Shown here: positions 1 through 64,000 of the stretch, piece after piece
Layout: every line of letters begins with the position of its first letter
How positions within the stretch are numbered: the stretch's first letter is position 1
DNA from: Phaeobacter gallaeciensis DSM 26640
GTDB lineage: Bacteria; Pseudomonadota; Alphaproteobacteria; Rhodobacterales; Rhodobacteraceae
Assembly: GCF_000511385.1 (NCBI RefSeq)
Contig: NC_023137.1
Coordinates: 1,247,001-1,311,000 of the forward strand
Reading direction: 5' to 3'
DNA length: 64,000 nucleotides
Position numbers and translations under genes: made by a program
Notes under the pieces: model-generated
What the model saw: only the letters and a program-made list of their open reading frames with translations
Told to the model about the DNA's origin: nothing
The model's database searches: none

Positions 1-812
1 CCGCCGGTTGCGTTTTCAATGGTGACGCCATGGGCAATGGTCACATCGCTTTCGGCATCGAAACTGGAGAAATGCATCTCGCGCAGATCCAGCGCGACCG
101 CATTGGTCCGGTCGCTTGCATTGAATGTATCCCGGCCACCGGTGTCCCAAACCACATCTACCGTATCCGTACGCGACCCGCGATACGTGGTATTGCCAGT
201 GTTGAAATCCGCAGCGCCCCAGATGTCCTGCAGCGCCAGCACGTCAAACAGCATCATTGCGTCGCTGTCCTCCCCGTTTACCGGGTTCTCCCGGTAGGAC
301 ATCACAGAGTATAGGTTGCTGTCATACTGTTCAGGCAGGTTTGCGTCATGGGTGTGCTGCAGGCCAAGAGCATGTCCCAGCTCATGCAGGATCAAGCTTT
401 CGCGATTGTCCTGTGACATATCCAGCGTATTGTCGAACACGGCAAAGCCATCCCAACTGGTGATATCATTGCCGCGGTAGCTCATGCTGTAGCCGCCGAC
501 GCCAACAGTGCTGCCCGGGATGGTTACGGAGCCAAGGTTCATATCCGGGTCACTGGAGCCTTGGACCTCGACAAAATCGACGTTGAGAAAGGTCTCGATA
601 TGGGCGAACGCATCGGCAAAGGCGGCTTTTTCGGCGGCGCTGAAGCTTTGCCAGCCGGAGTAACTCGAGCCAGTGGGCAGGTCGCCCGGCGCGGAGTTGC
701 CCGCGAACTGATAGGTGATGGTGAGGCGTGGGGCGTCATCGCCGTTCATCGGGTTGCGGGTGTAGAACCCGTCGAACTGCATGGCCTGGATGATCTGGGA
801 AGGTTGTAACAT
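1..812 (-). CDS. Serralysin-type (M10) secreted zinc metalloprotease, C-terminus cut by window edge
   Basis: Reverse-strand frame open from the ATG at 812 to the window edge (270 residues, incomplete). Residues 143-153 read HELGHALGLQH, the metzincin zinc motif HExxHxxGxxH, and residues 169-173 SVMSY are the Met-turn. After about residue 185 the sequence looks like the start of the peptidase M10 C-terminal, serralysin-type region. There is no Sec signal peptide at the N-terminus, which fits family members exported by a type I secretion system using a C-terminal signal outside this window. It is divergent from pccB across a 217-nt gap. The protease call is firm; substrate and export route are inferred. 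Confidence 0.88.
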   Translation of the reverse strand, partial: MLQPSQIIQAMQFDGFYTRNPMNGDDAPRLTITYQFAGNSAPGDLPTGSSYSGWQSFSAAEKAAFADAFAHIETFLNVDFVEVQGSSDPDMNLGSVTIPGSTVGVGGYSMSYRGNDITSWDGFAVFDNTLDMSQDNRESLILHELGHALGLQHTHDANLPEQYDSNLYSVMSYRENPVNGEDSDAMMLFDVLALQDIWGAADFNTGNTTYRGSRTDTVDVVWDTGGRDTFNASDRTNAVALDLREMHFSSFDAESDVTIAHGVTIENATG

Positions 813-917
813 GGGGGGTGTTCCGTTTCCGTTAGTCGACCCCGGTGATACGAGCACACCCGTCAGCACATCAAGAATACCGGCCGCTTCGACGGTTTCT
901 GCGCGGTTCTGCGCTGA

Positions 918-957
918 TTTGCAAATTAGCGTATCGGTTACGCAAATGCTTTGCAAA
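918..957. promoter_or_regulatory. Two TTTGCAAA palindromes, candidate PccR/ScfR operators upstream of pccB
   Basis: Identical 8-bp palindromes TTTGCAAA occur at 918-925 and 950-957, 32 bp apart (about three helical turns), with a related ACGCAAATGC half-way at 940-949 and another half-site at 958-963. They lie 73-112 bp upstream of the pccB start. In Rhodobacter sphaeroides the XRE-type regulator PccR controls pcc genes through TTTGCAAA-type repeats (recalled from the literature). That these copies bind a PccR orthologue is inference; no pccR gene is visible in this window. Confidence 0.6.
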
Positions 958-1029
958 TTTGCCATTATTGACTTTGGCTTGGCGTGTTCAGCGTCTATGG
1001 TCGCCTGAAATTCAACAGGGGGCATGGCC

Positions 1030-2562
1030 ATGAAAGATATCCTTTCCGAGCTGGAAGACCGTCGCAACGCAGCGCGACTGGGGGGCGGACAAAAGCGGAT
1101 CGACGCCCAGCACGGGCGCGGTAAATTGACCGCGCGCGAGCGGATCGAACTGCTGCTGGACGAGGGTAGTTTCGAAGAATTCGATATGTTCGTGGCGCAC
1201 CGCTGCACCGATTTCGGTATGGAAAAACAGCGTCCGGCTGGCGATGGCGTGGTCACTGGCTGGGGCACCATCAATGGCCGGATGGTCTATGTCTTCAGCC
1301 AGGATTTCACCGTGTTCGGCGGCTCCCTGTCGGAGACCCACGCGCAAAAGATCTGCAAGATCATGGATATGGCGGTGCAGAACGGCGCGCCCGTCATCGG
1401 CATCAACGATTCCGGTGGCGCGCGGATTCAGGAGGGCGTCGCCTCGCTCGCCGGATATGCCGAAGTGTTCCAGCGCAACATCATGGCCTCCGGCGTGGTG
1501 CCACAGATTTCCGTCATCATGGGCCCCTGTGCCGGCGGCGCGGTCTACTCCCCTGCGATGACCGATTTCATCTTTATGGTGAAAGACACATCCTACATGT
1601 TCGTGACCGGCCCCGACGTGGTGAAGACCGTCACCAATGAGGTGGTGACGGCTGAAGAACTGGGCGGGGCCTCGACCCACACGAAGAAGTCCTCGGTGGC
1701 TGATGGGGCGTTCGAAAACGATGTAGAAGCCTTGGCAGAGGTCCGCCGACTGGTCGACTTCCTGCCGCTGAACAATCGCGAAAAACCGCCGGTGCGCCCC
1801 TTCTTTGATGAGCCGGGCCGCGTTGAGACCTCGCTCGACACTCTGATTCCAGAGAATCCCAACACGCCCTACGACATGAAGGAGTTGATCCACAAAGTCG
1901 CGGATGAGGGGGATTTCTACGAAATTCAGGAAGATTTCGCCAAGAACATCATCACCGGTTTCATCCGCCTTGAGGGGCAGACCGTGGGTGTTGTCGCCAA
2001 CCAGCCGATGGTTCTGGCGGGCTGCCTCGACATCGATTCCAGCCGCAAGGCAGCGCGGTTTGTCCGCTTTTGTGATTGTTTCGAGATCCCGATCCTGACG
2101 CTGGTGGATGTTCCGGGCTTCCTGCCGGGGACCAGTCAAGAATATGGCGGCGTGATCAAACACGGCGCGAAGCTGCTGTTTGCCTATGGCGAGGCGACGG
2201 TACCCAAAGTGACCGTCATTACCCGCAAGGCCTATGGTGGCGCCTATGACGTGATGGCGTCCAAACATCTGCGCGGTGATTTCAACTATGCGTGGCCGAC
2301 GGCTGAAATTGCGGTGATGGGCGCCAAAGGGGCGACCGAGATCATTCACCGCGCCGATCTGGCGGATGCTGACAAGATTGCCGAGCATACCAAGGACTAC
2401 GAGGAGCGCTTTGCCAATCCGTTTGTGGCGGCAGAGCGCGGCTTCATCGATGAGGTGATCATGCCGCAATCCACCCGCAAACGCGTTAGCCGTGCCTTCG
2501 CGTCGTTGCGGGGCAAACAGCTGAAAAACCCGTGGAAGAAACACGACAATATCCCTCTTTGA
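1030..2562 (+). CDS. pccB: Propionyl-CoA carboxylase beta subunit (carboxyltransferase)
   Basis: A 510-residue protein starting [12 protein letters not shown], the usual length for bacterial PccB. It transfers the carboxyl group from carboxybiotin on PccA to propionyl-CoA, giving methylmalonyl-CoA. Both crotonase-like carboxyltransferase halves are present. The N-half shows [15 protein letters not shown] and the C-half [15 protein letters not shown] and [11 protein letters not shown], glycine-rich oxyanion and CoA-binding segments of this family. An in-frame ATG also occurs at 1024, but the Shine-Dalgarno AGGGGG at 1017-1022 is only one base from it and 7 nt from 1030, so 1030 is preferred. 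It is the first gene of the propionate locus, behind the TTTGCAAA sites. Confidence 0.96.
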
Positions 2563-2564
2563 GA

Positions 2565-2580
2565 TCCGGACCATTCCGGA
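2565..2580 (+). terminator. Small hairpin just after pccB
   Basis: TCCGGA at 2565-2570 and again at 2575-2580 are self-complementary and flank CCAT, giving a 6-bp stem 3 nt after the pccB stop. There is no T-run, so an intrinsic terminator is not proven; it may protect the mRNA 3' end. Confidence 0.3.
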
Positions 2581-2843
2581 ATTCCTGAACCCAGACCCTT
2601 GCGGCCAAAGGTAAATATCGCCTTGGTTGCGAGGGGAGATGAGGATGCAACCCTGATGTTAGCGCTGCGATATGCCGGGATATGCTGCCGCAATGGTGGG
2701 GAAAGCTTGTGGGAAATCAGGGATCTGGAACCAATCGCCCGTGATCGGGGTGGATTGTTCGCAAAATGCGATCAATTTGAGCGACCACATGCTTTAGCGC
2801 CCACATTTGCGTCTTTGTTTGACACCGGAACCGAATCTGCCCC

Positions 2844-3362
2844 ATGATCCGCGCCAGCTCATATCGGACAGCGCGCACCGCGTGTGCAGCGCCTGCAGCC
2901 CCGACAGGAGGAGCCCATCTTTTTTGGGGTCGGGGCTGCGGTATTGGGCCTGTCATCAGATTTGTTTCCGGCGTCTCTTTGATCGTGTTTGCCCTGTGCC
3001 TTGGCATCGCGGAGCGGGCTGATGCTGTTCCCGTTGATGTGCCGTCAGGCCAAAGTGTTGATCTCCATGAAGTGCTGCTGGACGAGACCACCGGCGAACT
3101 CTGGGTGCGCTTTCGCTTTCTGGCGCCGCAGATTGCGCGTGATCTGGCGGGGGTCAGCTATGAGCAGGCGGCGCCGGATATGGATCACCTCTGTCAGACA
3201 CTTGCCTTGGCCTATCTGCGGCAGCATCAGCTGGCGCCCGCCCGGGTGGTGATCTCGTTGTCGGATCGTGAGGTGCCGTTTGGCCAGCCGGATGCCGCCG
3301 CAACGCAGTTCTTCGAAAGCTATCGCCCTGAAGGTGACAGCTGCATCTGGGAGGCGTTCTGA
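2844..3362 (+). CDS. Exported DUF6497-like hypothetical protein (start uncertain)
   Basis: The 172-codon frame has an odd basic and Cys-rich N-terminus, then a signal-peptide-like stretch at about residues 37-61 (VIRFVSGVSLIVFALCLG ending in ADA), then a mature domain of about 110 residues ending GDSCIWEAF. The mature part resembles the DUF6497 family common in Rhodobacteraceae, a family without assigned function. Translation probably begins later than 2844: the first 35 residues overlap a strong hairpin (2893-2941) and no ATG lies right before the signal peptide. Sits between pccB and pccA with several other small envelope genes. Gene is likely real; family moderately sure; start unsure. Confidence 0.65.
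   Translation: MIRASSYRTARTACAAPAAPTGGAHLFWGRGCGIGPVIRFVSGVSLIVFALCLGIAERADAVPVDVPSGQSVDLHEVLLDETTGELWVRFRFLAPQIARDLAGVSYEQAAPDMDHLCQTLALAYLRQHQLAPARVVISLSDREVPFGQPDAAATQFFESYRPEGDSCIWEAF
2893..2941. repeat. 13-bp inverted repeat around an AGGAGG/T-run loop
   Basis: Arms GCAGCCCCGAC (2895-2905) and GTCGGGGCTGC (2929-2939) are perfectly complementary and extend one G-T and one C-G pair outward. The 23-nt loop contains AGGAGG and a run of T. The structure would hide this AGGAGG in a loop or act as a transcription terminator or attenuator for the upstream unit. Confidence 0.55.
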
Positions 3363-3532
3363 TGATTTCCTGTATGCACCGGGATGATGTCAGGGCACCG
3401 TCTCCGGTTCTGGTGGCGCCCGGCGTCACAAAAATGCCGATCAAGGCTGAAAACTGGCGCTTTTTTGCAGCTTTATCCCGCGAACTGCCATCGTGCTCTG
3501 CTTTGGGATGTGAAACCACGCGTATCTCGGTT

Positions 3533-3576
3533 ATTCTCGCGCCAGATCACATACGTGTGATCTGTTATTTGAGAAT
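3533..3576. repeat. Nested inverted repeat upstream of small lipoprotein gene
   Basis: CAGATCACA (3543-3551) and TGTGATCTG (3556-3564) form a perfect 9-bp stem with loop TACG. Outside it ATTCTC (3533-3538) pairs with GAGAAT (3571-3576). It lies 58 nt before the ATG at 3634. It could be a dyad operator, a 5'-UTR hairpin, or the end of an upstream transcript. 3363-3633 otherwise shows no convincing gene. Confidence 0.5.
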
Positions 3577-3633
3577 GAGGCAGGCGCCGGCCGTGGCCCG
3601 CGCAGGTTTCAAAGACACAATTGGGAGACAGAA

Positions 3634-3774
3634 ATGTCCAAGAGCATCAAACTCGTTGCCCTCGCGGGCCTGCTTGCAGCCGCTGCAGCCTGTGCACAGC
3701 AGGAAGAAGAATACGTCGTTGTCGAGCCCGAGCCGATTTCGGCTGAGCCTGTCTACACCGGCAAATACAAGTAA
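3634..3774 (+). CDS. Small (46-residue) acidic lipoprotein
   Basis: A short ORF of 46 residues with a clear lipoprotein signal: N-terminal MSKSIKLVALAGLLAAAAAC with the lipobox cysteine at residue 20, followed by AQQEEE and an acidic, proline-containing tail ending YTGKYK. After cleavage only about 27 residues remain anchored to a membrane. GGGAGA at 3623-3628 gives a usable ribosome binding site 5 nt from the ATG, and a strong GC hairpin follows the stop. No function is known to me; many roseobacters carry similar tiny lipoproteins. Confidence rests on the signal, ribosome binding site and terminator context. Confidence 0.7.
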   Translation: MSKSIKLVALAGLLAAAAACAQQEEEYVVVEPEPISAEPVYTGKYK

Positions 3775-3783
3775 TCACTACAG

Positions 3784-3807
3784 GGGTCCGGCCCTGCGGC
3801 CGGACTC
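3784..3807 (+). terminator. GC-rich hairpin after the small lipoprotein gene
   Basis: GTCCGGCC (3786-3793) and GGCCGGAC (3798-3805) form a perfect 8-bp stem with loop CTGC, 11 nt after the stop codon. No T-run follows, so it may be a weak or Rho-assisted terminator. Confidence 0.5.
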
Positions 3808-3843
3808 CACCGTCCCGCGGGGTGCCGGATCGGAGGCACCATC

Positions 3844-4200
3844 ATGCTAAAACACCGCGGCTTTCCCGGTCGTCTGCCGGGTACCGATTTTCAATTCATC
3901 ATCCGCCGTCCTAACCCCAAGGGGGTCACGCCGATCACCCGGCGCGAGCGTTTTCGCGACCGTCGACCGGCGGACCGGCGCGCCGATGCCGGCTTCATGC
4001 AGGCGCTGTGGGATTGCTTTGGCGACCAGCCTTTTGAGCGGGGCAATCTGGATGCGGGGCGTCTCAGCTGGCTGTTTGGCCGCGAGGTAATCGCTGCAGA
4101 AGACCCGTTTGATCCCGAAAGCTACGAAGCACTGCTGGTCATCGACGTCGATGCCGCACAGCTGTCCTTTCCCGAAGTCTTCGACGGAAGCGCCCGCTAG
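3844..4200 (+). CDS. Hypothetical protein, 118 residues
   Basis: Unrecognised cytoplasmic-looking protein beginning MLKHRGFPGRLPGTD. The N-terminal half is basic and arginine-rich (several RR pairs up to residue 46); the C-terminal half is acidic, including LVIDVDAAQLSFPEVF. There is no signal peptide or membrane segment. A good ribosome binding site, GGAGG at 3834-3838, precedes the ATG by 5 nt, which is the main support that the gene is real. A GC hairpin follows at 4239. Nothing in the sequence tells its role. Confidence 0.65.
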   Translation: MLKHRGFPGRLPGTDFQFIIRRPNPKGVTPITRRERFRDRRPADRRADAGFMQALWDCFGDQPFERGNLDAGRLSWLFGREVIAAEDPFDPESYEALLVIDVDAAQLSFPEVFDGSAR

Positions 4201-4752
4201 GATGTTGACCGGGATTCTCCATAGCCCTCGTTGCTGTGACCGCCTTTGGGGGCGGTTGTGGCGCAGCGGTGGCAACAGGAACCCGGCGAATCTGTTGCTG
4301 GCGTCATCTATGGATCTGCCTGTTCTGCGGGCCGTAAAACAGCCTGCCAGACTGCGGGGCGGTGACACTAACCGGCGGTCAAATGGGCCTTTAGGGGCGG
4401 ATTTCGGCGTAATTCTGCACGGGACTTCCCGGTTTGCGCGAGTTCTCGCCAAATCCGCGTGCTTTGCAACTCAGGGGATGTTTCTGCGCCGAGCTGGGGG
4501 CAATCTGACAGAGACAGGTCAGCCTGTCGTGCATCTGATCCAGCCCCTTCGCCTGGAAGGGCAGGTTTGCCCCCCCAATCGCGGCCTGCCCATTTTTTCC
4601 TTGGATGCAAAGGCGGAAGCTTGCCAATTGCCCCCCAGTGTTTGGCAGGCTTCTGCGCATCCCCCTGATGCAGACCAGATATCCTTGTCTCCTGTCCAGG
4701 AGGCTGCAAACAGTTGTGCAGAGCTTGGATCACACAACGAAGGATCACTCCC
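4201..4752. other. 552-nt gap without a convincing gene; holds a 12-bp stem-loop at 4616-4653
   Basis: Frames crossing this stretch lack ribosome binding sites and recognisable composition, so no CDS is called. GAAGCTTGCCAA (4616-4627) pairs with TTGGCAGGCTTC (4642-4653) with one G-U wobble around a C-rich 14-nt loop, and a TTTTTT run lies upstream at 4593-4598. A non-coding RNA or an old degraded gene is possible; neither can be shown from sequence alone. Confidence 0.4.
4239..4256 (+). terminator. Short hairpin 39 nt after the 3844-4200 gene
   Basis: ACCGCC (4239-4244) pairs with GGCGGT (4251-4256) across TTTGGG. Short stem without a clear T-run; possible weak terminator. Confidence 0.3.
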
Positions 4753-4956
4753 ATGCAGGCAAAACTCATTCTCGCGGCCTTTGGCCTCTGCACCACACTT
4801 GCCGCCTGTGGCGACACCACGGGCGAACAGGTCGTCTATGGCGCCGGGGCCGGGGCGGTTGGCTCGGCACTTCTCAACGGCAACCTCGTCGCAGGTGCTG
4901 CCGTCGGGGCCGCCGCCAATGTCATCTATTGCAAGGAAAATCCGCACAAGTGCTAA
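4753..4956 (+). CDS. Small glycine/alanine-rich lipoprotein (67 residues)
   Basis: Starts MQAKLILAAFGLCTTLAAC, a lipoprotein signal with the lipobox cysteine at residue 19. The mature part holds a Gly-Ala repeat-like stretch (residues 30-59: GAGAGAVGSALL, then AGAAVGAAANV) typical of glycine-zipper membrane segments, and ends CKENPHKC with two cysteines. An upstream in-frame codon exists at 4714, but AAGGA at 4740-4744 is well placed for the ATG at 4753. Likely an envelope protein. It is followed by a clear intrinsic terminator before pccA. Function unknown. Confidence 0.78.
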   Translation: MQAKLILAAFGLCTTLAACGDTTGEQVVYGAGAGAVGSALLNGNLVAGAAVGAAANVIYCKENPHKC

Positions 4957-5037
4957 GGCGGTTTGCCCGCAGACAGGTCTGACGTCTGATCGCATGCCCC
5001 GTGCGGGCACGCGCCAGAACCGCCTATCCATCACCGC

Positions 5038-5082
5038 ACAAAGGCTGCGCCCGGAGCTCTCTCCGGCGTGGCCTTTTTTGTG
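5038..5082 (+). terminator. Rho-independent terminator between small lipoprotein and pccA
   Basis: Outer arms AAAGGC (5040-5045) and GCCTTT (5071-5076), with inner stem CCGGAG (5051-5056)/CTCCGG (5061-5066), followed by the T-run 5074-5079. Because CACAAAGG also mirrors CCTTTTTTGTG, it may work in both directions. It insulates pccA from upstream transcripts. Confidence 0.7.
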
Positions 5083-5156
5083 CTCCGACGAAGCCAAGAC
5101 CGTGGCGGGGCACGTCCTCGCACCACACGGAAGACACCGAAGACAAGGGACAGCCA

Positions 5157-7202
5157 ATGTTTGAGAAGATCCTGATCGCCAACCGGGGCGAAATCGCCTG
5201 CCGCGTCATCAAGACCGCCCGCAAGATGGGTATCAAGACCGTTTCCATATATTCGGACGCCGACAAGCAGTCCCTGCATGTGAAAATGGCCGATGAAGCC
5301 GTCCATATAGGCCCGCCGCCCGCAAACCAGTCCTATATCGTCATCGACAAGGTGATGGAGGCGATCCGCGCAACTGGCGCGCAGGCGGTGCATCCGGGCT
5401 ATGGGTTCCTGTCCGAAAACGCTAACTTTGCCGAGGCGCTGGCCGCTGAGAAGATCGCCTTTGTCGGTCCGCCGGTTGGCGCGATTGAGAGCATGGGCGA
5501 CAAGATCACCTCCAAGAAAATCGCGCAGGAGGCAGGTGTTAGCACCGTGCCCGGCTACATGGGGCTGATTGAGGACGCTGAAGAGGCGGTGAAAATCTCC
5601 AATGAGATCGGCTATCCGGTGATGATCAAGGCCTCCGCCGGCGGTGGTGGCAAGGGGATGCGGATCGCCTGGAGTGACGCCGAGGCCCGCGAAGGTTTTC
5701 AGTCCTCCAAGAACGAGGCGGCGAACTCCTTTGGTGATGACCGGATCTTCATTGAGAAATTTGTGACGCAACCGCGCCACATCGAAATTCAGGTGCTCTG
5801 CGATGCCCATGGAAATGGCATCTATCTGGGGGAGCGGGAATGTTCGATCCAGCGCCGCAACCAGAAAGTGGTGGAAGAGGCGCCGTCGCCCTTCCTCGAT
5901 GAAGACACCCGCCGCGCCATGGGGGAGCAGGCCGTAGCGCTGGCGAAGGCTGTCGGATATGCCTCGGCGGGGACGGTGGAATTCATCGTTGATGGCGAGA
6001 AGAATTTCTACTTTCTGGAAATGAACACCCGTCTGCAGGTCGAACATCCGGTGACCGAGTTGATCACCGGTGTCGATCTGGTCGAACAGATGATCCGCAT
6101 CGCCGGGGGGGAGCCGCTGTCGATCACCCAGAACGACGTCAAGCTGAACGGCTGGGCCATTGAAAACCGCCTCTATGCCGAAGATCCCTATCGAGGTTTT
6201 CTACCATCCATTGGGCGTCTGACCCGCTATCGTCCGCCCGCAGAGGTTGCTGCAGGCCCGCTGCATGACAGCGGCAAATGGCAGGGGGATGCCCCGGCCG
6301 GTGAGCTTGCTGTGCGCAATGATACTGGCGTTTTTGAGGGCGGCGAAATCTCGATGTACTACGACCCGATGATCGCCAAGCTTTGCACCTGGGGCCCCAC
6401 CCGAGAGGCGGCGATTGCGGCAATGCGCGATGCCCTCGATGGGTTTGAGGTTGAGGGCATTGGCCACAACCTGCCGTTTCTCAGCGCGGTGATGGATCAC
6501 CCGATCTTTATTGCGGGCACCATGACCACTGCCTTCATCGAGGAGCAATATCCCGAAGGCTTCAACGGGGTCGAACTGCCGGAGCAGGATCTGCGCAAGA
6601 TTGCAGCCGCCTCTGCGGCCATGCACCGGGTTGCCGAAATCCGCCGCACCCGCGTGTCGGGCCGGATGGACAATCACGAACGCAAGGTCGGTAGCGACTG
6701 GGTCGTGACCCTTCAGGATGTGTATTTCAACGTGACTGTTGACGCCGATCGTGACGGCTCCACCGTGCGCTTTGACGATGGCAGCGCGCTGCGCGTCGCC
6801 TCCGACTGGACGCCCGGCGACCAGTTGGCGCGGCTCACCGTGGGCGATGACAGTTTGGTGGTCAAAGTTGGCAAAATCTCTGGCGGCTTCCGCATCCGCT
6901 CGCGGGGGGCCGATCTGAAGGTCCATGTCCGCACCCCGCGTCAGGCCGAACTGGCCAAGCTGATGCCGGAGAAAATCGCCCCCGACACCTCCAAGCTGCT
7001 GCTCTGCCCGATGCCGGGTCTGGTGGTGAAACTGGAGGTCGAAGTCGGCGATGAGGTGCAGGAAGGTCAGGCGCTTTGCACGATTGAGGCAATGAAGATG
7101 GAGAATATCCTGCGCGCCGAGAAGAAAGGCGTGGTCAGCGCGATCAACGCTGCCGCTGGTGACAGCCTCGCCGTTGACGAAGTGATCATGGAATTCGAAT
7201 AA
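5157..7202 (+). CDS. pccA: Propionyl-CoA carboxylase alpha subunit (biotin carboxylase + biotin carrier)
   Basis: A 681-residue protein from the ATG at 5157 (MFEKILIANRGEIACRV). Residues 1-450 are the biotin carboxylase/ATP-grasp domain, with the glycine-rich ATP loop KASAGGGGKGMRIAW and biotin carboxylase motifs such as EMNTRLQVEHPVTE. The middle is the BT region that docks PccB. The last 70 residues are the biotinyl domain, with AMKM and the biotinylated lysine at about residue 647. It carboxylates biotin with ATP and bicarbonate; PccB then carboxylates propionyl-CoA. The in-frame extension back to 5001 overlaps the terminator and is rejected. The length matches marine roseobacter PccA. Confidence 0.97.
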   Translation: MFEKILIANRGEIACRVIKTARKMGIKTVSIYSDADKQSLHVKMADEAVHIGPPPANQSYIVIDKVMEAIRATGAQAVHPGYGFLSENANFAEALAAEKIAFVGPPVGAIESMGDKITSKKIAQEAGVSTVPGYMGLIEDAEEAVKISNEIGYPVMIKASAGGGGKGMRIAWSDAEAREGFQSSKNEAANSFGDDRIFIEKFVTQPRHIEIQVLCDAHGNGIYLGERECSIQRRNQKVVEEAPSPFLDEDTRRAMGEQAVALAKAVGYASAGTVEFIVDGEKNFYFLEMNTRLQVEHPVTELITGVDLVEQMIRIAGGEPLSITQNDVKLNGWAIENRLYAEDPYRGFLPSIGRLTRYRPPAEVAAGPLHDSGKWQGDAPAGELAVRNDTGVFEGGEISMYYDPMIAKLCTWGPTREAAIAAMRDALDGFEVEGIGHNLPFLSAVMDHPIFIAGTMTTAFIEEQYPEGFNGVELPEQDLRKIAAASAAMHRVAEIRRTRVSGRMDNHERKVGSDWVVTLQDVYFNVTVDADRDGSTVRFDDGSALRVASDWTPGDQLARLTVGDDSLVVKVGKISGGFRIRSRGADLKVHVRTPRQAELAKLMPEKIAPDTSKLLLCPMPGLVVKLEVEVGDEVQEGQALCTIEAMKMENILRAEKKGVVSAINAAAGDSLAVDEVIMEFE

Positions 7203-7208
7203 CACGGC

Positions 7209-7736
7209 ATGATGTCGGTGCAGTCATATCACAAATTGGCGCGTGTCGCCTGTGTGGCGCTGGCCCTTTCGGGGCTGGCGGGCTGCGCCTTGCAAGATGA
7301 GGCGGCGGCCCGTGCCGCCGTCGGCGACTGGGTGCAGCTGGGGGAGACGCAGTATTACTTCTCCCGCCGCAACTGCGCTGCAGGCGTGTTTGAAGTGAAG
7401 GCCACCCGCATTTCATCGCTACTGACCAAGGCGCGCTCAATCCGGGCGGGGCTGCGTCACCTCGATAACAACAAACCCGTCGCCTTTGAGGTTGAGGGCC
7501 TGTCGCCCAATATGGTCTCGGTTCAGGTGATGACGATGGATCAGGGCCGTGGCAATGGTATCTTCGCTGCCGGTATCGTCGGCAAGGACTGCATGCTGGA
7601 GGAGGTCAGCCGCGCTTATCTCATCGCTCTGCTCGATCCCACGTCGGTGCTGATTTATGAACCCCGCGCCCGCTTCATGGCGGTGGTCGACCGCACCAAC
7701 CGCCGCCTGTTCTACGCGCAGGGCGGGGGATCGTGA
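7209..7736 (+). CDS. Lipoprotein of the propionate locus, 175 residues
   Basis: N-terminal signal ARVACVALALSGLAGC with the lipobox cysteine at about residue 26; mature part of about 150 residues with further cysteines in RRNCAAG and GKDCMLEE that could form a disulfide. It starts 6 nt after the pccA stop, so it is probably cotranscribed. Its product is expected in the periplasm or on a membrane, with no obvious link to cytosolic propionyl-CoA chemistry. I do not recognise a named domain. Gene real; function unknown. Confidence 0.8.
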   Translation: MMSVQSYHKLARVACVALALSGLAGCALQDEAAARAAVGDWVQLGETQYYFSRRNCAAGVFEVKATRISSLLTKARSIRAGLRHLDNNKPVAFEVEGLSPNMVSVQVMTMDQGRGNGIFAAGIVGKDCMLEEVSRAYLIALLDPTSVLIYEPRARFMAVVDRTNRRLFYAQGGGS

Positions 7737-7809
7737 TGCGCTGTCGCTCTCTCCTTGGCGCTCAGCATAGAGGTTGCAGCGACACAAGCCTGCATCAGTC
7801 CGTGTCCGC

Positions 7810-8415
7810 TCAGCTGCCGCGCCGCTCCTCGACCTCGCGCAGACGGGAGGGGAATTTGTCAATCGTCCGGCTCAGCTCGCGCACTGTCCAGGGTTGCGGT
7901 TTGCGCAGTTTGACACCGCCATCCTTGCCGATCAGCACCAGCATGAACCCCCGTGGCCGCAACTTCTTGCGCAGCGCAGATTTCACGCTGGGGTCGGTAT
8001 CGATCAGTACGACGACATCGCGCTCCAGCAAGGCCTCGGCTCCGTCCGTCAGCCGCTCCATCTGTTCATGGAAGCGTGGATCAGCGGGGCTATCGGCGAA
8101 GACCACGATGGGCCGGTGCAGCCACATCAGATCGTCCAGCTCAACACTGGCACCGGGGCGCACGAGTTGCACCAGAGGGTCGGCAGGCGGATCCGCAACC
8201 TCCACCAGGGCCTCGGCGTCGGTTGCTTCCGGCGATGTGGTTTCCTCCGTCATGACCCCGGTATCTTCAGCAGCAGCAGCAGCGGCCTGTTGTGCAACGC
8301 CCGCAGATGGCAGCCCCATGGCAAGCAGAACCATCAGCCCCAGTATCCCAGCCGATCCAATTCGCGGTTCTGCCAGCCCAAAACGGGTTTTTCCAAAGAC
8401 AAACAAGTGTTTCAT
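7810..8415 (-). CDS. Exported DUF4174 domain protein
   Basis: 201 residues from the ATG at 8415, chosen because AGGAG lies 6 nt upstream on the minus strand. The first about 42 residues have a basic start and a hydrophobic segment (GILGLMVLLAMGLPSAGVAQ), a Sec signal; a low-complexity Ala/Glu/Thr linker follows. The C-terminal about 110 residues (HRPIVVFADSPADPRF through PWTVRELSRTIDKFPSR) match the DUF4174 pattern, a thioredoxin-like fold family without redox cysteines. It lies opposite to its neighbours within the propionate locus. Periplasmic protein of unknown role. Confidence 0.8.
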   Translation of the reverse strand: MKHLFVFGKTRFGLAEPRIGSAGILGLMVLLAMGLPSAGVAQQAAAAAAEDTGVMTEETTSPEATDAEALVEVADPPADPLVQLVRPGASVELDDLMWLHRPIVVFADSPADPRFHEQMERLTDGAEALLERDVVVLIDTDPSVKSALRKKLRPRGFMLVLIGKDGGVKLRKPQPWTVRELSRTIDKFPSRLREVEERRGS

Positions 8416-8617
8416 CAGCTCTCCTGTTGCGATGAATATATGCCCCATCCCGGCAATTGCGATGGGCAATCCCGCGCTTGGGGCAAAAAAAACGCACCTC
8501 TGCAACAGCCCCGCACGGTGCATTAACCGCATCGTCAGCCTCCCTGTGGCACGCTCTTGGCCTCTGCAAACCCGGCTGTCTGCCTTGCGCGACGCCGCTA
8601 TCGGGACAGGACTGGCC

Positions 8618-9553
8618 ATGGATATCATGCTGCATATCGGCGCGCATCGCTGCGCGACGGGGTATTTTCAGGGCTTCCTCGCCCATCACGCGGCGCAGCT
8701 GCGGCAGGATGGGCTTGCGGTCTGGGGGCCGGAGCAGACCCGCAACGGGCTGTTCCACGGCATCCAACCCGGCCCGGCTCCGGTCACGGGACGCGATTTG
8801 GTAACCCGCGCGCGCGGCCGTCTTCGCCTGCGTATCGCAACAGAGGCCGCCTCTGGCGCCCAACGCCTGCTGATCAGTGACACGGATCTTATGGGCACGC
8901 CCGGCGACCTGCTGCGACAGCGCCAACTCTACGCCGGGATTGGGGTGCGTTTTGCCCGTTTTGATGCGGCCTTTGACGGGCAGGTGCGCGATGTGATGCT
9001 GAACCTGCGCAGTCCGGATCGCTTCTGGACCTCGTTGTTGACCCAGATGGTGGCCAATGGGCACCCGCTGCCCTCAGCCGCGGTGCTGGGACAGATCGCC
9101 GCCCATCCGCGCAGCTGGCGCGATGTCATCACGGATATCGCCTGCGCCATGCCCAATGCCCGCATCAGGGTGATGCCCTATGAAACCTACGGCGACCGCC
9201 CCGAGGTGCAGCTGGCCCTGCTTGCCGGTCCACGTCTGGCGCGGGTCTCGCTCTCGGACCGGCTCAACCGTTCCGACGGCCTGCCGACCCTACGCCATCG
9301 CCTGGCCGCCAATGTGGCCCGCGATCTGCCGCGCGGGGAGGGCCGTTGGAACCCGTTCTCCGACATTCAATCCGCAGCGCTGCGCGAGCGCTACGCTGAC
9401 GATCTGATGTGGCTGCAAGGCGGTGCCGATGGCCTGGCGGAGCTGATGCGCGACCCTGACAAACACGCGGTGGGCTCGAACCCGCCCCCCTACGACCTGA
9501 CAAGAGGAACTTCCGATGACGACCCGAACCGACGATTGGCGGACACTGGCTGA
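8618..9553 (+). CDS. Sulfotransferase-like protein, divergent
   Basis: 311 residues beginning [20 protein letters not shown], which resembles the N-terminal PAPS-binding start of bacterial sulfotransferase families (LHIGxxKxGTT) but lacks the standard lysine and Thr-Thr. The rest ([37 protein letters not shown]) also follows that layout. ACAGGA at 8605-8610 supports the start. The last 38 nt overlap the start of mcmA in another frame, suggesting translational coupling. The changed loop makes real sulfotransfer doubtful; treat as fold-level assignment. Confidence 0.6.
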
Positions 9554-11639
9554 AAAGGAACTGCGCGGCCGCCCGCTGGACGCGCTGACCTGGAACACGC
9601 TGGAAGGTATTGATGTCAAACCGCTCTATACCGAAGCGGATACCAAAGACCTGCCCCATATGGGCACCTTGCCCGGCTTTGGTCCGTTTACCCGCGGGGT
9701 GAAGGCGACGATGTATGCGGGCCGTCCTTGGACCATCCGCCAATACGCGGGCTTCTCCACCGCAGAGGAATCCAACGCCTTTTATCGCCGCAACCTCGCC
9801 GCCGGCCAGCAGGGCGTCTCAGTCGCGTTCGATCTTGCCACCCACCGCGGCTATGACAGTGACCACCCTCGCGTTATGGGGGATGTCGGCAAGGCGGGTG
9901 TGGCCATCGACAGTGTCGAGGACATGAAAGTCCTGTTTGACGGTATCCCGCTGGATCAGGTCTCGGTCTCCATGACAATGAATGGTGCGGTGATCCCGAT
10001 CCTGGCCAACTTCATCGTCGCAGGCGAGGAGCAGGGCCATGACAAATCGCTGCTGGCGGGCACCATTCAGAACGACATTCTGAAGGAGTTCATGGTCCGC
10101 AACACCTACATCTATCCGCCCGAACCCTCGATGCGGATCATCTCGGACATCATCGAATATACCTCGAACGAGATGCCGAAATTCAACTCCATCTCGATCT
10201 CCGGCTACCACATGCAGGAAGCGGGCGCGAACCTTGTGCAGGAGCTGGCCTATACCCTCGCTGATGGGCGTGAATATGTGCGTGCCGCAATGGAGGCGGG
10301 CATGGATGTGGATAAATTCGCAGGCCGTCTGTCGTTCTTCTTCGCCATTGGTATGAATTTCTTCATGGAAATCGCCAAATTGCGCGCCGCCCGCACGCTT
10401 TGGCACCGGGTGATGACCGACTTTGGCGCGCAGAATGACCGCTCCAAGATGCTGCGCACCCACTGCCAGACCTCCGGTGTGTCCTTGCAGGAGCAGGATC
10501 CCTATAACAACGTGATCCGCACCGCCTATGAGGCGATGTCGGCGGTTCTTGGTGGTACGCAATCCCTGCACACCAACGCGCTGGACGAAGCCATCGCGCT
10601 GCCCACCGATTTCTCCGCTCGCATCGCCCGCAATACCCAGCTGGTGCTGCAAGAGGAAACCGGCGTCACCAATGTGGTCGATCCGCTGGCCGGCTCCTAC
10701 TATGTCGAAAGCCTCACCAGTGAGCTGGTGGAAAAGGCCTGGGCGCTGATGGAAGAGGTCGAGGAGATGGGCGGCATGACCAAGGCCGTCGCCTCCGGGA
10801 TGCCGAAACTCAGGATCGAGGAAAGTGCGGCCCGTCGTCAGGCAATGATCGACCGGGGTGAAGAGGTGATTGTTGGCGTCAACAAATACCGCAAGGAGAA
10901 GGAAGACCCGATCGACATTCTGGATGTCGACAATGTGGCGGTCCGTGACAGCCAGATCGCCCGTCTTGACACCCTGCGTGCAGACCGTGACAGCGCCGCC
11001 TGCGAGGCCGCGTTGGACAACCTGACCCGCGTCGCAAAGGAAGGTGGCAACCTTCTGGCTGCCGCAGTCGAAGCCGCGCGCGCGCGCGCCTCAGTCGGAG
11101 AAATCAGCATGGCAATGGAAAAGGAATTCGGCCGCCACAGCGCCGAGGTCAAAACCTTGGCCGGTGTCTATGGTGCCGCCTACGAGGGCGACGAAGGCTT
11201 TGCCGCCATTCAGAAATCCATCGAGGACTTTGCCGAGGCAGAGGGCCGTCGCCCGCGTCTTCTGGTGGTCAAGATGGGCCAGGACGGCCACGACCGCGGC
11301 GCCAAGGTGATTGCAACTGCCTTTGCCGATATCGGTTTTGACGTCGACGTCGGCCCGCTGTTCCAGACCCCGGAAGAGGCCGCGCAGGATGCCATCGACA
11401 ATGACGTGCATGTGGTCGGGATCTCCAGCCAGGCGGCGGGTCACAAGACGCTGGCCCCGCAGCTGGTCAAGGCGCTGAAAGAGCAAGGCGCAGAGGACAT
11501 CATCGTGATCTGCGGCGGGGTCATTCCGCAGCAGGATTACCAGTTCCTCTATGACAATGGCGTCAAGGCGATCTTCGGTCCCGGCACCAACATCCCAGAG
11601 GCTGCACAGGATATCCTGAAGCTGATCCGCCAGAGCTGA
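9516..11639 (+). CDS. mcmA: Methylmalonyl-CoA mutase (single-chain, B12-dependent)
   Basis: A 707-residue mutase, the length of catalytic-type chains. Residues up to about 560 form the substrate TIM barrel ([19 protein letters not shown] near the N-terminus, [15 protein letters not shown] in the middle). The C-terminal cobalamin domain carries [11 protein letters not shown], with the DxHxxG histidine that ligates cobalt at about residue 594, and GGVIPQQD. It converts (R)-methylmalonyl-CoA to succinyl-CoA, completing the path from PccAB; the epimerase is not in this window. Ends in a strong intrinsic terminator. Confidence 0.97.
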
Positions 11640-11663
11640 TCTGCCTACCGTTTGGGCAATGAC

Positions 11664-11700
11664 ACACCCGTTCCGGACTGCCGGGGCGGGTGTTTTGTTT
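11664..11700 (+). terminator. Intrinsic terminator of mcmA
   Basis: ACACCCG (11664-11670) pairs with CGGGTGT (11687-11693), with an inner CCGG/CCGG stem, followed by TTTGTTT. Starts 25 nt after the mcmA stop. Confidence 0.85.
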
Positions 11701-11771
11701 CCCGCTTGCGCCTGTGCCCCTGAAGTCTAGTCTCCCCGCAGCATGATCCGCAGGAACAAGGGGGAGACGTC

Positions 11772-12374
11772 ATGGAGTTCGATCATCTGGCCGTGGCCGC
11801 AGATACGTTGGACGCGGCGGTTGCCCATGTGGAGGACAGCCTCGGTGTGCCGATGCAACCCGGTGGCAGTCATGCGGTCTTTGGCACCCACAATCAGCTG
11901 CTGGGGCTGGCAGATGGGCTCTATCTTGAAGCCATTGCCATTGACCCCGCCGCGACACCGCGGCACAGCCCGCGTTGGTTCGATCTGGATCGCCGTACGG
12001 GACCTGCGCGGATCACCAACTGGATCTGCCGCTGCGATGATTTGGCGGCGGCGCTGGACAGCGCCCCGCAGGGGGCAGGCGAGATCGTTGATCTGCAACG
12101 TGGCAATCTCAGCTGGCAGATGGCGGTGCCTGCGGATGGCGTTCTCCCCTTCGACAATATGTTCCCGGCGCTGATGCAGTGGCGTAGCCCCCATCCTGCC
12201 GCCGCGCTTATCCAGCAGGGCTGTCGGCTGCGCCGTCTGCATCTGTCGCATCCTGAGGCCGCTGCTCTGCGCGCGACGCTCCCCCTGTCTGATACGCGGA
12301 TTGAAGTGGTCACCGGCCTCGCCGGGTTCGAGGCCGAATTCGACACCCCCCATGGGGTCCGTGTGCTGCGATGA
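11772..12374 (+). CDS. Glyoxalase-fold (VOC, Glyoxalase_3-like) protein
   Basis: 200 residues beginning MEFDHLAVAADTLDAAVAHV. The FDHLAVA opening followed by an LGLADGLYLEAIAIDP strand matches VOC/Glyoxalase_3 family proteins, which form paired beta-alpha-beta modules and often bind a metal with His and Glu; the early His (residue 5) and the LYLEAI Glu fit. AGGGGGAG before the ATG gives a good ribosome binding site. It overlaps the next gene by ATGA at 12371, so the two are translationally coupled. Substrate unknown. Confidence 0.78.
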   Translation: MEFDHLAVAADTLDAAVAHVEDSLGVPMQPGGSHAVFGTHNQLLGLADGLYLEAIAIDPAATPRHSPRWFDLDRRTGPARITNWICRCDDLAAALDSAPQGAGEIVDLQRGNLSWQMAVPADGVLPFDNMFPALMQWRSPHPAAALIQQGCRLRRLHLSHPEAAALRATLPLSDTRIEVVTGLAGFEAEFDTPHGVRVLR

Positions 12375-12895
12375 TCATTCGCCCGGCCAAAGAAACAGAC
12401 GTGCCGGCCATCGCGGAGATCACCAACCAGATCATCCGCGACACGCTGATCACCTTCACCACGGATGAAAAGACACCGGCAGAGGTCGCGGCCGATATCG
12501 CCTCAAAAGGGCCGCGTCTGCAGGTGGCTGAGGAGGCGGGAGAGATCCTGGGCTACATCAGCCTCGGCGCCTTTCGCACGGGTCCGGGCTATGCCCGCAC
12601 CTGTGAACACGCGATCTATCTTGCCGAAACGGCCCGTGGTCGCGGAGCAGGGCGGGCGCTGATGGCCGCCATTGAGGAGGTCGCGCGTGCCGACGGCATC
12701 CACGTGCTGGTCGCAGGCATCAGCGCAGCCAATCCCGGAGGGCTGGCCTTTCACGCCGCCATGGGCTTTGTCGAGGTGGGGCGGATGCCTCAGGTAGGCT
12801 ACAAATGGGGCCAGTGGCTCGATCTGGTCCTGATGCAGAAAATTCTCTCGCCCAAAGGGGTTGGCGCCGCTGACAGCCCAGCCAAAGCAGGGTAG
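12371..12895 (+). CDS. GNAT N-acetyltransferase, phosphinothricin acetyltransferase-like
   Basis: 174 residues beginning MIIRPAKETDVPAIAEITNQ, the standard N-terminus of the Pat/Bar branch of GNAT enzymes. The acetyl-CoA pyrophosphate loop is visible as ARGRGAGRALM (R/Q-x-x-G-x-G/A), followed by VLVAGISAANPGGLAFH and GFVEVGRMPQVGYKWGQWLDL, typical of this group. Such enzymes acetylate amino groups of methionine sulfone/sulfoximine or related amino acids. Coupled to the preceding VOC gene through ATGA. The family is firm, the substrate inferred. Confidence 0.85.
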   Translation: MIIRPAKETDVPAIAEITNQIIRDTLITFTTDEKTPAEVAADIASKGPRLQVAEEAGEILGYISLGAFRTGPGYARTCEHAIYLAETARGRGAGRALMAAIEEVARADGIHVLVAGISAANPGGLAFHAAMGFVEVGRMPQVGYKWGQWLDLVLMQKILSPKGVGAADSPAKAG

Positions 12896-12904
12896 TCTTC
12901 CCTT

Positions 12905-13603
12905 ATGTCACTCTGGACCCGCATCACCGAAGCGCTCTCTGCGCTGGCCTCCGGTCAGAGCCTCTCCGAGGTGTTCGACAGTCTGCGCGCACCGCCCGAA
13001 CGCAGCGTGGCCTTTGCCATCGCGGTGATCGCGCTTGGCGCCAAAATGGCCAAGGCAGACGGACAGGTCACCCGGGATGAGGTCACCGCCTTTCGCGAGG
13101 TGTTTCAGATCGCCGCCGAGGATGAGGCCGGTGCGGCGCGGGTCTTTGACCTCGCGCGGACTGATATCGCGGGCTATCAGGACTATGCCGCCCGTATTCA
13201 GAAGATGTTCGCCAATGACCCGCAGACGCTGTGCGATCTGATGGAGGGGCTGTTTCACATCGCCATGGCGGATGGGTTTTATCATCCCGGCGAAAACGAA
13301 TTCCTCATCGAGGTTAGCCGTATTTTCGGCCAGAGCGAACAGCAGTTCATGGCGCTGCGGGCACGGTTTGTTGCTGATGCGCCGCGTGATCCCTTTACGG
13401 TGCTGGGCGTGTCACCGGATATGCCGCGCGATGAGATCCGCAAACACTGGCGCAAACTGGTGCGCGAAACCCATCCTGATTCCATGATGGCGCGTGGTGT
13501 GCCCGAGGAGGCGGTGCGCCTGGCCGAAAAGCGGATGATCGACATCAACCGTGCTTGGGACGAAATCAACGGATGCGGTGGCCATGCGGCTCGTTACCTA
13601 TAA
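12905..13603 (+). CDS. TerB-like plus J-domain protein (DjlA-like)
   Basis: 232 residues. Residues 28-155 form an all-alpha TerB-like region with paired acidic turns (AKADGQVTRDE and AMADGFYHPGENE), a TerB/DjlA hallmark. Residues 166-228 are a J domain with the Hsp70-activating HPD in RETHPDSM, preceded by PFTVLGVSPDMPRDE. Such proteins recruit DnaK to chosen clients. Unlike E. coli DjlA there is no N-terminal membrane segment. It overlaps the next gene by 20 nt in another frame. Confidence 0.88.
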   Translation: MSLWTRITEALSALASGQSLSEVFDSLRAPPERSVAFAIAVIALGAKMAKADGQVTRDEVTAFREVFQIAAEDEAGAARVFDLARTDIAGYQDYAARIQKMFANDPQTLCDLMEGLFHIAMADGFYHPGENEFLIEVSRIFGQSEQQFMALRARFVADAPRDPFTVLGVSPDMPRDEIRKHWRKLVRETHPDSMMARGVPEEAVRLAEKRMIDINRAWDEINGCGGHAARYL

Positions 13604-14579
13604 CGTTGAGTGGTTCTCCTCGCTCTTCGGCGCGGATGATAGGTTGCTGATGGACGGTGGCACGTCAGGTCGCCACGGGGTTGATCGCGTGGGCCAGACC
13701 CGCGCGCTGGCGCAGGTATTTCAGCGGCTGGACGCCGATGGCATCATGGTGATCGAGGCCCCCGATACCAACGGTCGTCGCAAAACCCTGCGCGCACTGG
13801 AGCATTTCGCGCAGGAGGCTGGTCTGCGCAGCACCGAGGCGGTGATCGGCTTTGCCAATGACACCCAGCAGGAGATTGCCTTTCTCTATGATCCCGACGT
13901 GCTGACGGTGGCCCATACGCCGCGGGACAGCACAGAGGCGCCGCGGTTTGATGGCGTGTTTCACATCGATCTGGACGTCGATGCCCAGAAGGACGCGGTA
14001 CGGTTTTCCAAACCGCCGCTGGAGTTGACCGTCACCACGCAGAGCGGCCGTGAGGTCTCGCTGATTGGCGCGCATCTGAAGTCAAAGGCCCCCCATGGCG
14101 CGCGCTCCGAGGATCACGCCGTCACTCTGTCGATTGCGAACCGGCGCAAGCAACTGGCGCAGGCGATCTGGCTGCGCCGCCGGGTTGAGCAGCTTTTGGC
14201 CGAGGGGCGGGACGTCGTGGTGATGGGCGATCTCAACGATGGTCCGGGGCTGGATCAATACGAGCAGCTGTTCAATCGCTCTTCGGTGGAGATCGTGATG
14301 GAGAGCGACCTTTACGACCCCAACGCCCAGAGCCTGCTGCAACCTCGCCTGCGGGTGATGCCCAGTTCCGCGCGCTTCTATGACAAGGCAAACAAACGTT
14401 ATTTCAGTGCCTTACTCGATTATATCATGGTCTCATCCGGGCTGCGCCAACCGGCAGGCAACTGGCGGATCTGGCACCCGTTTGAGGATGCCACCTGTTA
14501 TGAGGACGTGTCGCTGCGCGAGGCGCTGCTGGCGGCGTCGGACCATTTCCCGGTCAGCCTTGATTTGGAACTGGAGTGA
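13584..14579 (+). CDS. Endonuclease/exonuclease/phosphatase family protein
   Basis: 331 residues beginning MRLVTYNVEWFSSLF, the first EEP motif. Later motifs are VIEAPDTNGR (metal-binding Glu), VVVMGDLNDGPG (catalytic GDxND) and the terminal SDHFPVSLDLE (catalytic Asp-His). All residues needed for a Mg-dependent phosphodiesterase or nuclease are in place. No signal peptide, so presumably cytoplasmic. The ATG at 13584 is preferred over the start at 13551 because it begins exactly at the domain. Whether it cleaves DNA, RNA or a phospholipid cannot be told. Confidence 0.85.
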   Translation: MRLVTYNVEWFSSLFGADDRLLMDGGTSGRHGVDRVGQTRALAQVFQRLDADGIMVIEAPDTNGRRKTLRALEHFAQEAGLRSTEAVIGFANDTQQEIAFLYDPDVLTVAHTPRDSTEAPRFDGVFHIDLDVDAQKDAVRFSKPPLELTVTTQSGREVSLIGAHLKSKAPHGARSEDHAVTLSIANRRKQLAQAIWLRRRVEQLLAEGRDVVVMGDLNDGPGLDQYEQLFNRSSVEIVMESDLYDPNAQSLLQPRLRVMPSSARFYDKANKRYFSALLDYIMVSSGLRQPAGNWRIWHPFEDATCYEDVSLREALLAASDHFPVSLDLELE

Positions 14580-14700
14580 CTGTGGTCAGCTGTGCCGCAA
14601 CACGTCGCGCATGCCGACCGGGCTGCGCCTATTCAATCCTGAGGTGTTTTACCTATATTGGCAGCAGATGATGCCTGTTCAGCGACAAGGGAGCAATCAC

Positions 14701-15141
14701 ATGAGATCTTGGGTCCGAATGACACCGCAGTTGCGCGGGGCTTTGGCGCTGACCGGGTTGTTGATGCTGCCGCTGGCGCCAGCCGCACAGGCGGAGACTG
14801 CGCCGACACAGAACGACGAAGGCAGCAGCCTGATGCAGCGCGGGGCGGAGCTGTTCTGGGAAGGGCTGCGTCAGGAAATGGCCCCGGCACTTGATGATTT
14901 ACAGGCGCTGGCGGATGAATTCGGGCCAAGCCTGCAAGGGTTTCTGTCCGAGATGGGACCCGCGCTGGCGGAGATCGCGGGCAAGGTTGAAGATTGGAGC
15001 GTCTATGAACGCCCCGAAATCCTGTCCAATGGTGATATCATCATGCGCCGAAAGCCGGAAACCAGCCCGGATGAAGCACCGGATACCATACCCGAAGGGC
15101 AGCAGGATGAGGGTTTGCCCGAGGGCACAACCGACCTTTAG
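14701..15141 (+). CDS. Small exported hypothetical protein
   Basis: 146 residues with a Sec signal peptide (basic MRSWVRM, hydrophobic ALALTGLLMLPLAPAAQA, cleavage before ETAPT). The mature part is acidic and helical (LFWEGLRQEMAPALDDLQ, GPALAEIAGKVEDWS) with a Pro/Glu-rich tail. AAGGGAG precedes the ATG by about 8 nt. Similar roseobacter proteins are often labelled AAA+ family ATPase in databases, but no Walker motif is present. Converges with the ppx gene, overlapping by 4 nt. Function unknown. Confidence 0.75.
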   Translation: MRSWVRMTPQLRGALALTGLLMLPLAPAAQAETAPTQNDEGSSLMQRGAELFWEGLRQEMAPALDDLQALADEFGPSLQGFLSEMGPALAEIAGKVEDWSVYERPEILSNGDIIMRRKPETSPDEAPDTIPEGQQDEGLPEGTTDL

Positions 15142-16697
15142 GGGGCCGGGGTGCCCTTGCGGATCTTCACCCGCACTTCCGCCTCCAGCGAGCGGGCAAG
15201 GGAGGTCAGTCGCGCCTCGGCCACCTCGCCATACAGCGGCTCTGCCTCGCGCGGCAGTTCCAGCAGCAGATGTTTCTTGCGCGGTTGCCAGACCAGCTTG
15301 CCGATATCGCCATCCTTGCTGACCATCAGCATGGCACCAAACCGCATCGCCTTGCCAAGGATCTCGGCCTCTTTCTTGCCGCGCTCATCCAACAGATCAT
15401 AGAGGTATTCAAACGCGGTGCCTTGCCGTTTGTTGCGATAGCGGTGCAGCAGGGCAAGGCCGAGAAACACCCGTTCAGAGTGCTTCAGCCCGCCCAGATT
15501 GGCGCGGGTGGCATTGTCGAAACAGACCTCGGCTCGGTAGTCGGGGTGGGCGCGCCAGCTGACGTCATGCAGCAGGCAGGCGGCCTTCACCAGCCGGGTC
15601 TTGGCATGGTCGGAGGCTTTGAACAGGGGCGAGACAAATTCATAGAGTGTGCGACCAAAGCCTGGGATGCGGGCGTCCTTCTTCTCGGCAAAGCGGCTGG
15701 CCTCGATCAGCGGATCCCGGTTGCGCAATCGTTGCGGCATCTGCTCATACAGCAGCCCCTCGCGGATTCCATAGCTGGAGACCGCGATATCCTTGGGTTT
15801 GAAGGTTTTGACCAGCCGTGACAACACATCGGCGGCGTAGGGCACCAGCGACATCCGGGCGGTGGAGATACCACATTCGTTGCGCAGTTTTTCCAAGTCT
15901 TGAGTCTCGATATAGCGCAGGGTCTCGCGCACGGCCTGCGCGTTCATGCGGTACTCGTGCAGCACCCGCAGCGGGTAGCCCTGTCGCGCCATGTCAATCC
16001 GCGCGATCGCCCGCCAGCTGCCGCCGACCAGAAACAGCCGGTCGTTCTGCTGGCCCATCTCGGCCCGCAAGCCTTCCATCACCTCGGTGATATGGGCTTT
16101 GCGGCCCCGTCTGCCGCCGGGAATATCGCGCAGTTTTAGCGGGCCAAGCGAGGAGGTCACCCGTTTGCCGACCTCACCGTCATGGATCTCTGCCAGCTCC
16201 ATGGAGGAGCCGCCGATATCGCAGACCAAACCATAAGATCCGGGCCAGCCGAGAAGGACCCCTTGCGCGGAGAGGCGCGCCTCTTCCTGACCGTCGATGA
16301 CATGGATTTTCAACCCGGTGTCGCGCAGCACCTCATCGCAGAAGTCCTGCCCGTCGCTGGCATCGCGCACCGCAGCAGTGGCCACCACAGAGAGCGGCGG
16401 CATATCCATCCCTTCGGCCAGATGCTGAAACCGGCGCAGGGCTGAGAGCGCGCGGGCGCGGCCTTTGGGATTCAAACGGCCGGTCTCCGATAGGCCAGCC
16501 CCCAGCGCACACATGATTTTCTCATTGTAGAAATAGGCGGGGCTGCGGGCAGCACCGTCAAAAATCACCATCCGCACCGAGTTGGAGCCGACGTCGACCA
16601 CCCCCACCCGCGACAGGGCGCGGGCGCCCGGATCGTCAAACAAGGGACGCTCAAATGGCCCCCAATCGGCGGTGGCAGGATCCGGTGTCACGTGCAT
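15138..16697 (-). CDS. ppx: Ppx/GppA-family exopolyphosphatase/(p)ppGpp phosphohydrolase
   Basis: 519 residues from the ATG at 16697, which has GGAG 6 nt upstream; an in-frame start at 16748 is less likely. The ASKHA phosphate-binding loops are visible: VVDVGSNSVRMVIFDG, VATAAVRDASDG, IDGQEEARLSA and CDIGGSSMELAEI. The C-terminal part, about residues 330-480, carries HD-like helices (LLHDVSWRAHPDYR). It degrades polyphosphate from the chain end and may hydrolyse pppGpp. Last gene of the minus-strand unit perM-hdaA-ppx, a conserved alphaproteobacterial order. Confidence 0.9.
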   Translation of the reverse strand: MHVTPDPATADWGPFERPLFDDPGARALSRVGVVDVGSNSVRMVIFDGAARSPAYFYNEKIMCALGAGLSETGRLNPKGRARALSALRRFQHLAEGMDMPPLSVVATAAVRDASDGQDFCDEVLRDTGLKIHVIDGQEEARLSAQGVLLGWPGSYGLVCDIGGSSMELAEIHDGEVGKRVTSSLGPLKLRDIPGGRRGRKAHITEVMEGLRAEMGQQNDRLFLVGGSWRAIARIDMARQGYPLRVLHEYRMNAQAVRETLRYIETQDLEKLRNECGISTARMSLVPYAADVLSRLVKTFKPKDIAVSSYGIREGLLYEQMPQRLRNRDPLIEASRFAEKKDARIPGFGRTLYEFVSPLFKASDHAKTRLVKAACLLHDVSWRAHPDYRAEVCFDNATRANLGGLKHSERVFLGLALLHRYRNKRQGTAFEYLYDLLDERGKKEAEILGKAMRFGAMLMVSKDGDIGKLVWQPRKKHLLLELPREAEPLYGEVAEARLTSLARSLEAEVRVKIRKGTPAP

Positions 16698-16744
16698 GTT
16701 GGCTCCGTTACGTGTCGTCAGGATGGGGGATCGAGACCCGTGGG

Positions 16745-17527
16745 TCAATCGCCGGATGCGGCAGGGCGGGCGGCATCTGCGGCATCTGATTTTGGATTGG
16801 TCTCTGCGGTGGCGCGCGCGTCTGCCGGGACCTCTGCCGGTGCCGAAGTTGGCCGGGCAGGGCGATCGGACATCAGCTCCACCGCCAGCATGCGCGACAC
16901 CATCCGCCCTTCGGTGAGCGAGAGACGATCCAGCTCCTCCACGATTTGCGAGGCGGCGGCAAAAGACCGGTCCATATGGGCCACCAGATAGGGGATCACA
17001 TCCGGTTTCGGGGTGATCTGGCGGTCATTGAACAGTTTTGCCAGTACCACCGACAACAGCGCATCATCGGGTGGTTGCAGCTGGGCGTGGGGGGCGCCTT
17101 CGATGCGGCTTTGCAGATCGGGCAGGGACATGCCCCACAGATGCGGCGCCGCGCGGCCCGTCAGCATCAGCGCGTGACCATTGGCAAGCACCAGATTGTG
17201 CAGGTGAAACAACGCGTCCTGCGCAGGTGCGCTATCGGCAATATCCGGCACATCCTCCACCGCGATCGGCCCATCGGCCAGATGCGGAACATCCTCCTTG
17301 GTCAGCTGCCATGCGGGAATGATCTGCGCGCCGGAATTGCTCGCCCAGACATGCACCAGATGGGTTTTGCCAGAGCGTTTGGGCCCGCTCAGCACCAGCT
17401 TGCCGCCGGGCCAGGCGAACGAGGGGTCCAGCATCGCCACCGCCATCGCATTGGAGGGGGCGACAAAGAAATCATCCCGCCCCAGCGCCGGTTTCGCCGG
17501 GAGATCAAAGCTCAGCTGTTGTGCCAT
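16745..17527 (-). CDS. hdaA: HdaA, DnaA-homologous regulator of replication initiation
   Basis: 260 residues. The N-terminus carries QLSFDL (residues 4-9), a beta-clamp-binding peptide as in Hda/HdaA. A Walker A GPKRSGKTHL follows at about residue 49, with a DnaA-like AAA+ fold (AVEDVPDIADSAPAQDALFH, MLTGRAAP). The C-terminal 40 residues are a Pro/Ala-rich tail. With the sliding clamp HdaA stimulates ATP hydrolysis by DnaA and prevents re-initiation. It starts 8 nt after the perM stop and lacks DnaA domains I, II and IV, as expected. Confidence 0.9.
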   Translation of the reverse strand: MAQQLSFDLPAKPALGRDDFFVAPSNAMAVAMLDPSFAWPGGKLVLSGPKRSGKTHLVHVWASNSGAQIIPAWQLTKEDVPHLADGPIAVEDVPDIADSAPAQDALFHLHNLVLANGHALMLTGRAAPHLWGMSLPDLQSRIEGAPHAQLQPPDDALLSVVLAKLFNDRQITPKPDVIPYLVAHMDRSFAAASQIVEELDRLSLTEGRMVSRMLAVELMSDRPARPTSAPAEVPADARATAETNPKSDAADAARPAASGD

Positions 17528-17535
17528 GGGATAAT

Positions 17536-18603
17536 TCAGTCCGCGTCATGAAAGGCTTTGCCCTGGTAGAGGCGACTGTCCAGATACTGCTCAACAAGAA
17601 AACGCGCAATCACCCCGAGGGCTGCCGCTACCGGAACCGCGATCAGCATGCCCACAAAGCCAAACAGTGCGCCAAAGACCGACAGCGCCAGCAGCAACCA
17701 GACCGGATGCAGCCCGACCGAGTTGCCCACCAGTTTGGGGGTGAGAAGGTTGCCCTCAATCACCTGTCCTATCATGAAAATACCGGCCACCATGCCAATC
17801 GACCACCAGTCGCCCCAGAACTGAAACAGCGCGAGACCAATGGCCAGTGCGCCGCCGATCAGGGCACCCAGATAGGGAATGAATGTGACCAAACCAGCGA
17901 TAAAGCCGACTGCCAGACCAAAGTTGAGCCCGACCACCATCAGGGCAACGGCATAATAGGTGCCCAGGATCAGGCAGACCGTGCCCATGCCGCGGATGAA
18001 CGACGCCAGCACCTTGTCGATCCGGCTGGCCAGCAGGCGAATGGTCGGGGCATGGTCACGGGGCAGCAGCTCATCAATACGGGCGACCATCCGGTCCCAG
18101 TCCAGCAGCAGATAGACCGCCACCACTGGGACAATTACAAACAGGATCAGCACGTTGACCAGCGACACCGCGGATCCCACGACGCCCTCCAAAACGCTGA
18201 TGGCCTTGCTCTGCAGGGTTTGCGCAATGGAGACGATGGTCTGTTGGGCCCGGCTGCCCTCATCAAACAGAGAGGGCGCGTGTTTCTGGGCGAAGTCCCG
18301 CAGGTTCTGGAACGCCTCCGGCAGAACCTGTGCCAGATCGATCATCTGATAGATCAATGTCGGCACCACCACCAGCAACATGACCACGAACAACAAGACC
18401 GCTGCCACAGTGATCACGGCCGTGGCGGCCGTTCGGCTGAGGCCCATCGCCTCCAGCCGGTCAGCAATCGGATCAATCAGATAGGCAATCGCCGCACCCA
18501 GCACGAAGGGCAGCAGCACATCGCCAAGCGCCCAGAGCACAACCGCGATGACAACCGCCGCAATGCCCCAGTATTTCATCTGTTTCTGTGCGGGAAGAGC
18601 CAT
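17536..18603 (-). CDS. AI-2E/PerM family membrane transporter
   Basis: 355 residues from the ATG at 18603, with AAGGA 8 nt upstream; an earlier in-frame start at 18681 adds an unlikely hydrophilic leader. About eight membrane segments follow the AI-2E family plan: two near the N-terminus (YWGIAAVVIAVVLWALGDVL, LPFVLGAAIAYLIDP), two more near residues 65-90 and about 145-170, and a C-terminal block ending GMLIAVPVAAALGVIARFLV. The conserved family segment IPYLGALIGG is present. Substrate unknown; despite the name few members move autoinducer-2. Promoter-proximal gene of the hdaA operon. Confidence 0.88.
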   Translation of the reverse strand: MALPAQKQMKYWGIAAVVIAVVLWALGDVLLPFVLGAAIAYLIDPIADRLEAMGLSRTAATAVITVAAVLLFVVMLLVVVPTLIYQMIDLAQVLPEAFQNLRDFAQKHAPSLFDEGSRAQQTIVSIAQTLQSKAISVLEGVVGSAVSLVNVLILFVIVPVVAVYLLLDWDRMVARIDELLPRDHAPTIRLLASRIDKVLASFIRGMGTVCLILGTYYAVALMVVGLNFGLAVGFIAGLVTFIPYLGALIGGALAIGLALFQFWGDWWSIGMVAGIFMIGQVIEGNLLTPKLVGNSVGLHPVWLLLALSVFGALFGFVGMLIAVPVAAALGVIARFLVEQYLDSRLYQGKAFHDAD

Positions 18604-18785
18604 GGTTGCGTCCTTGCTGTCAGCCCGAGCCTGCGGCGCGTGTTCGGTCCAAGTCTTCGCCGATGCGCCCCGCTGATGCAACCCGTTGATGTGGCCTGCT
18701 GAACTACAGACAACAAAGCGCGATTGCCCAAGAGGCGCCGATGGCTTAGACCGCTTGAGAACCCAGATTGATAAATGAGACCGCC

Positions 18786-20141
18786 ATGCGCCTGTCCCGC
18801 TATTTCCTGCCTGTCCTCAAAGAGAACCCCTCCGAGGCCCAGATCGTCAGCCACCGCTATATGCTGCGGGCCGGCATGATCAAACAATCCGCCGCCGGGA
18901 TCTATTCCTGGCTGCCTTTGGGCTTCAAGGTGCTGAAAAAGATCGAAACCATCGTTCATGAAGAGCAGATGCGTGCGGGCCATATCCCGATGCTGATGCC
19001 GACGCTGCAATCGGCGGATCTGTGGAAAGAATCCGGTCGCTATGACGACTACGGTCAGGAAATGCTGCGGATATCTGATCGTCATGGTCGCGATATGCTC
19101 TATGGTCCCACCAATGAAGAGCTGATCACCGATATTTTCCGCAGCCATGTGGGCAGCTACAAAGACCTGCCGCTGACGCTCTATCACATTCAGTGGAAAT
19201 TCCGCGACGAGATCCGCCCGCGCTTCGGCGTTATGCGCGGCCGCGAATTCTACATGAAGGATGGCTATAACTTCGACCTCACCAAAGAGGACGCGCTGCA
19301 CGCCTATAACCGGCATCTGGTCAGCTATCTGCGCAGCTATGAGCGGATGGGGCTACAGGCGATTCCGATGCGCGCTGATGGCGGACCTATTGGCGGCGAC
19401 TATACCCATGAATTCCTAGTGCTTGCCGACACTGGCGAGAGTGAGGTTTTCTATGACAGCGCTGTCACCGACCTCACCTTCGGGGATCGTGAGATCGATT
19501 ACGACAGTGTCGAACAATGTCAGGGCGTGCTGGAGGAGTTCACCTCCAAATATGCCCGCACCGATGAGACCCATGACGAGGCGCTGTTCAATGAGGTGCC
19601 AGAGGCCCGTCGTCGCGTCGCTCGCGGTATCGAGGTTGGCCAGATTTTCTACTTCGGGACCAAATATTCCGAAGCGCTGGGCGCCAATGTGCAAGGCCCA
19701 GATGGCAAGCAGTCGCCGGTCCATATGGGGTCACACGGGATCGGCGTGTCCCGCCTGCTGGGTGCGATCATCGAAGCCAGCCATGACGACAAGGGCATCA
19801 TCTGGCCCGAAGGCGTGACGCCGTTCCACTGCGGGATCGTCAACCTGAAACAGGGAGATGACGAAGCGGATGCCGCCTGCGAGAGCCTCTATCAGGCGCT
19901 GACAGCTGTCGGGTTTGAGCCGCTCTATGATGACCGCAAGGAACGGGCAGGCGGCAAATTCGCCACCATGGACCTGATTGGCCTGCCCTGGCGCATCACC
20001 GTGGGCCCGCGTGGGCTGAAAAACGGTGTGGTCGAACTCACCTCCCGTCGCAGTGGCGAAAGCGAGGAACTGTCGCCTGAGGCAGCGGTGCAGAAGATTG
20101 TGGAGATCTACGCGAACCACCAGACCGGTCGCGGCTTCTGA
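18786..20141 (+). CDS. proS: Prolyl-tRNA synthetase, short form
   Basis: 451 residues starting [20 protein letters not shown]. Class II motifs are present: motif 2 [20 protein letters not shown] and motif 3 [17 protein letters not shown], then the anticodon-binding domain from about residue 355. The protein lacks the editing insertion domain of the about 570-residue bacterial type, as is normal in Alphaproteobacteria, so Ala-tRNA(Pro) would need trans-editing by another protein. Start at 18786 rather than 18768 because homology begins there. Ends at a clear terminator. Confidence 0.96.
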
Positions 20142-20165
20142 AACGGCGTGCCGTTCTGAAAAAAT

Positions 20166-20196
20166 AACCCCGTCGGCGACCGCTGGCGGGGTTTTT
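20166..20196 (+). terminator. Intrinsic terminator of proS
   Basis: AACCCCG (20166-20172) pairs with CGGGGTT (20187-20193) and is followed by TTT, 25 nt after the stop. Confidence 0.85.
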
Positions 20197-20372
20197 CATG
20201 TGCTCTCATGGAGCGGTGACATCATATCGCGGTACGTCACCCAAGAGTTTTGATGCCGGTGTAGCGCGCTGAGTGATGGAACGAGCGGATTATCGAACAG
20301 ATCTGACACCACACCTTGACCCCGTGCGCCGCAAAGCACAGGTTGCAGGCAAATTTTTTGGGCAGGACCAGC

Positions 20373-21665
20373 ATGGCCACACCACTCCCGTTTTCCCGTT
20401 TCGAATGGCTGATTGCTTGGCGCTATCTCCGTGCACGCCGTGCCGAAGGGGGCGTCAGTGTGATGACCTGGATCAGCCTGATTGGCATTGCGCTGGCGGT
20501 GTTTGCGCTGATCGCGACCCTTGCGGTGCGCACCGGGTTCCGGTCTGAATTTGTCGGCACCATTCTTGGGGCCAATGCGCATGTGACGCTGTATTCCCAC
20601 GGCACGGTCACCGATCAGGGGCGGATCGACCGCAAGCTGACAGAGTACGATGCCCTGGCCGAGGCCGCCGCAGCGGTGCCCGGTGTGATCCGTGCGGCGC
20701 CCTTGGTGAAGGGACAGGTGATGGCGAGCCTGCGCCAGCGCAGCGCCGGGGTTGAGGTCTTTGGCATCTCAGCCGCAAATATCGCCACGCTGCCGGGCAT
20801 CGCCCAGAGCGAAACGGCGATTGGGGATCTGTCGCGGTTTGACGAGGGTGTGGCGCTGGGGTCCGGCGTGGCGCGTGAGCTGGGCGTGCAGGTGGGGGAC
20901 CGGATCAAGCTGATCTCACCCGATGGGGTTAAGACCGCCTTTGGCACCAGCCCGCGCGTCAACGCTTATGAGGTGGTCTATATCTTCACCGCCGGGCGCT
21001 ATGACATCGACCGGACCCGGCTTTATATGCCCTTTGCCGAGGCGCAGAGCTATTTCAACCGCGAAGGCTTCGCCGATGAGGTTGAGGTGATGGTCGAGGA
21101 TCCCGAAACCGTGGAGCGCATGGTCTTGCCGCTGTTGCAGGCAGGTGATGCGGTGGCCTCCAATGTTGGGGTCTGGACCTGGCGCGATGCGTCGGGTGGC
21201 TTCCTGCGCGCGCTAGAGGTCGAGGACAATGTCATGTTCATCATCCTGTCGATCCTGGTGTTGATTGCCACGATGAATATCGTCTCTGGCCTGATCATGC
21301 TGGTGAAGAACAAGGGCCGCGACATTGGCATCCTGCGCACCATTGGCCTCAGCGAAGGCTCGGTAATGCGGGTGTTTTTCCTCTGCGGGGCCTGTACGGG
21401 CGTTGTCGGCACCCTCTTGGGGGTGATCCTTGGCTGTCTCTTTGCGATTTATATCGATCCGATTTTTTCCTTTGTGAATTTTGTGATGGGTGGCGGGGTC
21501 TGGGATCCGGCGATCCGGGGCATCTATGCACTGCCGGCGGAGCTGCGGCTCGCGGATGTGTTGTCGGCGGTGGCGCTGTCGCTGACGCTGTCTTTTGTCA
21601 TCACCATTTTCCCGGCACGGCGCGCGGCGCGGATGAACCCGGTGGAGGCGCTGCGTTATGAATAA
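20373..21665 (+). CDS. lolC: Lipoprotein-releasing ABC transporter permease LolC/LolE
   Basis: 430 residues. Four membrane segments: one near residues 30-50 (WISLIGIALAVFALIATLAV), a periplasmic domain of about 220 residues, then three near the C-terminus (NVMFIILSILVLIATMNIVS, FLCGACTGVVGTLLGVILGC, VLSAVALSLTLSFVITIF) ending in the family signature PARRAARMNPVEALRYE. With LolD it extracts outer-membrane lipoproteins from the inner membrane and hands them to LolA. Only one permease gene is present, so it probably works as a homodimer. AGGA lies upstream of 20373; overlaps lolD by 8 nt. Confidence 0.93.
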   Translation: MATPLPFSRFEWLIAWRYLRARRAEGGVSVMTWISLIGIALAVFALIATLAVRTGFRSEFVGTILGANAHVTLYSHGTVTDQGRIDRKLTEYDALAEAAAAVPGVIRAAPLVKGQVMASLRQRSAGVEVFGISAANIATLPGIAQSETAIGDLSRFDEGVALGSGVARELGVQVGDRIKLISPDGVKTAFGTSPRVNAYEVVYIFTAGRYDIDRTRLYMPFAEAQSYFNREGFADEVEVMVEDPETVERMVLPLLQAGDAVASNVGVWTWRDASGGFLRALEVEDNVMFIILSILVLIATMNIVSGLIMLVKNKGRDIGILRTIGLSEGSVMRVFFLCGACTGVVGTLLGVILGCLFAIYIDPIFSFVNFVMGGGVWDPAIRGIYALPAELRLADVLSAVALSLTLSFVITIFPARRAARMNPVEALRYE

Positions 21666-22371
21666 TCCAGACATGCAAGCAGGCGCGCAATCTGCGGTGT
21701 TGCAGTTGAGCCAGGTTGGCAAATCCTACAATCATGGCCTGCCAACGCAGGTGGATGTGCTGAGCGGCATTGATCTGACGGTGAAGCCGGGGGAGATCGT
21801 GGCGCTGGTCGCGCCCTCTGGTGCGGGCAAATCGACCCTGCTGCATACAGCAGGCCTGCTGGACACGCCCGATCGCGGCACCGTACGGATTGCGGGTCAG
21901 GATCTGACCGGCACGTCAGAGCGGCGGCGCACAGCGGTGCGGCGGCAGGATGTGGGATTTGTCTACCAGTTTCATCATTTGCTGGCAGAATTCACCGCGC
22001 TGGAAAACATCGTCCTGCCGCAGCTGGCCAATGGCATCAGCCAGACCAAGGCAGAGGCCCGCGCGCGGGATCTGCTGGCGCGGGTGGGGCTGTCGGAGCG
22101 TGCGGGGCATCGCCCTGCGGCCATGTCGGGCGGCGAGCAGCAGCGGGTGGCGTTTTGCCGGGCGCTGGCCAATGGGCCGCGTCTTTTGTTGGCGGATGAG
22201 CCGACGGGCAATCTGGATCCGGGCACGGCAGATCAGGTCTTTGCCGCGCTGATGGACCTTGTTGCCGCGACTGGCATGGCGGCCCTGATTGCCACCCATA
22301 ATCTGGAGCTGGCAGAGCGCATGGACCGGGTGGTCCGGCTTGAGGGTGGGATGCTCCATACCGGGATGTGA
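21658..22371 (+). CDS. lolD: Lipoprotein-releasing ABC transporter ATPase LolD
   Basis: 237 residues. Walker A reads APSGAGKST (Ala instead of the common first Gly), the Q-loop region QFHHLLAEFTALEN is the LolD/MacB-type sequence, the ABC signature is MSGGEQQRVAFCRAL, Walker B is LLLADEPTGNLD, and the switch His is in IATHNLELA. It powers lipoprotein release together with the permease encoded just upstream. Eight-nt overlap with lolC indicates coupled translation. Confidence 0.95.
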   Translation: MNNPDMQAGAQSAVLQLSQVGKSYNHGLPTQVDVLSGIDLTVKPGEIVALVAPSGAGKSTLLHTAGLLDTPDRGTVRIAGQDLTGTSERRRTAVRRQDVGFVYQFHHLLAEFTALENIVLPQLANGISQTKAEARARDLLARVGLSERAGHRPAAMSGGEQQRVAFCRALANGPRLLLADEPTGNLDPGTADQVFAALMDLVAATGMAALIATHNLELAERMDRVVRLEGGMLHTGM

Positions 22372-22381
22372 CGGGCGCCGC

Positions 22382-23068
22382 TCAGGCGCAGATACCGCGC
22401 AGTTCGGCCTCTTTCCACGGCAGGTAGACGTCGCTTTCGCGGCTTTGCGGCAGGTCGGACACTGGCATCGCTCCCTTCAGCATCTGGTGCAGCCGTTCTG
22501 TGCGCGCGCCGGTGGGGTCCAGCGCGCGGCAGCAGACATATTCCTCCACGATGGCGCCCTGCTGTTCGTAGCCAAAGTCGATGAAGCGATCATTGCCGGC
22601 CAGTTCAAACAGATAAGGGTCGTCGCTGGCGCGATGTTCGGCGGCGGCGCGCAAGGGGTGATACCCGGTCTTGGCGCGTTGCTGCCATTGCCAGACATGG
22701 GTGGCCTCATGCGCAAGCAGCATCGCCTCCACCAGATAAAGCCGGTCCGGGTAGGCGGGCATATAGTCGTCGATATACCAGTCCCGTACAAAGAAGATGC
22801 GGTTGAACAGCGCAAGGGCAGCCGGCGAGGAGGTGACGATCTCCTCCTTCACCGGGGGCAGAATACGTTCGCGGCAGGTGACACGCGGGCGTGGTTTGCG
22901 GCGGAATGTAACCTGGGAGAGCGGCGCGCCCTTGACGATGCGTAGACGGTCCATATCCAGTTCCGACCCGTGAATGCGGCTTAGAAACTGCTGCTCTCCC
23001 TCTGACAGCGGGCGCCCGCAGGACAGGAGAGCAAGACAGCCGACAAGGAGGCAGAGACGCGCGAACAT
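22382..23068 (-). CDS. Lipoprotein with HExxH motif, putative zinc peptidase
   Basis: 228 residues. Signal MFARLCLLVGCLALLSC with the lipobox Cys at residue 17. Near residue 120 the sequence AMLLAHEATHVWQWQQRAKTG contains HEATH (HExxH) followed by VWQWQ, as in gluzincin-like proteins of unknown substrate; a later EEYV (about residue 185) could supply the third ligand. It converges with lolD, ending 11 nt away. The protease activity is inferred from the motif only. Confidence 0.72.
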   Translation of the reverse strand: MFARLCLLVGCLALLSCGRPLSEGEQQFLSRIHGSELDMDRLRIVKGAPLSQVTFRRKPRPRVTCRERILPPVKEEIVTSSPAALALFNRIFFVRDWYIDDYMPAYPDRLYLVEAMLLAHEATHVWQWQQRAKTGYHPLRAAAEHRASDDPYLFELAGNDRFIDFGYEQQGAIVEEYVCCRALDPTGARTERLHQMLKGAMPVSDLPQSRESDVYLPWKEAELRGICA

Positions 23069-23129
23069 GGTCCCACCCTAGAGCAAGTTATGTCAGGGTG
23101 GGAACCGGTTTTGCGGAGATCTGCGCGGG

Positions 23130-25211
23130 TCAGCTGGCAGCCGGGCGCAGGTCCACGAAGGTTTCGTTATAGCAGGCGCCATCCTCAGTGTCCGTGCGGA
23201 TGTCTGCGGGGATCAGCGCATTCACAGTGAAGCCGGTGGCACTGCTGGCGCGCCATGTGCCCTTGGGGCTGTAGAGCACACCGGGGCGGGTGGCATCGCT
23301 GATCTTCAGTCGCAGGGTCACAACGGCCTGATCATTGAACAGCTCCAGCAGTTCACCGTCGCTGAGATTGCGGCTGGCGGCGTCCTCAGGGTGCATCTCA
23401 ACCAGTTCGGCCCCGTCAGAGGGCGGCTGATCACCGAAGGTCGCATTGGTCCGCTTGGCGGAGGAGGGGGTGATCAGCACGAAGGGCGCGCTGCGCGGCA
23501 CCGGGTCATAGCGCGGCACACCAAAGCCATAGCGGGCCTCGTAGTCTTCGCTGAACAGCTCAATCTTGCCCGATGCAGTGGCTGGCGCGATGGTGTCACA
23601 CAGGATCGGCGCGGCCCGCTCAGGGGCGGTGATCTCCAGCGCCCGGTCCAGCGGGATCTCACTGGGGCGGTGGCCCTGGAGCTGGGGGTGATCACCGTCC
23701 AGCGCCTGATCCATCAGCTCGGCGTCGCTGGCCTGAAACAGCGGATCCTCATAGCCAAAGCGTGCGGCCAGACGGCGGAAAATCTCGGTATTGGGCAGGC
23801 TATCGCCCACCAGCGGGATCACCGGGGCGGCGCGCTGGATGTAGTTCTGGCCGTAGGCGCCATAGATGTCGTCATATTCGAAGTGGCTGGCGGCGGGCAG
23901 GATGACGTCAGACATCCGCATAGAATCGGTCATGGCCACATCGCTGCCCGCGATGAAGAGATCTTCCTGACTCAGCGCCTCAATCAGCCGCGCCTGATCG
24001 GGGTGAGTGGCGACCGGGTTGTGGTTGTAGATCATCACCGCCTTCACCGGGATGCGCATGTTCCGGTCCAGCAGTTTGCGCGCCACATCAACGATGTTGA
24101 AGACGCGTGTATCCGGGTCAATCAGGTGGCTCGCCTGCAGGCGGTCAGGCGTTTTTGGGGCGGCAAGGCCGGGTTTGGCGAGGACACCAGCCCCCAAGCG
24201 CCCATGGTGACCGGTCAGCGCCTGAAGCGCCATCGCAGCGCGCAGGCCGGACCCGCCGGAGCGGCCCCGTTCGATACCGTTGCCAAGGGAGGTGGACATG
24301 TTGCGCGCCGCTGCGATCCAATCGGCGAGCTGGTGGAACTGCGCCAGCGGGATGCCGCAGACCTCCGCCACCTGATCGGGGGTATAGCTGCGCGCGGCGT
24401 CTAGGTATTGCGCGGACCCTGTGGTCCATTGGGCGATAAACTCATGGTCCAGCGCGTCGCGCCGCTCCAGCTCGGCTGCAAGTGCCATGGCCAGCACCAC
24501 GTCGGTACCGGGCACCGGTTGCAGATGCAGGTCGCAGTGTTCGGCAATCTTGGTGCGCTTGGGGTCGATCACCACCAGCCGCGCGCCCTTGGCCCGTGCC
24601 CGTTTCAGCAGCGGTGCCATATGCAGGTTGGAGACGGTGACATTGTTGCCCCAGACCAGTACCAGATCGGACTGCACCACCTGTTGCGGCGGCATGCCGG
24701 GGGCGGGACCAAAGAGGCTCTCATAGGCACCACCACGCACCCCGCCACAGAGCGGTCCTCGGTTCAGCCGGGTGGCGCCCATGCGGTAGAAAAACCGCCG
24801 GTCCATCGAGCCACCCGCCAGCTCCCCATGGGGGCCAGCGTAGTTGAAAGGCAGCACCGACTGAGGACCATGTGCGGTGATGGCGCGCATGATACCTGCG
24901 TGGATCAGATCCAGCGCGGTCTCCCAGCTGATCGGCTCATAGCTGTCGCTGCCGCGTGGGCCAGTGCGGCGCAGGGGCTGGGTCAGGCGGTTGGGGCCAT
25001 GCACAAATCCGGCAAAACTGCGCACCACCTTGTTGCAGATCACCGCATCGGTCAGCGGGTTGGCGCGCGATCCGCGCACCGCAGTGATCTGATCCTCAGT
25101 CACGCTGACGCTCAGGCTACAGGTGTCTGGGCAATCCAGCGGGCAAACGCTGGGGTGCTGGGTGGTTGGGGTATCGGAGGATTTACTGTCGGACGGAGGA
25201 TTGTCACGCAT
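23130..25211 (-). CDS. Molybdopterin-dependent oxidoreductase (formate dehydrogenase-like)
   Basis: 693 residues from the ATG at 25211; the in-frame extension to 25382 is unlike the family. The N-terminus has a [4Fe-4S] site: CPLDCPDTC plus a fourth Cys in AVICNKV. The bis-MGD domains follow (DRRFFYRMGATRLNRGPLCGG, LVLVWGNNVTVSNLH, SLGNGIERGRSGGSGLRA), and the C-terminal dinucleotide-binding domain is present (EMHPEDAASRNLSDGE). There is no twin-arginine signal, so it is cytoplasmic. Related roseobacter proteins are called molybdopterin oxidoreductase family without a known substrate. Confidence 0.9.
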   Translation of the reverse strand: MRDNPPSDSKSSDTPTTQHPSVCPLDCPDTCSLSVSVTEDQITAVRGSRANPLTDAVICNKVVRSFAGFVHGPNRLTQPLRRTGPRGSDSYEPISWETALDLIHAGIMRAITAHGPQSVLPFNYAGPHGELAGGSMDRRFFYRMGATRLNRGPLCGGVRGGAYESLFGPAPGMPPQQVVQSDLVLVWGNNVTVSNLHMAPLLKRARAKGARLVVIDPKRTKIAEHCDLHLQPVPGTDVVLAMALAAELERRDALDHEFIAQWTTGSAQYLDAARSYTPDQVAEVCGIPLAQFHQLADWIAAARNMSTSLGNGIERGRSGGSGLRAAMALQALTGHHGRLGAGVLAKPGLAAPKTPDRLQASHLIDPDTRVFNIVDVARKLLDRNMRIPVKAVMIYNHNPVATHPDQARLIEALSQEDLFIAGSDVAMTDSMRMSDVILPAASHFEYDDIYGAYGQNYIQRAAPVIPLVGDSLPNTEIFRRLAARFGYEDPLFQASDAELMDQALDGDHPQLQGHRPSEIPLDRALEITAPERAAPILCDTIAPATASGKIELFSEDYEARYGFGVPRYDPVPRSAPFVLITPSSAKRTNATFGDQPPSDGAELVEMHPEDAASRNLSDGELLELFNDQAVVTLRLKISDATRPGVLYSPKGTWRASSATGFTVNALIPADIRTDTEDGACYNETFVDLRPAAS

Positions 25212-25314
25212 GGCTGGACTCGCAACTCTGAAAATGTCTGTTGCGCCTAGCCTAGCGGTCCATGTGACCTTGTATAAATGGCCAGATGAGGAGAATTTGA
25301 TAAGGCCAAGACGT

Positions 25315-26067
25315 CTAACGCAGATCGACCACGGATTTACCCAAGCGGAACGGCGCGGCAAAGGCCACCATGCAGAGCGCAAGGATCTGCAAGATCAGAA
25401 TATGCGCATTGGCCTGAAGATACTCCCATTCGCTTTTGAGCTGGCTGATCTGCTCAATCAGCGCATCATAGGCGCGCGCCAGGATCAGAAAATCGCCCGC
25501 AATGGTCGGCACCTTGCGGCGCAGGTTCTCAACAGCGGCCTCGGTCGGGGTATCCAGAGCAGTAAAGACGGTGAAGGCAGCGGGATCAAACGCGTCCGCC
25601 TTGGCGGCCATCTCCATCATCTCGCTGGTGTTTTCGGCGCGGCCAAAGATCAGCTGTAGACCCTGCAGCGGGGTGACCTGATCGGTGACGGCGATGAACA
25701 GGGGCAGTTCGGCATTGCCGGCGGTGGAGGCGGAGAGGAACTCGATCTTCTCGCACAGAACGGCGATATCGCTGTCATAGGCCGGATCGCAGAAGCGCAG
25801 GCGAAACCGCGCCGCGTCGCGGTCAAAGGCGGCGGTGGCGGCATAGGCAATGTCGATCTGGCGTTCCAGCCGCCCGGTGTCGGCCTTGTAAATGCCCGCC
25901 AGCACAGCGACCAGCGCGCCGATGCCGCCAAGGACCACCCAGCCCAGATCCGCCAGCCGCCAGACGCGGTGTCCGGCGGGATGGCGAAACAGCAGCGCGG
26001 TGCCGAGACTGCCGATGCCAAAACACATCAGGATCAGCAGCAGTTGATTGTCGGCAATGGTCATCAT
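25315..26067 (-). CDS. Membrane protein of unknown function, 250 residues
   Basis: Two N-terminal membrane segments (LLLILMCFGIGSLGTALLF and LGWVVLGGIGALVAVLAGIY), a soluble alpha-helical central region of about 150 residues with two cysteines (RFCDP and AVLCEK), and one C-terminal membrane segment (AHILILQILALCMVAFAA). The central region probably faces the periplasm. No family recognised. Its two ATG codons (26067 and 26064) are equally possible starts. Same strand as the molybdo-enzyme gene, 103 nt upstream of it. Confidence 0.75.
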   Translation of the reverse strand: MMTIADNQLLLILMCFGIGSLGTALLFRHPAGHRVWRLADLGWVVLGGIGALVAVLAGIYKADTGRLERQIDIAYAATAAFDRDAARFRLRFCDPAYDSDIAVLCEKIEFLSASTAGNAELPLFIAVTDQVTPLQGLQLIFGRAENTSEMMEMAAKADAFDPAAFTVFTALDTPTEAAVENLRRKVPTIAGDFLILARAYDALIEQISQLKSEWEYLQANAHILILQILALCMVAFAAPFRLGKSVVDLR

Positions 26068-26470
26068 GGGTCGGCTCCGGCCTGTTGTACTGGCGCAACC
26101 CTAGAAACTGCGGGCGGAGGCGGCAATATGGCTCACAGAGGTGTCACCGGCGCGCCGGTTTGGCTAGGCGGGAGCGTCGGCTCTGTCCAGTGGCTGTCTT
26201 TCAGGGGCCAGTGCGCCAGCGGGCCAGTTTGATCGTGTGGCCGTGTCGTCGGCGCTGGGTGTCAGGCGACGACGCCTGTGTCCTGCATGTGTTTTGGAAA
26301 GTGACGGTTGCAGTTTATTCCCTGACCGGGTCGCTTGCGGCCCGGTCTGCGCCCGACCTCCCCGTCAAACCGTAGGTTTGCCTCCGGCAATGGGGAGGGC
26401 ACAGACCTATTGGTGGATGCCTCTGGTGAGAGTATTTTACAATACTAAATGGGATCCAAGATCTTTGAAG
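26068..26470. repeat. 403-nt gap holding a nested palindromic element (26324-26407)
   Basis: No gene is supported. 26344-26407 is an imperfect palindrome: GGTCTG (26344-26349)/CAGACC (26402-26407), GCCC/GGGC, CCTCCCC (26357-26363)/GGGGAGG (26392-26398), and a central hairpin CAAACC-GTA-GGTTTG (26366-26380). A second hairpin GACCGGG (26324-26330)/CCCGGTC (26341-26347) overlaps its left edge. Base composition changes from GC-rich to AT-rich within about 20 nt on its right side. It looks like a dispersed intergenic (REP-like) repeat; copy number cannot be judged here. Confidence 0.55.
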
Positions 26471-27274
26471 TTAAGTGGGCTCGCGACTCTCTTTGGGGAT
26501 GTTGTCAGAAACTACAAGTCGTGCGAGTAGTTTTGTAAGTTCGTTTTGTAGTTCACGTCGAGTGTTCCAGAATAATGTTCGGTCAACAGAAACATCAAAC
26601 GGTGTTTTAGTGTTTCTGTGTGCAATCATCACAATTGGTTTTCCGAATGCGTTGGCTAATCCGAGCTCGTAGAAGACGTTTGGATTTCTTCCGTCTAGGT
26701 TTGCGACAATAAAATGTGCTCGGCATATCTTTTTAATAATGTGGCGTGTTATAGGGCCGTCGGTAAACTCTTCATCTCCGCGGGACAAGGAGAGCCCTAT
26801 GTCACTCGCGGCTTCTTGCACTGATTCGTATGTTTTTTGAAATTCGTCATGGAATGGTGTTAGGTAGAAAACGGTGCCTGGCTCAACGGTTATTTCCCTT
26901 TCAGAAATGCCCATTTTTTGCAGGAAGTTAGTAGGCTTGATAGGTCGATTGAAGTCGTAAGATGTAATTTCCTGCTTTGTGTCTCTCAAGCTGGCAGCAG
27001 AGTCGAGTACTACGCGGTTTGCTTCGTTCCAGCGTTTATCAGAGCTAGTCATCTCATCTACTAGATCATAAATTCGCGATTCTTTACTTGAGCGCAGTGC
27101 ATCAAGTCGCACCCGGCGCTCAGCATTCAGATACTGAACTTCCTTTATTTTCATGTAATTTGAAAACGCCACCCGGAGAACGAGTACTGCCATTCCGGTA
27201 AAGACGACAGCTTGAATAATGGCCTGAATTGCAGAGGTCTCCAGTAGGTATCTGAGGTCGTCGGATATCATCAT
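26471..27274 (-). CDS. Membrane-anchored TIR/nucleoside-deoxyribosyltransferase-like protein
   Basis: 267 residues from the ATG at 27274, chosen because it overlaps the upstream stop codon as ATGA; a longer in-frame start at 27349 lies inside that gene. Residues 16-37 are one membrane segment and 40-100 a charged helical, possibly coiled-coil, linker. Residues 130-255 form a Rossmann-like domain containing GTVFYLTPFHDEFQ, an alternation of helices, and DGRNPNVFYELGLANAFGKP with Glu203. This pattern is shared by TIR-like and nucleoside-2-deoxyribosyltransferase-like proteins, whose conserved Glu attacks or positions the ribose bond of NAD or nucleosides. The gene is AT-rich, unlike its neighbours, suggesting recent transfer. 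Enzymatic activity is inferred. Confidence 0.75.
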   Translation of the reverse strand: MMISDDLRYLLETSAIQAIIQAVVFTGMAVLVLRVAFSNYMKIKEVQYLNAERRVRLDALRSSKESRIYDLVDEMTSSDKRWNEANRVVLDSAASLRDTKQEITSYDFNRPIKPTNFLQKMGISEREITVEPGTVFYLTPFHDEFQKTYESVQEAASDIGLSLSRGDEEFTDGPITRHIIKKICRAHFIVANLDGRNPNVFYELGLANAFGKPIVMIAHRNTKTPFDVSVDRTLFWNTRRELQNELTKLLARLVVSDNIPKESREPT

Positions 27275-27639
27275 GCCACCAGTAGTTTGACGCAAAAGAA
27301 ATAAGAGAAAAGCGAAGGCAAAAAGCTGCAAGCAGCAAACAATTTGCACGAGCCTAGCTCATCATTGAGGAAAGCTTCATGTGACCTTTTGCTGGTAATG
27401 TATACCAGGGTTGTTATTAGAATTCCGATTAGAAGTGAGAGGAGTCCGAAGGCGTGATTGTTAATATCTTTGAGCGTGTATGCGACAAGAAAGCTTGCGG
27501 ACAAAAATACAATCTCGACGGGGACTTCTAGGGCGCGTTCTATGAAGTCTGCCATTTTAAACCTTTTGTCGACTACATTCTTGTAGCCAAAGGCAATTAG
27601 AAGAAGGAGTGTCGGTAAAATGATTTCTAAGTATTCCAT
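27271..27639 (-). CDS. Small four-helix membrane protein paired with the TIR/NDT-like gene
   Basis: 122 residues, almost all hydrophobic: predicted membrane segments at about 5-21 (IILPTLLLLIAFGYKNVV), 38-58, 63-85 and 100-121. No family recognised. It is AT-rich, shares a 4-nt ATGA overlap with the next gene, and begins only 11 nt after the parE stop, so it can ride on the parE transcript. The tight coupling suggests that the two membrane proteins act together, for instance as sensor or pore subunit plus enzyme. That role is inference. Confidence 0.72.
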   Translation of the reverse strand: MEYLEIILPTLLLLIAFGYKNVVDKRFKMADFIERALEVPVEIVFLSASFLVAYTLKDINNHAFGLLSLLIGILITTLVYITSKRSHEAFLNDELGSCKLFAACSFLPSLFSYFFCVKLLVA

Positions 27640-27650
27640 GTTACAATTCT

Positions 27651-29609
<1,959 letters not shown>

Positions 29610-29845
29610 GTGGTGGAGCTGCTCTTCCTTGGTGTTGATTGAAGAGCATTATGGCAGGTGTTGGGGCCGGGTGGAAGAGGCACGCAAGGGGCTGTGGATA
29701 AGGCGCGCGGGCGTTTGATTGCAGGGCGTGCAGTCATCAAACCATCGAAGCGCGCCTTCGGTCATCCGGGTGCGGCGATATTCTCCGTGCGATGTCGGGG
29801 CTTGCGGGTTACACCTCCTCCAGCGGCAGGCAGGAGGAGCGGGCA

Positions 29846-31264
29846 GTGGCTGAGAAGGGGATTAAGACGCAGGATTGGGCGGCGTTCCGGGCGCAGGCGC
29901 AGCGGATGCTGGACGCCGCATTGGATCAGATGCAGCAGGCGGCGGAGCGTCCCTGGCAGCCGGTGCCGGAGGATATTGATGCGCGCTATGCCATCAGGGC
30001 CGAGGCGCAGGGGCCGCAGGAGGCAGTGAACCGCATCATCGCGGATGTGCTGCCCTATCATGGCGGCAATATCCACCCCCGGTTCTGGGGCTGGGTGCAG
30101 GGTTCAGGACTGGCCTCTGATCTGATCAGTTCGGTTGCTGCTGCGGCGGTCAATGCCAATATGGGCGGGCGCGATCACGGTGCGAATTACATGGAACGCG
30201 CGGTTGTGGACTGGACCCGTCGTAAGATGGGTATGCCGGATGGGGCCAGCGGTATCCTGGTCACCGGCACCTCGCAAGCGACGGTGATTGCCTGTCAGGC
30301 AGCACGGTTGCGGGTGATGAAGGATCTGCGCAAGACCGGGCAGGGGGCGGTGCGGCTGACGGCCTATGCGGGCGAGGGAGTGCATAATGCGACCCTGAAG
30401 GCGGTGGAACTGCTGGGCATCGGCTCAAACAATCTGCGCAAGGTGCCTTTGGTTGACGGCCAGATGGACTGTGCCGCGTTGGTCCGGATGGTGGCAGAGG
30501 ACAGGGCGGCGGGGGCGCTGCCGTTTCTGGTCGTGGGCACTGCCGGCTCGGTGGATTTGGGGCTTTTTGACGACTTGGATGGGCTGGCGGATGCGGCGGC
30601 GGCGCTGGGGCTGTGGCTGCATGTGGATGGGGCGTTTGGCGCCTGGACACGGATTGCGGATGAGCCGTACCGGTCGTTGTCCGATGGGATCGGGCGGGCT
30701 GACAGCATCGCGCTGGATTTTCACAAGTGGATGTATGTGGGCTATGACTGTGGCATGGCACTGTAGCGCAATGAGGATGAGCATCGGGCAGCCTTTGCCG
30801 CGCGGCCATCCTATCTGGAGGGGGCCGAGCGCGGGCTGGCAGGCGGCGAGCCGTGGTTCTGCGATTACGGCATTGATCTCAGCCGGGGCAATCGGGCGTT
30901 GAAGGTCTGGACGGCTCTGGAGACCTATGGCGAGGCGGCATTCAGCGAGGCGATTTCCGGCAATTGTGCGCTGGCCGCAGCGATGGCGGCAGGGGTGGAG
31001 GCGCAGCCGCTGATGGCGCTTGGCGCGCCGGTGGTGTCGAATGTCTGCGTGTTTACGGCGCGCAGTGATCTGGCGTCAGAGACGCAATCGCAGGTGAATG
31101 CGGAGATTGCCCAGACCCTGCAGGAAAGCGGCGAGGCGGTGTTCTCCACCACACGGATGGACGGTCGTGTGATGCTGCGCGCTGCCATCACCAACCACCG
31201 CAGCCGCCCGGCGGATGTGAAAGCCGCCATCGCCGCAGTCGCGCGGGAGGCCGCGCGGGTCTAG
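29846..31264 (+). pseudogene. PLP-dependent decarboxylase broken by one in-frame TAG
   Basis: A group II amino-acid decarboxylase-like protein of 472 codons. The GTG at 29846 follows AGGAGG by about 8 nt and is the likely start. The PLP lysine lies in ALDFHKWMYVGYDCGMAL. The TAG at 30764-30766 comes right after that motif; beyond it the same frame continues at once with a convincing C-terminal domain (RNEDEHRAAFAARPSYLEG through to 31264) with no shift. A truncated product would lack the small C-terminal domain that closes the active site, so it is probably inactive. Sequencing error, recent nonsense mutation or read-through cannot be separated here. Substrate unknown. Confidence 0.8.
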
Positions 31265-31364
31265 GGGCCGAGCCCAGAGACATCACCGAGAGGATCACTG
31301 GTTTTTCACTTCCATCGCGGAAGGCAACCGCTACTCTGCGCGGCGGACAAACAGGGAGAGCCAC

Positions 31365-31973
31365 ATGGCCTGGATCAAGACCATTCCATTTGACGCAGCA
31401 ACCGGCAAGCTGAAGACGCTGTATGACCGGGTGACCGGACCCGGCGGTAATGTCGATAACATCATGATGATGCACAGCCTGCGCCCGCAGTCGATGGAAG
31501 GGCATATGGCGCTTTATAAGGCGGTGCTGCACCACAGCGGCAACAGCCTGCCAAAATGGTATCTGGAGGTGCTCGGCGTCTGGGTGTCGTCGCTGAATGA
31601 CTGCGGCTATTGCGTTGAACATCACTTTGCCGGGTTGCAGCGTCTGCTGCGGGACGCGCCACGCGGTGAGGCCATTCGCGCCGCAATTGAGGCGCGAAAC
31701 CCACAGTTGGCTCCTCTGGAGGCTGCGGAGCGGGCCGGTATGGTCTATGCGCGCAAACTAACTGAGGCGCCGGCTGCCGTGATTGAGGCGGATATCAACG
31801 CCCTGCGTGCGGCCGGATTGGATGATGGGCAGATCCTGGAGATCAATCAGGTCACCGCTTATTTTTCCTACGCCAATCGCACCGTGCTGGGGCTTGGTTG
31901 TTCGACAAAGGGTGATGTGCTGGGGTTGAGCCCCAACAACAGCGAGAACCCGGAGGATTGGGGTCACAGCTGA
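31365..31973 (+). CDS. AhpD-like/carboxymuconolactone decarboxylase-family protein
   Basis: 202 residues, start MAWIKTIPFDAATGKLKTLY, of the peroxidase-related or uncharacterised AhpD subgroup. The redox centre is visible as NDCGYCVEHHFAG: CxxC followed by a histidine in the helix used by AhpD for thiol-based peroxide reduction. A good ribosome binding site (GGGAGAG) lies before the ATG. Cytoplasmic and probably oligomeric, by analogy to the family. The electron donor and physiological peroxide are unknown. Confidence 0.85.
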   Translation: MAWIKTIPFDAATGKLKTLYDRVTGPGGNVDNIMMMHSLRPQSMEGHMALYKAVLHHSGNSLPKWYLEVLGVWVSSLNDCGYCVEHHFAGLQRLLRDAPRGEAIRAAIEARNPQLAPLEAAERAGMVYARKLTEAPAAVIEADINALRAAGLDDGQILEINQVTAYFSYANRTVLGLGCSTKGDVLGLSPNNSENPEDWGHS

Positions 31974-32013
31974 GCCTGTCTGGTTTGCTGGCCTAGGTCT
32001 GCGTCAGACCGGG

Positions 32014-32748
32014 CTAGGCCTCAACAGGATCGGCAAGGATCGGCTGCAGCAGTGTAAACAGCGGCGTCAGCACAAGGGCGGCGCTGCAGACTGCGGCCAT
32101 GGGATCCGGCGGCGGCGCAAGCGCGACATCACGCCAGAGCGTCAGCGATTTGCGCCGGAGCAGATCGGCATGGGGATGGCTCTGCCCATGCGGTGCGGGC
32201 ACGCGTTTCAACTCTGGTGCCTTGGGCTGAAACCCCTTGAGGGCGAGGATATCCATCAGCGCCGCCATCTCATCGGCAAAGCCACTGTCGCGGGGGTTGG
32301 GATGCCCCCCGACCTGCGCCAGCCCGGCGGTGGGATAGCTCCGTGTCAGGGGCAGCCCCGCAACCGCATCCCGCCAGCGACTGAGCGCGGTGCCTTTCAG
32401 GCCCATGATGCCGCCCCCGATGCGCAGGCCGCCGGGATCAATGCCAAAGAACACCCCACAACCGGGGATCTGCGGCAGCTGCCACAGCAGATGCAAATGG
32501 GTGTGATAAGGGGTCTTGTCCTTGGAAAAGCGCAGATCGCGCTGGAGGCGGAAGAGTTTGCCTCGAATGCCGGGATGACGCGGGTGCAGATAGTCCGCGA
32601 CCTCTTGCAAAAGCGCCTCAGCCGGGTGGCGCAACTCTGCGTCGTAACGCGCCTTGTGGGACAGGAACCAATCCCGCGTGTTGGTCTCTGCCAGCTCTGC
32701 GAGAAAGGCCCGTGCGTCGGGGATCAGCTGGCGTGTGATATCGGACAT
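32014..32748 (-). CDS. DUF2461 domain protein
   Basis: 244 residues from the ATG at 32748 (MSDITRQLIPDARAFLAELA). Typical DUF2461/TIGR02453 elements: FLAELAETNTRDWFLSHKARYD near the N-terminus, RDLRFSKDKTPYHTHL, and GVFFGIDPGGLRIGGGIMG. The family is widespread and uncharacterised. No signal peptide. The long frame extends far upstream to 33864 only because it runs antisense through the MATE gene; that part is not coding. Confidence 0.87.
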   Translation of the reverse strand: MSDITRQLIPDARAFLAELAETNTRDWFLSHKARYDAELRHPAEALLQEVADYLHPRHPGIRGKLFRLQRDLRFSKDKTPYHTHLHLLWQLPQIPGCGVFFGIDPGGLRIGGGIMGLKGTALSRWRDAVAGLPLTRSYPTAGLAQVGGHPNPRDSGFADEMAALMDILALKGFQPKAPELKRVPAPHGQSHPHADLLRRKSLTLWRDVALAPPPDPMAAVCSAALVLTPLFTLLQPILADPVEA

Positions 32749-32916
32749 ATGAAGGCTCCTCGCGGTGGGCTGGCTTTGAGATAAGCCTAACACAGGTGCG
32801 ACAGTGCGCAGACATGCGAAAACCATAATCCCGGAGCGGCTGAGAGCCGGAGGGAGCCGACAACCAGCGGTAAGATCAGGCTTGCCGTTATGTCGGTCGA
32901 GGCCTAAGGCTGGGGT

Positions 32917-34311
32917 ATGACACAGAGAATACCCCCGCCCGCCCCCAATACCCTCCTTGGTCACAGCCGTGCGATTGCTGTGCTGGGGCTGCCTTTGATC
33001 GGCGGCCATGTGGCGCAGTTTGCCATCGGCCTGACCGATACGGTGATGCTTGGGTGGTACGGGGTTGAGGCGCTGGCGGCGGTGACGCTGGGCTCTACAT
33101 ACTTCTTCACGATCTTTCTGTTGGGGTCCGGTTTTGCCTTTGCCGTGATGCCGATGGTGGCCGCTGCTGCAGGCGCCGGTGAGGAGCGCCAGATCCGCCG
33201 GAGCACCCGCATGGCGCTGTGGCTGTCGCTGGCCTATGGGCTTCTGGTGATGCCGCTGTTGTGGTGGTCGGAGCCGATCCTTCTGCTGCTGGGGCAGGAG
33301 GCGGAGGTGGCCCGTGGCGCGGCTGATTATCTGCGGATCGCGGGCTGGGCGCTGTTTCCGGCGCTGCTTTATATGGTGTTGAAGAGCTACTTGGCCGCGC
33401 TGGAGCGGACGCAGATCGTGCTTTGGGTGTCGGTTCTGGCGGCGGCGCTCAATGCGCTCATCAACTATATGCTGATCTTTGGCCATTGGGGCGCGCCGGA
33501 ACTGGGGGTGACCGGGGCGGCGCTGGCCTCGCTGGCGACCAATGTCTTTGCCTGTATCTTTGTGCTGTTCTACGCGTTGAAGGCGTTGCCCGAGCATGAG
33601 CTGTTGAAGAATTTCCAGCGTCCAGACTGGGAGATGCTGAGCCGGGTGCTGCGCCTGGGCCTGCCGATCGGTCTGACCAACCTCAGCGAAACCAGCCTGT
33701 TTGCCGCCTCGGCGATGATGATGGGCTGGCTTGGTACCGTGGCGCTGGGCGCACATGGTATCGCGCTGTCTCTGGGCGGGCTGGCGTTCATGATGCATCT
33801 GGGGCTGTCCAATGCGGCGACAATCCGGGCTGGCAATGCCTTCGGTCGTGGCGACCGGGACCATATGGCGCGCGGCGCGCGGGTGGTGATGGCGATGTCG
33901 CTGGGGCTGTCGGTGCTGGGGATGATCCTGTTTCTGGCGGTGCCTGAGGCGCTGATTTCGCTATTCCTGTCGCCGGATGATCCGGACCGGGCCGAAATCG
34001 TGCTGATCGGCAGCGTACTATTGGCGGCGGCAGCGCTGTTCCAGTTGATGGACGGGATGCAGGTGATCGCGTTGGGGCTGCTGCGCGGGGTGCAGGATAC
34101 CGGCGTGCCGATGGTGATTGCGGCGCTCAGCTATTGGGCGGTCGGGATCCCGGCCTCTTATCTCCTTGGCTTTACCTTCGACATGGGCGGGCTTGGGGTC
34201 TGGCTGGGTCTGGTGTTGGGTCTGACGGCGGCGGGGCTGTTCCTGATGATCCGGTTCTGGCGCCGCTCGATCAAGCTGGTCGGGACGTCGACAGCCACCA
34301 CTGCGCGATAG
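32917..34311 (+). CDS. MATE family multidrug efflux transporter
   Basis: 464 residues with about twelve hydrophobic segments in two six-helix halves, NorM-like. Characteristic stretches are GLPLIGGHVAQFAIGLTDTVMLGWYGVEALAAVTLGS in the first half (seen at residues about 25-60) and GLPIGLTNLSETSLFAASAMMMGWLG in the second. It exports cationic drugs or dyes in exchange for sodium or protons. Divergent from the DUF2461 gene across 168 nt. Substrate cannot be read from sequence. Confidence 0.93.
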   Translation: MTQRIPPPAPNTLLGHSRAIAVLGLPLIGGHVAQFAIGLTDTVMLGWYGVEALAAVTLGSTYFFTIFLLGSGFAFAVMPMVAAAAGAGEERQIRRSTRMALWLSLAYGLLVMPLLWWSEPILLLLGQEAEVARGAADYLRIAGWALFPALLYMVLKSYLAALERTQIVLWVSVLAAALNALINYMLIFGHWGAPELGVTGAALASLATNVFACIFVLFYALKALPEHELLKNFQRPDWEMLSRVLRLGLPIGLTNLSETSLFAASAMMMGWLGTVALGAHGIALSLGGLAFMMHLGLSNAATIRAGNAFGRGDRDHMARGARVVMAMSLGLSVLGMILFLAVPEALISLFLSPDDPDRAEIVLIGSVLLAAAALFQLMDGMQVIALGLLRGVQDTGVPMVIAALSYWAVGIPASYLLGFTFDMGGLGVWLGLVLGLTAAGLFLMIRFWRRSIKLVGTSTATTAR

Positions 34312-34544
34312 CGGTTGTGGCATCTGGCCAGTGTGCCCTGAAAGCCCGATTCTCCTTGGCAGTGGCGGGGCTGTTTCAAGCTGAGTTTCTTGAAGGCACC
34401 TTTGTGCCCCATGTGTGCTGAATGCCGAATATGCGCAATCACGCTTGGCTACAGCGCGCCCCGGTGCGGGCACAAAGTCGCCGATATAACCTCCAGCTTT
34501 GCCGCATCTGTTTCAGTCTGAAAATTCGGCTCATGCTCGTGCCC

Positions 34545-34565
34545 TCATGACAGTTTTTGTCATGA
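34545..34565. promoter_or_regulatory. Perfect 8-bp dyad upstream of the GST gene, candidate operator
   Basis: TCATGACA (34545-34552) and TGTCATGA (34558-34565) are exact inverted repeats around GTTTT, 41 nt before the GST start. It has the size and spacing of a dimeric repressor site (MarR or TetR type), though no matching regulator gene is adjacent. Apart from this, the 34312-34606 gap shows nothing notable. Confidence 0.5.
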
Positions 34566-34606
34566 TCTCAGAATATCACGAGGGCCAACAGATCGAAGGA
34601 CCATAG

Positions 34607-35311
34607 ATGCTCACTCTGATTACATTTCCGCCCAGTTTCAGCGAACCAAGCCACAGCCCGTTTTGCGCCAAGGCCATGATCCTCTTGCAGATGTCCGGTC
34701 AAACCTGGGAGCGTGAAGACCTGGCAAACCCGTCTGCAATGCCACACGGACGGCTGCCTGTCTTGCGGGCAAAGGGCCAACTGATCCCCGATAGCGAGTT
34801 CATTCAGGGTTGGCTGACCACGCAGGGTGCGGATTTCTTCCCTGATTGCACGGACGAGCAGAAGGCGATTGGCCATTCCGTTATCAAGATGGTCGAGGAG
34901 ACTTTACGCAATGCGCTCATTCATGACCGTTGGCTGGATGACCAGAATTGGGCGTATATCGGGCCGCTGTTTTTCGACGACGTGCCGCGCCCAATTCGAA
35001 AGCTGATTGCTGGCATCGTTCGCCGATCTGTGAGGGCCGGGCTGAAAAGCAACGGCTTCGCGCGGATGTCTTTGGAACAACGTTTGCAGAAGGTAGAAAA
35101 TGATCTGAACGCCCTCGGACAGATCAAGGGCGCAAGCCCCTTCATTTTGGGGGATGCTCCGACGGCTGTGGATGCCGCGGTCCTGCCGGTGTTAAGCATG
35201 ATTGACAGGTTGCCCGTCGAGACCGCGTTAACGCGAGTTGTACGGAGCAAGGATTGGGTGGGGCCATATCTTCAGCGCGGACGCTCCACGCTCTATGACG
35301 GTCTTGCTTGA
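34607..35311 (+). CDS. Glutathione S-transferase family protein, Fax/metaxin-like
   Basis: 234 residues. Thioredoxin-like N-domain MLTLITFPPSFSEPSHSPFCAKAMILLQ with SPFC at the glutathione site, then GRLPVLRAKGQLIPDSEFI with the cis-Pro and the glutathione-binding ES/DSE turn, and an all-helical C-domain from about residue 85 (RNALIHDRWLDD, FILGDAPTAVDAAVLPVL). The layout resembles the Fax-like GST branch with a longer C-domain. AAGGA precedes the ATG. Activity and substrate unknown. GC content in 34.5-37.5 kb is somewhat lower than in the flanks. Confidence 0.85.
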   Translation: MLTLITFPPSFSEPSHSPFCAKAMILLQMSGQTWEREDLANPSAMPHGRLPVLRAKGQLIPDSEFIQGWLTTQGADFFPDCTDEQKAIGHSVIKMVEETLRNALIHDRWLDDQNWAYIGPLFFDDVPRPIRKLIAGIVRRSVRAGLKSNGFARMSLEQRLQKVENDLNALGQIKGASPFILGDAPTAVDAAVLPVLSMIDRLPVETALTRVVRSKDWVGPYLQRGRSTLYDGLA

Positions 35312-35502
35312 TTGCGCAGTTGTTTCCCAACATCTATTCAGAGCGGAGCATCTGCCATTTTGGCTGCCCAGCTGCGGTTCTCCGCACAAGGACGCCGAAT
35401 TGGTACTGAGACGGGAGGTCAAGGTCGGTTGAGAGGGACCGAGCCGACTTTCGATGCGACCGCACAAACGACCGCTATCAGAAACGAGCTACACTCAATT
35501 GT

Positions 35503-36399
35503 TCAAGCCTGGGTCCGGCACAAGTCCAGAAATTCGGTGACCAAATCCGGCGGCTTTACGGCCCGTGCCACGGCTAGGACGATCTCAAAGTGGCCAATCT
35601 CCTGCGCGAGCGGGCGCGTTACGACAGCATCGCCTTCGATTGTCAGATTCCGCCTTGGCTGGAAACCGACAAGGGTAAAACCCAATCCCTTTCCGACATA
35701 GGCTTGAACCATTTCGCGCGATTGCGACGTCAGCGGCACCTCAGGCTCAAGCCCGGCCGCGTGCAGCAAGTCGAGATAGCTGGGGCCGGGACCCGCGGGC
35801 GATGCGTTAATGTAAGGAATGCCGGACAGGCTTTCGAGGTCCACACTGTCTGCATTTGCCAACGGGTGTGACGCGGGCAACAGAACCAAAGGCGGCACCG
35901 TTTTCACAATTTCAACATCGAAGCGCGTGTCACCAAAGCCTTGATTAAAAACAACAAGCGCATCGACGTTTCCTGCATCAAGTGCTGCAACAAGGTTGCT
36001 GAAATCATCCTCCACAACTTCGATATCAACACGTGCATAGCTCTCACGGAACGTGAGAACCGCAGGCAGTACGATCTGCTGGGCGATGGCGTAATGGGTT
36101 CCGATCCGAATTGTGCCGGTTTCTCCTTTAGCCAACTCGGCGGCACGCCGCTGCAAGGCCTTCGCGCGTGTGAGCAGCACGTCAGCATCAGCCAGGAAAT
36201 CAGCGCCCGCACTGGTCAGCCGCATGCCCCGTGCGGGAAATCTGTCGAACAATATCAAGCCAGTGACCGCTTCGAGTTTATCAAGCGCCGAAGATATCGC
36301 CGCCGCCGAGACGTTCAGATTTCGGGCCGCAGGCGCAATTCCGCCGCAACGGGCCACTTCCGACAGGAAGGTGAGCTGACGAAGGGAAAACTGAAACAT
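35503..36399 (-). CDS. LysR-family transcriptional regulator
   Basis: 298 residues. The N-terminal winged helix-turn-helix covers residues 1-60 (SLRQLTFLSEVARCGGIAPAARNLNVSAAAISSALDKLE), followed by the periplasmic-binding-like effector domain (GTIRIGTHYAIAQQIVLPAV, EGDAVVTRPLAQEIG). Divergently placed 90 nt from a TauD-type dioxygenase gene, which it probably activates in response to that pathway's substrate. A possible half-dyad ACCT-N4-AGGT lies at 36411-36422 between the two genes. Confidence 0.92.
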   Translation of the reverse strand: MFQFSLRQLTFLSEVARCGGIAPAARNLNVSAAAISSALDKLEAVTGLILFDRFPARGMRLTSAGADFLADADVLLTRAKALQRRAAELAKGETGTIRIGTHYAIAQQIVLPAVLTFRESYARVDIEVVEDDFSNLVAALDAGNVDALVVFNQGFGDTRFDVEIVKTVPPLVLLPASHPLANADSVDLESLSGIPYINASPAGPGPSYLDLLHAAGLEPEVPLTSQSREMVQAYVGKGLGFTLVGFQPRRNLTIEGDAVVTRPLAQEIGHFEIVLAVARAVKPPDLVTEFLDLCRTQA

Positions 36400-36489
36400 C
36401 GATAAAATCTACCTTTTGAGGTGATTAATTCAGTTTTTCAGATCATAGGCAATAGTCTATCCCTCTCTCAAATCGTCAGGAGAGACCCA

Positions 36490-37314
36490 ATGGACATCAA
36501 ACCTTTGACAGGCGGATTAGGGGCAGAGATTTTCGGAGCCGACGTCACAGACGGTGCGCAGTTCGCGGAAATCGAGGCGGCTTTTGCCAAGTACTCCGTC
36601 ATTGTTCTCAGAGGGCAGGACATTGCCCCAGAAGACCATCTGAACTTCGCGCGCCGCTTTGGTCCGATCAACGTGAACCGCTTTTTCAAACCCGTTGACG
36701 GGCATCCGGAAATCGCAACCGTCCTGAAGGAAAAAGACCAGAAGGAAGCGGTCGGGGAAGGCTGGCACACCGATCATTCCTACGATCAGATTCCCGCTCT
36801 GGGGTCGATCCTGCACGCCATCGAAATGCCGCCCTACGGCGGAGATACCCTTTTTGTGTCAATGGCCGCCGCGTGTGAGGCGCTGTCGGACAAGATGCGC
36901 GTGTTTCTGGATGGGCTGACCGCTGTGCATTCGTCCCGTCATGTCTTTGGCGCGGCGACGCAGGATAGCGAAGCGGCCAAGAGCGGTCGGTTGGCGAATG
37001 CCTCAGCCGCGACCCAGGATGCGCGCCATCCTGTCGTGATCACGCATCCGCTGAGCAAGCGCCGAGGGCTGTTCGTGAACCCTGTTTTCACCACACATAT
37101 TGAAGGGCTGACGCCCGATGAATCCGCCGCCATCCTTGATATGCTCTATGAACATTGCAGGCAGCCCGAATTTCAGGCCCGTGTCCGCTGGCAAGAAGGC
37201 GACATTACCATGTGGGACAATCGTGCCACCTGGCACAAGGCAATCAACGACTATCACGGCTTCCGGCGTCTTATGCACCGGATCACCGTGGATGGCGTGG
37301 GCTTGTCGGGGTAA
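36490..37314 (+). CDS. TauD/TfdA-family Fe(II)/2-oxoglutarate dioxygenase
   Basis: 274 residues from the ATG at 36490, preceded by AGGAGA. The iron site is visible: HTDHSYDQIP (HxD) in the middle and the distal His in TWHKAINDY, followed by the 2-oxoglutarate-binding Arg in GFRRLMHRI. The N-terminus MDIKPLTGGLGAEIFGADVTD is standard for the family. It hydroxylates a small substrate such as taurine, a related sulfonate or an aromatic ether. No sulfonate transporter is near, so the substrate is open. Probably controlled by the divergent LysR gene. Confidence 0.92.
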   Translation: MDIKPLTGGLGAEIFGADVTDGAQFAEIEAAFAKYSVIVLRGQDIAPEDHLNFARRFGPINVNRFFKPVDGHPEIATVLKEKDQKEAVGEGWHTDHSYDQIPALGSILHAIEMPPYGGDTLFVSMAAACEALSDKMRVFLDGLTAVHSSRHVFGAATQDSEAAKSGRLANASAATQDARHPVVITHPLSKRRGLFVNPVFTTHIEGLTPDESAAILDMLYEHCRQPEFQARVRWQEGDITMWDNRATWHKAINDYHGFRRLMHRITVDGVGLSG

Positions 37315-37373
37315 AAAATCCGATGTTGGCCGGAACAGAGCGCCTGCGCGCAGCGGCCGTTCATGCCTCTCGC

Positions 37374-37434
37374 ACCACTTGAAGCTTTGGGCTCAGAGCG
37401 ATCAATACGCTCTGAGCGAAGTGGTCTTTTCTTA
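37374..37434 (+). terminator. Two-tier intrinsic terminator after the dioxygenase gene
   Basis: Inner stem GCTCAGAGCG (37391-37400)/CGCTCTGAGC (37408-37417) is a perfect 10 bp; outer arms ACCACTT (37374-37380)/AAGTGGT (37419-37425) close it, followed by CTTTTCTT. It separates the gene from the convergent carbonic anhydrase gene. Confidence 0.85.
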
Positions 37435-37520
37435 ACATCCACCCCTTGGAGTGCGCGTCTTTGGCACCCATTTTGCCTGGTAACTGTTCGTTCCGACCTT
37501 TGGCGGCAGCTGCGATGGCG

Positions 37521-38390
37521 TCAGTTGCTGATCGGTGAAAGCAGGTCTGGATTGGTCACCAGATTGCGGACGCCGTGGGCGTGGGTCTCGTCGAAATGAT
37601 TGTGTTCCAGCCAGGCGCCGACGCTGTGGATATTCACGCGGATCACCTTGGGTCGGACGCTCCAGGTGACCTGAAACGGCGACCCCTTGGTGTTGTAGCC
37701 CGGCCCGGTGGTGGAGCCTGCATAGCGCACCGGGGTGCCGGTGTTGCTGGGGATGTTCTGTGCCTGATAGAGGTTGTTACGGACGGTCAGGCGGGTCAGC
37801 TCCTCGAAATCGGCGGCGCTGGGATCATTGACCAACACATAGACCTGTGCCTCCACCCGCAGCTGCGGATTGCCGATGGCCTCACTCAGGCAGGCACCAA
37901 GAGTCGGGCCGGGGGTCACCTGCGCGGTGGTGTGGACATAGTGCACCTCGATGGTGTCGCCCGGCTGCAGGTCGCCGTGGCCGCCCTCCGCCCCAATCGG
38001 GCTGTCCAGTGGAGCCAATTCGGCCTCGGTCAGCGTGCCATCGTACTTGTAGCCACTGCCATAGCCCTGTCCATCACCATTGCCTGCGTAGGTGGTGAAG
38101 TCACCACCGCGATGTTCGGCATTCTCGTGAAAGTGGATATTGCAGAGGTTCATTTGCGATGCAGGTGGAGCAGCTGAGAAAGAGCGGAGATTTTGCCCTT
38201 CGGCGGCGTCGATATCGCGGGGCGATTGCGGGCCAAAGCCTGCGCCAAAGGTGGACATGGCAAGCGCGGCGCGCTGCCTGTCAATCTCGCCGTCTTTCAC
38301 GGGCTCCGGCGTATCTGCGGCTATGGCTGCGCCATGTACAAGGGTCAGGGCGGCAACGGTGGTAGCGATCAAACGAAATGACTGCATCAT
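37521..38390 (-). CDS. Exported delta-type carbonic anhydrase-like protein
   Basis: 289 residues from the ATG at 38390 (38387 also possible). Sec signal peptide FRLIATTVAALTLVHGAAIA, cleavage before ADTPEP. The mature part has NLCNIHFHENAEHRGG and GDTIEVHYVHTTA, histidine pairs as in the CA_like/delta carbonic anhydrase family first described from diatoms, plus a cysteine pair (NLC and GACLSEA). It would hydrate CO2 in the periplasm. The C-terminus EHNHFDETHAHGVRN is also His-rich. Family fairly sure from the His pattern; activity inferred. The 38391-38637 leader holds its promoter but no further gene. Confidence 0.78.
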   Translation of the reverse strand: MMQSFRLIATTVAALTLVHGAAIAADTPEPVKDGEIDRQRAALAMSTFGAGFGPQSPRDIDAAEGQNLRSFSAAPPASQMNLCNIHFHENAEHRGGDFTTYAGNGDGQGYGSGYKYDGTLTEAELAPLDSPIGAEGGHGDLQPGDTIEVHYVHTTAQVTPGPTLGACLSEAIGNPQLRVEAQVYVLVNDPSAADFEELTRLTVRNNLYQAQNIPSNTGTPVRYAGSTTGPGYNTKGSPFQVTWSVRPKVIRVNIHSVGAWLEHNHFDETHAHGVRNLVTNPDLLSPISN

Positions 38391-38620
38391 GAATCCTGTT
38401 TTGACTGAGGTCACTGGTAACGGTGGCGGCCATATCGGATGGGCGCGAGACCAAGCAGTGGCGAGGTAGTCACGTCACGATCTGCATTGCCGCCTTTAGT
38501 TCCTTAACTTGAGTGTGTGATGATAGGATTAATCGACCTAAGGTTGCAAGTTGATGCTCTGCCAGCGGGCTGTGACCAAGGGCGCTTCGTCACAGACGTA
38601 AGATACTGTGCAAGATCTCG

Positions 38621-38639
38621 GATCTGGTGGGACCAGATC
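38621..38639 (-). terminator. Hairpin overlapping the stop codon of the 38638-39060 gene
   Basis: GATCTGG (38621-38627) and CCAGATC (38633-38639) form a 7-bp stem with a 5-nt loop exactly at the end of the minus-strand gene. No T-run; weak terminator or 3'-end stabiliser. Confidence 0.35.
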
Positions 38640-39060
38640 AGGAGGCGTCGCTGTCCTTGGTGGATTTCAGCAGCCGGTCAGCCTTCTTGCGCACCAGAAC
38701 CGAGCGTAAATCATGCATCGCCAGCAGCATCTGGTCGGTGATCTCGTCCAGCTGTGCGTCGCTGGCCTTGCTTTGGGCCCAATGGGCCGTAAGGTTTAGG
38801 TGGTCAATGGTGCGGTGGATGTCATCCATATCCCGCGCAGCCAAGGTGCGGCTGCGTTGTTCCATCCAGTCACGGATGGCGCTCAGGTCTTCGGGGCTGA
38901 GGTTGCGGTCACCATGTGGTCGGATCTCGCCATTGCGCAGCTTCACCACCGCGATTTGGTCCATGTCCAGCCGCCGCTGCCGGTTTTCGCTGTCGACACG
39001 GAACACGAAGGCGCCGTTGTCGCGCACGCGAAAGTAATAGTCTGGCAGGGCGGTGGGCAT
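38638..39060 (-). CDS. Hypothetical cytoplasmic protein, 140 residues
   Basis: Starts MPTALPDYYFRVRDNGAFVF; no signal or membrane segment. The first 50 residues look beta-rich (FRVRDNGAFVFRVDSEN, QIAVVKLRNGEIRPHG), the rest helical and charged (EDLSAIRDWMEQRSRTLAAR, DEITDQMLLAMHDLRSVLV). No family recognised. It lies 14 nt upstream of nothing on its strand but 13 nt downstream of the aminotransferase stop, so it is probably cotranscribed with it. Confidence 0.72.
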   Translation of the reverse strand: MPTALPDYYFRVRDNGAFVFRVDSENRQRRLDMDQIAVVKLRNGEIRPHGDRNLSPEDLSAIRDWMEQRSRTLAARDMDDIHRTIDHLNLTAHWAQSKASDAQLDEITDQMLLAMHDLRSVLVRKKADRLLKSTKDSDAS

Positions 39061-39073
39061 GTGTGGTCTCCGG

Positions 39074-41047
<1,974 letters not shown>

Positions 41048-41111
41048 TTAACGGATTTTTCGGGAATTTTCCGCATTGTGGCTCGCAGACACCATCGAGT
41101 CGGAGATGCGG

Positions 41112-41609
41112 ATGAGTATGGAAATGCCAATCGGCCAGCAGGACACCAAGGGGTTCATGACTGGCTATCTTGAGGCGCTTGCAATGGTTGAGCGTCTTCA
41201 CCGTCTGCTGCTGGACGTGATTAAGGACGAGTTTGAGCGCGTTGGCGTGCTGGAGATCAATGCGGTCCAGGCACTGTTGCTGTTCAATATCGGCAATAAC
41301 GAAGTCACGGCAGGCGAACTGAAATCACGCGGCTATTATCAGGGCAGCAACGTCAGCTACAACCTGAAGAAACTGGTCGAAATGGGCTATATGCACCACC
41401 AGCGTTGCGAGATTGATCGCCGTTCGGTCCGGGTGCGCCTGACAGAACGCGGTCGCGAGATTCGCGATATCGTTGCGGCCCTGTTCTCGCGCCACGCCGA
41501 GGGCCTGGAAGGCAAAGGTGTGATCAGCGGTGAAGGTATCGCGGATATCACGGCCTCGCTGAAACGGGTGGAACGTTACTGGTCTGACCAGATCCGTTAC
41601 ATCTACTAA
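41112..41609 (+). CDS. ldtR: MarR-family regulator of the LdtR type
   Basis: 165 residues from the ATG at 41112 (GGAG 6 nt upstream); start codons at 41076 and 41106 are alternatives. The core reads EINAVQALLLFNIGNNEVTAGELKSRGYYQGSNVSYNLKK in sequence, here noted in pieces: EINAVQALLLFNIG, TAGELKSRGYY and GSNVSYNLKKLVEMGY, nearly the same as LdtR of Rhizobiales, a regulator of an L,D-transpeptidase and cell-envelope stress genes. Wing at CEIDRRSVRVRLTERG. Dimer helices at both ends. Target genes are not adjacent. Confidence 0.85.
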   Translation: MSMEMPIGQQDTKGFMTGYLEALAMVERLHRLLLDVIKDEFERVGVLEINAVQALLLFNIGNNEVTAGELKSRGYYQGSNVSYNLKKLVEMGYMHHQRCEIDRRSVRVRLTERGREIRDIVAALFSRHAEGLEGKGVISGEGIADITASLKRVERYWSDQIRYIY

Positions 41610-42174
41610 GTCTTTGTTTTGCAGACTTGAATGGTTTGCACCTTAACGGTCGCAACGCATATCTCGTACCGGCAGAATGCCGTATCTCTGCGATATGCCT
41701 GACCCATTTGATTTGCTGCCGGGCAGCTGATCTGACCAAGCCACCCCCGATGCCCACCGCGCAGAATGCCGGATGTGTGATCGGATCTGGGACCAGAAGG
41801 CCCGTCAGGCTTGGCATATGTTTCGAGTGATCACAGCGTAGCTGAAACACCACCGGGGCAACCGGCTGGTGCGTTTTGGCGTGGAATGATGTGCGCTTGC
41901 TGAGTGTCGGTGATGTGCCGACTGATATCTGGCCCTAGCGGCGCATTTTAGGATCTGAGAGCGCGATGGCAGACATATTCGGATCGTCAGGATCTGCGCA
42001 GGTATCCGGCCTGATGAGCTGGCGCGCCTGTGGCCCATCGCAGCCGTGACAGCGCGGTGCCCCATACCACAGGGCAGGTCAAAAGCGCGTTCCGCCCTGT
42101 GGTTTCAGTGATCAGCAGCTCTAGGCTGACCAGCAGTCAGGCTTACCAACTGCCACGCCTGCCAACTGCCAAGC
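41610..42174. other. 565-nt gap with a long hairpin (42066-42103), no supported gene
   Basis: No frame here has a good start or recognisable product. ACCACAGGGC (42066-42075) and GCCCTGTGGT (42094-42103) form a perfect 10-bp stem with an 18-nt loop, possibly the terminator for gloA or ldtR transcripts. GCAGAATGCCG appears twice (41670-41680 and 41761-41771). Close to gloA the GGCAG(C/T)TGGTAAGC end of the gene is repeated (see the finding at 42141). Confidence 0.4.
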
Positions 42175-42603
42175 TTACCAGCTGCCGGTGTTTTCCATGC
42201 TGGTCCAGGGTTCAGCCGGATCCAGCGAGTCGCCGTTTTGCAGCAGCTCGATCGAGATATTGTCGGGAGAGCGGACAAAGGCCATGTGCCCATCGCGCGG
42301 GGGGCGATTGATGGTCACACCATTATCCATCAGATGCTGGCAGGTGGCATAGATATCATCAACACCATAGGCCAGATGGCCGAAATGACGGCTGTCGCTG
42401 GGCAGCGCATCGTCGCCATCCCAGTTGTAGGTCAGCTCTATCGGAGTGTCTTCCTGGCCTTCCGCAGCCATGAAGATCAGCGAGAAACGGCCCTTTTCGC
42501 TATCATAGCGTTTGGTCTCCTTAAGGCCGAGCAATTCGTAAAAGGCCATGGATTTTTCCAGATCTTTGACGCGAACCATGGTGTGAAGATATTTCAGCGG
42601 CAT
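42175..42603 (-). CDS. gloA: Lactoylglutathione lyase (glyoxalase I)
   Basis: 142 residues. Metal ligands by family pattern: the His in KYLHTMVRVKDLEKSM, Glu in PIELTYNWDG, His in FGHLAYGVDD, and Glu in NISIELLQNG, the H-E-H-E set of Ni/Co-type glyoxalase I. It isomerises the methylglyoxal-glutathione hemithioacetal to S-lactoylglutathione. Length is the short bacterial form. Transcribed alone on the minus strand. Confidence 0.92.
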   Translation of the reverse strand: MPLKYLHTMVRVKDLEKSMAFYELLGLKETKRYDSEKGRFSLIFMAAEGQEDTPIELTYNWDGDDALPSDSRHFGHLAYGVDDIYATCQHLMDNGVTINRPPRDGHMAFVRSPDNISIELLQNGDSLDPAEPWTSMENTGSW

Positions 42604-42735
42604 CGGTGTCTTCCTCTTGTCAGGACGACTGGCTCAAGCGGCGCGGCGTCCGTGTCGTATATCTCAGACCCCTGACCATAATGCGTCCGCTGGCGGTGAC
42701 CAGAGCGATTGCGCGGTCTGATTGGCTATTAGGGT

Positions 42736-44160
42736 TTAAAACTTGGACTGGATGCCGAGGGAGAGAGACAATTCGCGAGACTGGAAGCGGCTGTGATTGC
42801 TTTCTTTTTTACCAGCGCGCAGGCGCAATGTCGGGGCAAAGCCTGCATAGTCATATTCCTCAAAGAACAGGTTCACATCGGCATAGAGCGATGTGTCCTC
42901 GCGCCCGTCCGGCAGGTAGCGGGCGGGAAAGCCCGCAATAAACTGCGGATAATCAGAGCGCCCCAGGATCAACCCGGTGCTGATTTTGGCAGGCCCCAGT
43001 GGTTTGGCAAATTGATATCCCAACCGCAGCGTCGCGGTGCGATTGGAGGTGTTCACATGGCCCGAACGGGTGTCGCGCAGCGCGACGCTCAGGTTGATCT
43101 GATCGCCGTTCAGCAGTTTGCGGTTGACCCGCGCGCCAAGGCCGAACACCTCACCATCCTGAGACGGGCCGCGCGCATCCAGTCGCTGCTCTGCCATGCC
43201 ATCCAGCGTCACGCCGGTGCGCGCCGAGAGCTGCCAGCTGCGCCGGGCGGTCAGTTTCACCAGATCGTAACTCTTTTCGCCGCCATACCAGGCGGTGCCA
43301 AAGCTGAGGCCAAGCGCGGCTGAGCCTTGACGCTCCGGCGGGCCAACGGCAAAGGCATGGGTCAGGGAAATCTCGCCATAGGTGGAGCCAAACTCGCTGT
43401 TGCGCGGCACTGTGGTACCGGATTGCTGGGCGAGGGTGGCGGCCTTGGCCTTGGCATCTGAGGACAGCGCCACCCGCTGCACATAGGTGCGGGCGCTCAG
43501 CGTGGTGAGGCTCGTACTGCTTTGCTGCAGGCGGCGGCTGATCGACATGTCGAGCACACCGACAGTGCCCTCCAATGCAACCGAGCGCGGCCCAAAGCGT
43601 CCAAGCGTGGGTACCCCGTCGATCACCTCCAGCGTACTGTCGGCGCCATTGTTGACGTTGTTGGAGGGCTTCAGCTCCCCGCGCAGCTGGAATGACCAGG
43701 GGTTGATGCGCCGCAGCACCTTATAGTCGGCAGCGATGCGTTTTTCGCTGATTTCATCGGGGGCATGGACGGCGGTACGGCGGAGCCAGACCTGAGCGAG
43801 CGTGGGGCGGGCGTCCTGCACGGCCAGCCGCGCTGCAAGCTGAGCCGCGCGAAATTTACCAGCGTTGTCCGGGGCGAAGCGATAGGCGCGCGCGGCGGAA
43901 CGCCGCCCCGCGCCGGGCGATTTCAGCTGTGCCTGAGCGGCAGCGCGTAGATACCAGGCAAGATGGTCTTGCCGATCCGCCCGCAAGAGGGCGCGGGTCA
44001 GATCCAGCGTCAGTTCCGGCTTGCCGGTGCCAAGGGAGTGCGCAGCCAGCAGGCGACCCTGCTCAAGGCTCAGATACTGTTCGGGTGCTGGCTCTGCCGC
44101 AGCGACTGGCGCTGCAGCAAGCAGCGCCAGTGTAAGGGCCGCGGCCAAGGGGCGCCGCAT
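42736..44160 (-). CDS. Slam-like outer-membrane surface lipoprotein assembly modifier (DUF560)
   Basis: 474 residues from the ATG at 44160. Signal peptide ALTLALLAAAPVAAA, a TPR-like helical N-domain (residues about 30-150: AAHSLGTGKPELTLDLTRAL, AWYLRAAAQAQLKSPGAGRR), then a beta-barrel domain of about 300 residues with alternating strands ending in SLGIQSKF, a terminal Phe as recognised by the Bam machinery. This layout matches the DUF560/Slam family, which moves lipoproteins across the outer membrane. It starts 4 nt downstream of a lipoprotein gene, the probable client. Confidence 0.82.
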   Translation of the reverse strand: MRRPLAAALTLALLAAAPVAAAEPAPEQYLSLEQGRLLAAHSLGTGKPELTLDLTRALLRADRQDHLAWYLRAAAQAQLKSPGAGRRSAARAYRFAPDNAGKFRAAQLAARLAVQDARPTLAQVWLRRTAVHAPDEISEKRIAADYKVLRRINPWSFQLRGELKPSNNVNNGADSTLEVIDGVPTLGRFGPRSVALEGTVGVLDMSISRRLQQSSTSLTTLSARTYVQRVALSSDAKAKAATLAQQSGTTVPRNSEFGSTYGEISLTHAFAVGPPERQGSAALGLSFGTAWYGGEKSYDLVKLTARRSWQLSARTGVTLDGMAEQRLDARGPSQDGEVFGLGARVNRKLLNGDQINLSVALRDTRSGHVNTSNRTATLRLGYQFAKPLGPAKISTGLILGRSDYPQFIAGFPARYLPDGREDTSLYADVNLFFEEYDYAGFAPTLRLRAGKKESNHSRFQSRELSLSLGIQSKF

Positions 44161-44164
44161 GGGA

Positions 44165-45103
44165 TCACGGAACCGGCTGGTCGCAGACGGCTGAGCTGTC
44201 GGCGGTACCACATTGGCCGAGCACGAAAATCCCGTATTCCTCAATACCGTCGATGTCTTCCACATGGTTTTCGGCGAACACCGACCCGGCAACGGAGGTG
44301 GCATCGGTCCCGGCAAAAATGCCGCCATAGGTTCCGACATTGGTGCGGGTGCCGTTAACGACCTGCGATGCGGTGCCGGTAAAGGTGCCATTGGCGGTGA
44401 TATCTGTGGGTGCCAGATCAAGGGTTACCAGCGTCTGCGGCACGGTGCCTGCGCTGGTTGGTTCAATCTGACGGTTGTAGATGGTGCCATTGACGATGTT
44501 GTCGCCGAAATCCGCGTTGACGAAAGCATCGCCGGTGACCTCAGCTGTCTGGGCCGGGCGGATATCGCTGGGGGTGCCGGGGGTGACAGGCAGCAGATCG
44601 CCGCCGTCCCCTGCGATATTCAGCAGGCCCACATAGGTCCCGGCATAGCTGACCACACCGCCGGAGGCCACGTCACCGGTTGGGGCGGAATAACCGCCGC
44701 GACGGCCATAGCTGGTACCGGCAAAGTAGTAGGAGAACTGACCGCCGGTAGCGACTGCAACGGCAAAGGCGCCGTCTTCGATTTCGCGAACATAGGCGGT
44801 GACGTGACGGTCAAGCGAGCTGTCCTGCGCGGTATAGGCCTCATAGCCCTGCCGGTCGAGCGCCGGGCGGCGGCGGTAGCTGGCGGAAAATGGGGTGTCA
44901 TCCAGGCTAAGCCCGGTGATCACCAGCGTGCCGGCCGCGGCGTCATAGGCGACGCTGTCGACATCGGAGGCCAACACTTCGGGTACAATCGGATCGGTGG
45001 TGGTGTCCCCATCGGTGCTGTCATCGGTGTCAAAGGGGTTTGTCCCCCCACCACAGGCTGACAGAAGGGTGGCTGCCGCAAGTCCTAGCATTGCCCGCTT
45101 CAT
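44165..45103 (-). CDS. Probable Slam-dependent surface lipoprotein
   Basis: 312 residues from the ATG at 45103 (GAGG about 9 nt upstream), not the TTG at 45118. Signal MKRAMLGLAAATLLSAC with the lipobox Cys at residue 17, then an acidic Asp/Thr-rich linker (NPFDTDDSTDGDTTTD) usual for surface tethers. The rest is beta-rich and glycine-rich (GGQFSYYFAGTSYGRRGGYS, NGTFTGTASQVVNGTRTN, YGGIFAGTDATSVAGSVFAE), like the small beta-barrel C-lobes of TbpB-type lipoproteins. A Cys pair sits at the C-terminus. Ligand unknown. Confidence 0.75.
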   Translation of the reverse strand: MKRAMLGLAAATLLSACGGGTNPFDTDDSTDGDTTTDPIVPEVLASDVDSVAYDAAAGTLVITGLSLDDTPFSASYRRRPALDRQGYEAYTAQDSSLDRHVTAYVREIEDGAFAVAVATGGQFSYYFAGTSYGRRGGYSAPTGDVASGGVVSYAGTYVGLLNIAGDGGDLLPVTPGTPSDIRPAQTAEVTGDAFVNADFGDNIVNGTIYNRQIEPTSAGTVPQTLVTLDLAPTDITANGTFTGTASQVVNGTRTNVGTYGGIFAGTDATSVAGSVFAENHVEDIDGIEEYGIFVLGQCGTADSSAVCDQPVP

Positions 45104-45153
45104 TTGAACTGACCTCAATATTTCTTTGTTTGCGCCAGTGTCTTGTCATGGTT

Positions 45154-45177
45154 GCGGAAAGTCAATTGAATTGCCGC
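45154..45177. promoter_or_regulatory. 24-bp imperfect palindrome upstream of the lipoprotein-Slam operon
   Basis: Centred on TCAATTGA (45162-45169) with matching outer GCGG (45154-45157) and CCGC (45174-45177); 10 of 12 base pairs are symmetric. It lies about 50 nt before the lipoprotein start, where a repressor would block transcription. Not a recognisable Fur box. The rest of 45104-45401 shows nothing else. Confidence 0.4.
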
Positions 45178-45401
45178 GACGGTCGCGTCGTTACAGGGGA
45201 GCGTGGCGGTTCGGTGACCTTTTTTCACAGGCGCGCTGGCGGGTACAGGCGGGCTGGGTTCCAGTGATGCGGCGGGGCGTTAAGACGCCGTGATCCGACC
45301 TGACAGCCCTTGAGATTAGAGGTGCGAGCAGGCTAGACAGGGGGGACCTTGCGGGGGCCGTCAGCATCCCGCGCGAAGACGATCACGAGGGGGCGGTCAC
45401 C

Positions 45402-46235
45402 ATGCGCCAGTACCATGAGGCATTGCAGTATATTCTGGACCACGGCGAGGCGAGCAGCGACCGGACCGGCACAGGCACCATATCCTGTTTCGGGATGCAG
45501 ACCCGCTATCCGCTCGCGGATGGGTTTCCGCTGGTAACCACCAAGAAGCTGCATCTGCGCTCCATCATCCACGAACTCTTGTGGTTCCTGTCCGGCGATA
45601 CCAATATCGGCTACCTCAAGGACAATGGCGTGTCGATCTGGGACGAATGGGCGGATGAGAATGGCGATCTTGGTCCGGTCTATGGCCATCAGTGGCGGCA
45701 TTTCCCGCGGCTGGAGCTGGCAGAGGGTACGACCGGGGAGGAGCCGCTCTATCGCGCGGGCACAGTGGATCAAATCGCCAATCTGGTTGATATGATCCGA
45801 AACAGCCCGGACAGTCGCCGCCTGATCGTGACGGCTTGGAACCCTGCGGATGTGCCTGATATGGCGCTGCCGCCCTGCCATTCGCTCTGGCAGGTGCGGG
45901 TGCAGGGGCGGCGGATGCATCTTCAGCTTTATCAGCGGTCTGCGGATATGTTTCTGGGGGTGCCTTTCAACATCGCCTCTTATGCACTGCTGTTGAAAAT
46001 GCTGGCGCATGTGACCGGGTATGAGGCGGGGGATTTCATTCACACCATCGGTGACGCGCATATCTATTCCAACCATATGGATCAGGTAGCTTTGCAATTG
46101 TCACGGAGACCGCAGCCGCTGCCTGAGTTACGCATCAACCGCGATGTGCCTTCGATTTTTGAGTTTAAATATGAAGATTTCGACGTGCTGAATTACACCC
46201 CGGACCCGGGCATCAAGGCCCCGGTCGCGGTTTGA
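45402..46235 (+). CDS. thyA: Thymidylate synthase
   Basis: 277 residues. The catalytic Cys159 lies in [12 protein letters not shown], the dUMP phosphate is bound by RTGTGT near the N-terminus and by Arg in [11 protein letters not shown], and the folate site by [19 protein letters not shown]. It methylates dUMP to dTMP using methylene-tetrahydrofolate, leaving dihydrofolate, which the next gene's product recycles. A G-rich ribosome binding site precedes the ATG; 12 nt separate it from folA. Confidence 0.96.
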
Positions 46236-46247
46236 GAAAGGACTGAG

Positions 46248-46724
46248 ATGATCACGCTTATTGTTGCTCGCGACCAGAATGGCGCCATTGGCAAGGACAA
46301 CACGATCCCCTGGCATGCGCCGGAGGATCTGAAGTCTTTTCAGCGCGAGACGCTGGGCGGGGCATTGATCATGGGGCGCAATACCTGGGATAGCCTGCCG
46401 GTGAAGCCATTGAAAAACAGGCTTAATTTGGTGGTGTCCTCGGATCCTGAGGCCGCCGACCTGGTCTATCCAAGCATTGAGGCGGCGCTGGCGGAGGCGC
46501 GTGCACAGGGCTATCACCGAATTTATGGCATTGGCGGCGCTGGTATTTACAAGGGCATGATGGATATGGCCGACCGGATGCTGATCACCGAGGTCGAGAC
46601 TGAGGTCGAGGGCGCTGATACGCATTTCCCCGAGTTCCGGGCTGGTGAGTGGGGCATTGCCAGCCAGACTCAGATTCGCAGTGAGGCTCCCGCCTGTGTC
46701 GTAGTGGAATATCTGCGCCGCTAA
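46248..46724 (+). CDS. folA: Dihydrofolate reductase
   Basis: 158 residues, the usual chromosomal size. Motifs: MITLIVARDQNGAIGKDNTIPW (Met20-type loop with IPW), the catalytic acidic residue in HAPEDLKSF, NADPH-binding GRNTWDSLP and YGIGGAGIYK. It reduces the dihydrofolate made by ThyA. AAAGGA lies upstream. Same transcription unit as thyA. Confidence 0.95.
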   Translation: MITLIVARDQNGAIGKDNTIPWHAPEDLKSFQRETLGGALIMGRNTWDSLPVKPLKNRLNLVVSSDPEAADLVYPSIEAALAEARAQGYHRIYGIGGAGIYKGMMDMADRMLITEVETEVEGADTHFPEFRAGEWGIASQTQIRSEAPACVVVEYLRR

Positions 46725-46736
46725 GGGCAGGGCGTT

Positions 46737-46761
46737 GAGGCCGCTCGGATAGCGCGGCCTC
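46737..46761. terminator. Hairpin between folA and the convergent M24 gene
   Basis: GAGGCCGC (46737-46744) pairs with GCGGCCTC (46754-46761) across 9 nt, 12 nt after the folA stop. No T-run; possible bidirectional terminator. Confidence 0.45.
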
Positions 46762-46806
46762 TGATCAACTTGGTGTGGGCGAGCTTCGACAACCGTTGGG
46801 TGGTTG

Positions 46807-47964
46807 TTAGATCACGGGCAGCTCGGCGGGGGCGCGGGTGCTGAGCAGGCGGCCCCCTTCTGGTGTCACCACGATGTTTTCCTCATGTACCATCATCAGC
46901 CCGTCGCCATAGGACAGTGACGGTTCCAACGTCAGTACCATGTTTTCTTGCAGCTCGGTTGTGTCAAAGGCTGCGTGGGAAGGCTGTTCGGTCAGCTGCA
47001 ACCCCAGCCCGTGGCCCAGGCGGCCAATGTCGCCGCCGCTGTTGTCCATCTCTGCAATTACGGCCGACATGGCCTGAAACAGATCGCGGCAGCTGTTGCC
47101 GGGGCGGGCGGCGTCTAGCCCAGCTTCGGTTGCACGCCACAAGACATCATAGGCGCGCCGGGCGGTGTCATCGGCCCGTCCAATGGCCCAGTTGCGATCA
47201 AAATCGCAGTAATAGCCATCCAGTACCATGCCGCTGTCCAGCATCAGGATATCGCCTGCCGCCAGCGGTGTCGCATCCGGTGGCGAAATCACATCTGCAT
47301 AGCCGCCCGGTGCGCTGGCCCCAACCACATAGGGCGCACCGTCAGCGCCCTGTGCCAGCGCCTCACGGCGAAAGGCGCGGAACACCTCGTCCAGCGGCAC
47401 ACCTTCGCGGGCGAAGTCCGGTACGGTGGCAAAGGTGGCAGAGCCGATGGCGCAGATCCGGGCGAGTTTATCGATCTCAGCCGGGGATTTCACCATTCGA
47501 AGGCCTTGCACCAGATGCGTGGCATCGTGGATCTGCAGATCGGGCAGCGTAGCCATCAACCGCTCCCAATCGTCGAGCGGCATCCTCAGATGGGTTTCAT
47601 GGCCCTTCATAACGCCAAGCCTGCGAAGCGGAGACAGTGCCTCGGTGAGCAGGCTGATGCCATCATCCTGAGGGGCGGGCGCAGACCAGGTGCGGATATC
47701 ATCAATCCAGCTACGGCGCATCAGGCTGGCGCCGATTTCTGGAATGATGGCAATGGGTTTGCCTGCAGCCGGGATCAGCACGAACCAGGGGCGGGTCGGG
47801 CTTTGCCAGAACAGGGTCTGAAAACCGGTGAAATACTGCACCTCCGGTTCGCTCATCACCAAAATCGCGTCCAACCCGGCCTCGGCCATGCGGGTCTGGG
47901 CAAGCTGCGTGCGGGCGGCGTATTCGGCCTCGGGAAATCCGCGCAGGGCAGGGGCTGGTGTCAT
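46807..47964 (-). CDS. M24-family metallohydrolase (Xaa-Pro peptidase/creatinase-like)
   Basis: 385 residues from the ATG at 47964 (AAAGAGG upstream). The creatinase-type N-domain runs to about residue 150, followed by the pita-bread domain with all five metal ligands apparent: LDSGMVLDGYYCDFDRNW (two Asp), GHGLGL (His), LEPSL (Glu) and HEEN (Glu). Many such proteins in catabolic clusters hydrolyse amide or ring C-N bonds (for example creatinase or the ectoine hydrolase DoeA) rather than peptides. Last gene of the minus-strand arm governed by the GntR gene. Confidence 0.88.
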   Translation of the reverse strand: MTPAPALRGFPEAEYAARTQLAQTRMAEAGLDAILVMSEPEVQYFTGFQTLFWQSPTRPWFVLIPAAGKPIAIIPEIGASLMRRSWIDDIRTWSAPAPQDDGISLLTEALSPLRRLGVMKGHETHLRMPLDDWERLMATLPDLQIHDATHLVQGLRMVKSPAEIDKLARICAIGSATFATVPDFAREGVPLDEVFRAFRREALAQGADGAPYVVGASAPGGYADVISPPDATPLAAGDILMLDSGMVLDGYYCDFDRNWAIGRADDTARRAYDVLWRATEAGLDAARPGNSCRDLFQAMSAVIAEMDNSGGDIGRLGHGLGLQLTEQPSHAAFDTTELQENMVLTLEPSLSYGDGLMMVHEENIVVTPEGGRLLSTRAPAELPVI

Positions 47965-48055
47965 GGGGGCCTCTTTGGTGATGCGATGGTGGTGCGATTG
48001 CCTGTCGGGGCGCTGTGCCCGCAAGAGGGGCCAGCGTGAAGGGGAGAAAAGCGGG

Positions 48056-48850
48056 CTAGAGTGTCGGCGTCAGCGCCCGGCCCGGATGGTTGAACAGCTG
48101 GCCAAAGCCATTGAGGTGATCCGTGATCCCAGCCCGGCGCAGGCAGGACCACATCAGTGCCTGATTGGAGGTGATCACCGGTTTGCCTGCGGCCTGTTCG
48201 ATCTCCTCCACCACTTCAAGCGTGCGCGTCCCGCTACAAGAGAGGAAAATCGCATCCGCGTCCGGCTGATCGATTTCCAGCGCGAAGTCCTTCCAATAGG
48301 CGGGTTCCACCTGACCAAATTCCACACCGGTTTCCAGCTGCAGCCCCTGAATGTCGAGGATATCAAACCTCGCCGCCAGCAGATACTCGGCCTCGGCGGT
48401 GTTGACATCATCAAGGTAGGGCGTGCCCACCACGATCTGTTTTGCACCCACTTCACGCAGAGCGTCCATCACACCGGTCACGATGCTCATGGGCTGGGTA
48501 TAGGGCGCGCCTTTGCGGATCTCACGAAAGACGTTCTCTTCCCGGCAGACGATGGACCCGGAGGTGCAGCAATAGGCAATCACCGCAGGCTTCATGTCAG
48601 GTTGCAGCCGCCCGGCCGCATCGGCCATGTGATCGATATGGCGCGCCAGCGTTTCATTGGTGGTGTAGTCATCCGTCCTAAGCCGGGTGATATGCACGCC
48701 GACGCCGTCCGGGGCCATGGCGAAGAGATCCGCCTCGCAGGCGAGATCGGTCGACATCAGAATAAAGCCAAGACTGGCGCGATGGGCCGTGCCCTTGCCC
48801 ATCAGCGGTGTGCGGGGTTTGGACTGAATGGTTTGACCGGATCTGAACAT
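48056..48850 (-). CDS. Asp/Glu racemase superfamily protein, maleate-isomerase-like
   Basis: 264 residues. Two catalytic cysteines are in place: AYCCTSGSIV in the first half and FLSCSGTRTLEV in the second, the arrangement of arylmalonate decarboxylase and maleate cis-trans isomerase. Gly/Thr-rich phosphate-like loops surround them. It could isomerise a maleate-like or maleamate-like ring-opening product or decarboxylate a malonate. Part of the minus-strand arm of the flavin monooxygenase cluster. Confidence 0.85.
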   Translation of the reverse strand: MFRSGQTIQSKPRTPLMGKGTAHRASLGFILMSTDLACEADLFAMAPDGVGVHITRLRTDDYTTNETLARHIDHMADAAGRLQPDMKPAVIAYCCTSGSIVCREENVFREIRKGAPYTQPMSIVTGVMDALREVGAKQIVVGTPYLDDVNTAEAEYLLAARFDILDIQGLQLETGVEFGQVEPAYWKDFALEIDQPDADAIFLSCSGTRTLEVVEEIEQAAGKPVITSNQALMWSCLRRAGITDHLNGFGQLFNHPGRALTPTL

Positions 48851-48901
48851 CAGCGGAGTACGCTCCTGCGTTGGGGTGGATGATTGCCCGGCGATTGTGG
48901 C

Positions 48902-49324
48902 TCAGGGCTGCTCATGTTGATCGAGAACCGCCTTGGCCGCACGGAAACATTCAAGACCCTGCGGCACGCCGCAATAGATGGCAACCGCATGGATGATGGC
49001 GCGGATTTCCTCGCGGCTGACGCCATTGTTCAAGGCACCCCGGCAATGCAGTTCCCATTCGTGCATCTTGCCAAGGGCGCCGATCATGGCAAGGTTCATC
49101 ATCGAGCGGGTCTTGGCATCAATGGTCTCATCGCCCCAGCCAAACCCCCAGCACCAGGCAGTCATCGCTTCCTGAAAGGGGCGAGTAAAGTCATCGGCAG
49201 CGGCGAGGTTACGCTCAACATACTCGGCGCCAAGGGTCGCCTTGCGCTGTTCCAGACCTTTCAGGAACAGATCTTCGTCAAAGCTGCTGGTTTGCTGCGC
49301 GGCGTCAGATGGGGGGTTGCTCAT
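48902..49324 (-). CDS. Carboxymuconolactone decarboxylase-family protein
   Basis: 140 residues. The pattern LEQRKATLGAEYVERNLAAA, then TRSMMNLAMIGALGKMHEWELHCRGALNNGVSREEIRAIIHAVAIYCGVP (positions about 75-122, quoted here only as MMNLAMIGALGKMHEWELH and IIHAVAIYCGVP), matches the PcaC-like group: a Glu and His lining the site, without the CxxC of AhpD. In protocatechuate degradation PcaC decarboxylates a lactone; here the substrate is unknown. Confidence 0.85.
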   Translation of the reverse strand: MSNPPSDAAQQTSSFDEDLFLKGLEQRKATLGAEYVERNLAAADDFTRPFQEAMTAWCWGFGWGDETIDAKTRSMMNLAMIGALGKMHEWELHCRGALNNGVSREEIRAIIHAVAIYCGVPQGLECFRAAKAVLDQHEQP

Positions 49325-49336
49325 TCGGGTGGTCCT

Positions 49337-49630
49337 TCATGGCTCTAACCCTTCGACGATAGCGATCTGCGCGGTGCAGGCGGCCTGTCTGTGGGCGCGG
49401 GCGGATTGATATTCGGGAGAGTGGTAGCAGGCGAGGGCGGTTGCCTTGCTGTCGAATTCGATGACGACATGACGCTGATAGGCCGTGCCCTCCAGTGTCT
49501 CAGCCGTGCCACCCCGGGCCAGGAACCGCGCGCCATATTTGGCAAAGGCTGCAGGCGCCTGCTGTTGATAGCCGGCATAGCGATCAGGATCGGTGACCGT
49601 GACAAAGGCGATCCAATATCCTTTAGCCAT
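49337..49630 (-). CDS. DUF1330 domain protein
   Basis: 97 residues beginning MAKGYWIAFVTVTDPDRYAG, the standard DUF1330 start; continues AAFAKYGARFLARGGTAETLEG and VIEFDSKATALACYHSPEYQ. The family has a dimeric ferredoxin-like alpha/beta-barrel fold and is often found beside catabolic enzymes with no assigned reaction. Overlaps the GntR gene end by 8 nt. Confidence 0.88.
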   Translation of the reverse strand: MAKGYWIAFVTVTDPDRYAGYQQQAPAAFAKYGARFLARGGTAETLEGTAYQRHVVIEFDSKATALACYHSPEYQSARAHRQAACTAQIAIVEGLEP

Positions 49631-50333
49631 CGTGCGTCTCTCCGGTTGTCGGCGCGGGGTCTTTCAGGAATCGCTGCGCAGTTTGGGCCGCGTCGGCAAT
49701 ATGGGCCTCAACCGCCTTGCGCGCCCTGTCCGGGTCTCGGCTGAGAATGGCATCATGGATCGCGGTCATATGGCTCATCCCGGAGGTTTCGCGGTCTTTT
49801 GCGGCGATGGTTAAGGCCCGCAACCGACTGATCCGCCCATTCAGGCGCTGCACAATGTCCCAGGCAATGCTGTGGCCCGCCTCCATAAAGATTAGCTGAT
49901 AAAAATCGGTGGTAGCACGCAATAGGTTCCCCCATTCGGTGTCTGTCATCGATGCCTCAACTTCGGCAAGCGCCCGGCTGAGTGAACCGGCAAATTCGGG
50001 ACCTTGGGCAGCGGCGCAGACTGCTGCGGCTGAGCTTTCCAATTGGCGGCGCACATCATAGATCTGCTGTGCCTGACCCCAGGACAGCCGCGCGACCACC
50101 GGTCCGCGATTGGGGATGATCTCGACCAGCCCCTCGGCCTCCAGATAACGGATGGTTTCGCGCACAACGGTGCGGCTGACGCCCAGTTGGTCGCAGAGGG
50201 GACGTTCCACCAGTCGTTCACCGGGCGCAAAATGTCCGTCAATAATGGCTTCGCGCATTCTCTCCTGCACAATATCACGCAGGGTTTGCGGCGCCTTGTC
50301 GATTTTGCGGAGCGTGGTCTGAGTGCTGTCCAT
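49623..50333 (-). CDS. GntR-family regulator (FadR/FCD subgroup)
   Basis: 236 residues from the ATG at 50333. The winged helix lies at about residues 12-75 (LRDIVQERMREAIIDGHFAPGERL, LCDQLGVSRTVVRETIRYLEAEGL), and the all-helical FCD ligand domain follows, with Asp and His metal-site candidates in MTAIHDAILSRDPDRA. It heads the minus-strand arm of the cluster and probably represses both arms from the palindrome at 50390 until a pathway compound binds. Confidence 0.92.
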   Translation of the reverse strand: MDSTQTTLRKIDKAPQTLRDIVQERMREAIIDGHFAPGERLVERPLCDQLGVSRTVVRETIRYLEAEGLVEIIPNRGPVVARLSWGQAQQIYDVRRQLESSAAAVCAAAQGPEFAGSLSRALAEVEASMTDTEWGNLLRATTDFYQLIFMEAGHSIAWDIVQRLNGRISRLRALTIAAKDRETSGMSHMTAIHDAILSRDPDRARKAVEAHIADAAQTAQRFLKDPAPTTGETHDG

Positions 50334-50389
50334 GGGGTCTGCATAGCAATCGGCTGTGGCTGCGGCAAGTATGATTGACATATCGTATA

Positions 50390-50401
50390 ATGGTATACCA
50401 T
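50390..50401. promoter_or_regulatory. ATGGTATACCAT palindrome, likely GntR operator
   Basis: Perfect 12-bp palindrome in the divergent gap between the GntR gene (start 50333) and the DUF1185 gene (start 50434). It contains GGTATACC, matching the GT-N-AC core of FadR-subgroup operators. A TTGACA at 50375-50380 and a TATAAT at 50386-50391 lie next to it and may belong to overlapping promoters. Confidence 0.65.
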
Positions 50402-50433
50402 GATACCACAACGCTGCCGATCAGGAGAGTCCC

Positions 50434-51036
50434 ATGCCCGCCGTCATTCGAAAAACGCTGCTTCATGTCGAGAACACGTTGATAGAAGGGGGCAAGGAAG
50501 CCGCCAGCCCGCTCACCATGATTGCTGCGATGGCTGTTATTCAGAACCCTTGGGCCGGTCAGGGTTTTGTTGAGGATCTCGGCCCTCAGATCCGGGACTG
50601 CGCACCGGGCCTTGGCACGCTGCTGACCGAGATGATCCTGGAGGCGGCAGGTGGCGGCGACCGGGTCGAGGGCTATGGGAAATCCGCGATTGTCGGTCTC
50701 AATGGCGAGGTGGAACATGCCTCCGCCCTGATCCACACGCTGCAATTTGGCAATCATTACCGCAACGCGGTGGGGGCGAAATCCTACCTGTCCTTCTGCA
50801 ACACACGTGGGCCGGCCAATGCGCCGTTGATGATCCCGCTGATGGACAAAAACGATGGCGGCAGGCGGTCGCATTATCTGACCATCCAGACGTCTGTTGC
50901 GGATGCGCCCGCCGCGGATGAGATCCTGATTGCGCTTGGCGCCTCCATCGGGGGGCGCCCGCACCACCGGATCGGCGACCGCTATCAGGATTTGAAAGAG
51001 CTTGGTCATGACGTTGACAACCCTGCAGCTGTCTGA
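50434..51036 (+). CDS. DUF1185 (amino acid synthesis family) protein
   Basis: 200 residues beginning MPAVIRKTLLHVENTLIEGG. The stretch GAKSYLSFCNTRGPANAPLMIPLMDKNDGGRRSHYLT (residues about 110-146) is typical of the DUF1185/AA_synth family, which despite its name has no proven reaction. AGGAG is 8 nt upstream. First gene of the plus-strand arm; its end overlaps the hydrolase gene by 29 nt. Confidence 0.85.
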   Translation: MPAVIRKTLLHVENTLIEGGKEAASPLTMIAAMAVIQNPWAGQGFVEDLGPQIRDCAPGLGTLLTEMILEAAGGGDRVEGYGKSAIVGLNGEVEHASALIHTLQFGNHYRNAVGAKSYLSFCNTRGPANAPLMIPLMDKNDGGRRSHYLTIQTSVADAPAADEILIALGASIGGRPHHRIGDRYQDLKELGHDVDNPAAV

Positions 51037-51817
51037 GGCTGGACGCACGGTCACCCTGCATGATGGCGGGGCGGGTGCGCCGCTGGTTCTGCTGCATGGG
51101 GTTGGTATGCAATCCGCAGCCTGGGCACCGCAGATCGAGGATCTGAGCCGCAGCCATAGGGTCATCGCGCTTGATCTGCCGGGGCATGGCGGCAGCGACC
51201 CACTGCCTGTGGGGAGTGACTTGCCGGATTTCGTCGCATGGCTGCAAGATGTAGTGCGGGCGCTGGATCTCGGTCCGGTCAACCTAGCGGGTCATTCCAT
51301 GGGGGCGCTGATTGCGGCGGGTTTTGCGGCCAGCCACCCGGCGTTGACACAGCGCGTGGCGCTGCTGAACGGTGTTTTCTGCCGCACGGCTGAGGCGCGC
51401 GCGGCTGTGCTTGCCCGTGCTGCCGAAATCGATGCGGGCCCTGTTGATCTGGCAACGCCGCTGGCCCGCTGGTTCGGCGACAGCGCGACAGATCTTCTCG
51501 CCCGGGATCAGGTTGCAGACTGGTTGCGGGCTGTTGATCCGGCAGGCTATGCCACCGCTTATGGGGCCTTTGCGCGGGGCGATGCAACCTATGCCGATCA
51601 GCTTGTGGACATCGCCTGTCCGTTTCTCGCCATCACCGGTGATGGTGATCCCAATTCCACTCCGGCCATGGCGCAGGCGATGGCCGCACGGGTGCAGATG
51701 GGGCGCGCCATCGTCATCCCCGGCCACCGACATATGGTCAACCTGACCGCGCCGGATGTGGTCGCCGCCCATCTGCGCGACTGGCTGGCCACCCCATTTG
51801 AGGAGGGTCCGTCATGA
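51008..51817 (+). CDS. Alpha/beta-hydrolase of the flavin monooxygenase cluster
   Basis: 269 residues from the ATG at 51008 (the TTG at 51002 is less likely). Oxyanion HG motif in LVLLHGVGMQSAAW, nucleophile Ser in NLAGHSMGALIAA (GxSxG), acid in FLAITGDGDPNS, and the catalytic His in IPGHRHMVNL. A RutD- or PyrB-like role, hydrolysing an amide or ester released by the oxygenase, fits the neighbourhood. Overlaps the next gene by 4 nt (ATGA). Confidence 0.88.
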   Translation: MTLTTLQLSEAGRTVTLHDGGAGAPLVLLHGVGMQSAAWAPQIEDLSRSHRVIALDLPGHGGSDPLPVGSDLPDFVAWLQDVVRALDLGPVNLAGHSMGALIAAGFAASHPALTQRVALLNGVFCRTAEARAAVLARAAEIDAGPVDLATPLARWFGDSATDLLARDQVADWLRAVDPAGYATAYGAFARGDATYADQLVDIACPFLAITGDGDPNSTPAMAQAMAARVQMGRAIVIPGHRHMVNLTAPDVVAAHLRDWLATPFEEGPS

Positions 51818-52737
51818 CGTCTCTTGATCCGCGCGCCTTACGCCAGGCCTTTGGCAGTTTCATGACCGGTGTAACGGTTGTGACCTCCCATGACCAAAAC
51901 GGTGCGCCGATTGGCTTTACTGCCAACTCTTTTACGTCTGTCTCGCTTGATCCGCCTCTGGTGCTGGTCTGCCTTGCCAACAGCTCGCGCAACTATGCGG
52001 CGCTGGTCAAGGGCGACGGCTTTGCGGTCAACGTATTGGCAGAAACTCAGATCGAGATTTCCAATATATTCGCCCGCCCGGTGGAGGACCGCTTTGCCGG
52101 TCTCAATTGGCGGCCCGGCCCCGCTGGATCGCCTCTGATTGATGGCGTTTCGGCATGGTTTGACTGTGCGATGCACAAGACGGTTGAGGCCGGTGATCAC
52201 GTGATCCTGATCGGAGAGGTCAAAGCCTTTGACGCCAGCACCCATCCGGGGCTTGGCTATGCACGCGGGGCTTATGTCACGGCTGCGACCACTGCAGAAC
52301 CTGCCGGAACCGGGCCTGATCTCGTGGTCTCCGCCCTGATCGAACGCAACGGAGAGGTGCTGCTGGTCGATGATGGCCAGGGCGGTGCGACCCTACCGGA
52401 GGCGCTGGCTGGTCCGGATGGGGCCTCTGCCACGGTGCGCCAGTTGATCGCCGAGACCGGGCTCACGGCAGAGCCGGGCTTTGTCTATTCGGTGTTTGAG
52501 GATGTCGCGCGCAAACGCCAGCATATCGCGTTTCTCTGTCAGGCAGGGGCAGGCGTGCCGACGCGCGGAACCTTTGTGCCGCTGGCGCAAGACGGGGTGG
52601 CTGAAGCAGGTCTTGAGGACATCAGCGACCCCGCGATCCTGACCATGCTGGAGCGGTTCGCCCGCGAGGCAGCATTAGGGGACTTCGGGATTTATTCCGG
52701 CAATCAACGCAGCGGCGAAATCCGCCAGATCGCATAA
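51814..52737 (+). CDS. Flavin reductase domain fused to a degenerate Nudix-like domain
   Basis: 307 residues. Residues 5-165 are a flavin-reductase (HpaC/RutF-like) domain: FGSFMTGVTVVTSHDQNGAP, GFTANSFTSVSLDPPLVLVC, ending GLGYARGAYV. From about 175 a second domain reads LVVSALIERNGEVLLVDDG, ATVRQLIAETGL and HIAFLCQAG, the layout of a Nudix hydrolase in which the Nudix box (GX5EX7REUXEEXGU) has lost the first Glu and part of the REUXEE core. The first domain would supply reduced flavin to the LLM oxygenase; the second may be a sensor or binding module rather than an enzyme. Fusion seen directly. Confidence 0.85.
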   Translation: MTSLDPRALRQAFGSFMTGVTVVTSHDQNGAPIGFTANSFTSVSLDPPLVLVCLANSSRNYAALVKGDGFAVNVLAETQIEISNIFARPVEDRFAGLNWRPGPAGSPLIDGVSAWFDCAMHKTVEAGDHVILIGEVKAFDASTHPGLGYARGAYVTAATTAEPAGTGPDLVVSALIERNGEVLLVDDGQGGATLPEALAGPDGASATVRQLIAETGLTAEPGFVYSVFEDVARKRQHIAFLCQAGAGVPTRGTFVPLAQDGVAEAGLEDISDPAILTMLERFAREAALGDFGIYSGNQRSGEIRQIA

Positions 52738-52750
52738 CGGCAGGTGACAC

Positions 52751-53788
52751 ATGCGCTTTTCTCTTTTTGTCCATATGGAACGCACCGCGGCGGAACAGGA
52801 TCAACAAACCCTCTATGACGAGTTCGTCGCGCTGGCCAAGATCGCCGATGAGGGCGGTATGCACGCGGTCTGGACCGGAGAGCATCACGGGATGGATTTC
52901 ACCATCGCGCCGAACCCGTTTCTGAACCTTGTCGATCTGGCCCGCCAGACCCGAAATGTGCGGTTGGGCACCGGCACGATTATCGCGCCGTTCTGGCACC
53001 CGATCCGGCTCGCGGGGGAGGCGGCGATGACCGACCTCATCACCGAGGGGCGGTTGGAGCTTGGTATTGCGCGCGGCGCCTATAATTACGAATACGAACG
53101 GATGGTGCCCGGCATGGATGCCTGGGATGCAGGCCAGCGGATGCGGGAGCTGATCCCGGCGATCCAGGGGTTGTGGCGGGGCGACTACGCGCAGGAGGGC
53201 ACCTATCATTCCTTCCCTGCCACCACGGCCTTGCCCAAGCCGCGACAGGAAAACGGCCCGCCCATCTGGGTCGCTGCACGTGATCCCAACAGCCATGAAT
53301 TCGCGGTCGCCAATGGCTGCCATGTACAGGTGACCCCGCTGTGGCAGGGGGATGAGGAAATCTCCCGGCTGATGGAGACCTTCAATGCAGCTTGCGCCAA
53401 ATTTCCGGATGCCCCCCGCCCGGAGATCATGCTGTTGAACCATACCTATATTGCCGCAGATGCCGAAGATGCGCAGCAGGCGTCGGAGGAGATCAACCGG
53501 TTTTATTGCTATTTCGGCGCCTGGTTCAAAAACGAGCGCCCGGTGTCGCAGGGGCTGATCGCACCGTTGAGCGAGGCGGAGATCGCTGCCCATCCGTTCT
53601 ATTCGCCAGAGGCCATGCTGCGTGACAATGTGATCGCCACGGCTGAGAATGCGATTGCCCGGATCCGGAGCTATGAGGCGCTGGGATATGATGAATATAG
53701 TTTCTGGATCGACAGTGGGATGAGCTTTGAGCGCAAGAAAGCTTCGCTTGAGCGGTTCATCCGCGATGTCATGCCAGCCTTTGCCTGA
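52751..53788 (+). CDS. LLM-class flavin-dependent monooxygenase
   Basis: 345 residues of the bacterial luciferase-like family: MRFSLFVHMERTAAE start, WTGEHHGMDFTIAPNPFLN, RLGTGTIIAPFWHPIRLAGE, and the flavin phosphate site LELGIARGAYNYE. It uses reduced flavin from the reductase encoded upstream and O2 to oxidise, and in related systems open, an organic substrate, as RutA and pyridine monooxygenase do. The exact substrate is unknown. Start 13 nt after the reductase stop. Confidence 0.92.
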   Translation: MRFSLFVHMERTAAEQDQQTLYDEFVALAKIADEGGMHAVWTGEHHGMDFTIAPNPFLNLVDLARQTRNVRLGTGTIIAPFWHPIRLAGEAAMTDLITEGRLELGIARGAYNYEYERMVPGMDAWDAGQRMRELIPAIQGLWRGDYAQEGTYHSFPATTALPKPRQENGPPIWVAARDPNSHEFAVANGCHVQVTPLWQGDEEISRLMETFNAACAKFPDAPRPEIMLLNHTYIAADAEDAQQASEEINRFYCYFGAWFKNERPVSQGLIAPLSEAEIAAHPFYSPEAMLRDNVIATAENAIARIRSYEALGYDEYSFWIDSGMSFERKKASLERFIRDVMPAFA

Positions 53789-53798
53789 GGGGAAAACC

Positions 53799-55265
53799 AT
53801 GCAGCAGTTCCAGCAGTATATCGGTGGTGAGTTCTCGGACGGTTCCGCCCGTTTTGAGAGCCGCGATCCTGCAACCGGCACGCCCTGGGCGATGATGCCG
53901 GAGGCCCGCGCCGCAGATGTGGAGGCCGCCGTCGCTGCCGCCCGCGCCGCCTTTCTGGCCCCAGAGTGGGCTGGGATGACCGCTTCCGCTCGCGGGCGGC
54001 TGCTGGCGCGTCTGGCGGATCTGATCGCCGAGAATGCCGATACGCTGGCGCGGCTTGAGACGCGCGACACTGGCAAGATCATCCGCGAAACCTCCGCCCA
54101 GATCGCCTATGTGGCTGAGTATTATCGTTATTACGCTGGCCTTGCGGACAAGATCGAAGGCGCCCATCTGCCGATTGATAAACCCGATATGGAGGTCTGG
54201 CTGCGCCGTGAACCGCTTGGGGTGGTGGCAGCTGTGGTGCCGTGGAATTCGCAGCTGTTTCTGGCGGCAGTGAAAGTCGGCCCGGCACTGGCAGCAGGCT
54301 GTACGGTGGTGCTGAAGGCGTCTGAGGACGGTCCCGCACCGCTCTTGGAATTTGCCCGGATCTTTGATCAGGCCGGGTTTCCACCGGGGGTTTTGAACGT
54401 CCTAACCGGATTTGGTCCCGATTGCGGCGCGGTGCTGACCTCTCATCCCGGGATTGATCACGTGGCCTTTACCGGTGGGCCGGAAACGGCGCGCCATGTG
54501 GTGCGCAATTCCGCCGAAAACCTCGCGTCCACCTCTCTGGAGCTGGGCGGGAAATCCCCCTTCATCGTGTTTGAAGACGCAGATATCGACAGCGCCGTCA
54601 ACGCGCAGGTTTCCGGGATTTTCGCCGCGACAGGACAAAGCTGCGTGGCCGGGTCACGGCTGATCATTTCGAACGAGATCAAGGATGCCTTCCTGCAACG
54701 TCTCACAGAGAAAGCCAAAAGCGCTCGGATCGGTGCGCCGGATCTGCCAGAGACCGAGATTGGCCCGCTGTGCACCCGCGCGCAGCTCAGCCGGGCCGAG
54801 GATCTGATTGCGGCCTCCCTGTCTGCCGGGGCGCAGCTTGTCACAGGCGGTCAGCAGCTGGAGCGGGAGGGATATTTCTTCCCGCCGACCATCCTTGATT
54901 GCTCCGACGCAGCGGAGGCGCCTTGTTTGCGGGAGGAATTCTTTGGTCCGGTTCTGTCGGTGCGCGGGTTCGATACCGAGGCCGAGGCGCTGGCACTGGC
55001 CAATGACACTGCCCATGGTCTGGCCTCCGGCGTCTTCACCCGAGATCTCACCCGCGCGCATCGAATGATCCGGGGCATTCGGGCGGGGATTGTCTGGGTC
55101 AATACCTATCGTGCTGTCAGCCCGATTGCGCCCTTCGGCGGGCAGGGGCTGTCCGGGCATGGGCGTGAGGGGGGGCTTCAGGCTGCGCTGGACTATACAA
55201 GGGTCAAAACGGTCTGGCTGCGCACCAGCGATGATCCGATCCCGGATCCTTTTGTGATGCGGTGA
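53799..55265 (+). CDS. NAD(P)-dependent aldehyde dehydrogenase
   Basis: 488 residues from the ATG at 53799 (GAGGGG upstream). Catalytic Cys in ATGQSCVAGSRL and general-base Glu in LELGGKSPFIVF, with the cofactor loop FTGGPETARHV and the anchoring Asn in VPWNSQL. It probably oxidises the semialdehyde left after ring opening, as succinate-semialdehyde dehydrogenase does in pyridine breakdown. Last gene of the plus-strand arm. Confidence 0.93.
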   Translation: MQQFQQYIGGEFSDGSARFESRDPATGTPWAMMPEARAADVEAAVAAARAAFLAPEWAGMTASARGRLLARLADLIAENADTLARLETRDTGKIIRETSAQIAYVAEYYRYYAGLADKIEGAHLPIDKPDMEVWLRREPLGVVAAVVPWNSQLFLAAVKVGPALAAGCTVVLKASEDGPAPLLEFARIFDQAGFPPGVLNVLTGFGPDCGAVLTSHPGIDHVAFTGGPETARHVVRNSAENLASTSLELGGKSPFIVFEDADIDSAVNAQVSGIFAATGQSCVAGSRLIISNEIKDAFLQRLTEKAKSARIGAPDLPETEIGPLCTRAQLSRAEDLIAASLSAGAQLVTGGQQLEREGYFFPPTILDCSDAAEAPCLREEFFGPVLSVRGFDTEAEALALANDTAHGLASGVFTRDLTRAHRMIRGIRAGIVWVNTYRAVSPIAPFGGQGLSGHGREGGLQAALDYTRVKTVWLRTSDDPIPDPFVMR

Positions 55266-55321
55266 TCGCCAGAAGACTAACCATCAGGCGCGCGCTGACA
55301 GGGCCATTTGGTGGTACGGCA

Positions 55322-55353
55322 GGCTGCGCCCGAGGGTCAACCTCGGCGCAGCC
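55322..55353. terminator. Strong hairpin between ALDH and cold-shock genes
   Basis: GGCTGCGC (55322-55329) pairs with GCGCAGCC (55346-55353), continuing inward after one bulged C with CGAGG/CCTCG around GTCAA. It lies between convergent genes; no T-run, so terminator function is likely but not certain. Confidence 0.55.
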
Positions 55354-55362
55354 GTATCGCGA

Positions 55363-55569
55363 TCATTGGGGGCGAATGTCGCTGGCCATCTGGCGGCCGT
55401 CGCGCCCTTCGGTCATCTCGAAATCAACTTTTTGATTATCCGCCAGGCCGGTCAGCCCTGACCGTTCAACCTGTGAGATGTGCACAAACACATCTTTGCC
55501 GCCGCCTTCCGGCTCGATAAAGCCATAGCCCTTGGTTGTATTGAACCATTTCACGGTGCCACTCGCCAT
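55363..55569 (-). CDS. cspA: Cold-shock protein (CspA family)
   Basis: 68 residues: MASGTVKWFNTTKGYGFIEP with RNP1 KGYGFIEP and RNP2 DVFVHISQVERSGL, the single-stranded nucleic-acid-binding face of the cold-shock domain. The ATG at 55569 has AGGAAGGAG upstream. The 200-nt leader to 55757 is long, as for cold-regulated csp mRNAs, but no structure is claimed. Confidence 0.95.
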   Translation of the reverse strand: MASGTVKWFNTTKGYGFIEPEGGGKDVFVHISQVERSGLTGLADNQKVDFEMTEGRDGRQMASDIRPQ

Positions 55570-55789
55570 GTTCCCGTGTCTCCTTCCTTCTAGTGAGCTG
55601 CCATGAACACACGATAATTTCATGTTTCAGGGCAACATGATCGGTTCCGCCGCAGTGTGCAGACAGAACAGGTCGGGGGAATTGTCCTGACCCGGTTTTA
55701 ACTTTTGCACGGACCATGTAAAAATCAAGCAAAACAGCGTGGCTCTACCATAAATTGTGCTGAGCCACCCCCTCGGGAAAGGAAAAAAC

Positions 55790-56122
55790 GTGCAACTCTA
55801 TGGATTGAAGACCTGTGACACCTGCCGCAAGGCGCTGAAACAGCTGCCGGAGGCGCAGCTGGTCGATGTGCGCGCCGATGGTGTGCCGGACGCGGTTCTC
55901 ACAGAGGCGCTGGCGCAGTTTGGCGATCGTCTGGTCAATAGCCGCTCCACCACATGGCGCGGGTTGAGCGAGGCGGAACGCGCGACGGATCCCCTGGAGT
56001 TGCTCAAGGCCCATCCGGCGCTGATGAAGCGCCCGCTGATCCAGTCCGGTCCTGATCTGAACAGCGATCTGCACCTCGGCTGGGATGCAAAAACCAAGGC
56101 CGCCCTTGGCGTTGAGGGCTAG
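55790..56122 (+). CDS. ArsC/Spx-family thioredoxin-fold protein (YffB-like)
   Basis: 110 residues from a GTG start, chosen because AAAGGA is 7 nt upstream. The redox motif CDTC in YGLKTCDTCRKALKQL and the C-terminal RPLIQSGPDL match the ArsC/YffB branch. This branch is thought to act in glutathione-linked reduction; true arsenate reduction is not shown. Divergent from the cold-shock gene. Confidence 0.88.
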   Translation: MQLYGLKTCDTCRKALKQLPEAQLVDVRADGVPDAVLTEALAQFGDRLVNSRSTTWRGLSEAERATDPLELLKAHPALMKRPLIQSGPDLNSDLHLGWDAKTKAALGVEG

Positions 56123-56162
56123 CATCCCCATGTCAGTCCTGCACTGACGGAGGAGAGCAGGA

Positions 56163-56531
56163 ATGCGCAATGCAGCGCTGGTACTGGGCATCGTGGCCGG
56201 TTTGATTGGTATGGTGGTGGGGTTTGCAGGCTATGGCTACACCGCCGCAGTAGAGTATTTTGGCGAGGTCGACGGGATTGCCCAGCAGGTCGAGAATGTT
56301 GATCAGCTGCGGCTCTTGGCGGTGATCTCGCCGATACTGGCACTGGCGGGCGGCGCGATGGCGATCTCCCGCGCGCTGTGGGGCGGGGTGCTGCTGCTTG
56401 CGTCGGCTGCAGGGCTATATGCCGGGTTCGGGTTGAATGTCTTTACCATCTTCCCGATCTCACTGGCGCTTCTGGGCGGGTTACTGGCGTTGGCGGCGGG
56501 AAAACCGGATGAGCCGAAAGCGCATTTCTGA
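56163..56531 (+). CDS. Four-helix membrane protein, hypothetical
   Basis: 122 residues with four hydrophobic segments (ALVLGIVAGLIGMVVGFAGY, LLAVISPILALAGGAMAIS, LWGGVLLLASAAGLYAGFGL, FPISLALLGGLLALAAG) and a short polar C-tail. GGAGGAGAG lies before the ATG. The layout resembles small DUF4064-like membrane proteins, but assignment is uncertain. Confidence 0.72.
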   Translation: MRNAALVLGIVAGLIGMVVGFAGYGYTAAVEYFGEVDGIAQQVENVDQLRLLAVISPILALAGGAMAISRALWGGVLLLASAAGLYAGFGLNVFTIFPISLALLGGLLALAAGKPDEPKAHF

Positions 56532-56553
56532 ACCGACGTGAATAAAGGTCATG

Positions 56554-56588
56554 AAAAAGGCGCCGCTGCGGATGCAGGGCGCCTTTTT
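56554..56588. terminator. Bidirectional intrinsic terminator
   Basis: AAAAAGGCGCC (56554-56564) pairs with GGCGCCTTTTT (56578-56588); both strands give a GC stem followed by a T-run. It serves the membrane-protein gene and the convergent bufferin operon. Confidence 0.88.
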
Positions 56589-56609
56589 TGGATTCGAAAG
56601 CGGACCAGA

Positions 56610-57146
56610 TCAGGCAGTGGCAGGCGCCGTGGCGCGCCGCGCCAGCGCATCCAGTGACAGCGGGCCTGCGCCTTTGAAGACCAGAACCAGCAGCAGGAAT
56701 GTCCACATAACCCGCTGATCCACCAGACCAATGGCATTGTCAAAAAGACTGCCCAGTTTGACGCCATGGCCGGTCACATCGACGATGGTCTGCACCCAAA
56801 TAAAGCCAATGGTGCCAAGGGCGGCCAGCCGGGTGAGCAACCCGACCAGGATCAGTGCAGGCAGAACATATTCTGCCACCGTCCCGGCAAAGATCACCAG
56901 TCGCTGAAAGATATTGAGCTGGGAGACATCATAGAGCACGGCCTCAGCCGCATGGGGGAAGATCTGGCCGAAGGCCCCGGCGGAGGGCGAGAAGATCGAC
57001 CCATCCGTCTTCAGCCCGGCGGAGTTCCAGTAGTAAACCAACAGGACCGCCGCAAAAACCAGCCGCGCCAGGGTTGGGACGATGAACGCCGACAATCTGT
57101 CGGCCCTGCCGGTGAGAGAGGTGTAGGAGGAAACAAGCGCGTGCAT
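56610..57146 (-). CDS. DoxX-family membrane protein of the bufferin operon
   Basis: 178 residues with four membrane segments (IVPTLARLVFAAVLLVYYWN, RLVIFAGTVAEYVLPALILV, LAALGTIGFIWVQTIVDVTG, VMWTFLLLVLVFKGAGPLSL). DoxX members often close bufA-bufB-bufC operons and may take part in thiol redox balance or export of the product. It starts 3 nt after the bufC stop. Confidence 0.85.
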   Translation of the reverse strand: MHALVSSYTSLTGRADRLSAFIVPTLARLVFAAVLLVYYWNSAGLKTDGSIFSPSAGAFGQIFPHAAEAVLYDVSQLNIFQRLVIFAGTVAEYVLPALILVGLLTRLAALGTIGFIWVQTIVDVTGHGVKLGSLFDNAIGLVDQRVMWTFLLLVLVFKGAGPLSLDALARRATAPATA

Positions 57147-57149
57147 CGG

Positions 57150-57905
57150 TTATCCTTTGCGATCTAGGTCAATGATTGCACCGCCTTGCAGCAACAGGGC
57201 GAGCGGGTGTGAGAGGTCGAAATCCGGGTGGTCGGCCTGAACCTCGGTCAGGGCCTCTTCCAGTGTGGCCCCGTGGGTAAGGGCGGTGATCCAGTCCGCG
57301 CCGCCTGCTGGCAGTTCGTGCAGAACGGGATCGAATTCCGGCCGCGTGATCAACACATCCTGCGCCATATGCCGGGGCTTGGGCGCGCCCTCTTCGGTGT
57401 TGAATCGCCAGATGTCATAGATCGGCCAGGGCGAGCGCAGCAGGGCCACGGCGGGGGCCAGCGTCAGCCCGGTGGCCATCAGTTGCTCAGGAGCAAGCGC
57501 GCCCAGACGCGCCGGGTCAACCGCTGTGGCGTCCGCCGCGTGATACGCCCGGCGCAGGGCGAGGTCGAGCCGCGCGGCATCCGGCAGATAGCCGAGATGT
57601 TTCAACTGCTCCATCCCGGCGAGAAACTCCGGGAATTCCGCCCCGTAGTGCATCATCAACGGCGAGGAGGGCGGATGGGCACGCAGGTACAGACCCGCCA
57701 GCCCGTCGAGGTTCTGCTTGCCCAGAAGCTTTGCGATCAGGGGAAAGGCGCTGTGCATTGCCTCCGTCAGGGAAACGGCGATATTGTTGCGATAGACGCT
57801 GAAGCGGCGCCCGGCAGGCCCGCCGGTCGCATCCAGCAGCCCCTCCGGCACCGGCTGCGCCGCGTCCATCATGGCGCGTGTGAATTCTGTCTGGCTCACG
57901 CTCAT
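57150..57905 (-). CDS. bufC: BufC, RiPP-recognition partner (DUF2063)
   Basis: 251 residues from the ATG at 57905. Typical DUF2063/HvfC/BufC start [21 protein letters not shown], with [30 protein letters not shown] and [14 protein letters not shown] segment (here [21 protein letters not shown]). It binds the precursor peptide for the oxidase BufB. Four-nt overlap (ATGA) with bufB. Confidence 0.9.
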
Positions 57906-58750
57906 ACCGGGACGCGCTCCAACGCGGTTGTGGCGCGGGTGGCCTCGGCGGCCAGCACGGGCCAGTCGGGCACATCGGTGTCCCATTCAACCAGCACAGG
58001 TTTGGGGCCGGATTTGGCCAGCGTATAATCCAGCAGCGCCCATACCGGATCGACAACTTCCGCGCCGTGGCTGTCGATCAACAGCGGTTTGCCGTGGTCG
58101 TCCTCATCCTCATCATGGCCGCCAAGGTGGATTTCCCCCACCTGATCGAGCGCGAAGGCATCGATATAGCCCTGAGGCGAGAAGTCGAGATTGGTGGCGG
58201 AGACAAAGACATTGTTCACATCCAGCAGCAGCCCGCAGCCGCTGCGGCGGGTGATCTCGGCCAGAAACTCTGGTTCTGACCATGTGCTTTCGGCAAAGGC
58301 CAGATAGCTGGAGGGGTTTTCCAAGAGCATCCGTCGACCGATGGTGTCCTGCACCTGATTGATATGATCACAGACCCGTGCCAGCGTCACATCCGTATAG
58401 GGCAGCGGCAACAGGTCGTTGTAGAAATGGCTGTCATGGGTGGACCAGGCGAGATGTTCGGAGAAACTCGCCGGGTTGAGCCAGCCTACCAGATGTTTCA
58501 GCCGCGCCAGATGGTCGGCGTCCAATGGCCCTTCGCCGCCGATGGAAAGGCCGACGCCATGAACGGAGATGGCAAACTGTTCGCAGAGGTGGCGCAGCTG
58601 CGCCAGCGGGCGACCACCGTCACCCATGTAGTTTTCGGCGTGGATTTCCAGCCATTTGACCGGGCCGGCATCCGCAAGGATATCGGCAAAATGTTGCGGC
58701 TTGTAGCCAACACCGGCTGCGGCGGGCAGGGAAGGGGCGGCGTCCAGCAT
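57902..58750 (-). CDS. bufB: BufB, multinuclear non-heme iron oxidase (DUF692, MNIO)
   Basis: 282 residues from the ATG at 58750. TIM-barrel iron-ligand motifs: [49 protein letters not shown] and [10 protein letters not shown]. Family members (for example MbnB and Caulobacter BufB) oxidise cysteines of a ribosomal peptide to heterocycles with iron and O2. The adjacent BufA-like peptide is the expected substrate. Confidence 0.92.
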
Positions 58751-58818
58751 GGCGGGTCCTCTGATCCGGTTACAAAAAGGGCGGGAGACTCCCCCCGCCC
58801 TCAGCCTTAAGTCTTTGC

Positions 58819-59124
58819 TTATGCAGGCAGGTCGCGCTCCAGCGGCTCCAGCGAACCTTTGCGGTCGCTGCCATCGGCCATTGCGGGCAGGTCCATGCCC
58901 TCGCAGCTGCCGGCATCCACGAGGGTCCAGGCATTGCCCTGATAGTCGACGGTCGAGGTGCCTGCGCAGGTGGTGCCGGGACCGGCAGCGCAGTCGTTTT
59001 GACCGGCGAGGGAGACGCCATAGCATTTCTCTTTGGACTGGGCAGCAGCCGGGGTGACCACGGCAGAGGTCAGCGCAGCAGCAACAGCACCAGCGACGGC
59101 GAGGGATTTTGCAGTGTTGGACAT
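58819..59124 (-). CDS. bufA: BufA, bufferin precursor peptide (DUF2282)
   Basis: 101 residues. Sec signal peptide up to AAA at about residue 28 ([20 protein letters not shown]). The mature region has exactly four cysteines at 34, 45, 53 and 74, the hallmark of bufferin-1 type precursors, which are modified to bind copper and protect the cell. First gene of the operon, 68 nt before bufB. Confidence 0.88.
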
Positions 59125-59290
59125 TGGTGTCTTCCTTCTTTGGGATTTGATTGCGTGGGCGGTGTTACAAGTCAGACATTAGCTCAGGCAGCGAAGCCTT
59201 TGAATTCACGAGCCTGTGTCTCACGCGGGCGTCAGCAGCTGTGACCGTATATTACAACCTTCTGGCTGCCGAACCCTTAAAACCATGCGC

Positions 59291-59323
59291 AAAAAGAAAC
59301 CGGCCCCGCAAGTGGGGGCCGGT
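59291..59323 (-). terminator. Intrinsic terminator of thrS
   Basis: ACCGGCCCC (59299-59307) pairs perfectly with GGGGCCGGT (59315-59323); read on the minus strand it is followed by TTCTTTTTG. It ends thrS and shields the bufferin promoter region. Confidence 0.85.
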
Positions 59324-59358
59324 AAATCGGTAAAGATCAGCGAAACACTGCAGAAATG

Positions 59359-61305
59359 TTACAGAAGATCCGGCGGCGTTGCCTCAACCGCCAGGGCTTT
59401 TGTTACAGCGTCCAGCGCTTCGACTTTGGTCTGTTTCTCGCCCAGACGCCGGACAGAGACAGTGCGCTCTTCAACTTCGCGGTGACCAACAGCCAGAATG
59501 ACCGGCACCTTGCCCACGGAATGCTCGCGGACCTTGTAGTTGATCTTCTCGTTGCGGATATCCGCCTCGGCCCGCACGCCGGCGGCGCGCAGGGTCTCAA
59601 CCACTTCGTTCACATAGTCATCCGCGTCCGATGTGATGGAGGCGACAACCACCTGACGCGGCGCCAGCCAGAACGGCAGCTTGCCTGCGTGTTCTTCGAT
59701 CAGAATGCCGATGAAGCGTTCGAAACTGCCAAGGGTGGCGCGGTGCAGCATGAACGGGCGGTGCTTGCTGCCGTCCTGACCAATGAAATTCGCATCCAGA
59801 CGTTCCGGCAGGTTAGGATCCACCTGCAGGGTGCCGCACTGCCAGTTCCGCCCGATCGCGTCGGTCAGGGTGAACTCCAGCTTGGGACCGTAGAAGGCAC
59901 CTTCGCCCTCCAGCAGCTCATACTCATAGCCCGCCGCCTTGCAGGCATCGCCAAGCGCCTTCTCCACCAAATCCCAGCTTTCATCCGAACCGATCCGCTT
60001 TTCCGGGCGGGTCGAGAGTTTGATGGTCCAGTCATGGAAGCCAAGATCGGCATAGACCTTGGACAGGAAGGCGATGAACTTGGCGGTTTCAGATTCGATC
60101 TGGTCTTCGGCGCAGAAGATATGGCCATCGTCCTGAGTGAACCCACGCACCCGCATGATGCCATGCAGCGCGCCCGAGGGCTCATAGCGCGCGCAGGAGC
60201 CGAATTCGGCCATGCGCAGCGGCAGATCGCGGTAGGATTTCAGACCCTGATTGAACACCTGAACATGACAGGGGCAGTTCATCGGCTTCAGCGCGTTCAC
60301 GGCCTTTTCACGGGCGTGATCCTCGTCCACTTCAACGATGAACATGTTCTCTTGGTATTTGTCCCAGTGACCTGAGGCCTCCCACAGTTTGCGGTCCACC
60401 ACCTGTGGGGTGTTCACCTCAACATAGCCGTCACGGTCCTGCATGCGGCGCATGTAGTCCTGAAGTGTGGTGTAGATTTTCCAGCCATTGGGGTGCCAGA
60501 AGATCTGGCCGGGGGCTTCTTCCTGCATGTGGAAGAGGTTCATCTCACGGCCCAGCTTGCGGTGGTCACGCTTGGCGGCCTCTTCCAGCATGTGGAGATG
60601 GGCTTTCAGCTTCTCCTTGCCAGTGAAGGCAACGCCATAGATCCGCTGCAGCATGGCGCGGTCGCTGTCGCCGCGCCAATAGGCGCCCGCGATGGACATC
60701 AGCTTGAAGGCATCGCCCGGCAGCTGGCCAGTGTGCTGCAGGTGCGGGCCACGGCAAAGGTCCTGCCAGTCGCCATGCCAGTACATCCGCAGCGGTTCAT
60801 CGCCGGGGATGCTTTCAATCAGCTCGACCTTATAGGGTTCGTTGTTATCGGTGTAATGCTGGATCGCACGGTCGCGTTCCCAGACCTCGGTCCGGACCGC
60901 ATCCCGTTTGTTGATGATCTCTTTCATCTTCTTTTCGATGGTGCCGAGATCTTCCGGGGTGAAGGGCTCCGCGCGATCAAAGTCGTAATACCAGCCGTTG
61001 TCGATCACCGGGCCGATGGTGACCTTGGTGTCGGGCCAGATCTCCTGCACCGCACGCGCCATCACATGGGCCAGATCGTGACGGATCAGCTCGTTGGCCT
61101 GCTCTTCGTCCTTCATGGTGTGAAGCGCGATGGAGGCGTCGGTGTCAATCGGCCACTGCAGATCCCAATGCGCACCGTTCACGGTGGCGGAGATCGCTTT
61201 TTTGCCAAGCGAGGTGGAAATGGAGGCTGCGACCTCAGCAGGGGTGATGCCTGCGTCATAGGATCGTGCATTGCCATCGGGGAAGGTGAGAGAGATTTGG
61301 GCCAT
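59359..61305 (-). CDS. thrS: Threonyl-tRNA synthetase
   Basis: 648 residues from the ATG at 61305. TGS domain at residues 1-60, editing domain with [16 protein letters not shown] and the Cys-containing CRGPHL, catalytic core with [10 protein letters not shown] (zinc Cys), [20 protein letters not shown] and motif 3 [17 protein letters not shown], and the anticodon-binding domain at the C-terminus. Complete enzyme including editing. Confidence 0.97.
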
Positions 61306-61404
61306 TGTCTGGCTGCTCCTCGTCGGTTTGGCGCCCACAGAACGCCCGGTTGCGGGTTATGGTGTTTTGTCCCTTTGGCAGGCGCGCGTGAGGCTGTCAA
61401 GCGG

Positions 61405-61502
61405 GCGAGGGGCCAGCCCCTCGCGCTCCCCGGGATATTTTGTGCCAGAAGATGCAAAAGCCGGATCAAAGGCCAAGATCAACGGCCAGGGTCAAAGGCC
61501 AG
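61405..61502. repeat. Hairpin with GGGATATTT tail, plus 13-bp tandem repeats
   Basis: GCGAGGGG (61405-61412)/CCCCTCGC (61417-61424) forms a stem with loop CCAG, followed by GGGATATTTTGTGCCAGAAG, an arrangement I recall as a dispersed intergenic repeat of Rhodobacteraceae. Just after it are three near-identical 13-bp units, GATCAAAGGCCAA (61464), GATCAACGGCCAG (61477) and GGTCAAAGGCCAG (61490), with a fourth degenerate copy at 61503. They lie between thrS and the DUF4105 gene. Confidence 0.65.
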
Positions 61503-61517
61503 GATCACGGGTCGGAC

Positions 61518-62522
61518 TTAGGGGGCGGGGACTGGCACGCCTTCGCGGATCAGGGCTGAATAGTCTGGCGTGATGCCCTGGGCCTGCGCCTTGGCGGTGA
61601 TACTGCCGCGTTTGCGCAGCTCCTCGGTGCTGTAGCCTGTCGCCAGAACCCCCTGATCATGGGCGTATTCGGGCAGGTAGCCATTGGCCAGCACCCGCCA
61701 GTCCAGCGGCACGTCCTCAACGATGGTGCGGATCATCGTCATCACCACGGTGGTGCAGTTTGAGGTCAGCGAATTATACCATTGCGGCTGCGCGGCCAGC
61801 CTGTTGGCGGCCTCGACATATTGCATCAGCAGCGCGCGGGCGGTGTCCGGATCAGTGTCGATGCGAAACAGCTGCACATCCTCACTGCGGGCATTGGTGC
61901 GGGTGCCGACCACGTCGCGTTCGTCTGCGGCGATCAGCACCAGCGTATTCGTCTTGAACAGATCCGCGATGGGGGAGAAGCCACCACCAACCTGACGCCG
62001 CACCTCCACCGACCAGGCGATATGCGCGCCATCTTCAAAGCCGAAGCTGACAATCATATGTGCCATTTCTGGCCCGGCCCAATAGGACATGAACAGATCG
62101 ACGCTGTTCAGCTGGCTCAGATCATAGCTGCGACTGTCCCAGCGGGGGATGAATTCGGTCGGGGTGGTCCAGTCGAAATTGCGCACATCTGTCAGCGTCA
62201 GGATATCTCCATCGCGGGTGCCGGTGACTTGCCGCGCGACATCCGGCGACCAGTTGGCCTCTGCCGGAGGTGTGAGGCTCGCCCACCACCAGATCAGCGC
62301 CGCAAGCGCGAGACAGAAGGTCGAAAGCCCCCGCAGCGCGCGGCCCCGAATAATCGCCCAGAGGGTCGCGAGACCCAGACCTGCAAAGCCGGAGGCCGCA
62401 GCAGTGCGCCAGAGGCTGTCGACGGGCAGCCGGTACCACAGCGCCATGGCCCCCCAGACGGTGGTCAGAAGGATCAGCAGACAGAGGAGGCCGAGACAGA
62501 AAAGGCGAAGGGCACGGGGCAA
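61518..62522 (-). CDS. DUF4105 membrane protein (Lnb-type)
   Basis: 334 residues from a TTG at 62522, supported by AGGAG 7 nt upstream. Three N-terminal membrane segments (LFCLGLLCLLILLTTVWGAM, AASGFAGLGLATLWAIIRGR, FCLALAALIWWWASL), then a periplasmic DUF4105 domain with AGPEMAHMIVSFGFEDGAHI and SLTSNCTTVVMTMI, where a conserved Cys (in NCTT) and His may form a papain-like site. Function of the family is unsettled. Confidence 0.85.
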   Translation of the reverse strand: MPRALRLFCLGLLCLLILLTTVWGAMALWYRLPVDSLWRTAAASGFAGLGLATLWAIIRGRALRGLSTFCLALAALIWWWASLTPPAEANWSPDVARQVTGTRDGDILTLTDVRNFDWTTPTEFIPRWDSRSYDLSQLNSVDLFMSYWAGPEMAHMIVSFGFEDGAHIAWSVEVRRQVGGGFSPIADLFKTNTLVLIAADERDVVGTRTNARSEDVQLFRIDTDPDTARALLMQYVEAANRLAAQPQWYNSLTSNCTTVVMTMIRTIVEDVPLDWRVLANGYLPEYAHDQGVLATGYSTEELRKRGSITAKAQAQGITPDYSALIREGVPVPAP

Positions 62523-62765
62523 GGGCTGGCTCCTGATCGTGGGGCAAAGAAGAATATCGCGCGGACCCTAGGCAGGGCGGCGATGGGTCGCAAGGCTCTT
62601 ACACGGGACAAAAGTTGCCAAGCCCGAAGGCGTTGCCTGACTGCATCTTTGCCGACCGGCGTCGGGCGCGCGCTGGACCGCGGTCAAACACGCCATTGCC
62701 GTGGCACCATTGCCGTGGCAGATCTGAGGTATGTGATTTGGCATAATATCAACGCGGGGGAGACT

Positions 62766-63545
62766 ATGACCGCAACCCAATTTCTGGACACTGATACCGG
62801 TCGCCGCCTGGCCTATCATCTGACCCCCGCAAGCGGCGATGCAACGGCGCCGGTGGTGGTGTTTCTGGGCGGGCTGAAATCCGACATGGAGGGCACCAAG
62901 GCGATACATCTGGAAGCCTGGGCGCAGGCGCGGGGATTAGGCTTTCTGCGGTTTGACTATTCCGGCCACGGTGAAAGCTCCGGCACCTTTGAAGAGGGCT
63001 GCATTGGTGACTGGCATCAGGACACACTGGCAGCGGTTCAGGCGCTGACCACGGGCAAAATTATTCCCGTCGGCTCCTCCATGGGGGGCTGGCAGGCGCT
63101 CTTGCTGGCGCGGACCCTGCCGGAGCGGGTGGCGGGTCTGGTCACCATCGCCGCCGCTCCGGATTTTACCGAGGATGGCTATTGGGCCAATTTCACCGAT
63201 GCCCAGAAGGCGGAGCTAGAGACGCGCGGGCAGGTCGAACTGCCCAGCGACTACATGGAGCCATATGTGATCACCAAGCGCATGATTGAGGATGGCCGCG
63301 ACCATCTGGTGTTGCGCGATCCGCTTACGCTGCCGATGCCGGTGCGGTGTCTGCAGGGGACCGCCGACACCGCCGTCAGCACGGAAACCGCCCTGCGGCT
63401 GCTGGATCATGCCAGCTGCGCAGATATGCGTTTGCAACTGGTCAAAGATGCTGATCACCGGTTTTCAGATCCCGCCTGCCTAGCCCTGATCGAAACGGCT
63501 GTTGCAGAGGTTCTGGGGCTATCTGGCACTGATGGGATCAGCTAA
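62766..63545 (+). CDS. Alpha/beta-hydrolase, ABHD10-like
   Basis: 259 residues. Nucleophile Ser in PVGSSMGGWQALL (GxSxG), acid near LQGTADTAVS, catalytic His in KDADHRFSD, and the DYSGHGESSG strand typical of this branch. Related to mammalian ABHD10, an acyl-protein thioesterase. GGGGGAG precedes the ATG. The reading frame runs back to 61782 but only this part is homologous. Confidence 0.87.
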   Translation: MTATQFLDTDTGRRLAYHLTPASGDATAPVVVFLGGLKSDMEGTKAIHLEAWAQARGLGFLRFDYSGHGESSGTFEEGCIGDWHQDTLAAVQALTTGKIIPVGSSMGGWQALLLARTLPERVAGLVTIAAAPDFTEDGYWANFTDAQKAELETRGQVELPSDYMEPYVITKRMIEDGRDHLVLRDPLTLPMPVRCLQGTADTAVSTETALRLLDHASCADMRLQLVKDADHRFSDPACLALIETAVAEVLGLSGTDGIS

Positions 63546-63649
63546 GCTATAGGAAAGCCACGTTGCAGGTTGCAATCTAACCTGCAGCAACATCGGTAAA
63601 TAGTATGAGGCCTCCCTCATCTGGGGTGCTACGAGCAGGAGAGGACGCG

Positions 63650-64000
63650 ATGGAGCAACGCATCAGCCTTATCACCCTCGGGGTGCCGGATATGGAGCAG
63701 GCGGCGGCCTTCTACGAGGCGCTTGGCTGGCAGCGGGCGGAGAGCCCCGATGGGGTCATTGCTTTTGACCTGATCTCGCAGACCTTGGGGCTTTATCCTC
63801 TGGCGTCACTGGCTGAGGATATGGGGCTGTCGGTTGAGGAACTGGGCACCGGGGCGATGACGCTCAGCCATAACACGCGCAGTGCCGAGGAGGTCACCAC
63901 CCTGATGGCCAAGGCCGAGGCGGCGGGCGCCACGCTCCTGCGCCCAGCCGGGGAGGTGTTCTGGGGAGGAACCATCGGCTATTTCCGTGCTCCCGACAGC
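63650..64000 (+). CDS. VOC-family (glyoxalase-fold) protein, cut by window edge
   Basis: 117 codons from the ATG at 63650 (AGGAGAGG upstream), open to the window end. MEQRISLITLGVPDMEQAAAFYEALGWQ is the usual VOC opening (quoted in part: SLITLGVPDMEQAAAFYEAL), and WGGTIGYFRAPDS at the edge matches the last strand. Probably lacks only the C-terminal 20-30 residues. A hairpin TGCAGGTT (63564-63571)/AACCTGCA (63579-63586) lies in the leader after the hydrolase gene. Confidence 0.85.
   Translation, partial: MEQRISLITLGVPDMEQAAAFYEALGWQRAESPDGVIAFDLISQTLGLYPLASLAEDMGLSVEELGTGAMTLSHNTRSAEEVTTLMAKAEAAGATLLRPAGEVFWGGTIGYFRAPDS

Follow-up and report, generated by a model that had tools for sequence, protein, structure and literature searches.

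Cell-death immunity in bacteria and in animals shares a core of TIR-type NADases, of which the best-known bacterial examples are activated by soluble sensors or second messengers. The system of phage AC1 that joins a TIR protein to transmembrane proteins is one that we take to be named 2TM-1TM-TIR. In the excerpts of the papers cited here and below, the P2-like phage AC1 encodes a TIR protein together with membrane proteins, with antiphage activity (Rousset et al. 2022, PMC9122126), Swarozyc is an abortive NADase with a TIR-like DUF4062 domain whose active-site Glu is required (PMC13174449), and Avs5 is a SIR2 antiphage system in which an nSTAND3 ATPase is joined to an NAD-consuming effector (PMC12931631). 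TIR, DrHyd and SLOG domains are placed in one nucleotide-processing clade of immune NADases or signal makers (PMC9503650).

Here we describe two overlapping genes, A and B, in the window, the whole 64-kb stretch of DNA that was analysed. We put at roughly 60% the probability that they form a two-component membrane-bound immune module, in which a TIR/NDT-like NADase and a membrane partner act in phage defence. B shares with DNPH1/Rcl and NDT (PF05014) the fold of residues 131–257 and the catalytic Glu of the YELG motif, but it adds a membrane anchor, a stalk, a linker and a dedicated membrane partner, has Phe in place of the deoxy-specificity Tyr and scores below the Pfam cut-off. Unlike the TIR NADases of CBASS, Pycsar, TIR-STING and SPARTA, it has no STING or Argonaute domain and carries a membrane anchor and a partner instead. 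The AC1 system resembles A-B in that a TIR protein is encoded alongside membrane proteins; it has three genes, whereas A-B has two, one for an enzyme that carries its own membrane helix and one for a partner with four helices, a distinction drawn from the excerpted description (PMC9122126). Swarozyc likewise has a TIR/NDT-like domain with a catalytic Glu, abortive NADase activity being that of Swarozyc, but it belongs to another domain family (DUF4062) and assembles with the phage portal, and the excerpt of PMC13174449 does not contain the word "membrane". As in Avs5 (SIR2-nSTAND3), an nSTAND3-type gene accompanies A-B in eight Bacteroidota loci, where it is a separate gene, whereas in Avs5 it forms one protein with SIR2.

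In the genome of the window, no SMODS match for a CBASS CD-NTase and no RVT_1 match for a retron was found, each control search being positive in 3/14 genomes, and the region 25000–29700 gave no Rfam match to a retron ncRNA. The preliminary description could not assign A-B to any system that it could name. A literature search of main texts, with few preprints among them, returned nothing that we recognised as the pair, and A has no Pfam or PADLOC 2023 model over cut-off. We rate A-B as a putative member of the TIR/NDT-type immune effectors, with a partner of unassigned family.

A and B overlap and closely follow parE

The genes and their junctions are as follows.

26471..27274, minus strand: gene B, stop codon included, encoding a 267-aa membrane-anchored TIR/NDT-like protein (ORF, homologues, alignments A1/A2, AlphaFold)
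27271..27639, minus strand: gene A, encoding a 122-aa membrane protein with four long helices (ORF, AlphaFold, family alignment A3)
27271..27274, minus strand: ATGA overlap of the A stop and the B start (raw sequence)
27640..27650, minus strand: 11-nt gap from the parE stop to the A start, in which neither a terminator nor a promoter is suggested by a match on the minus strand
27651..29609, minus strand: parE, conserved left border of a variable slot

Both the ATGA overlap and the 11-nt distance from parE had been reported in the preliminary description, and they were borne out by the raw sequence and by the ORF coordinates, respectively. The mechanical ORF of B reaches an upstream GTG (292 aa); we placed the start at the ATG at 27274, because this matches the start of the close homologues P0001–P0003. 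The overlap suggests that translation of A and B may be coupled. GC content over 26471–27639 was 0.439 compared with 0.609 for the window, and only 1 of 1,257 sliding windows of the same size (step 50) across the 64 kb was equally low, namely the one on A-B; no other part of the window is as AT-rich as this block, which had been described earlier as AT-rich. Between 26000 and 28200, the minus strand yielded neither promoter-like nor terminator-like matches, a weak negative since shuffled sequences average 1.3 promoter-like matches. This result and the 11-nt gap make co-transcription plausible, and A-B is probably transcribed from parE, as had been suggested.

The region behind parE is a variable slot

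The slot is bordered by parE on the left and by a second conserved gene on the right.

26068..27650, no strand: variable slot from parE to a conserved gene of 250 aa, with different contents in each of six same-genus relatives
25315..26067, minus strand: conserved gene of 250 aa that borders the slot on the right, present in 6/6 same-genus relatives

parE was also present in all six relatives. The spacing of the two border genes is 1.4–1.9 kb in five of them, and in G001 they lie on separate contigs. Homology to the window detected by blastn was confined to the border genes in G002–G006 and to parE in G001, and full-length B was absent from all six. The genes that follow parE encode 260 aa in G001, 133 aa in G002, 272 aa in G003, a DUF2188/PDC-S16 protein and a 212-aa protein in G004, 221 aa in G005 (where parE is 99% identical) and 337 aa in G006; in G011, of another genus, HEPN_AbiU2 lies behind parE. 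We also compared 38 family loci, which are the best parE matches including the window's own (39 were aligned and L240, with 3 bases after parE, was dropped). The first 800 bases after parE had a GC content of at most 0.50 in 18 of them, with parE there at 0.56–0.69.

These observations bear on the idea that A and B are housekeeping membrane genes of a parE operon, which their position on the same strand 11 nt behind parE would support. The preliminary description had named a pair present behind parE in all relatives at normal GC as the outcome that would favour such a role. Instead, all six same-genus relatives hold other genes there, the pair was found in 2/394 family genomes, the window's own included, and its GC content is 0.44 inside a window of 0.61. 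A housekeeping role is extremely improbable.

Of the first eight cargo proteins, two had a family (DUF2188/PDC-S16 and HEPN_AbiU2) and six had none over cut-off. In a scan of ten further cargo proteins, from which L243 was omitted, four passed the Pfam cut-off (AbiTii, DUF3800, DUF4238 and HEPN_AbiU2), one fell just below it (DUF5677), one gave a weak match and four had no match. Strong T7 resistance from a DUF4238 protein is described in the excerpt of Rousset et al. (PMC9122126). In the slot set (L191–L201, L218–L224 and L238–L261), the cargo of abortive-infection type comprises AbiU2, AbiTii, DUF4238, DUF3800 and PDC-S16, and several co-directional cargo genes begin within ~30 nt of the parE stop.

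Locus L031, which is the same place as G267, has a divergent A-B pair behind parE, 15 nt from the stop, with A 26% and B 35% identical to the window's, indicating that the slot has held A-B at least twice in the form of different alleles. The L031 sequence (JAHVJD010000002.1) is labelled Nocardioides marinus. Its parE is 96% identical to that of the window and its contig, as G267, was placed in the window's family, so the organism label looks wrong.

B carries a TIR/NDT-like domain with an invariant Glu

Three parts of B are relevant to its predicted activity.

27050..27262, minus strand: residues 5–75, TM helix continuing as a charged stalk helix with invariant R61/E65 (AlphaFold, alignment)
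26504..26884, minus strand: residues 131–257, Rossmann-like TIR/NDT/DNPH1 domain (profiles, structure comparison)
26666..26668, minus strand: codon of Glu203, predicted to be catalytic, invariant in 107/107 and matching the Glu in the YELG motif of Rcl/DNPH1 in the alignment

In the AlphaFold model of B (mean pLDDT 88.9), a single helix over residues 5–75 forms the TM segment and the stalk; a helical linker then leads to a Rossmann domain that spans approximately residues 131–257, in line with the one membrane helix, helical linker and Rossmann-like domain proposed earlier. The motif DGRNPNVFYELG with Glu203, also pointed out at that time, was found in B, and the Glu is kept in all 107 aligned sequences. 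Asp167, Glu168, Asn197, Asn199, Lys212, Asp227 and the stalk residues are equally invariant, and two linker residues are nearly so, W82 in 105/107 and H87 in 106/107. The exception at position 87 (27014–27016), in a conserved linker motif, is Arg in the window copy alone, which may therefore be altered. Positive charges after the TM helix would, by the positive-inside rule, place the enzyme domain in the cytoplasm.

In profile searches, B matched PF05014 with E 9e-5 and 23 bits, under the Pfam cut-off of 28.8, and the PADLOC TIR effector model with E 1e-11. By these scores B is a distant relative of PF05014 and no called member, and some B homologues are annotated PF05014 in a precomputed list. 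The C-domain shows the Rossmann fold of the NDT/DNPH1 superfamily, and likewise a TIR-like fold with a conserved Glu; profiles and structure comparison both support the TIR/NDT-like assignment of the preliminary description, which an absence of such matches would have contradicted. The structure resembles DNPH1 slightly more closely than it does TIR, and the substrate might therefore be a deoxynucleotide.

The residue that sets these enzymes apart was located from the aligned ranges of the structure comparison, in which residue 132 of the model corresponds to residue 20 of human DNPH1 and residue 3 of CtNDT. Assuming a gap-free alignment from the range start, F136 of B falls at Y24 of human DNPH1 and Y7 of CtNDT, for both of which a Tyr-to-Phe mutant (Y24F and Y7F) is named in entry titles. 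In this alignment B lacks the active-site Tyr of NDT/DNPH1, the column being Phe in 103/107 sequences and Leu in 4. According to an excerpt, NDT and DNPH1 combine a Tyr at this site with very high deoxy-specificity, and Phe or Ala is the usual residue in TIR NADases (PMC11204291). The Phe in B would favour NAD+ over deoxynucleotides as the substrate.

B could also be a membrane-bound DNPH1-like deoxynucleotide N-hydrolase, which would provide a nucleotide-pool defence by removing unusual nucleotides of the phage or by draining the dNMP pool. This would suit its nearest structural and sequence neighbours, DNPH1/Rcl and NDT, but the replacement of the Tyr by Phe (PMC11204291) argues against it, and a membrane anchor is odd for nucleotide salvage. 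We consider it decidedly improbable.

Three B homologues of 345–346 aa (P0007, P0024 and P0036) have a C-terminal extension of ~100 aa that looks winged-helix-like by eye.

A consists almost wholly of membrane helices

AlphaFold modelled A as four long helices plus one short helix (mean pLDDT 91.7), confirming the four-helix membrane protein of the preliminary description. Nearly the whole model is membrane helix with short loops only, and it contains no soluble ligand-binding domain. Alignment A3, which omits L033 and L110, revealed three marks of the partner family: Lys/Arg following TM1, an ELPVDI-like stretch ahead of TM2, and Arg/Lys following TM3.

A protein of this build could be a killing pore, opened by contact with B or by a nucleotide signal of the cyclic ADP-ribose type made by B. 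Such an arrangement of signal and membrane effector has been proposed for the AC1 system in the excerpt of PMC9122126, TIR-like domains make such signals and membrane-protein effectors are common (PMC9122126, PMC9503650), and A has no domain other than its helices. However, A has only short loops and lacks a domain for ligand binding, so gating by a second messenger is less likely. In addition, B would not have to be tethered to the membrane if its signal diffused, and the two genes form a tight pair whose members covary. Overall, a pore is unlikely.

The partner gene of the Photobacterium locus L033 (9501–9983) contains an in-frame stop, reflecting either pseudogenisation or a draft-assembly error.

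A and B are strict partners in distant phyla

Searched with alignment A1, 84,980 species genomes yielded 219 relatives, and we retained the top 80. Viral sequences yielded 97; 80 of these were retained, and 4 of the 80 match along most of B. The partner survey set comprised these 80 genome loci and 4 viral loci. One or more TM segments were predicted for B in 44/84, and every one of the 44 has, on the upstream side, a small same-strand gene for which two or more TM segments were predicted. Forty-two of these partners were found by script (gaps −100 to +12), the one at L110 by frame reading and profile, and the one at L067 separately. The 43 loci of the script set were picked by a match start at residue ≤65; L075 also starts at 57 but was not among them; it has neither a TM helix nor an upstream TM gene and was counted with the other architectures. 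Among these 40 other C-domain loci, L108 has no single ORF, and an upstream TM gene was present in 1 of the remaining 39 (L068) and absent from 38. L083, which belongs to this group, lacks a partner and has several TM segments.

A profile built from five partners (window, L030, L031, L032 and L054) recovered 35/39 held-out partners at E 0.01 with zero matches to other ORFs among 7,782; the upstream gene of L067 was unrecognised in any profile round. Distances of A and B were correlated (r 0.78, 42 loci, with L033, L110 and L067 omitted from the Mantel test), a value reached in 0/2,000 permutations and to which shared species history contributes. The 44 loci include Vibrio, Shewanella, Xenorhabdus, Bradyrhizobium, Sphingomonas, Paenibacillus, Exiguobacterium, Lachnospiraceae, many Bacteroidota and a Sedimentisphaerales MAG. 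The search for the same pair in other genomes that had been proposed earlier thus returned a tight upstream partner from Bacillota to Bacteroidota. Because both homologues occur in the same order and with tight spacing in distant phyla, the pairing is beyond chance, and the strict A-B partnership is a conserved module.

An nSTAND3-type gene follows B in eight Bacteroidota loci

A gene encoding ~1,240 aa lies directly downstream of B in eight Bacteroidota loci (L038, L041, L042, L044, L047, L050, L057 and L061), starting −23 to +7 nt from the B end. Seven of the proteins are 62–79% identical to that of L038 over the aligned part. We scanned 145 of 232 selected neighbours, nearest first, and considered families among the best 25 of 57 for PADLOC and the best 25 of 118 for Pfam. 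Among the matches listed, nSTAND3 (PF20720) was matched by 8/145, of which only the L038 protein is named; the remaining seven are taken to be the other ~1,240-aa proteins. In the genome of the window, no nSTAND3 passed the cut-off, so the STAND ATPase that would mark an Avs system was not found there, and four weak matches lie elsewhere in the genome; A-B must act without nSTAND3 in this host.

Ten neighbours were hand-picked as likely defence genes, and 5/10 had a PADLOC match at 1e-10 in a scan that carries no background rate: TIR/PycTIR-like at L035, TIR-NLR at L084, PDC-S15 at L046, PDC-M55C/HEC-05 at L049 and PDC-S06 at L036. The remaining five had no PADLOC match.

This context also bears on a toxin-antitoxin-like arrangement, in which B would be a constitutive NADase toxin and A a mere neutraliser with no phage sensing of its own. 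Overlapping genes with the small one first and the catalytic one second would fit such a pair, as would the patchy distribution, but the abortive-infection cargo of the slot and the nSTAND3-type gene in eight loci suggest defence, an objection limited by the fact that toxin-antitoxin function and defence can coexist. We regard this arrangement as quite unlikely.

Proposed function and mechanism

The defence role put forward in the preliminary description now has a context, namely abortive-infection families in the slot, defence genes near some relatives and the apparent nSTAND3-type third gene, and it is from this genomic context that the role is still inferred. In the immune module that we favour, B would be anchored by its single N-terminal TM helix with the C-domain in the cytoplasm and would act as a TIR/NDT-class glycohydrolase, most likely consuming NAD+. 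A would be its obligate membrane partner, probably produced in step with B through the ATGA overlap, and may hold B inactive, sense a membrane disturbance caused by phage, or both. On infection, B might cluster via its stalk, and either the hydrolysis of NAD+ or the production of a cyclic ADP-ribose signal would then bring growth of the infected cell to a halt (abortive infection). The genes, the predicted fold, the invariant Glu, the strict partnership and the slot are observations; the NAD+ substrate, the phage trigger and the role of A are putative. In the window, A-B would occupy a swap-in slot behind parE and probably be read from parE transcription.

A wider reading, to which we give somewhat less than an even chance, is that A and the stalked NADase B represent an as yet undescribed cross-phylum immune system, working as an inner-membrane sensor-effector complex that senses phage entry or membrane injury. 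Some Bacteroidota versions would then be linked to a cytosolic STAND sensor, and the roseobacter version would be one among many cassettes swapped through a parE-hitched defence slot. A-B is little known and probably an antiviral two-part system, strain-specific here and with its partner kept in very distant bacteria. The tight pairing with a membrane partner of unassigned family points to activation at the membrane, a stage at which little is understood of how phages are sensed. The idea lends itself to direct tests, since A-B is small (1.2 kb), occurs in phyla from Bacillota through to Bacteroidota and contains a Glu that is predicted to be catalytic.

The parE slot is a new place to seek unrecognised roseobacter defence genes, since numerous genes among its cargo fall outside any known family. 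In the G004 cargo (L220, 199–834, minus strand), the 212-aa protein beside DUF2188 (PDC-S16) has FINCPFDEDF near its start; it had no Pfam or PADLOC match and is possibly TIR/NDT-like by eye. The G100 cargo (L260, 3638–4018), which had no Pfam match at 0.01, contains the motif ILFEAGAL, which looks TIR-like by eye.
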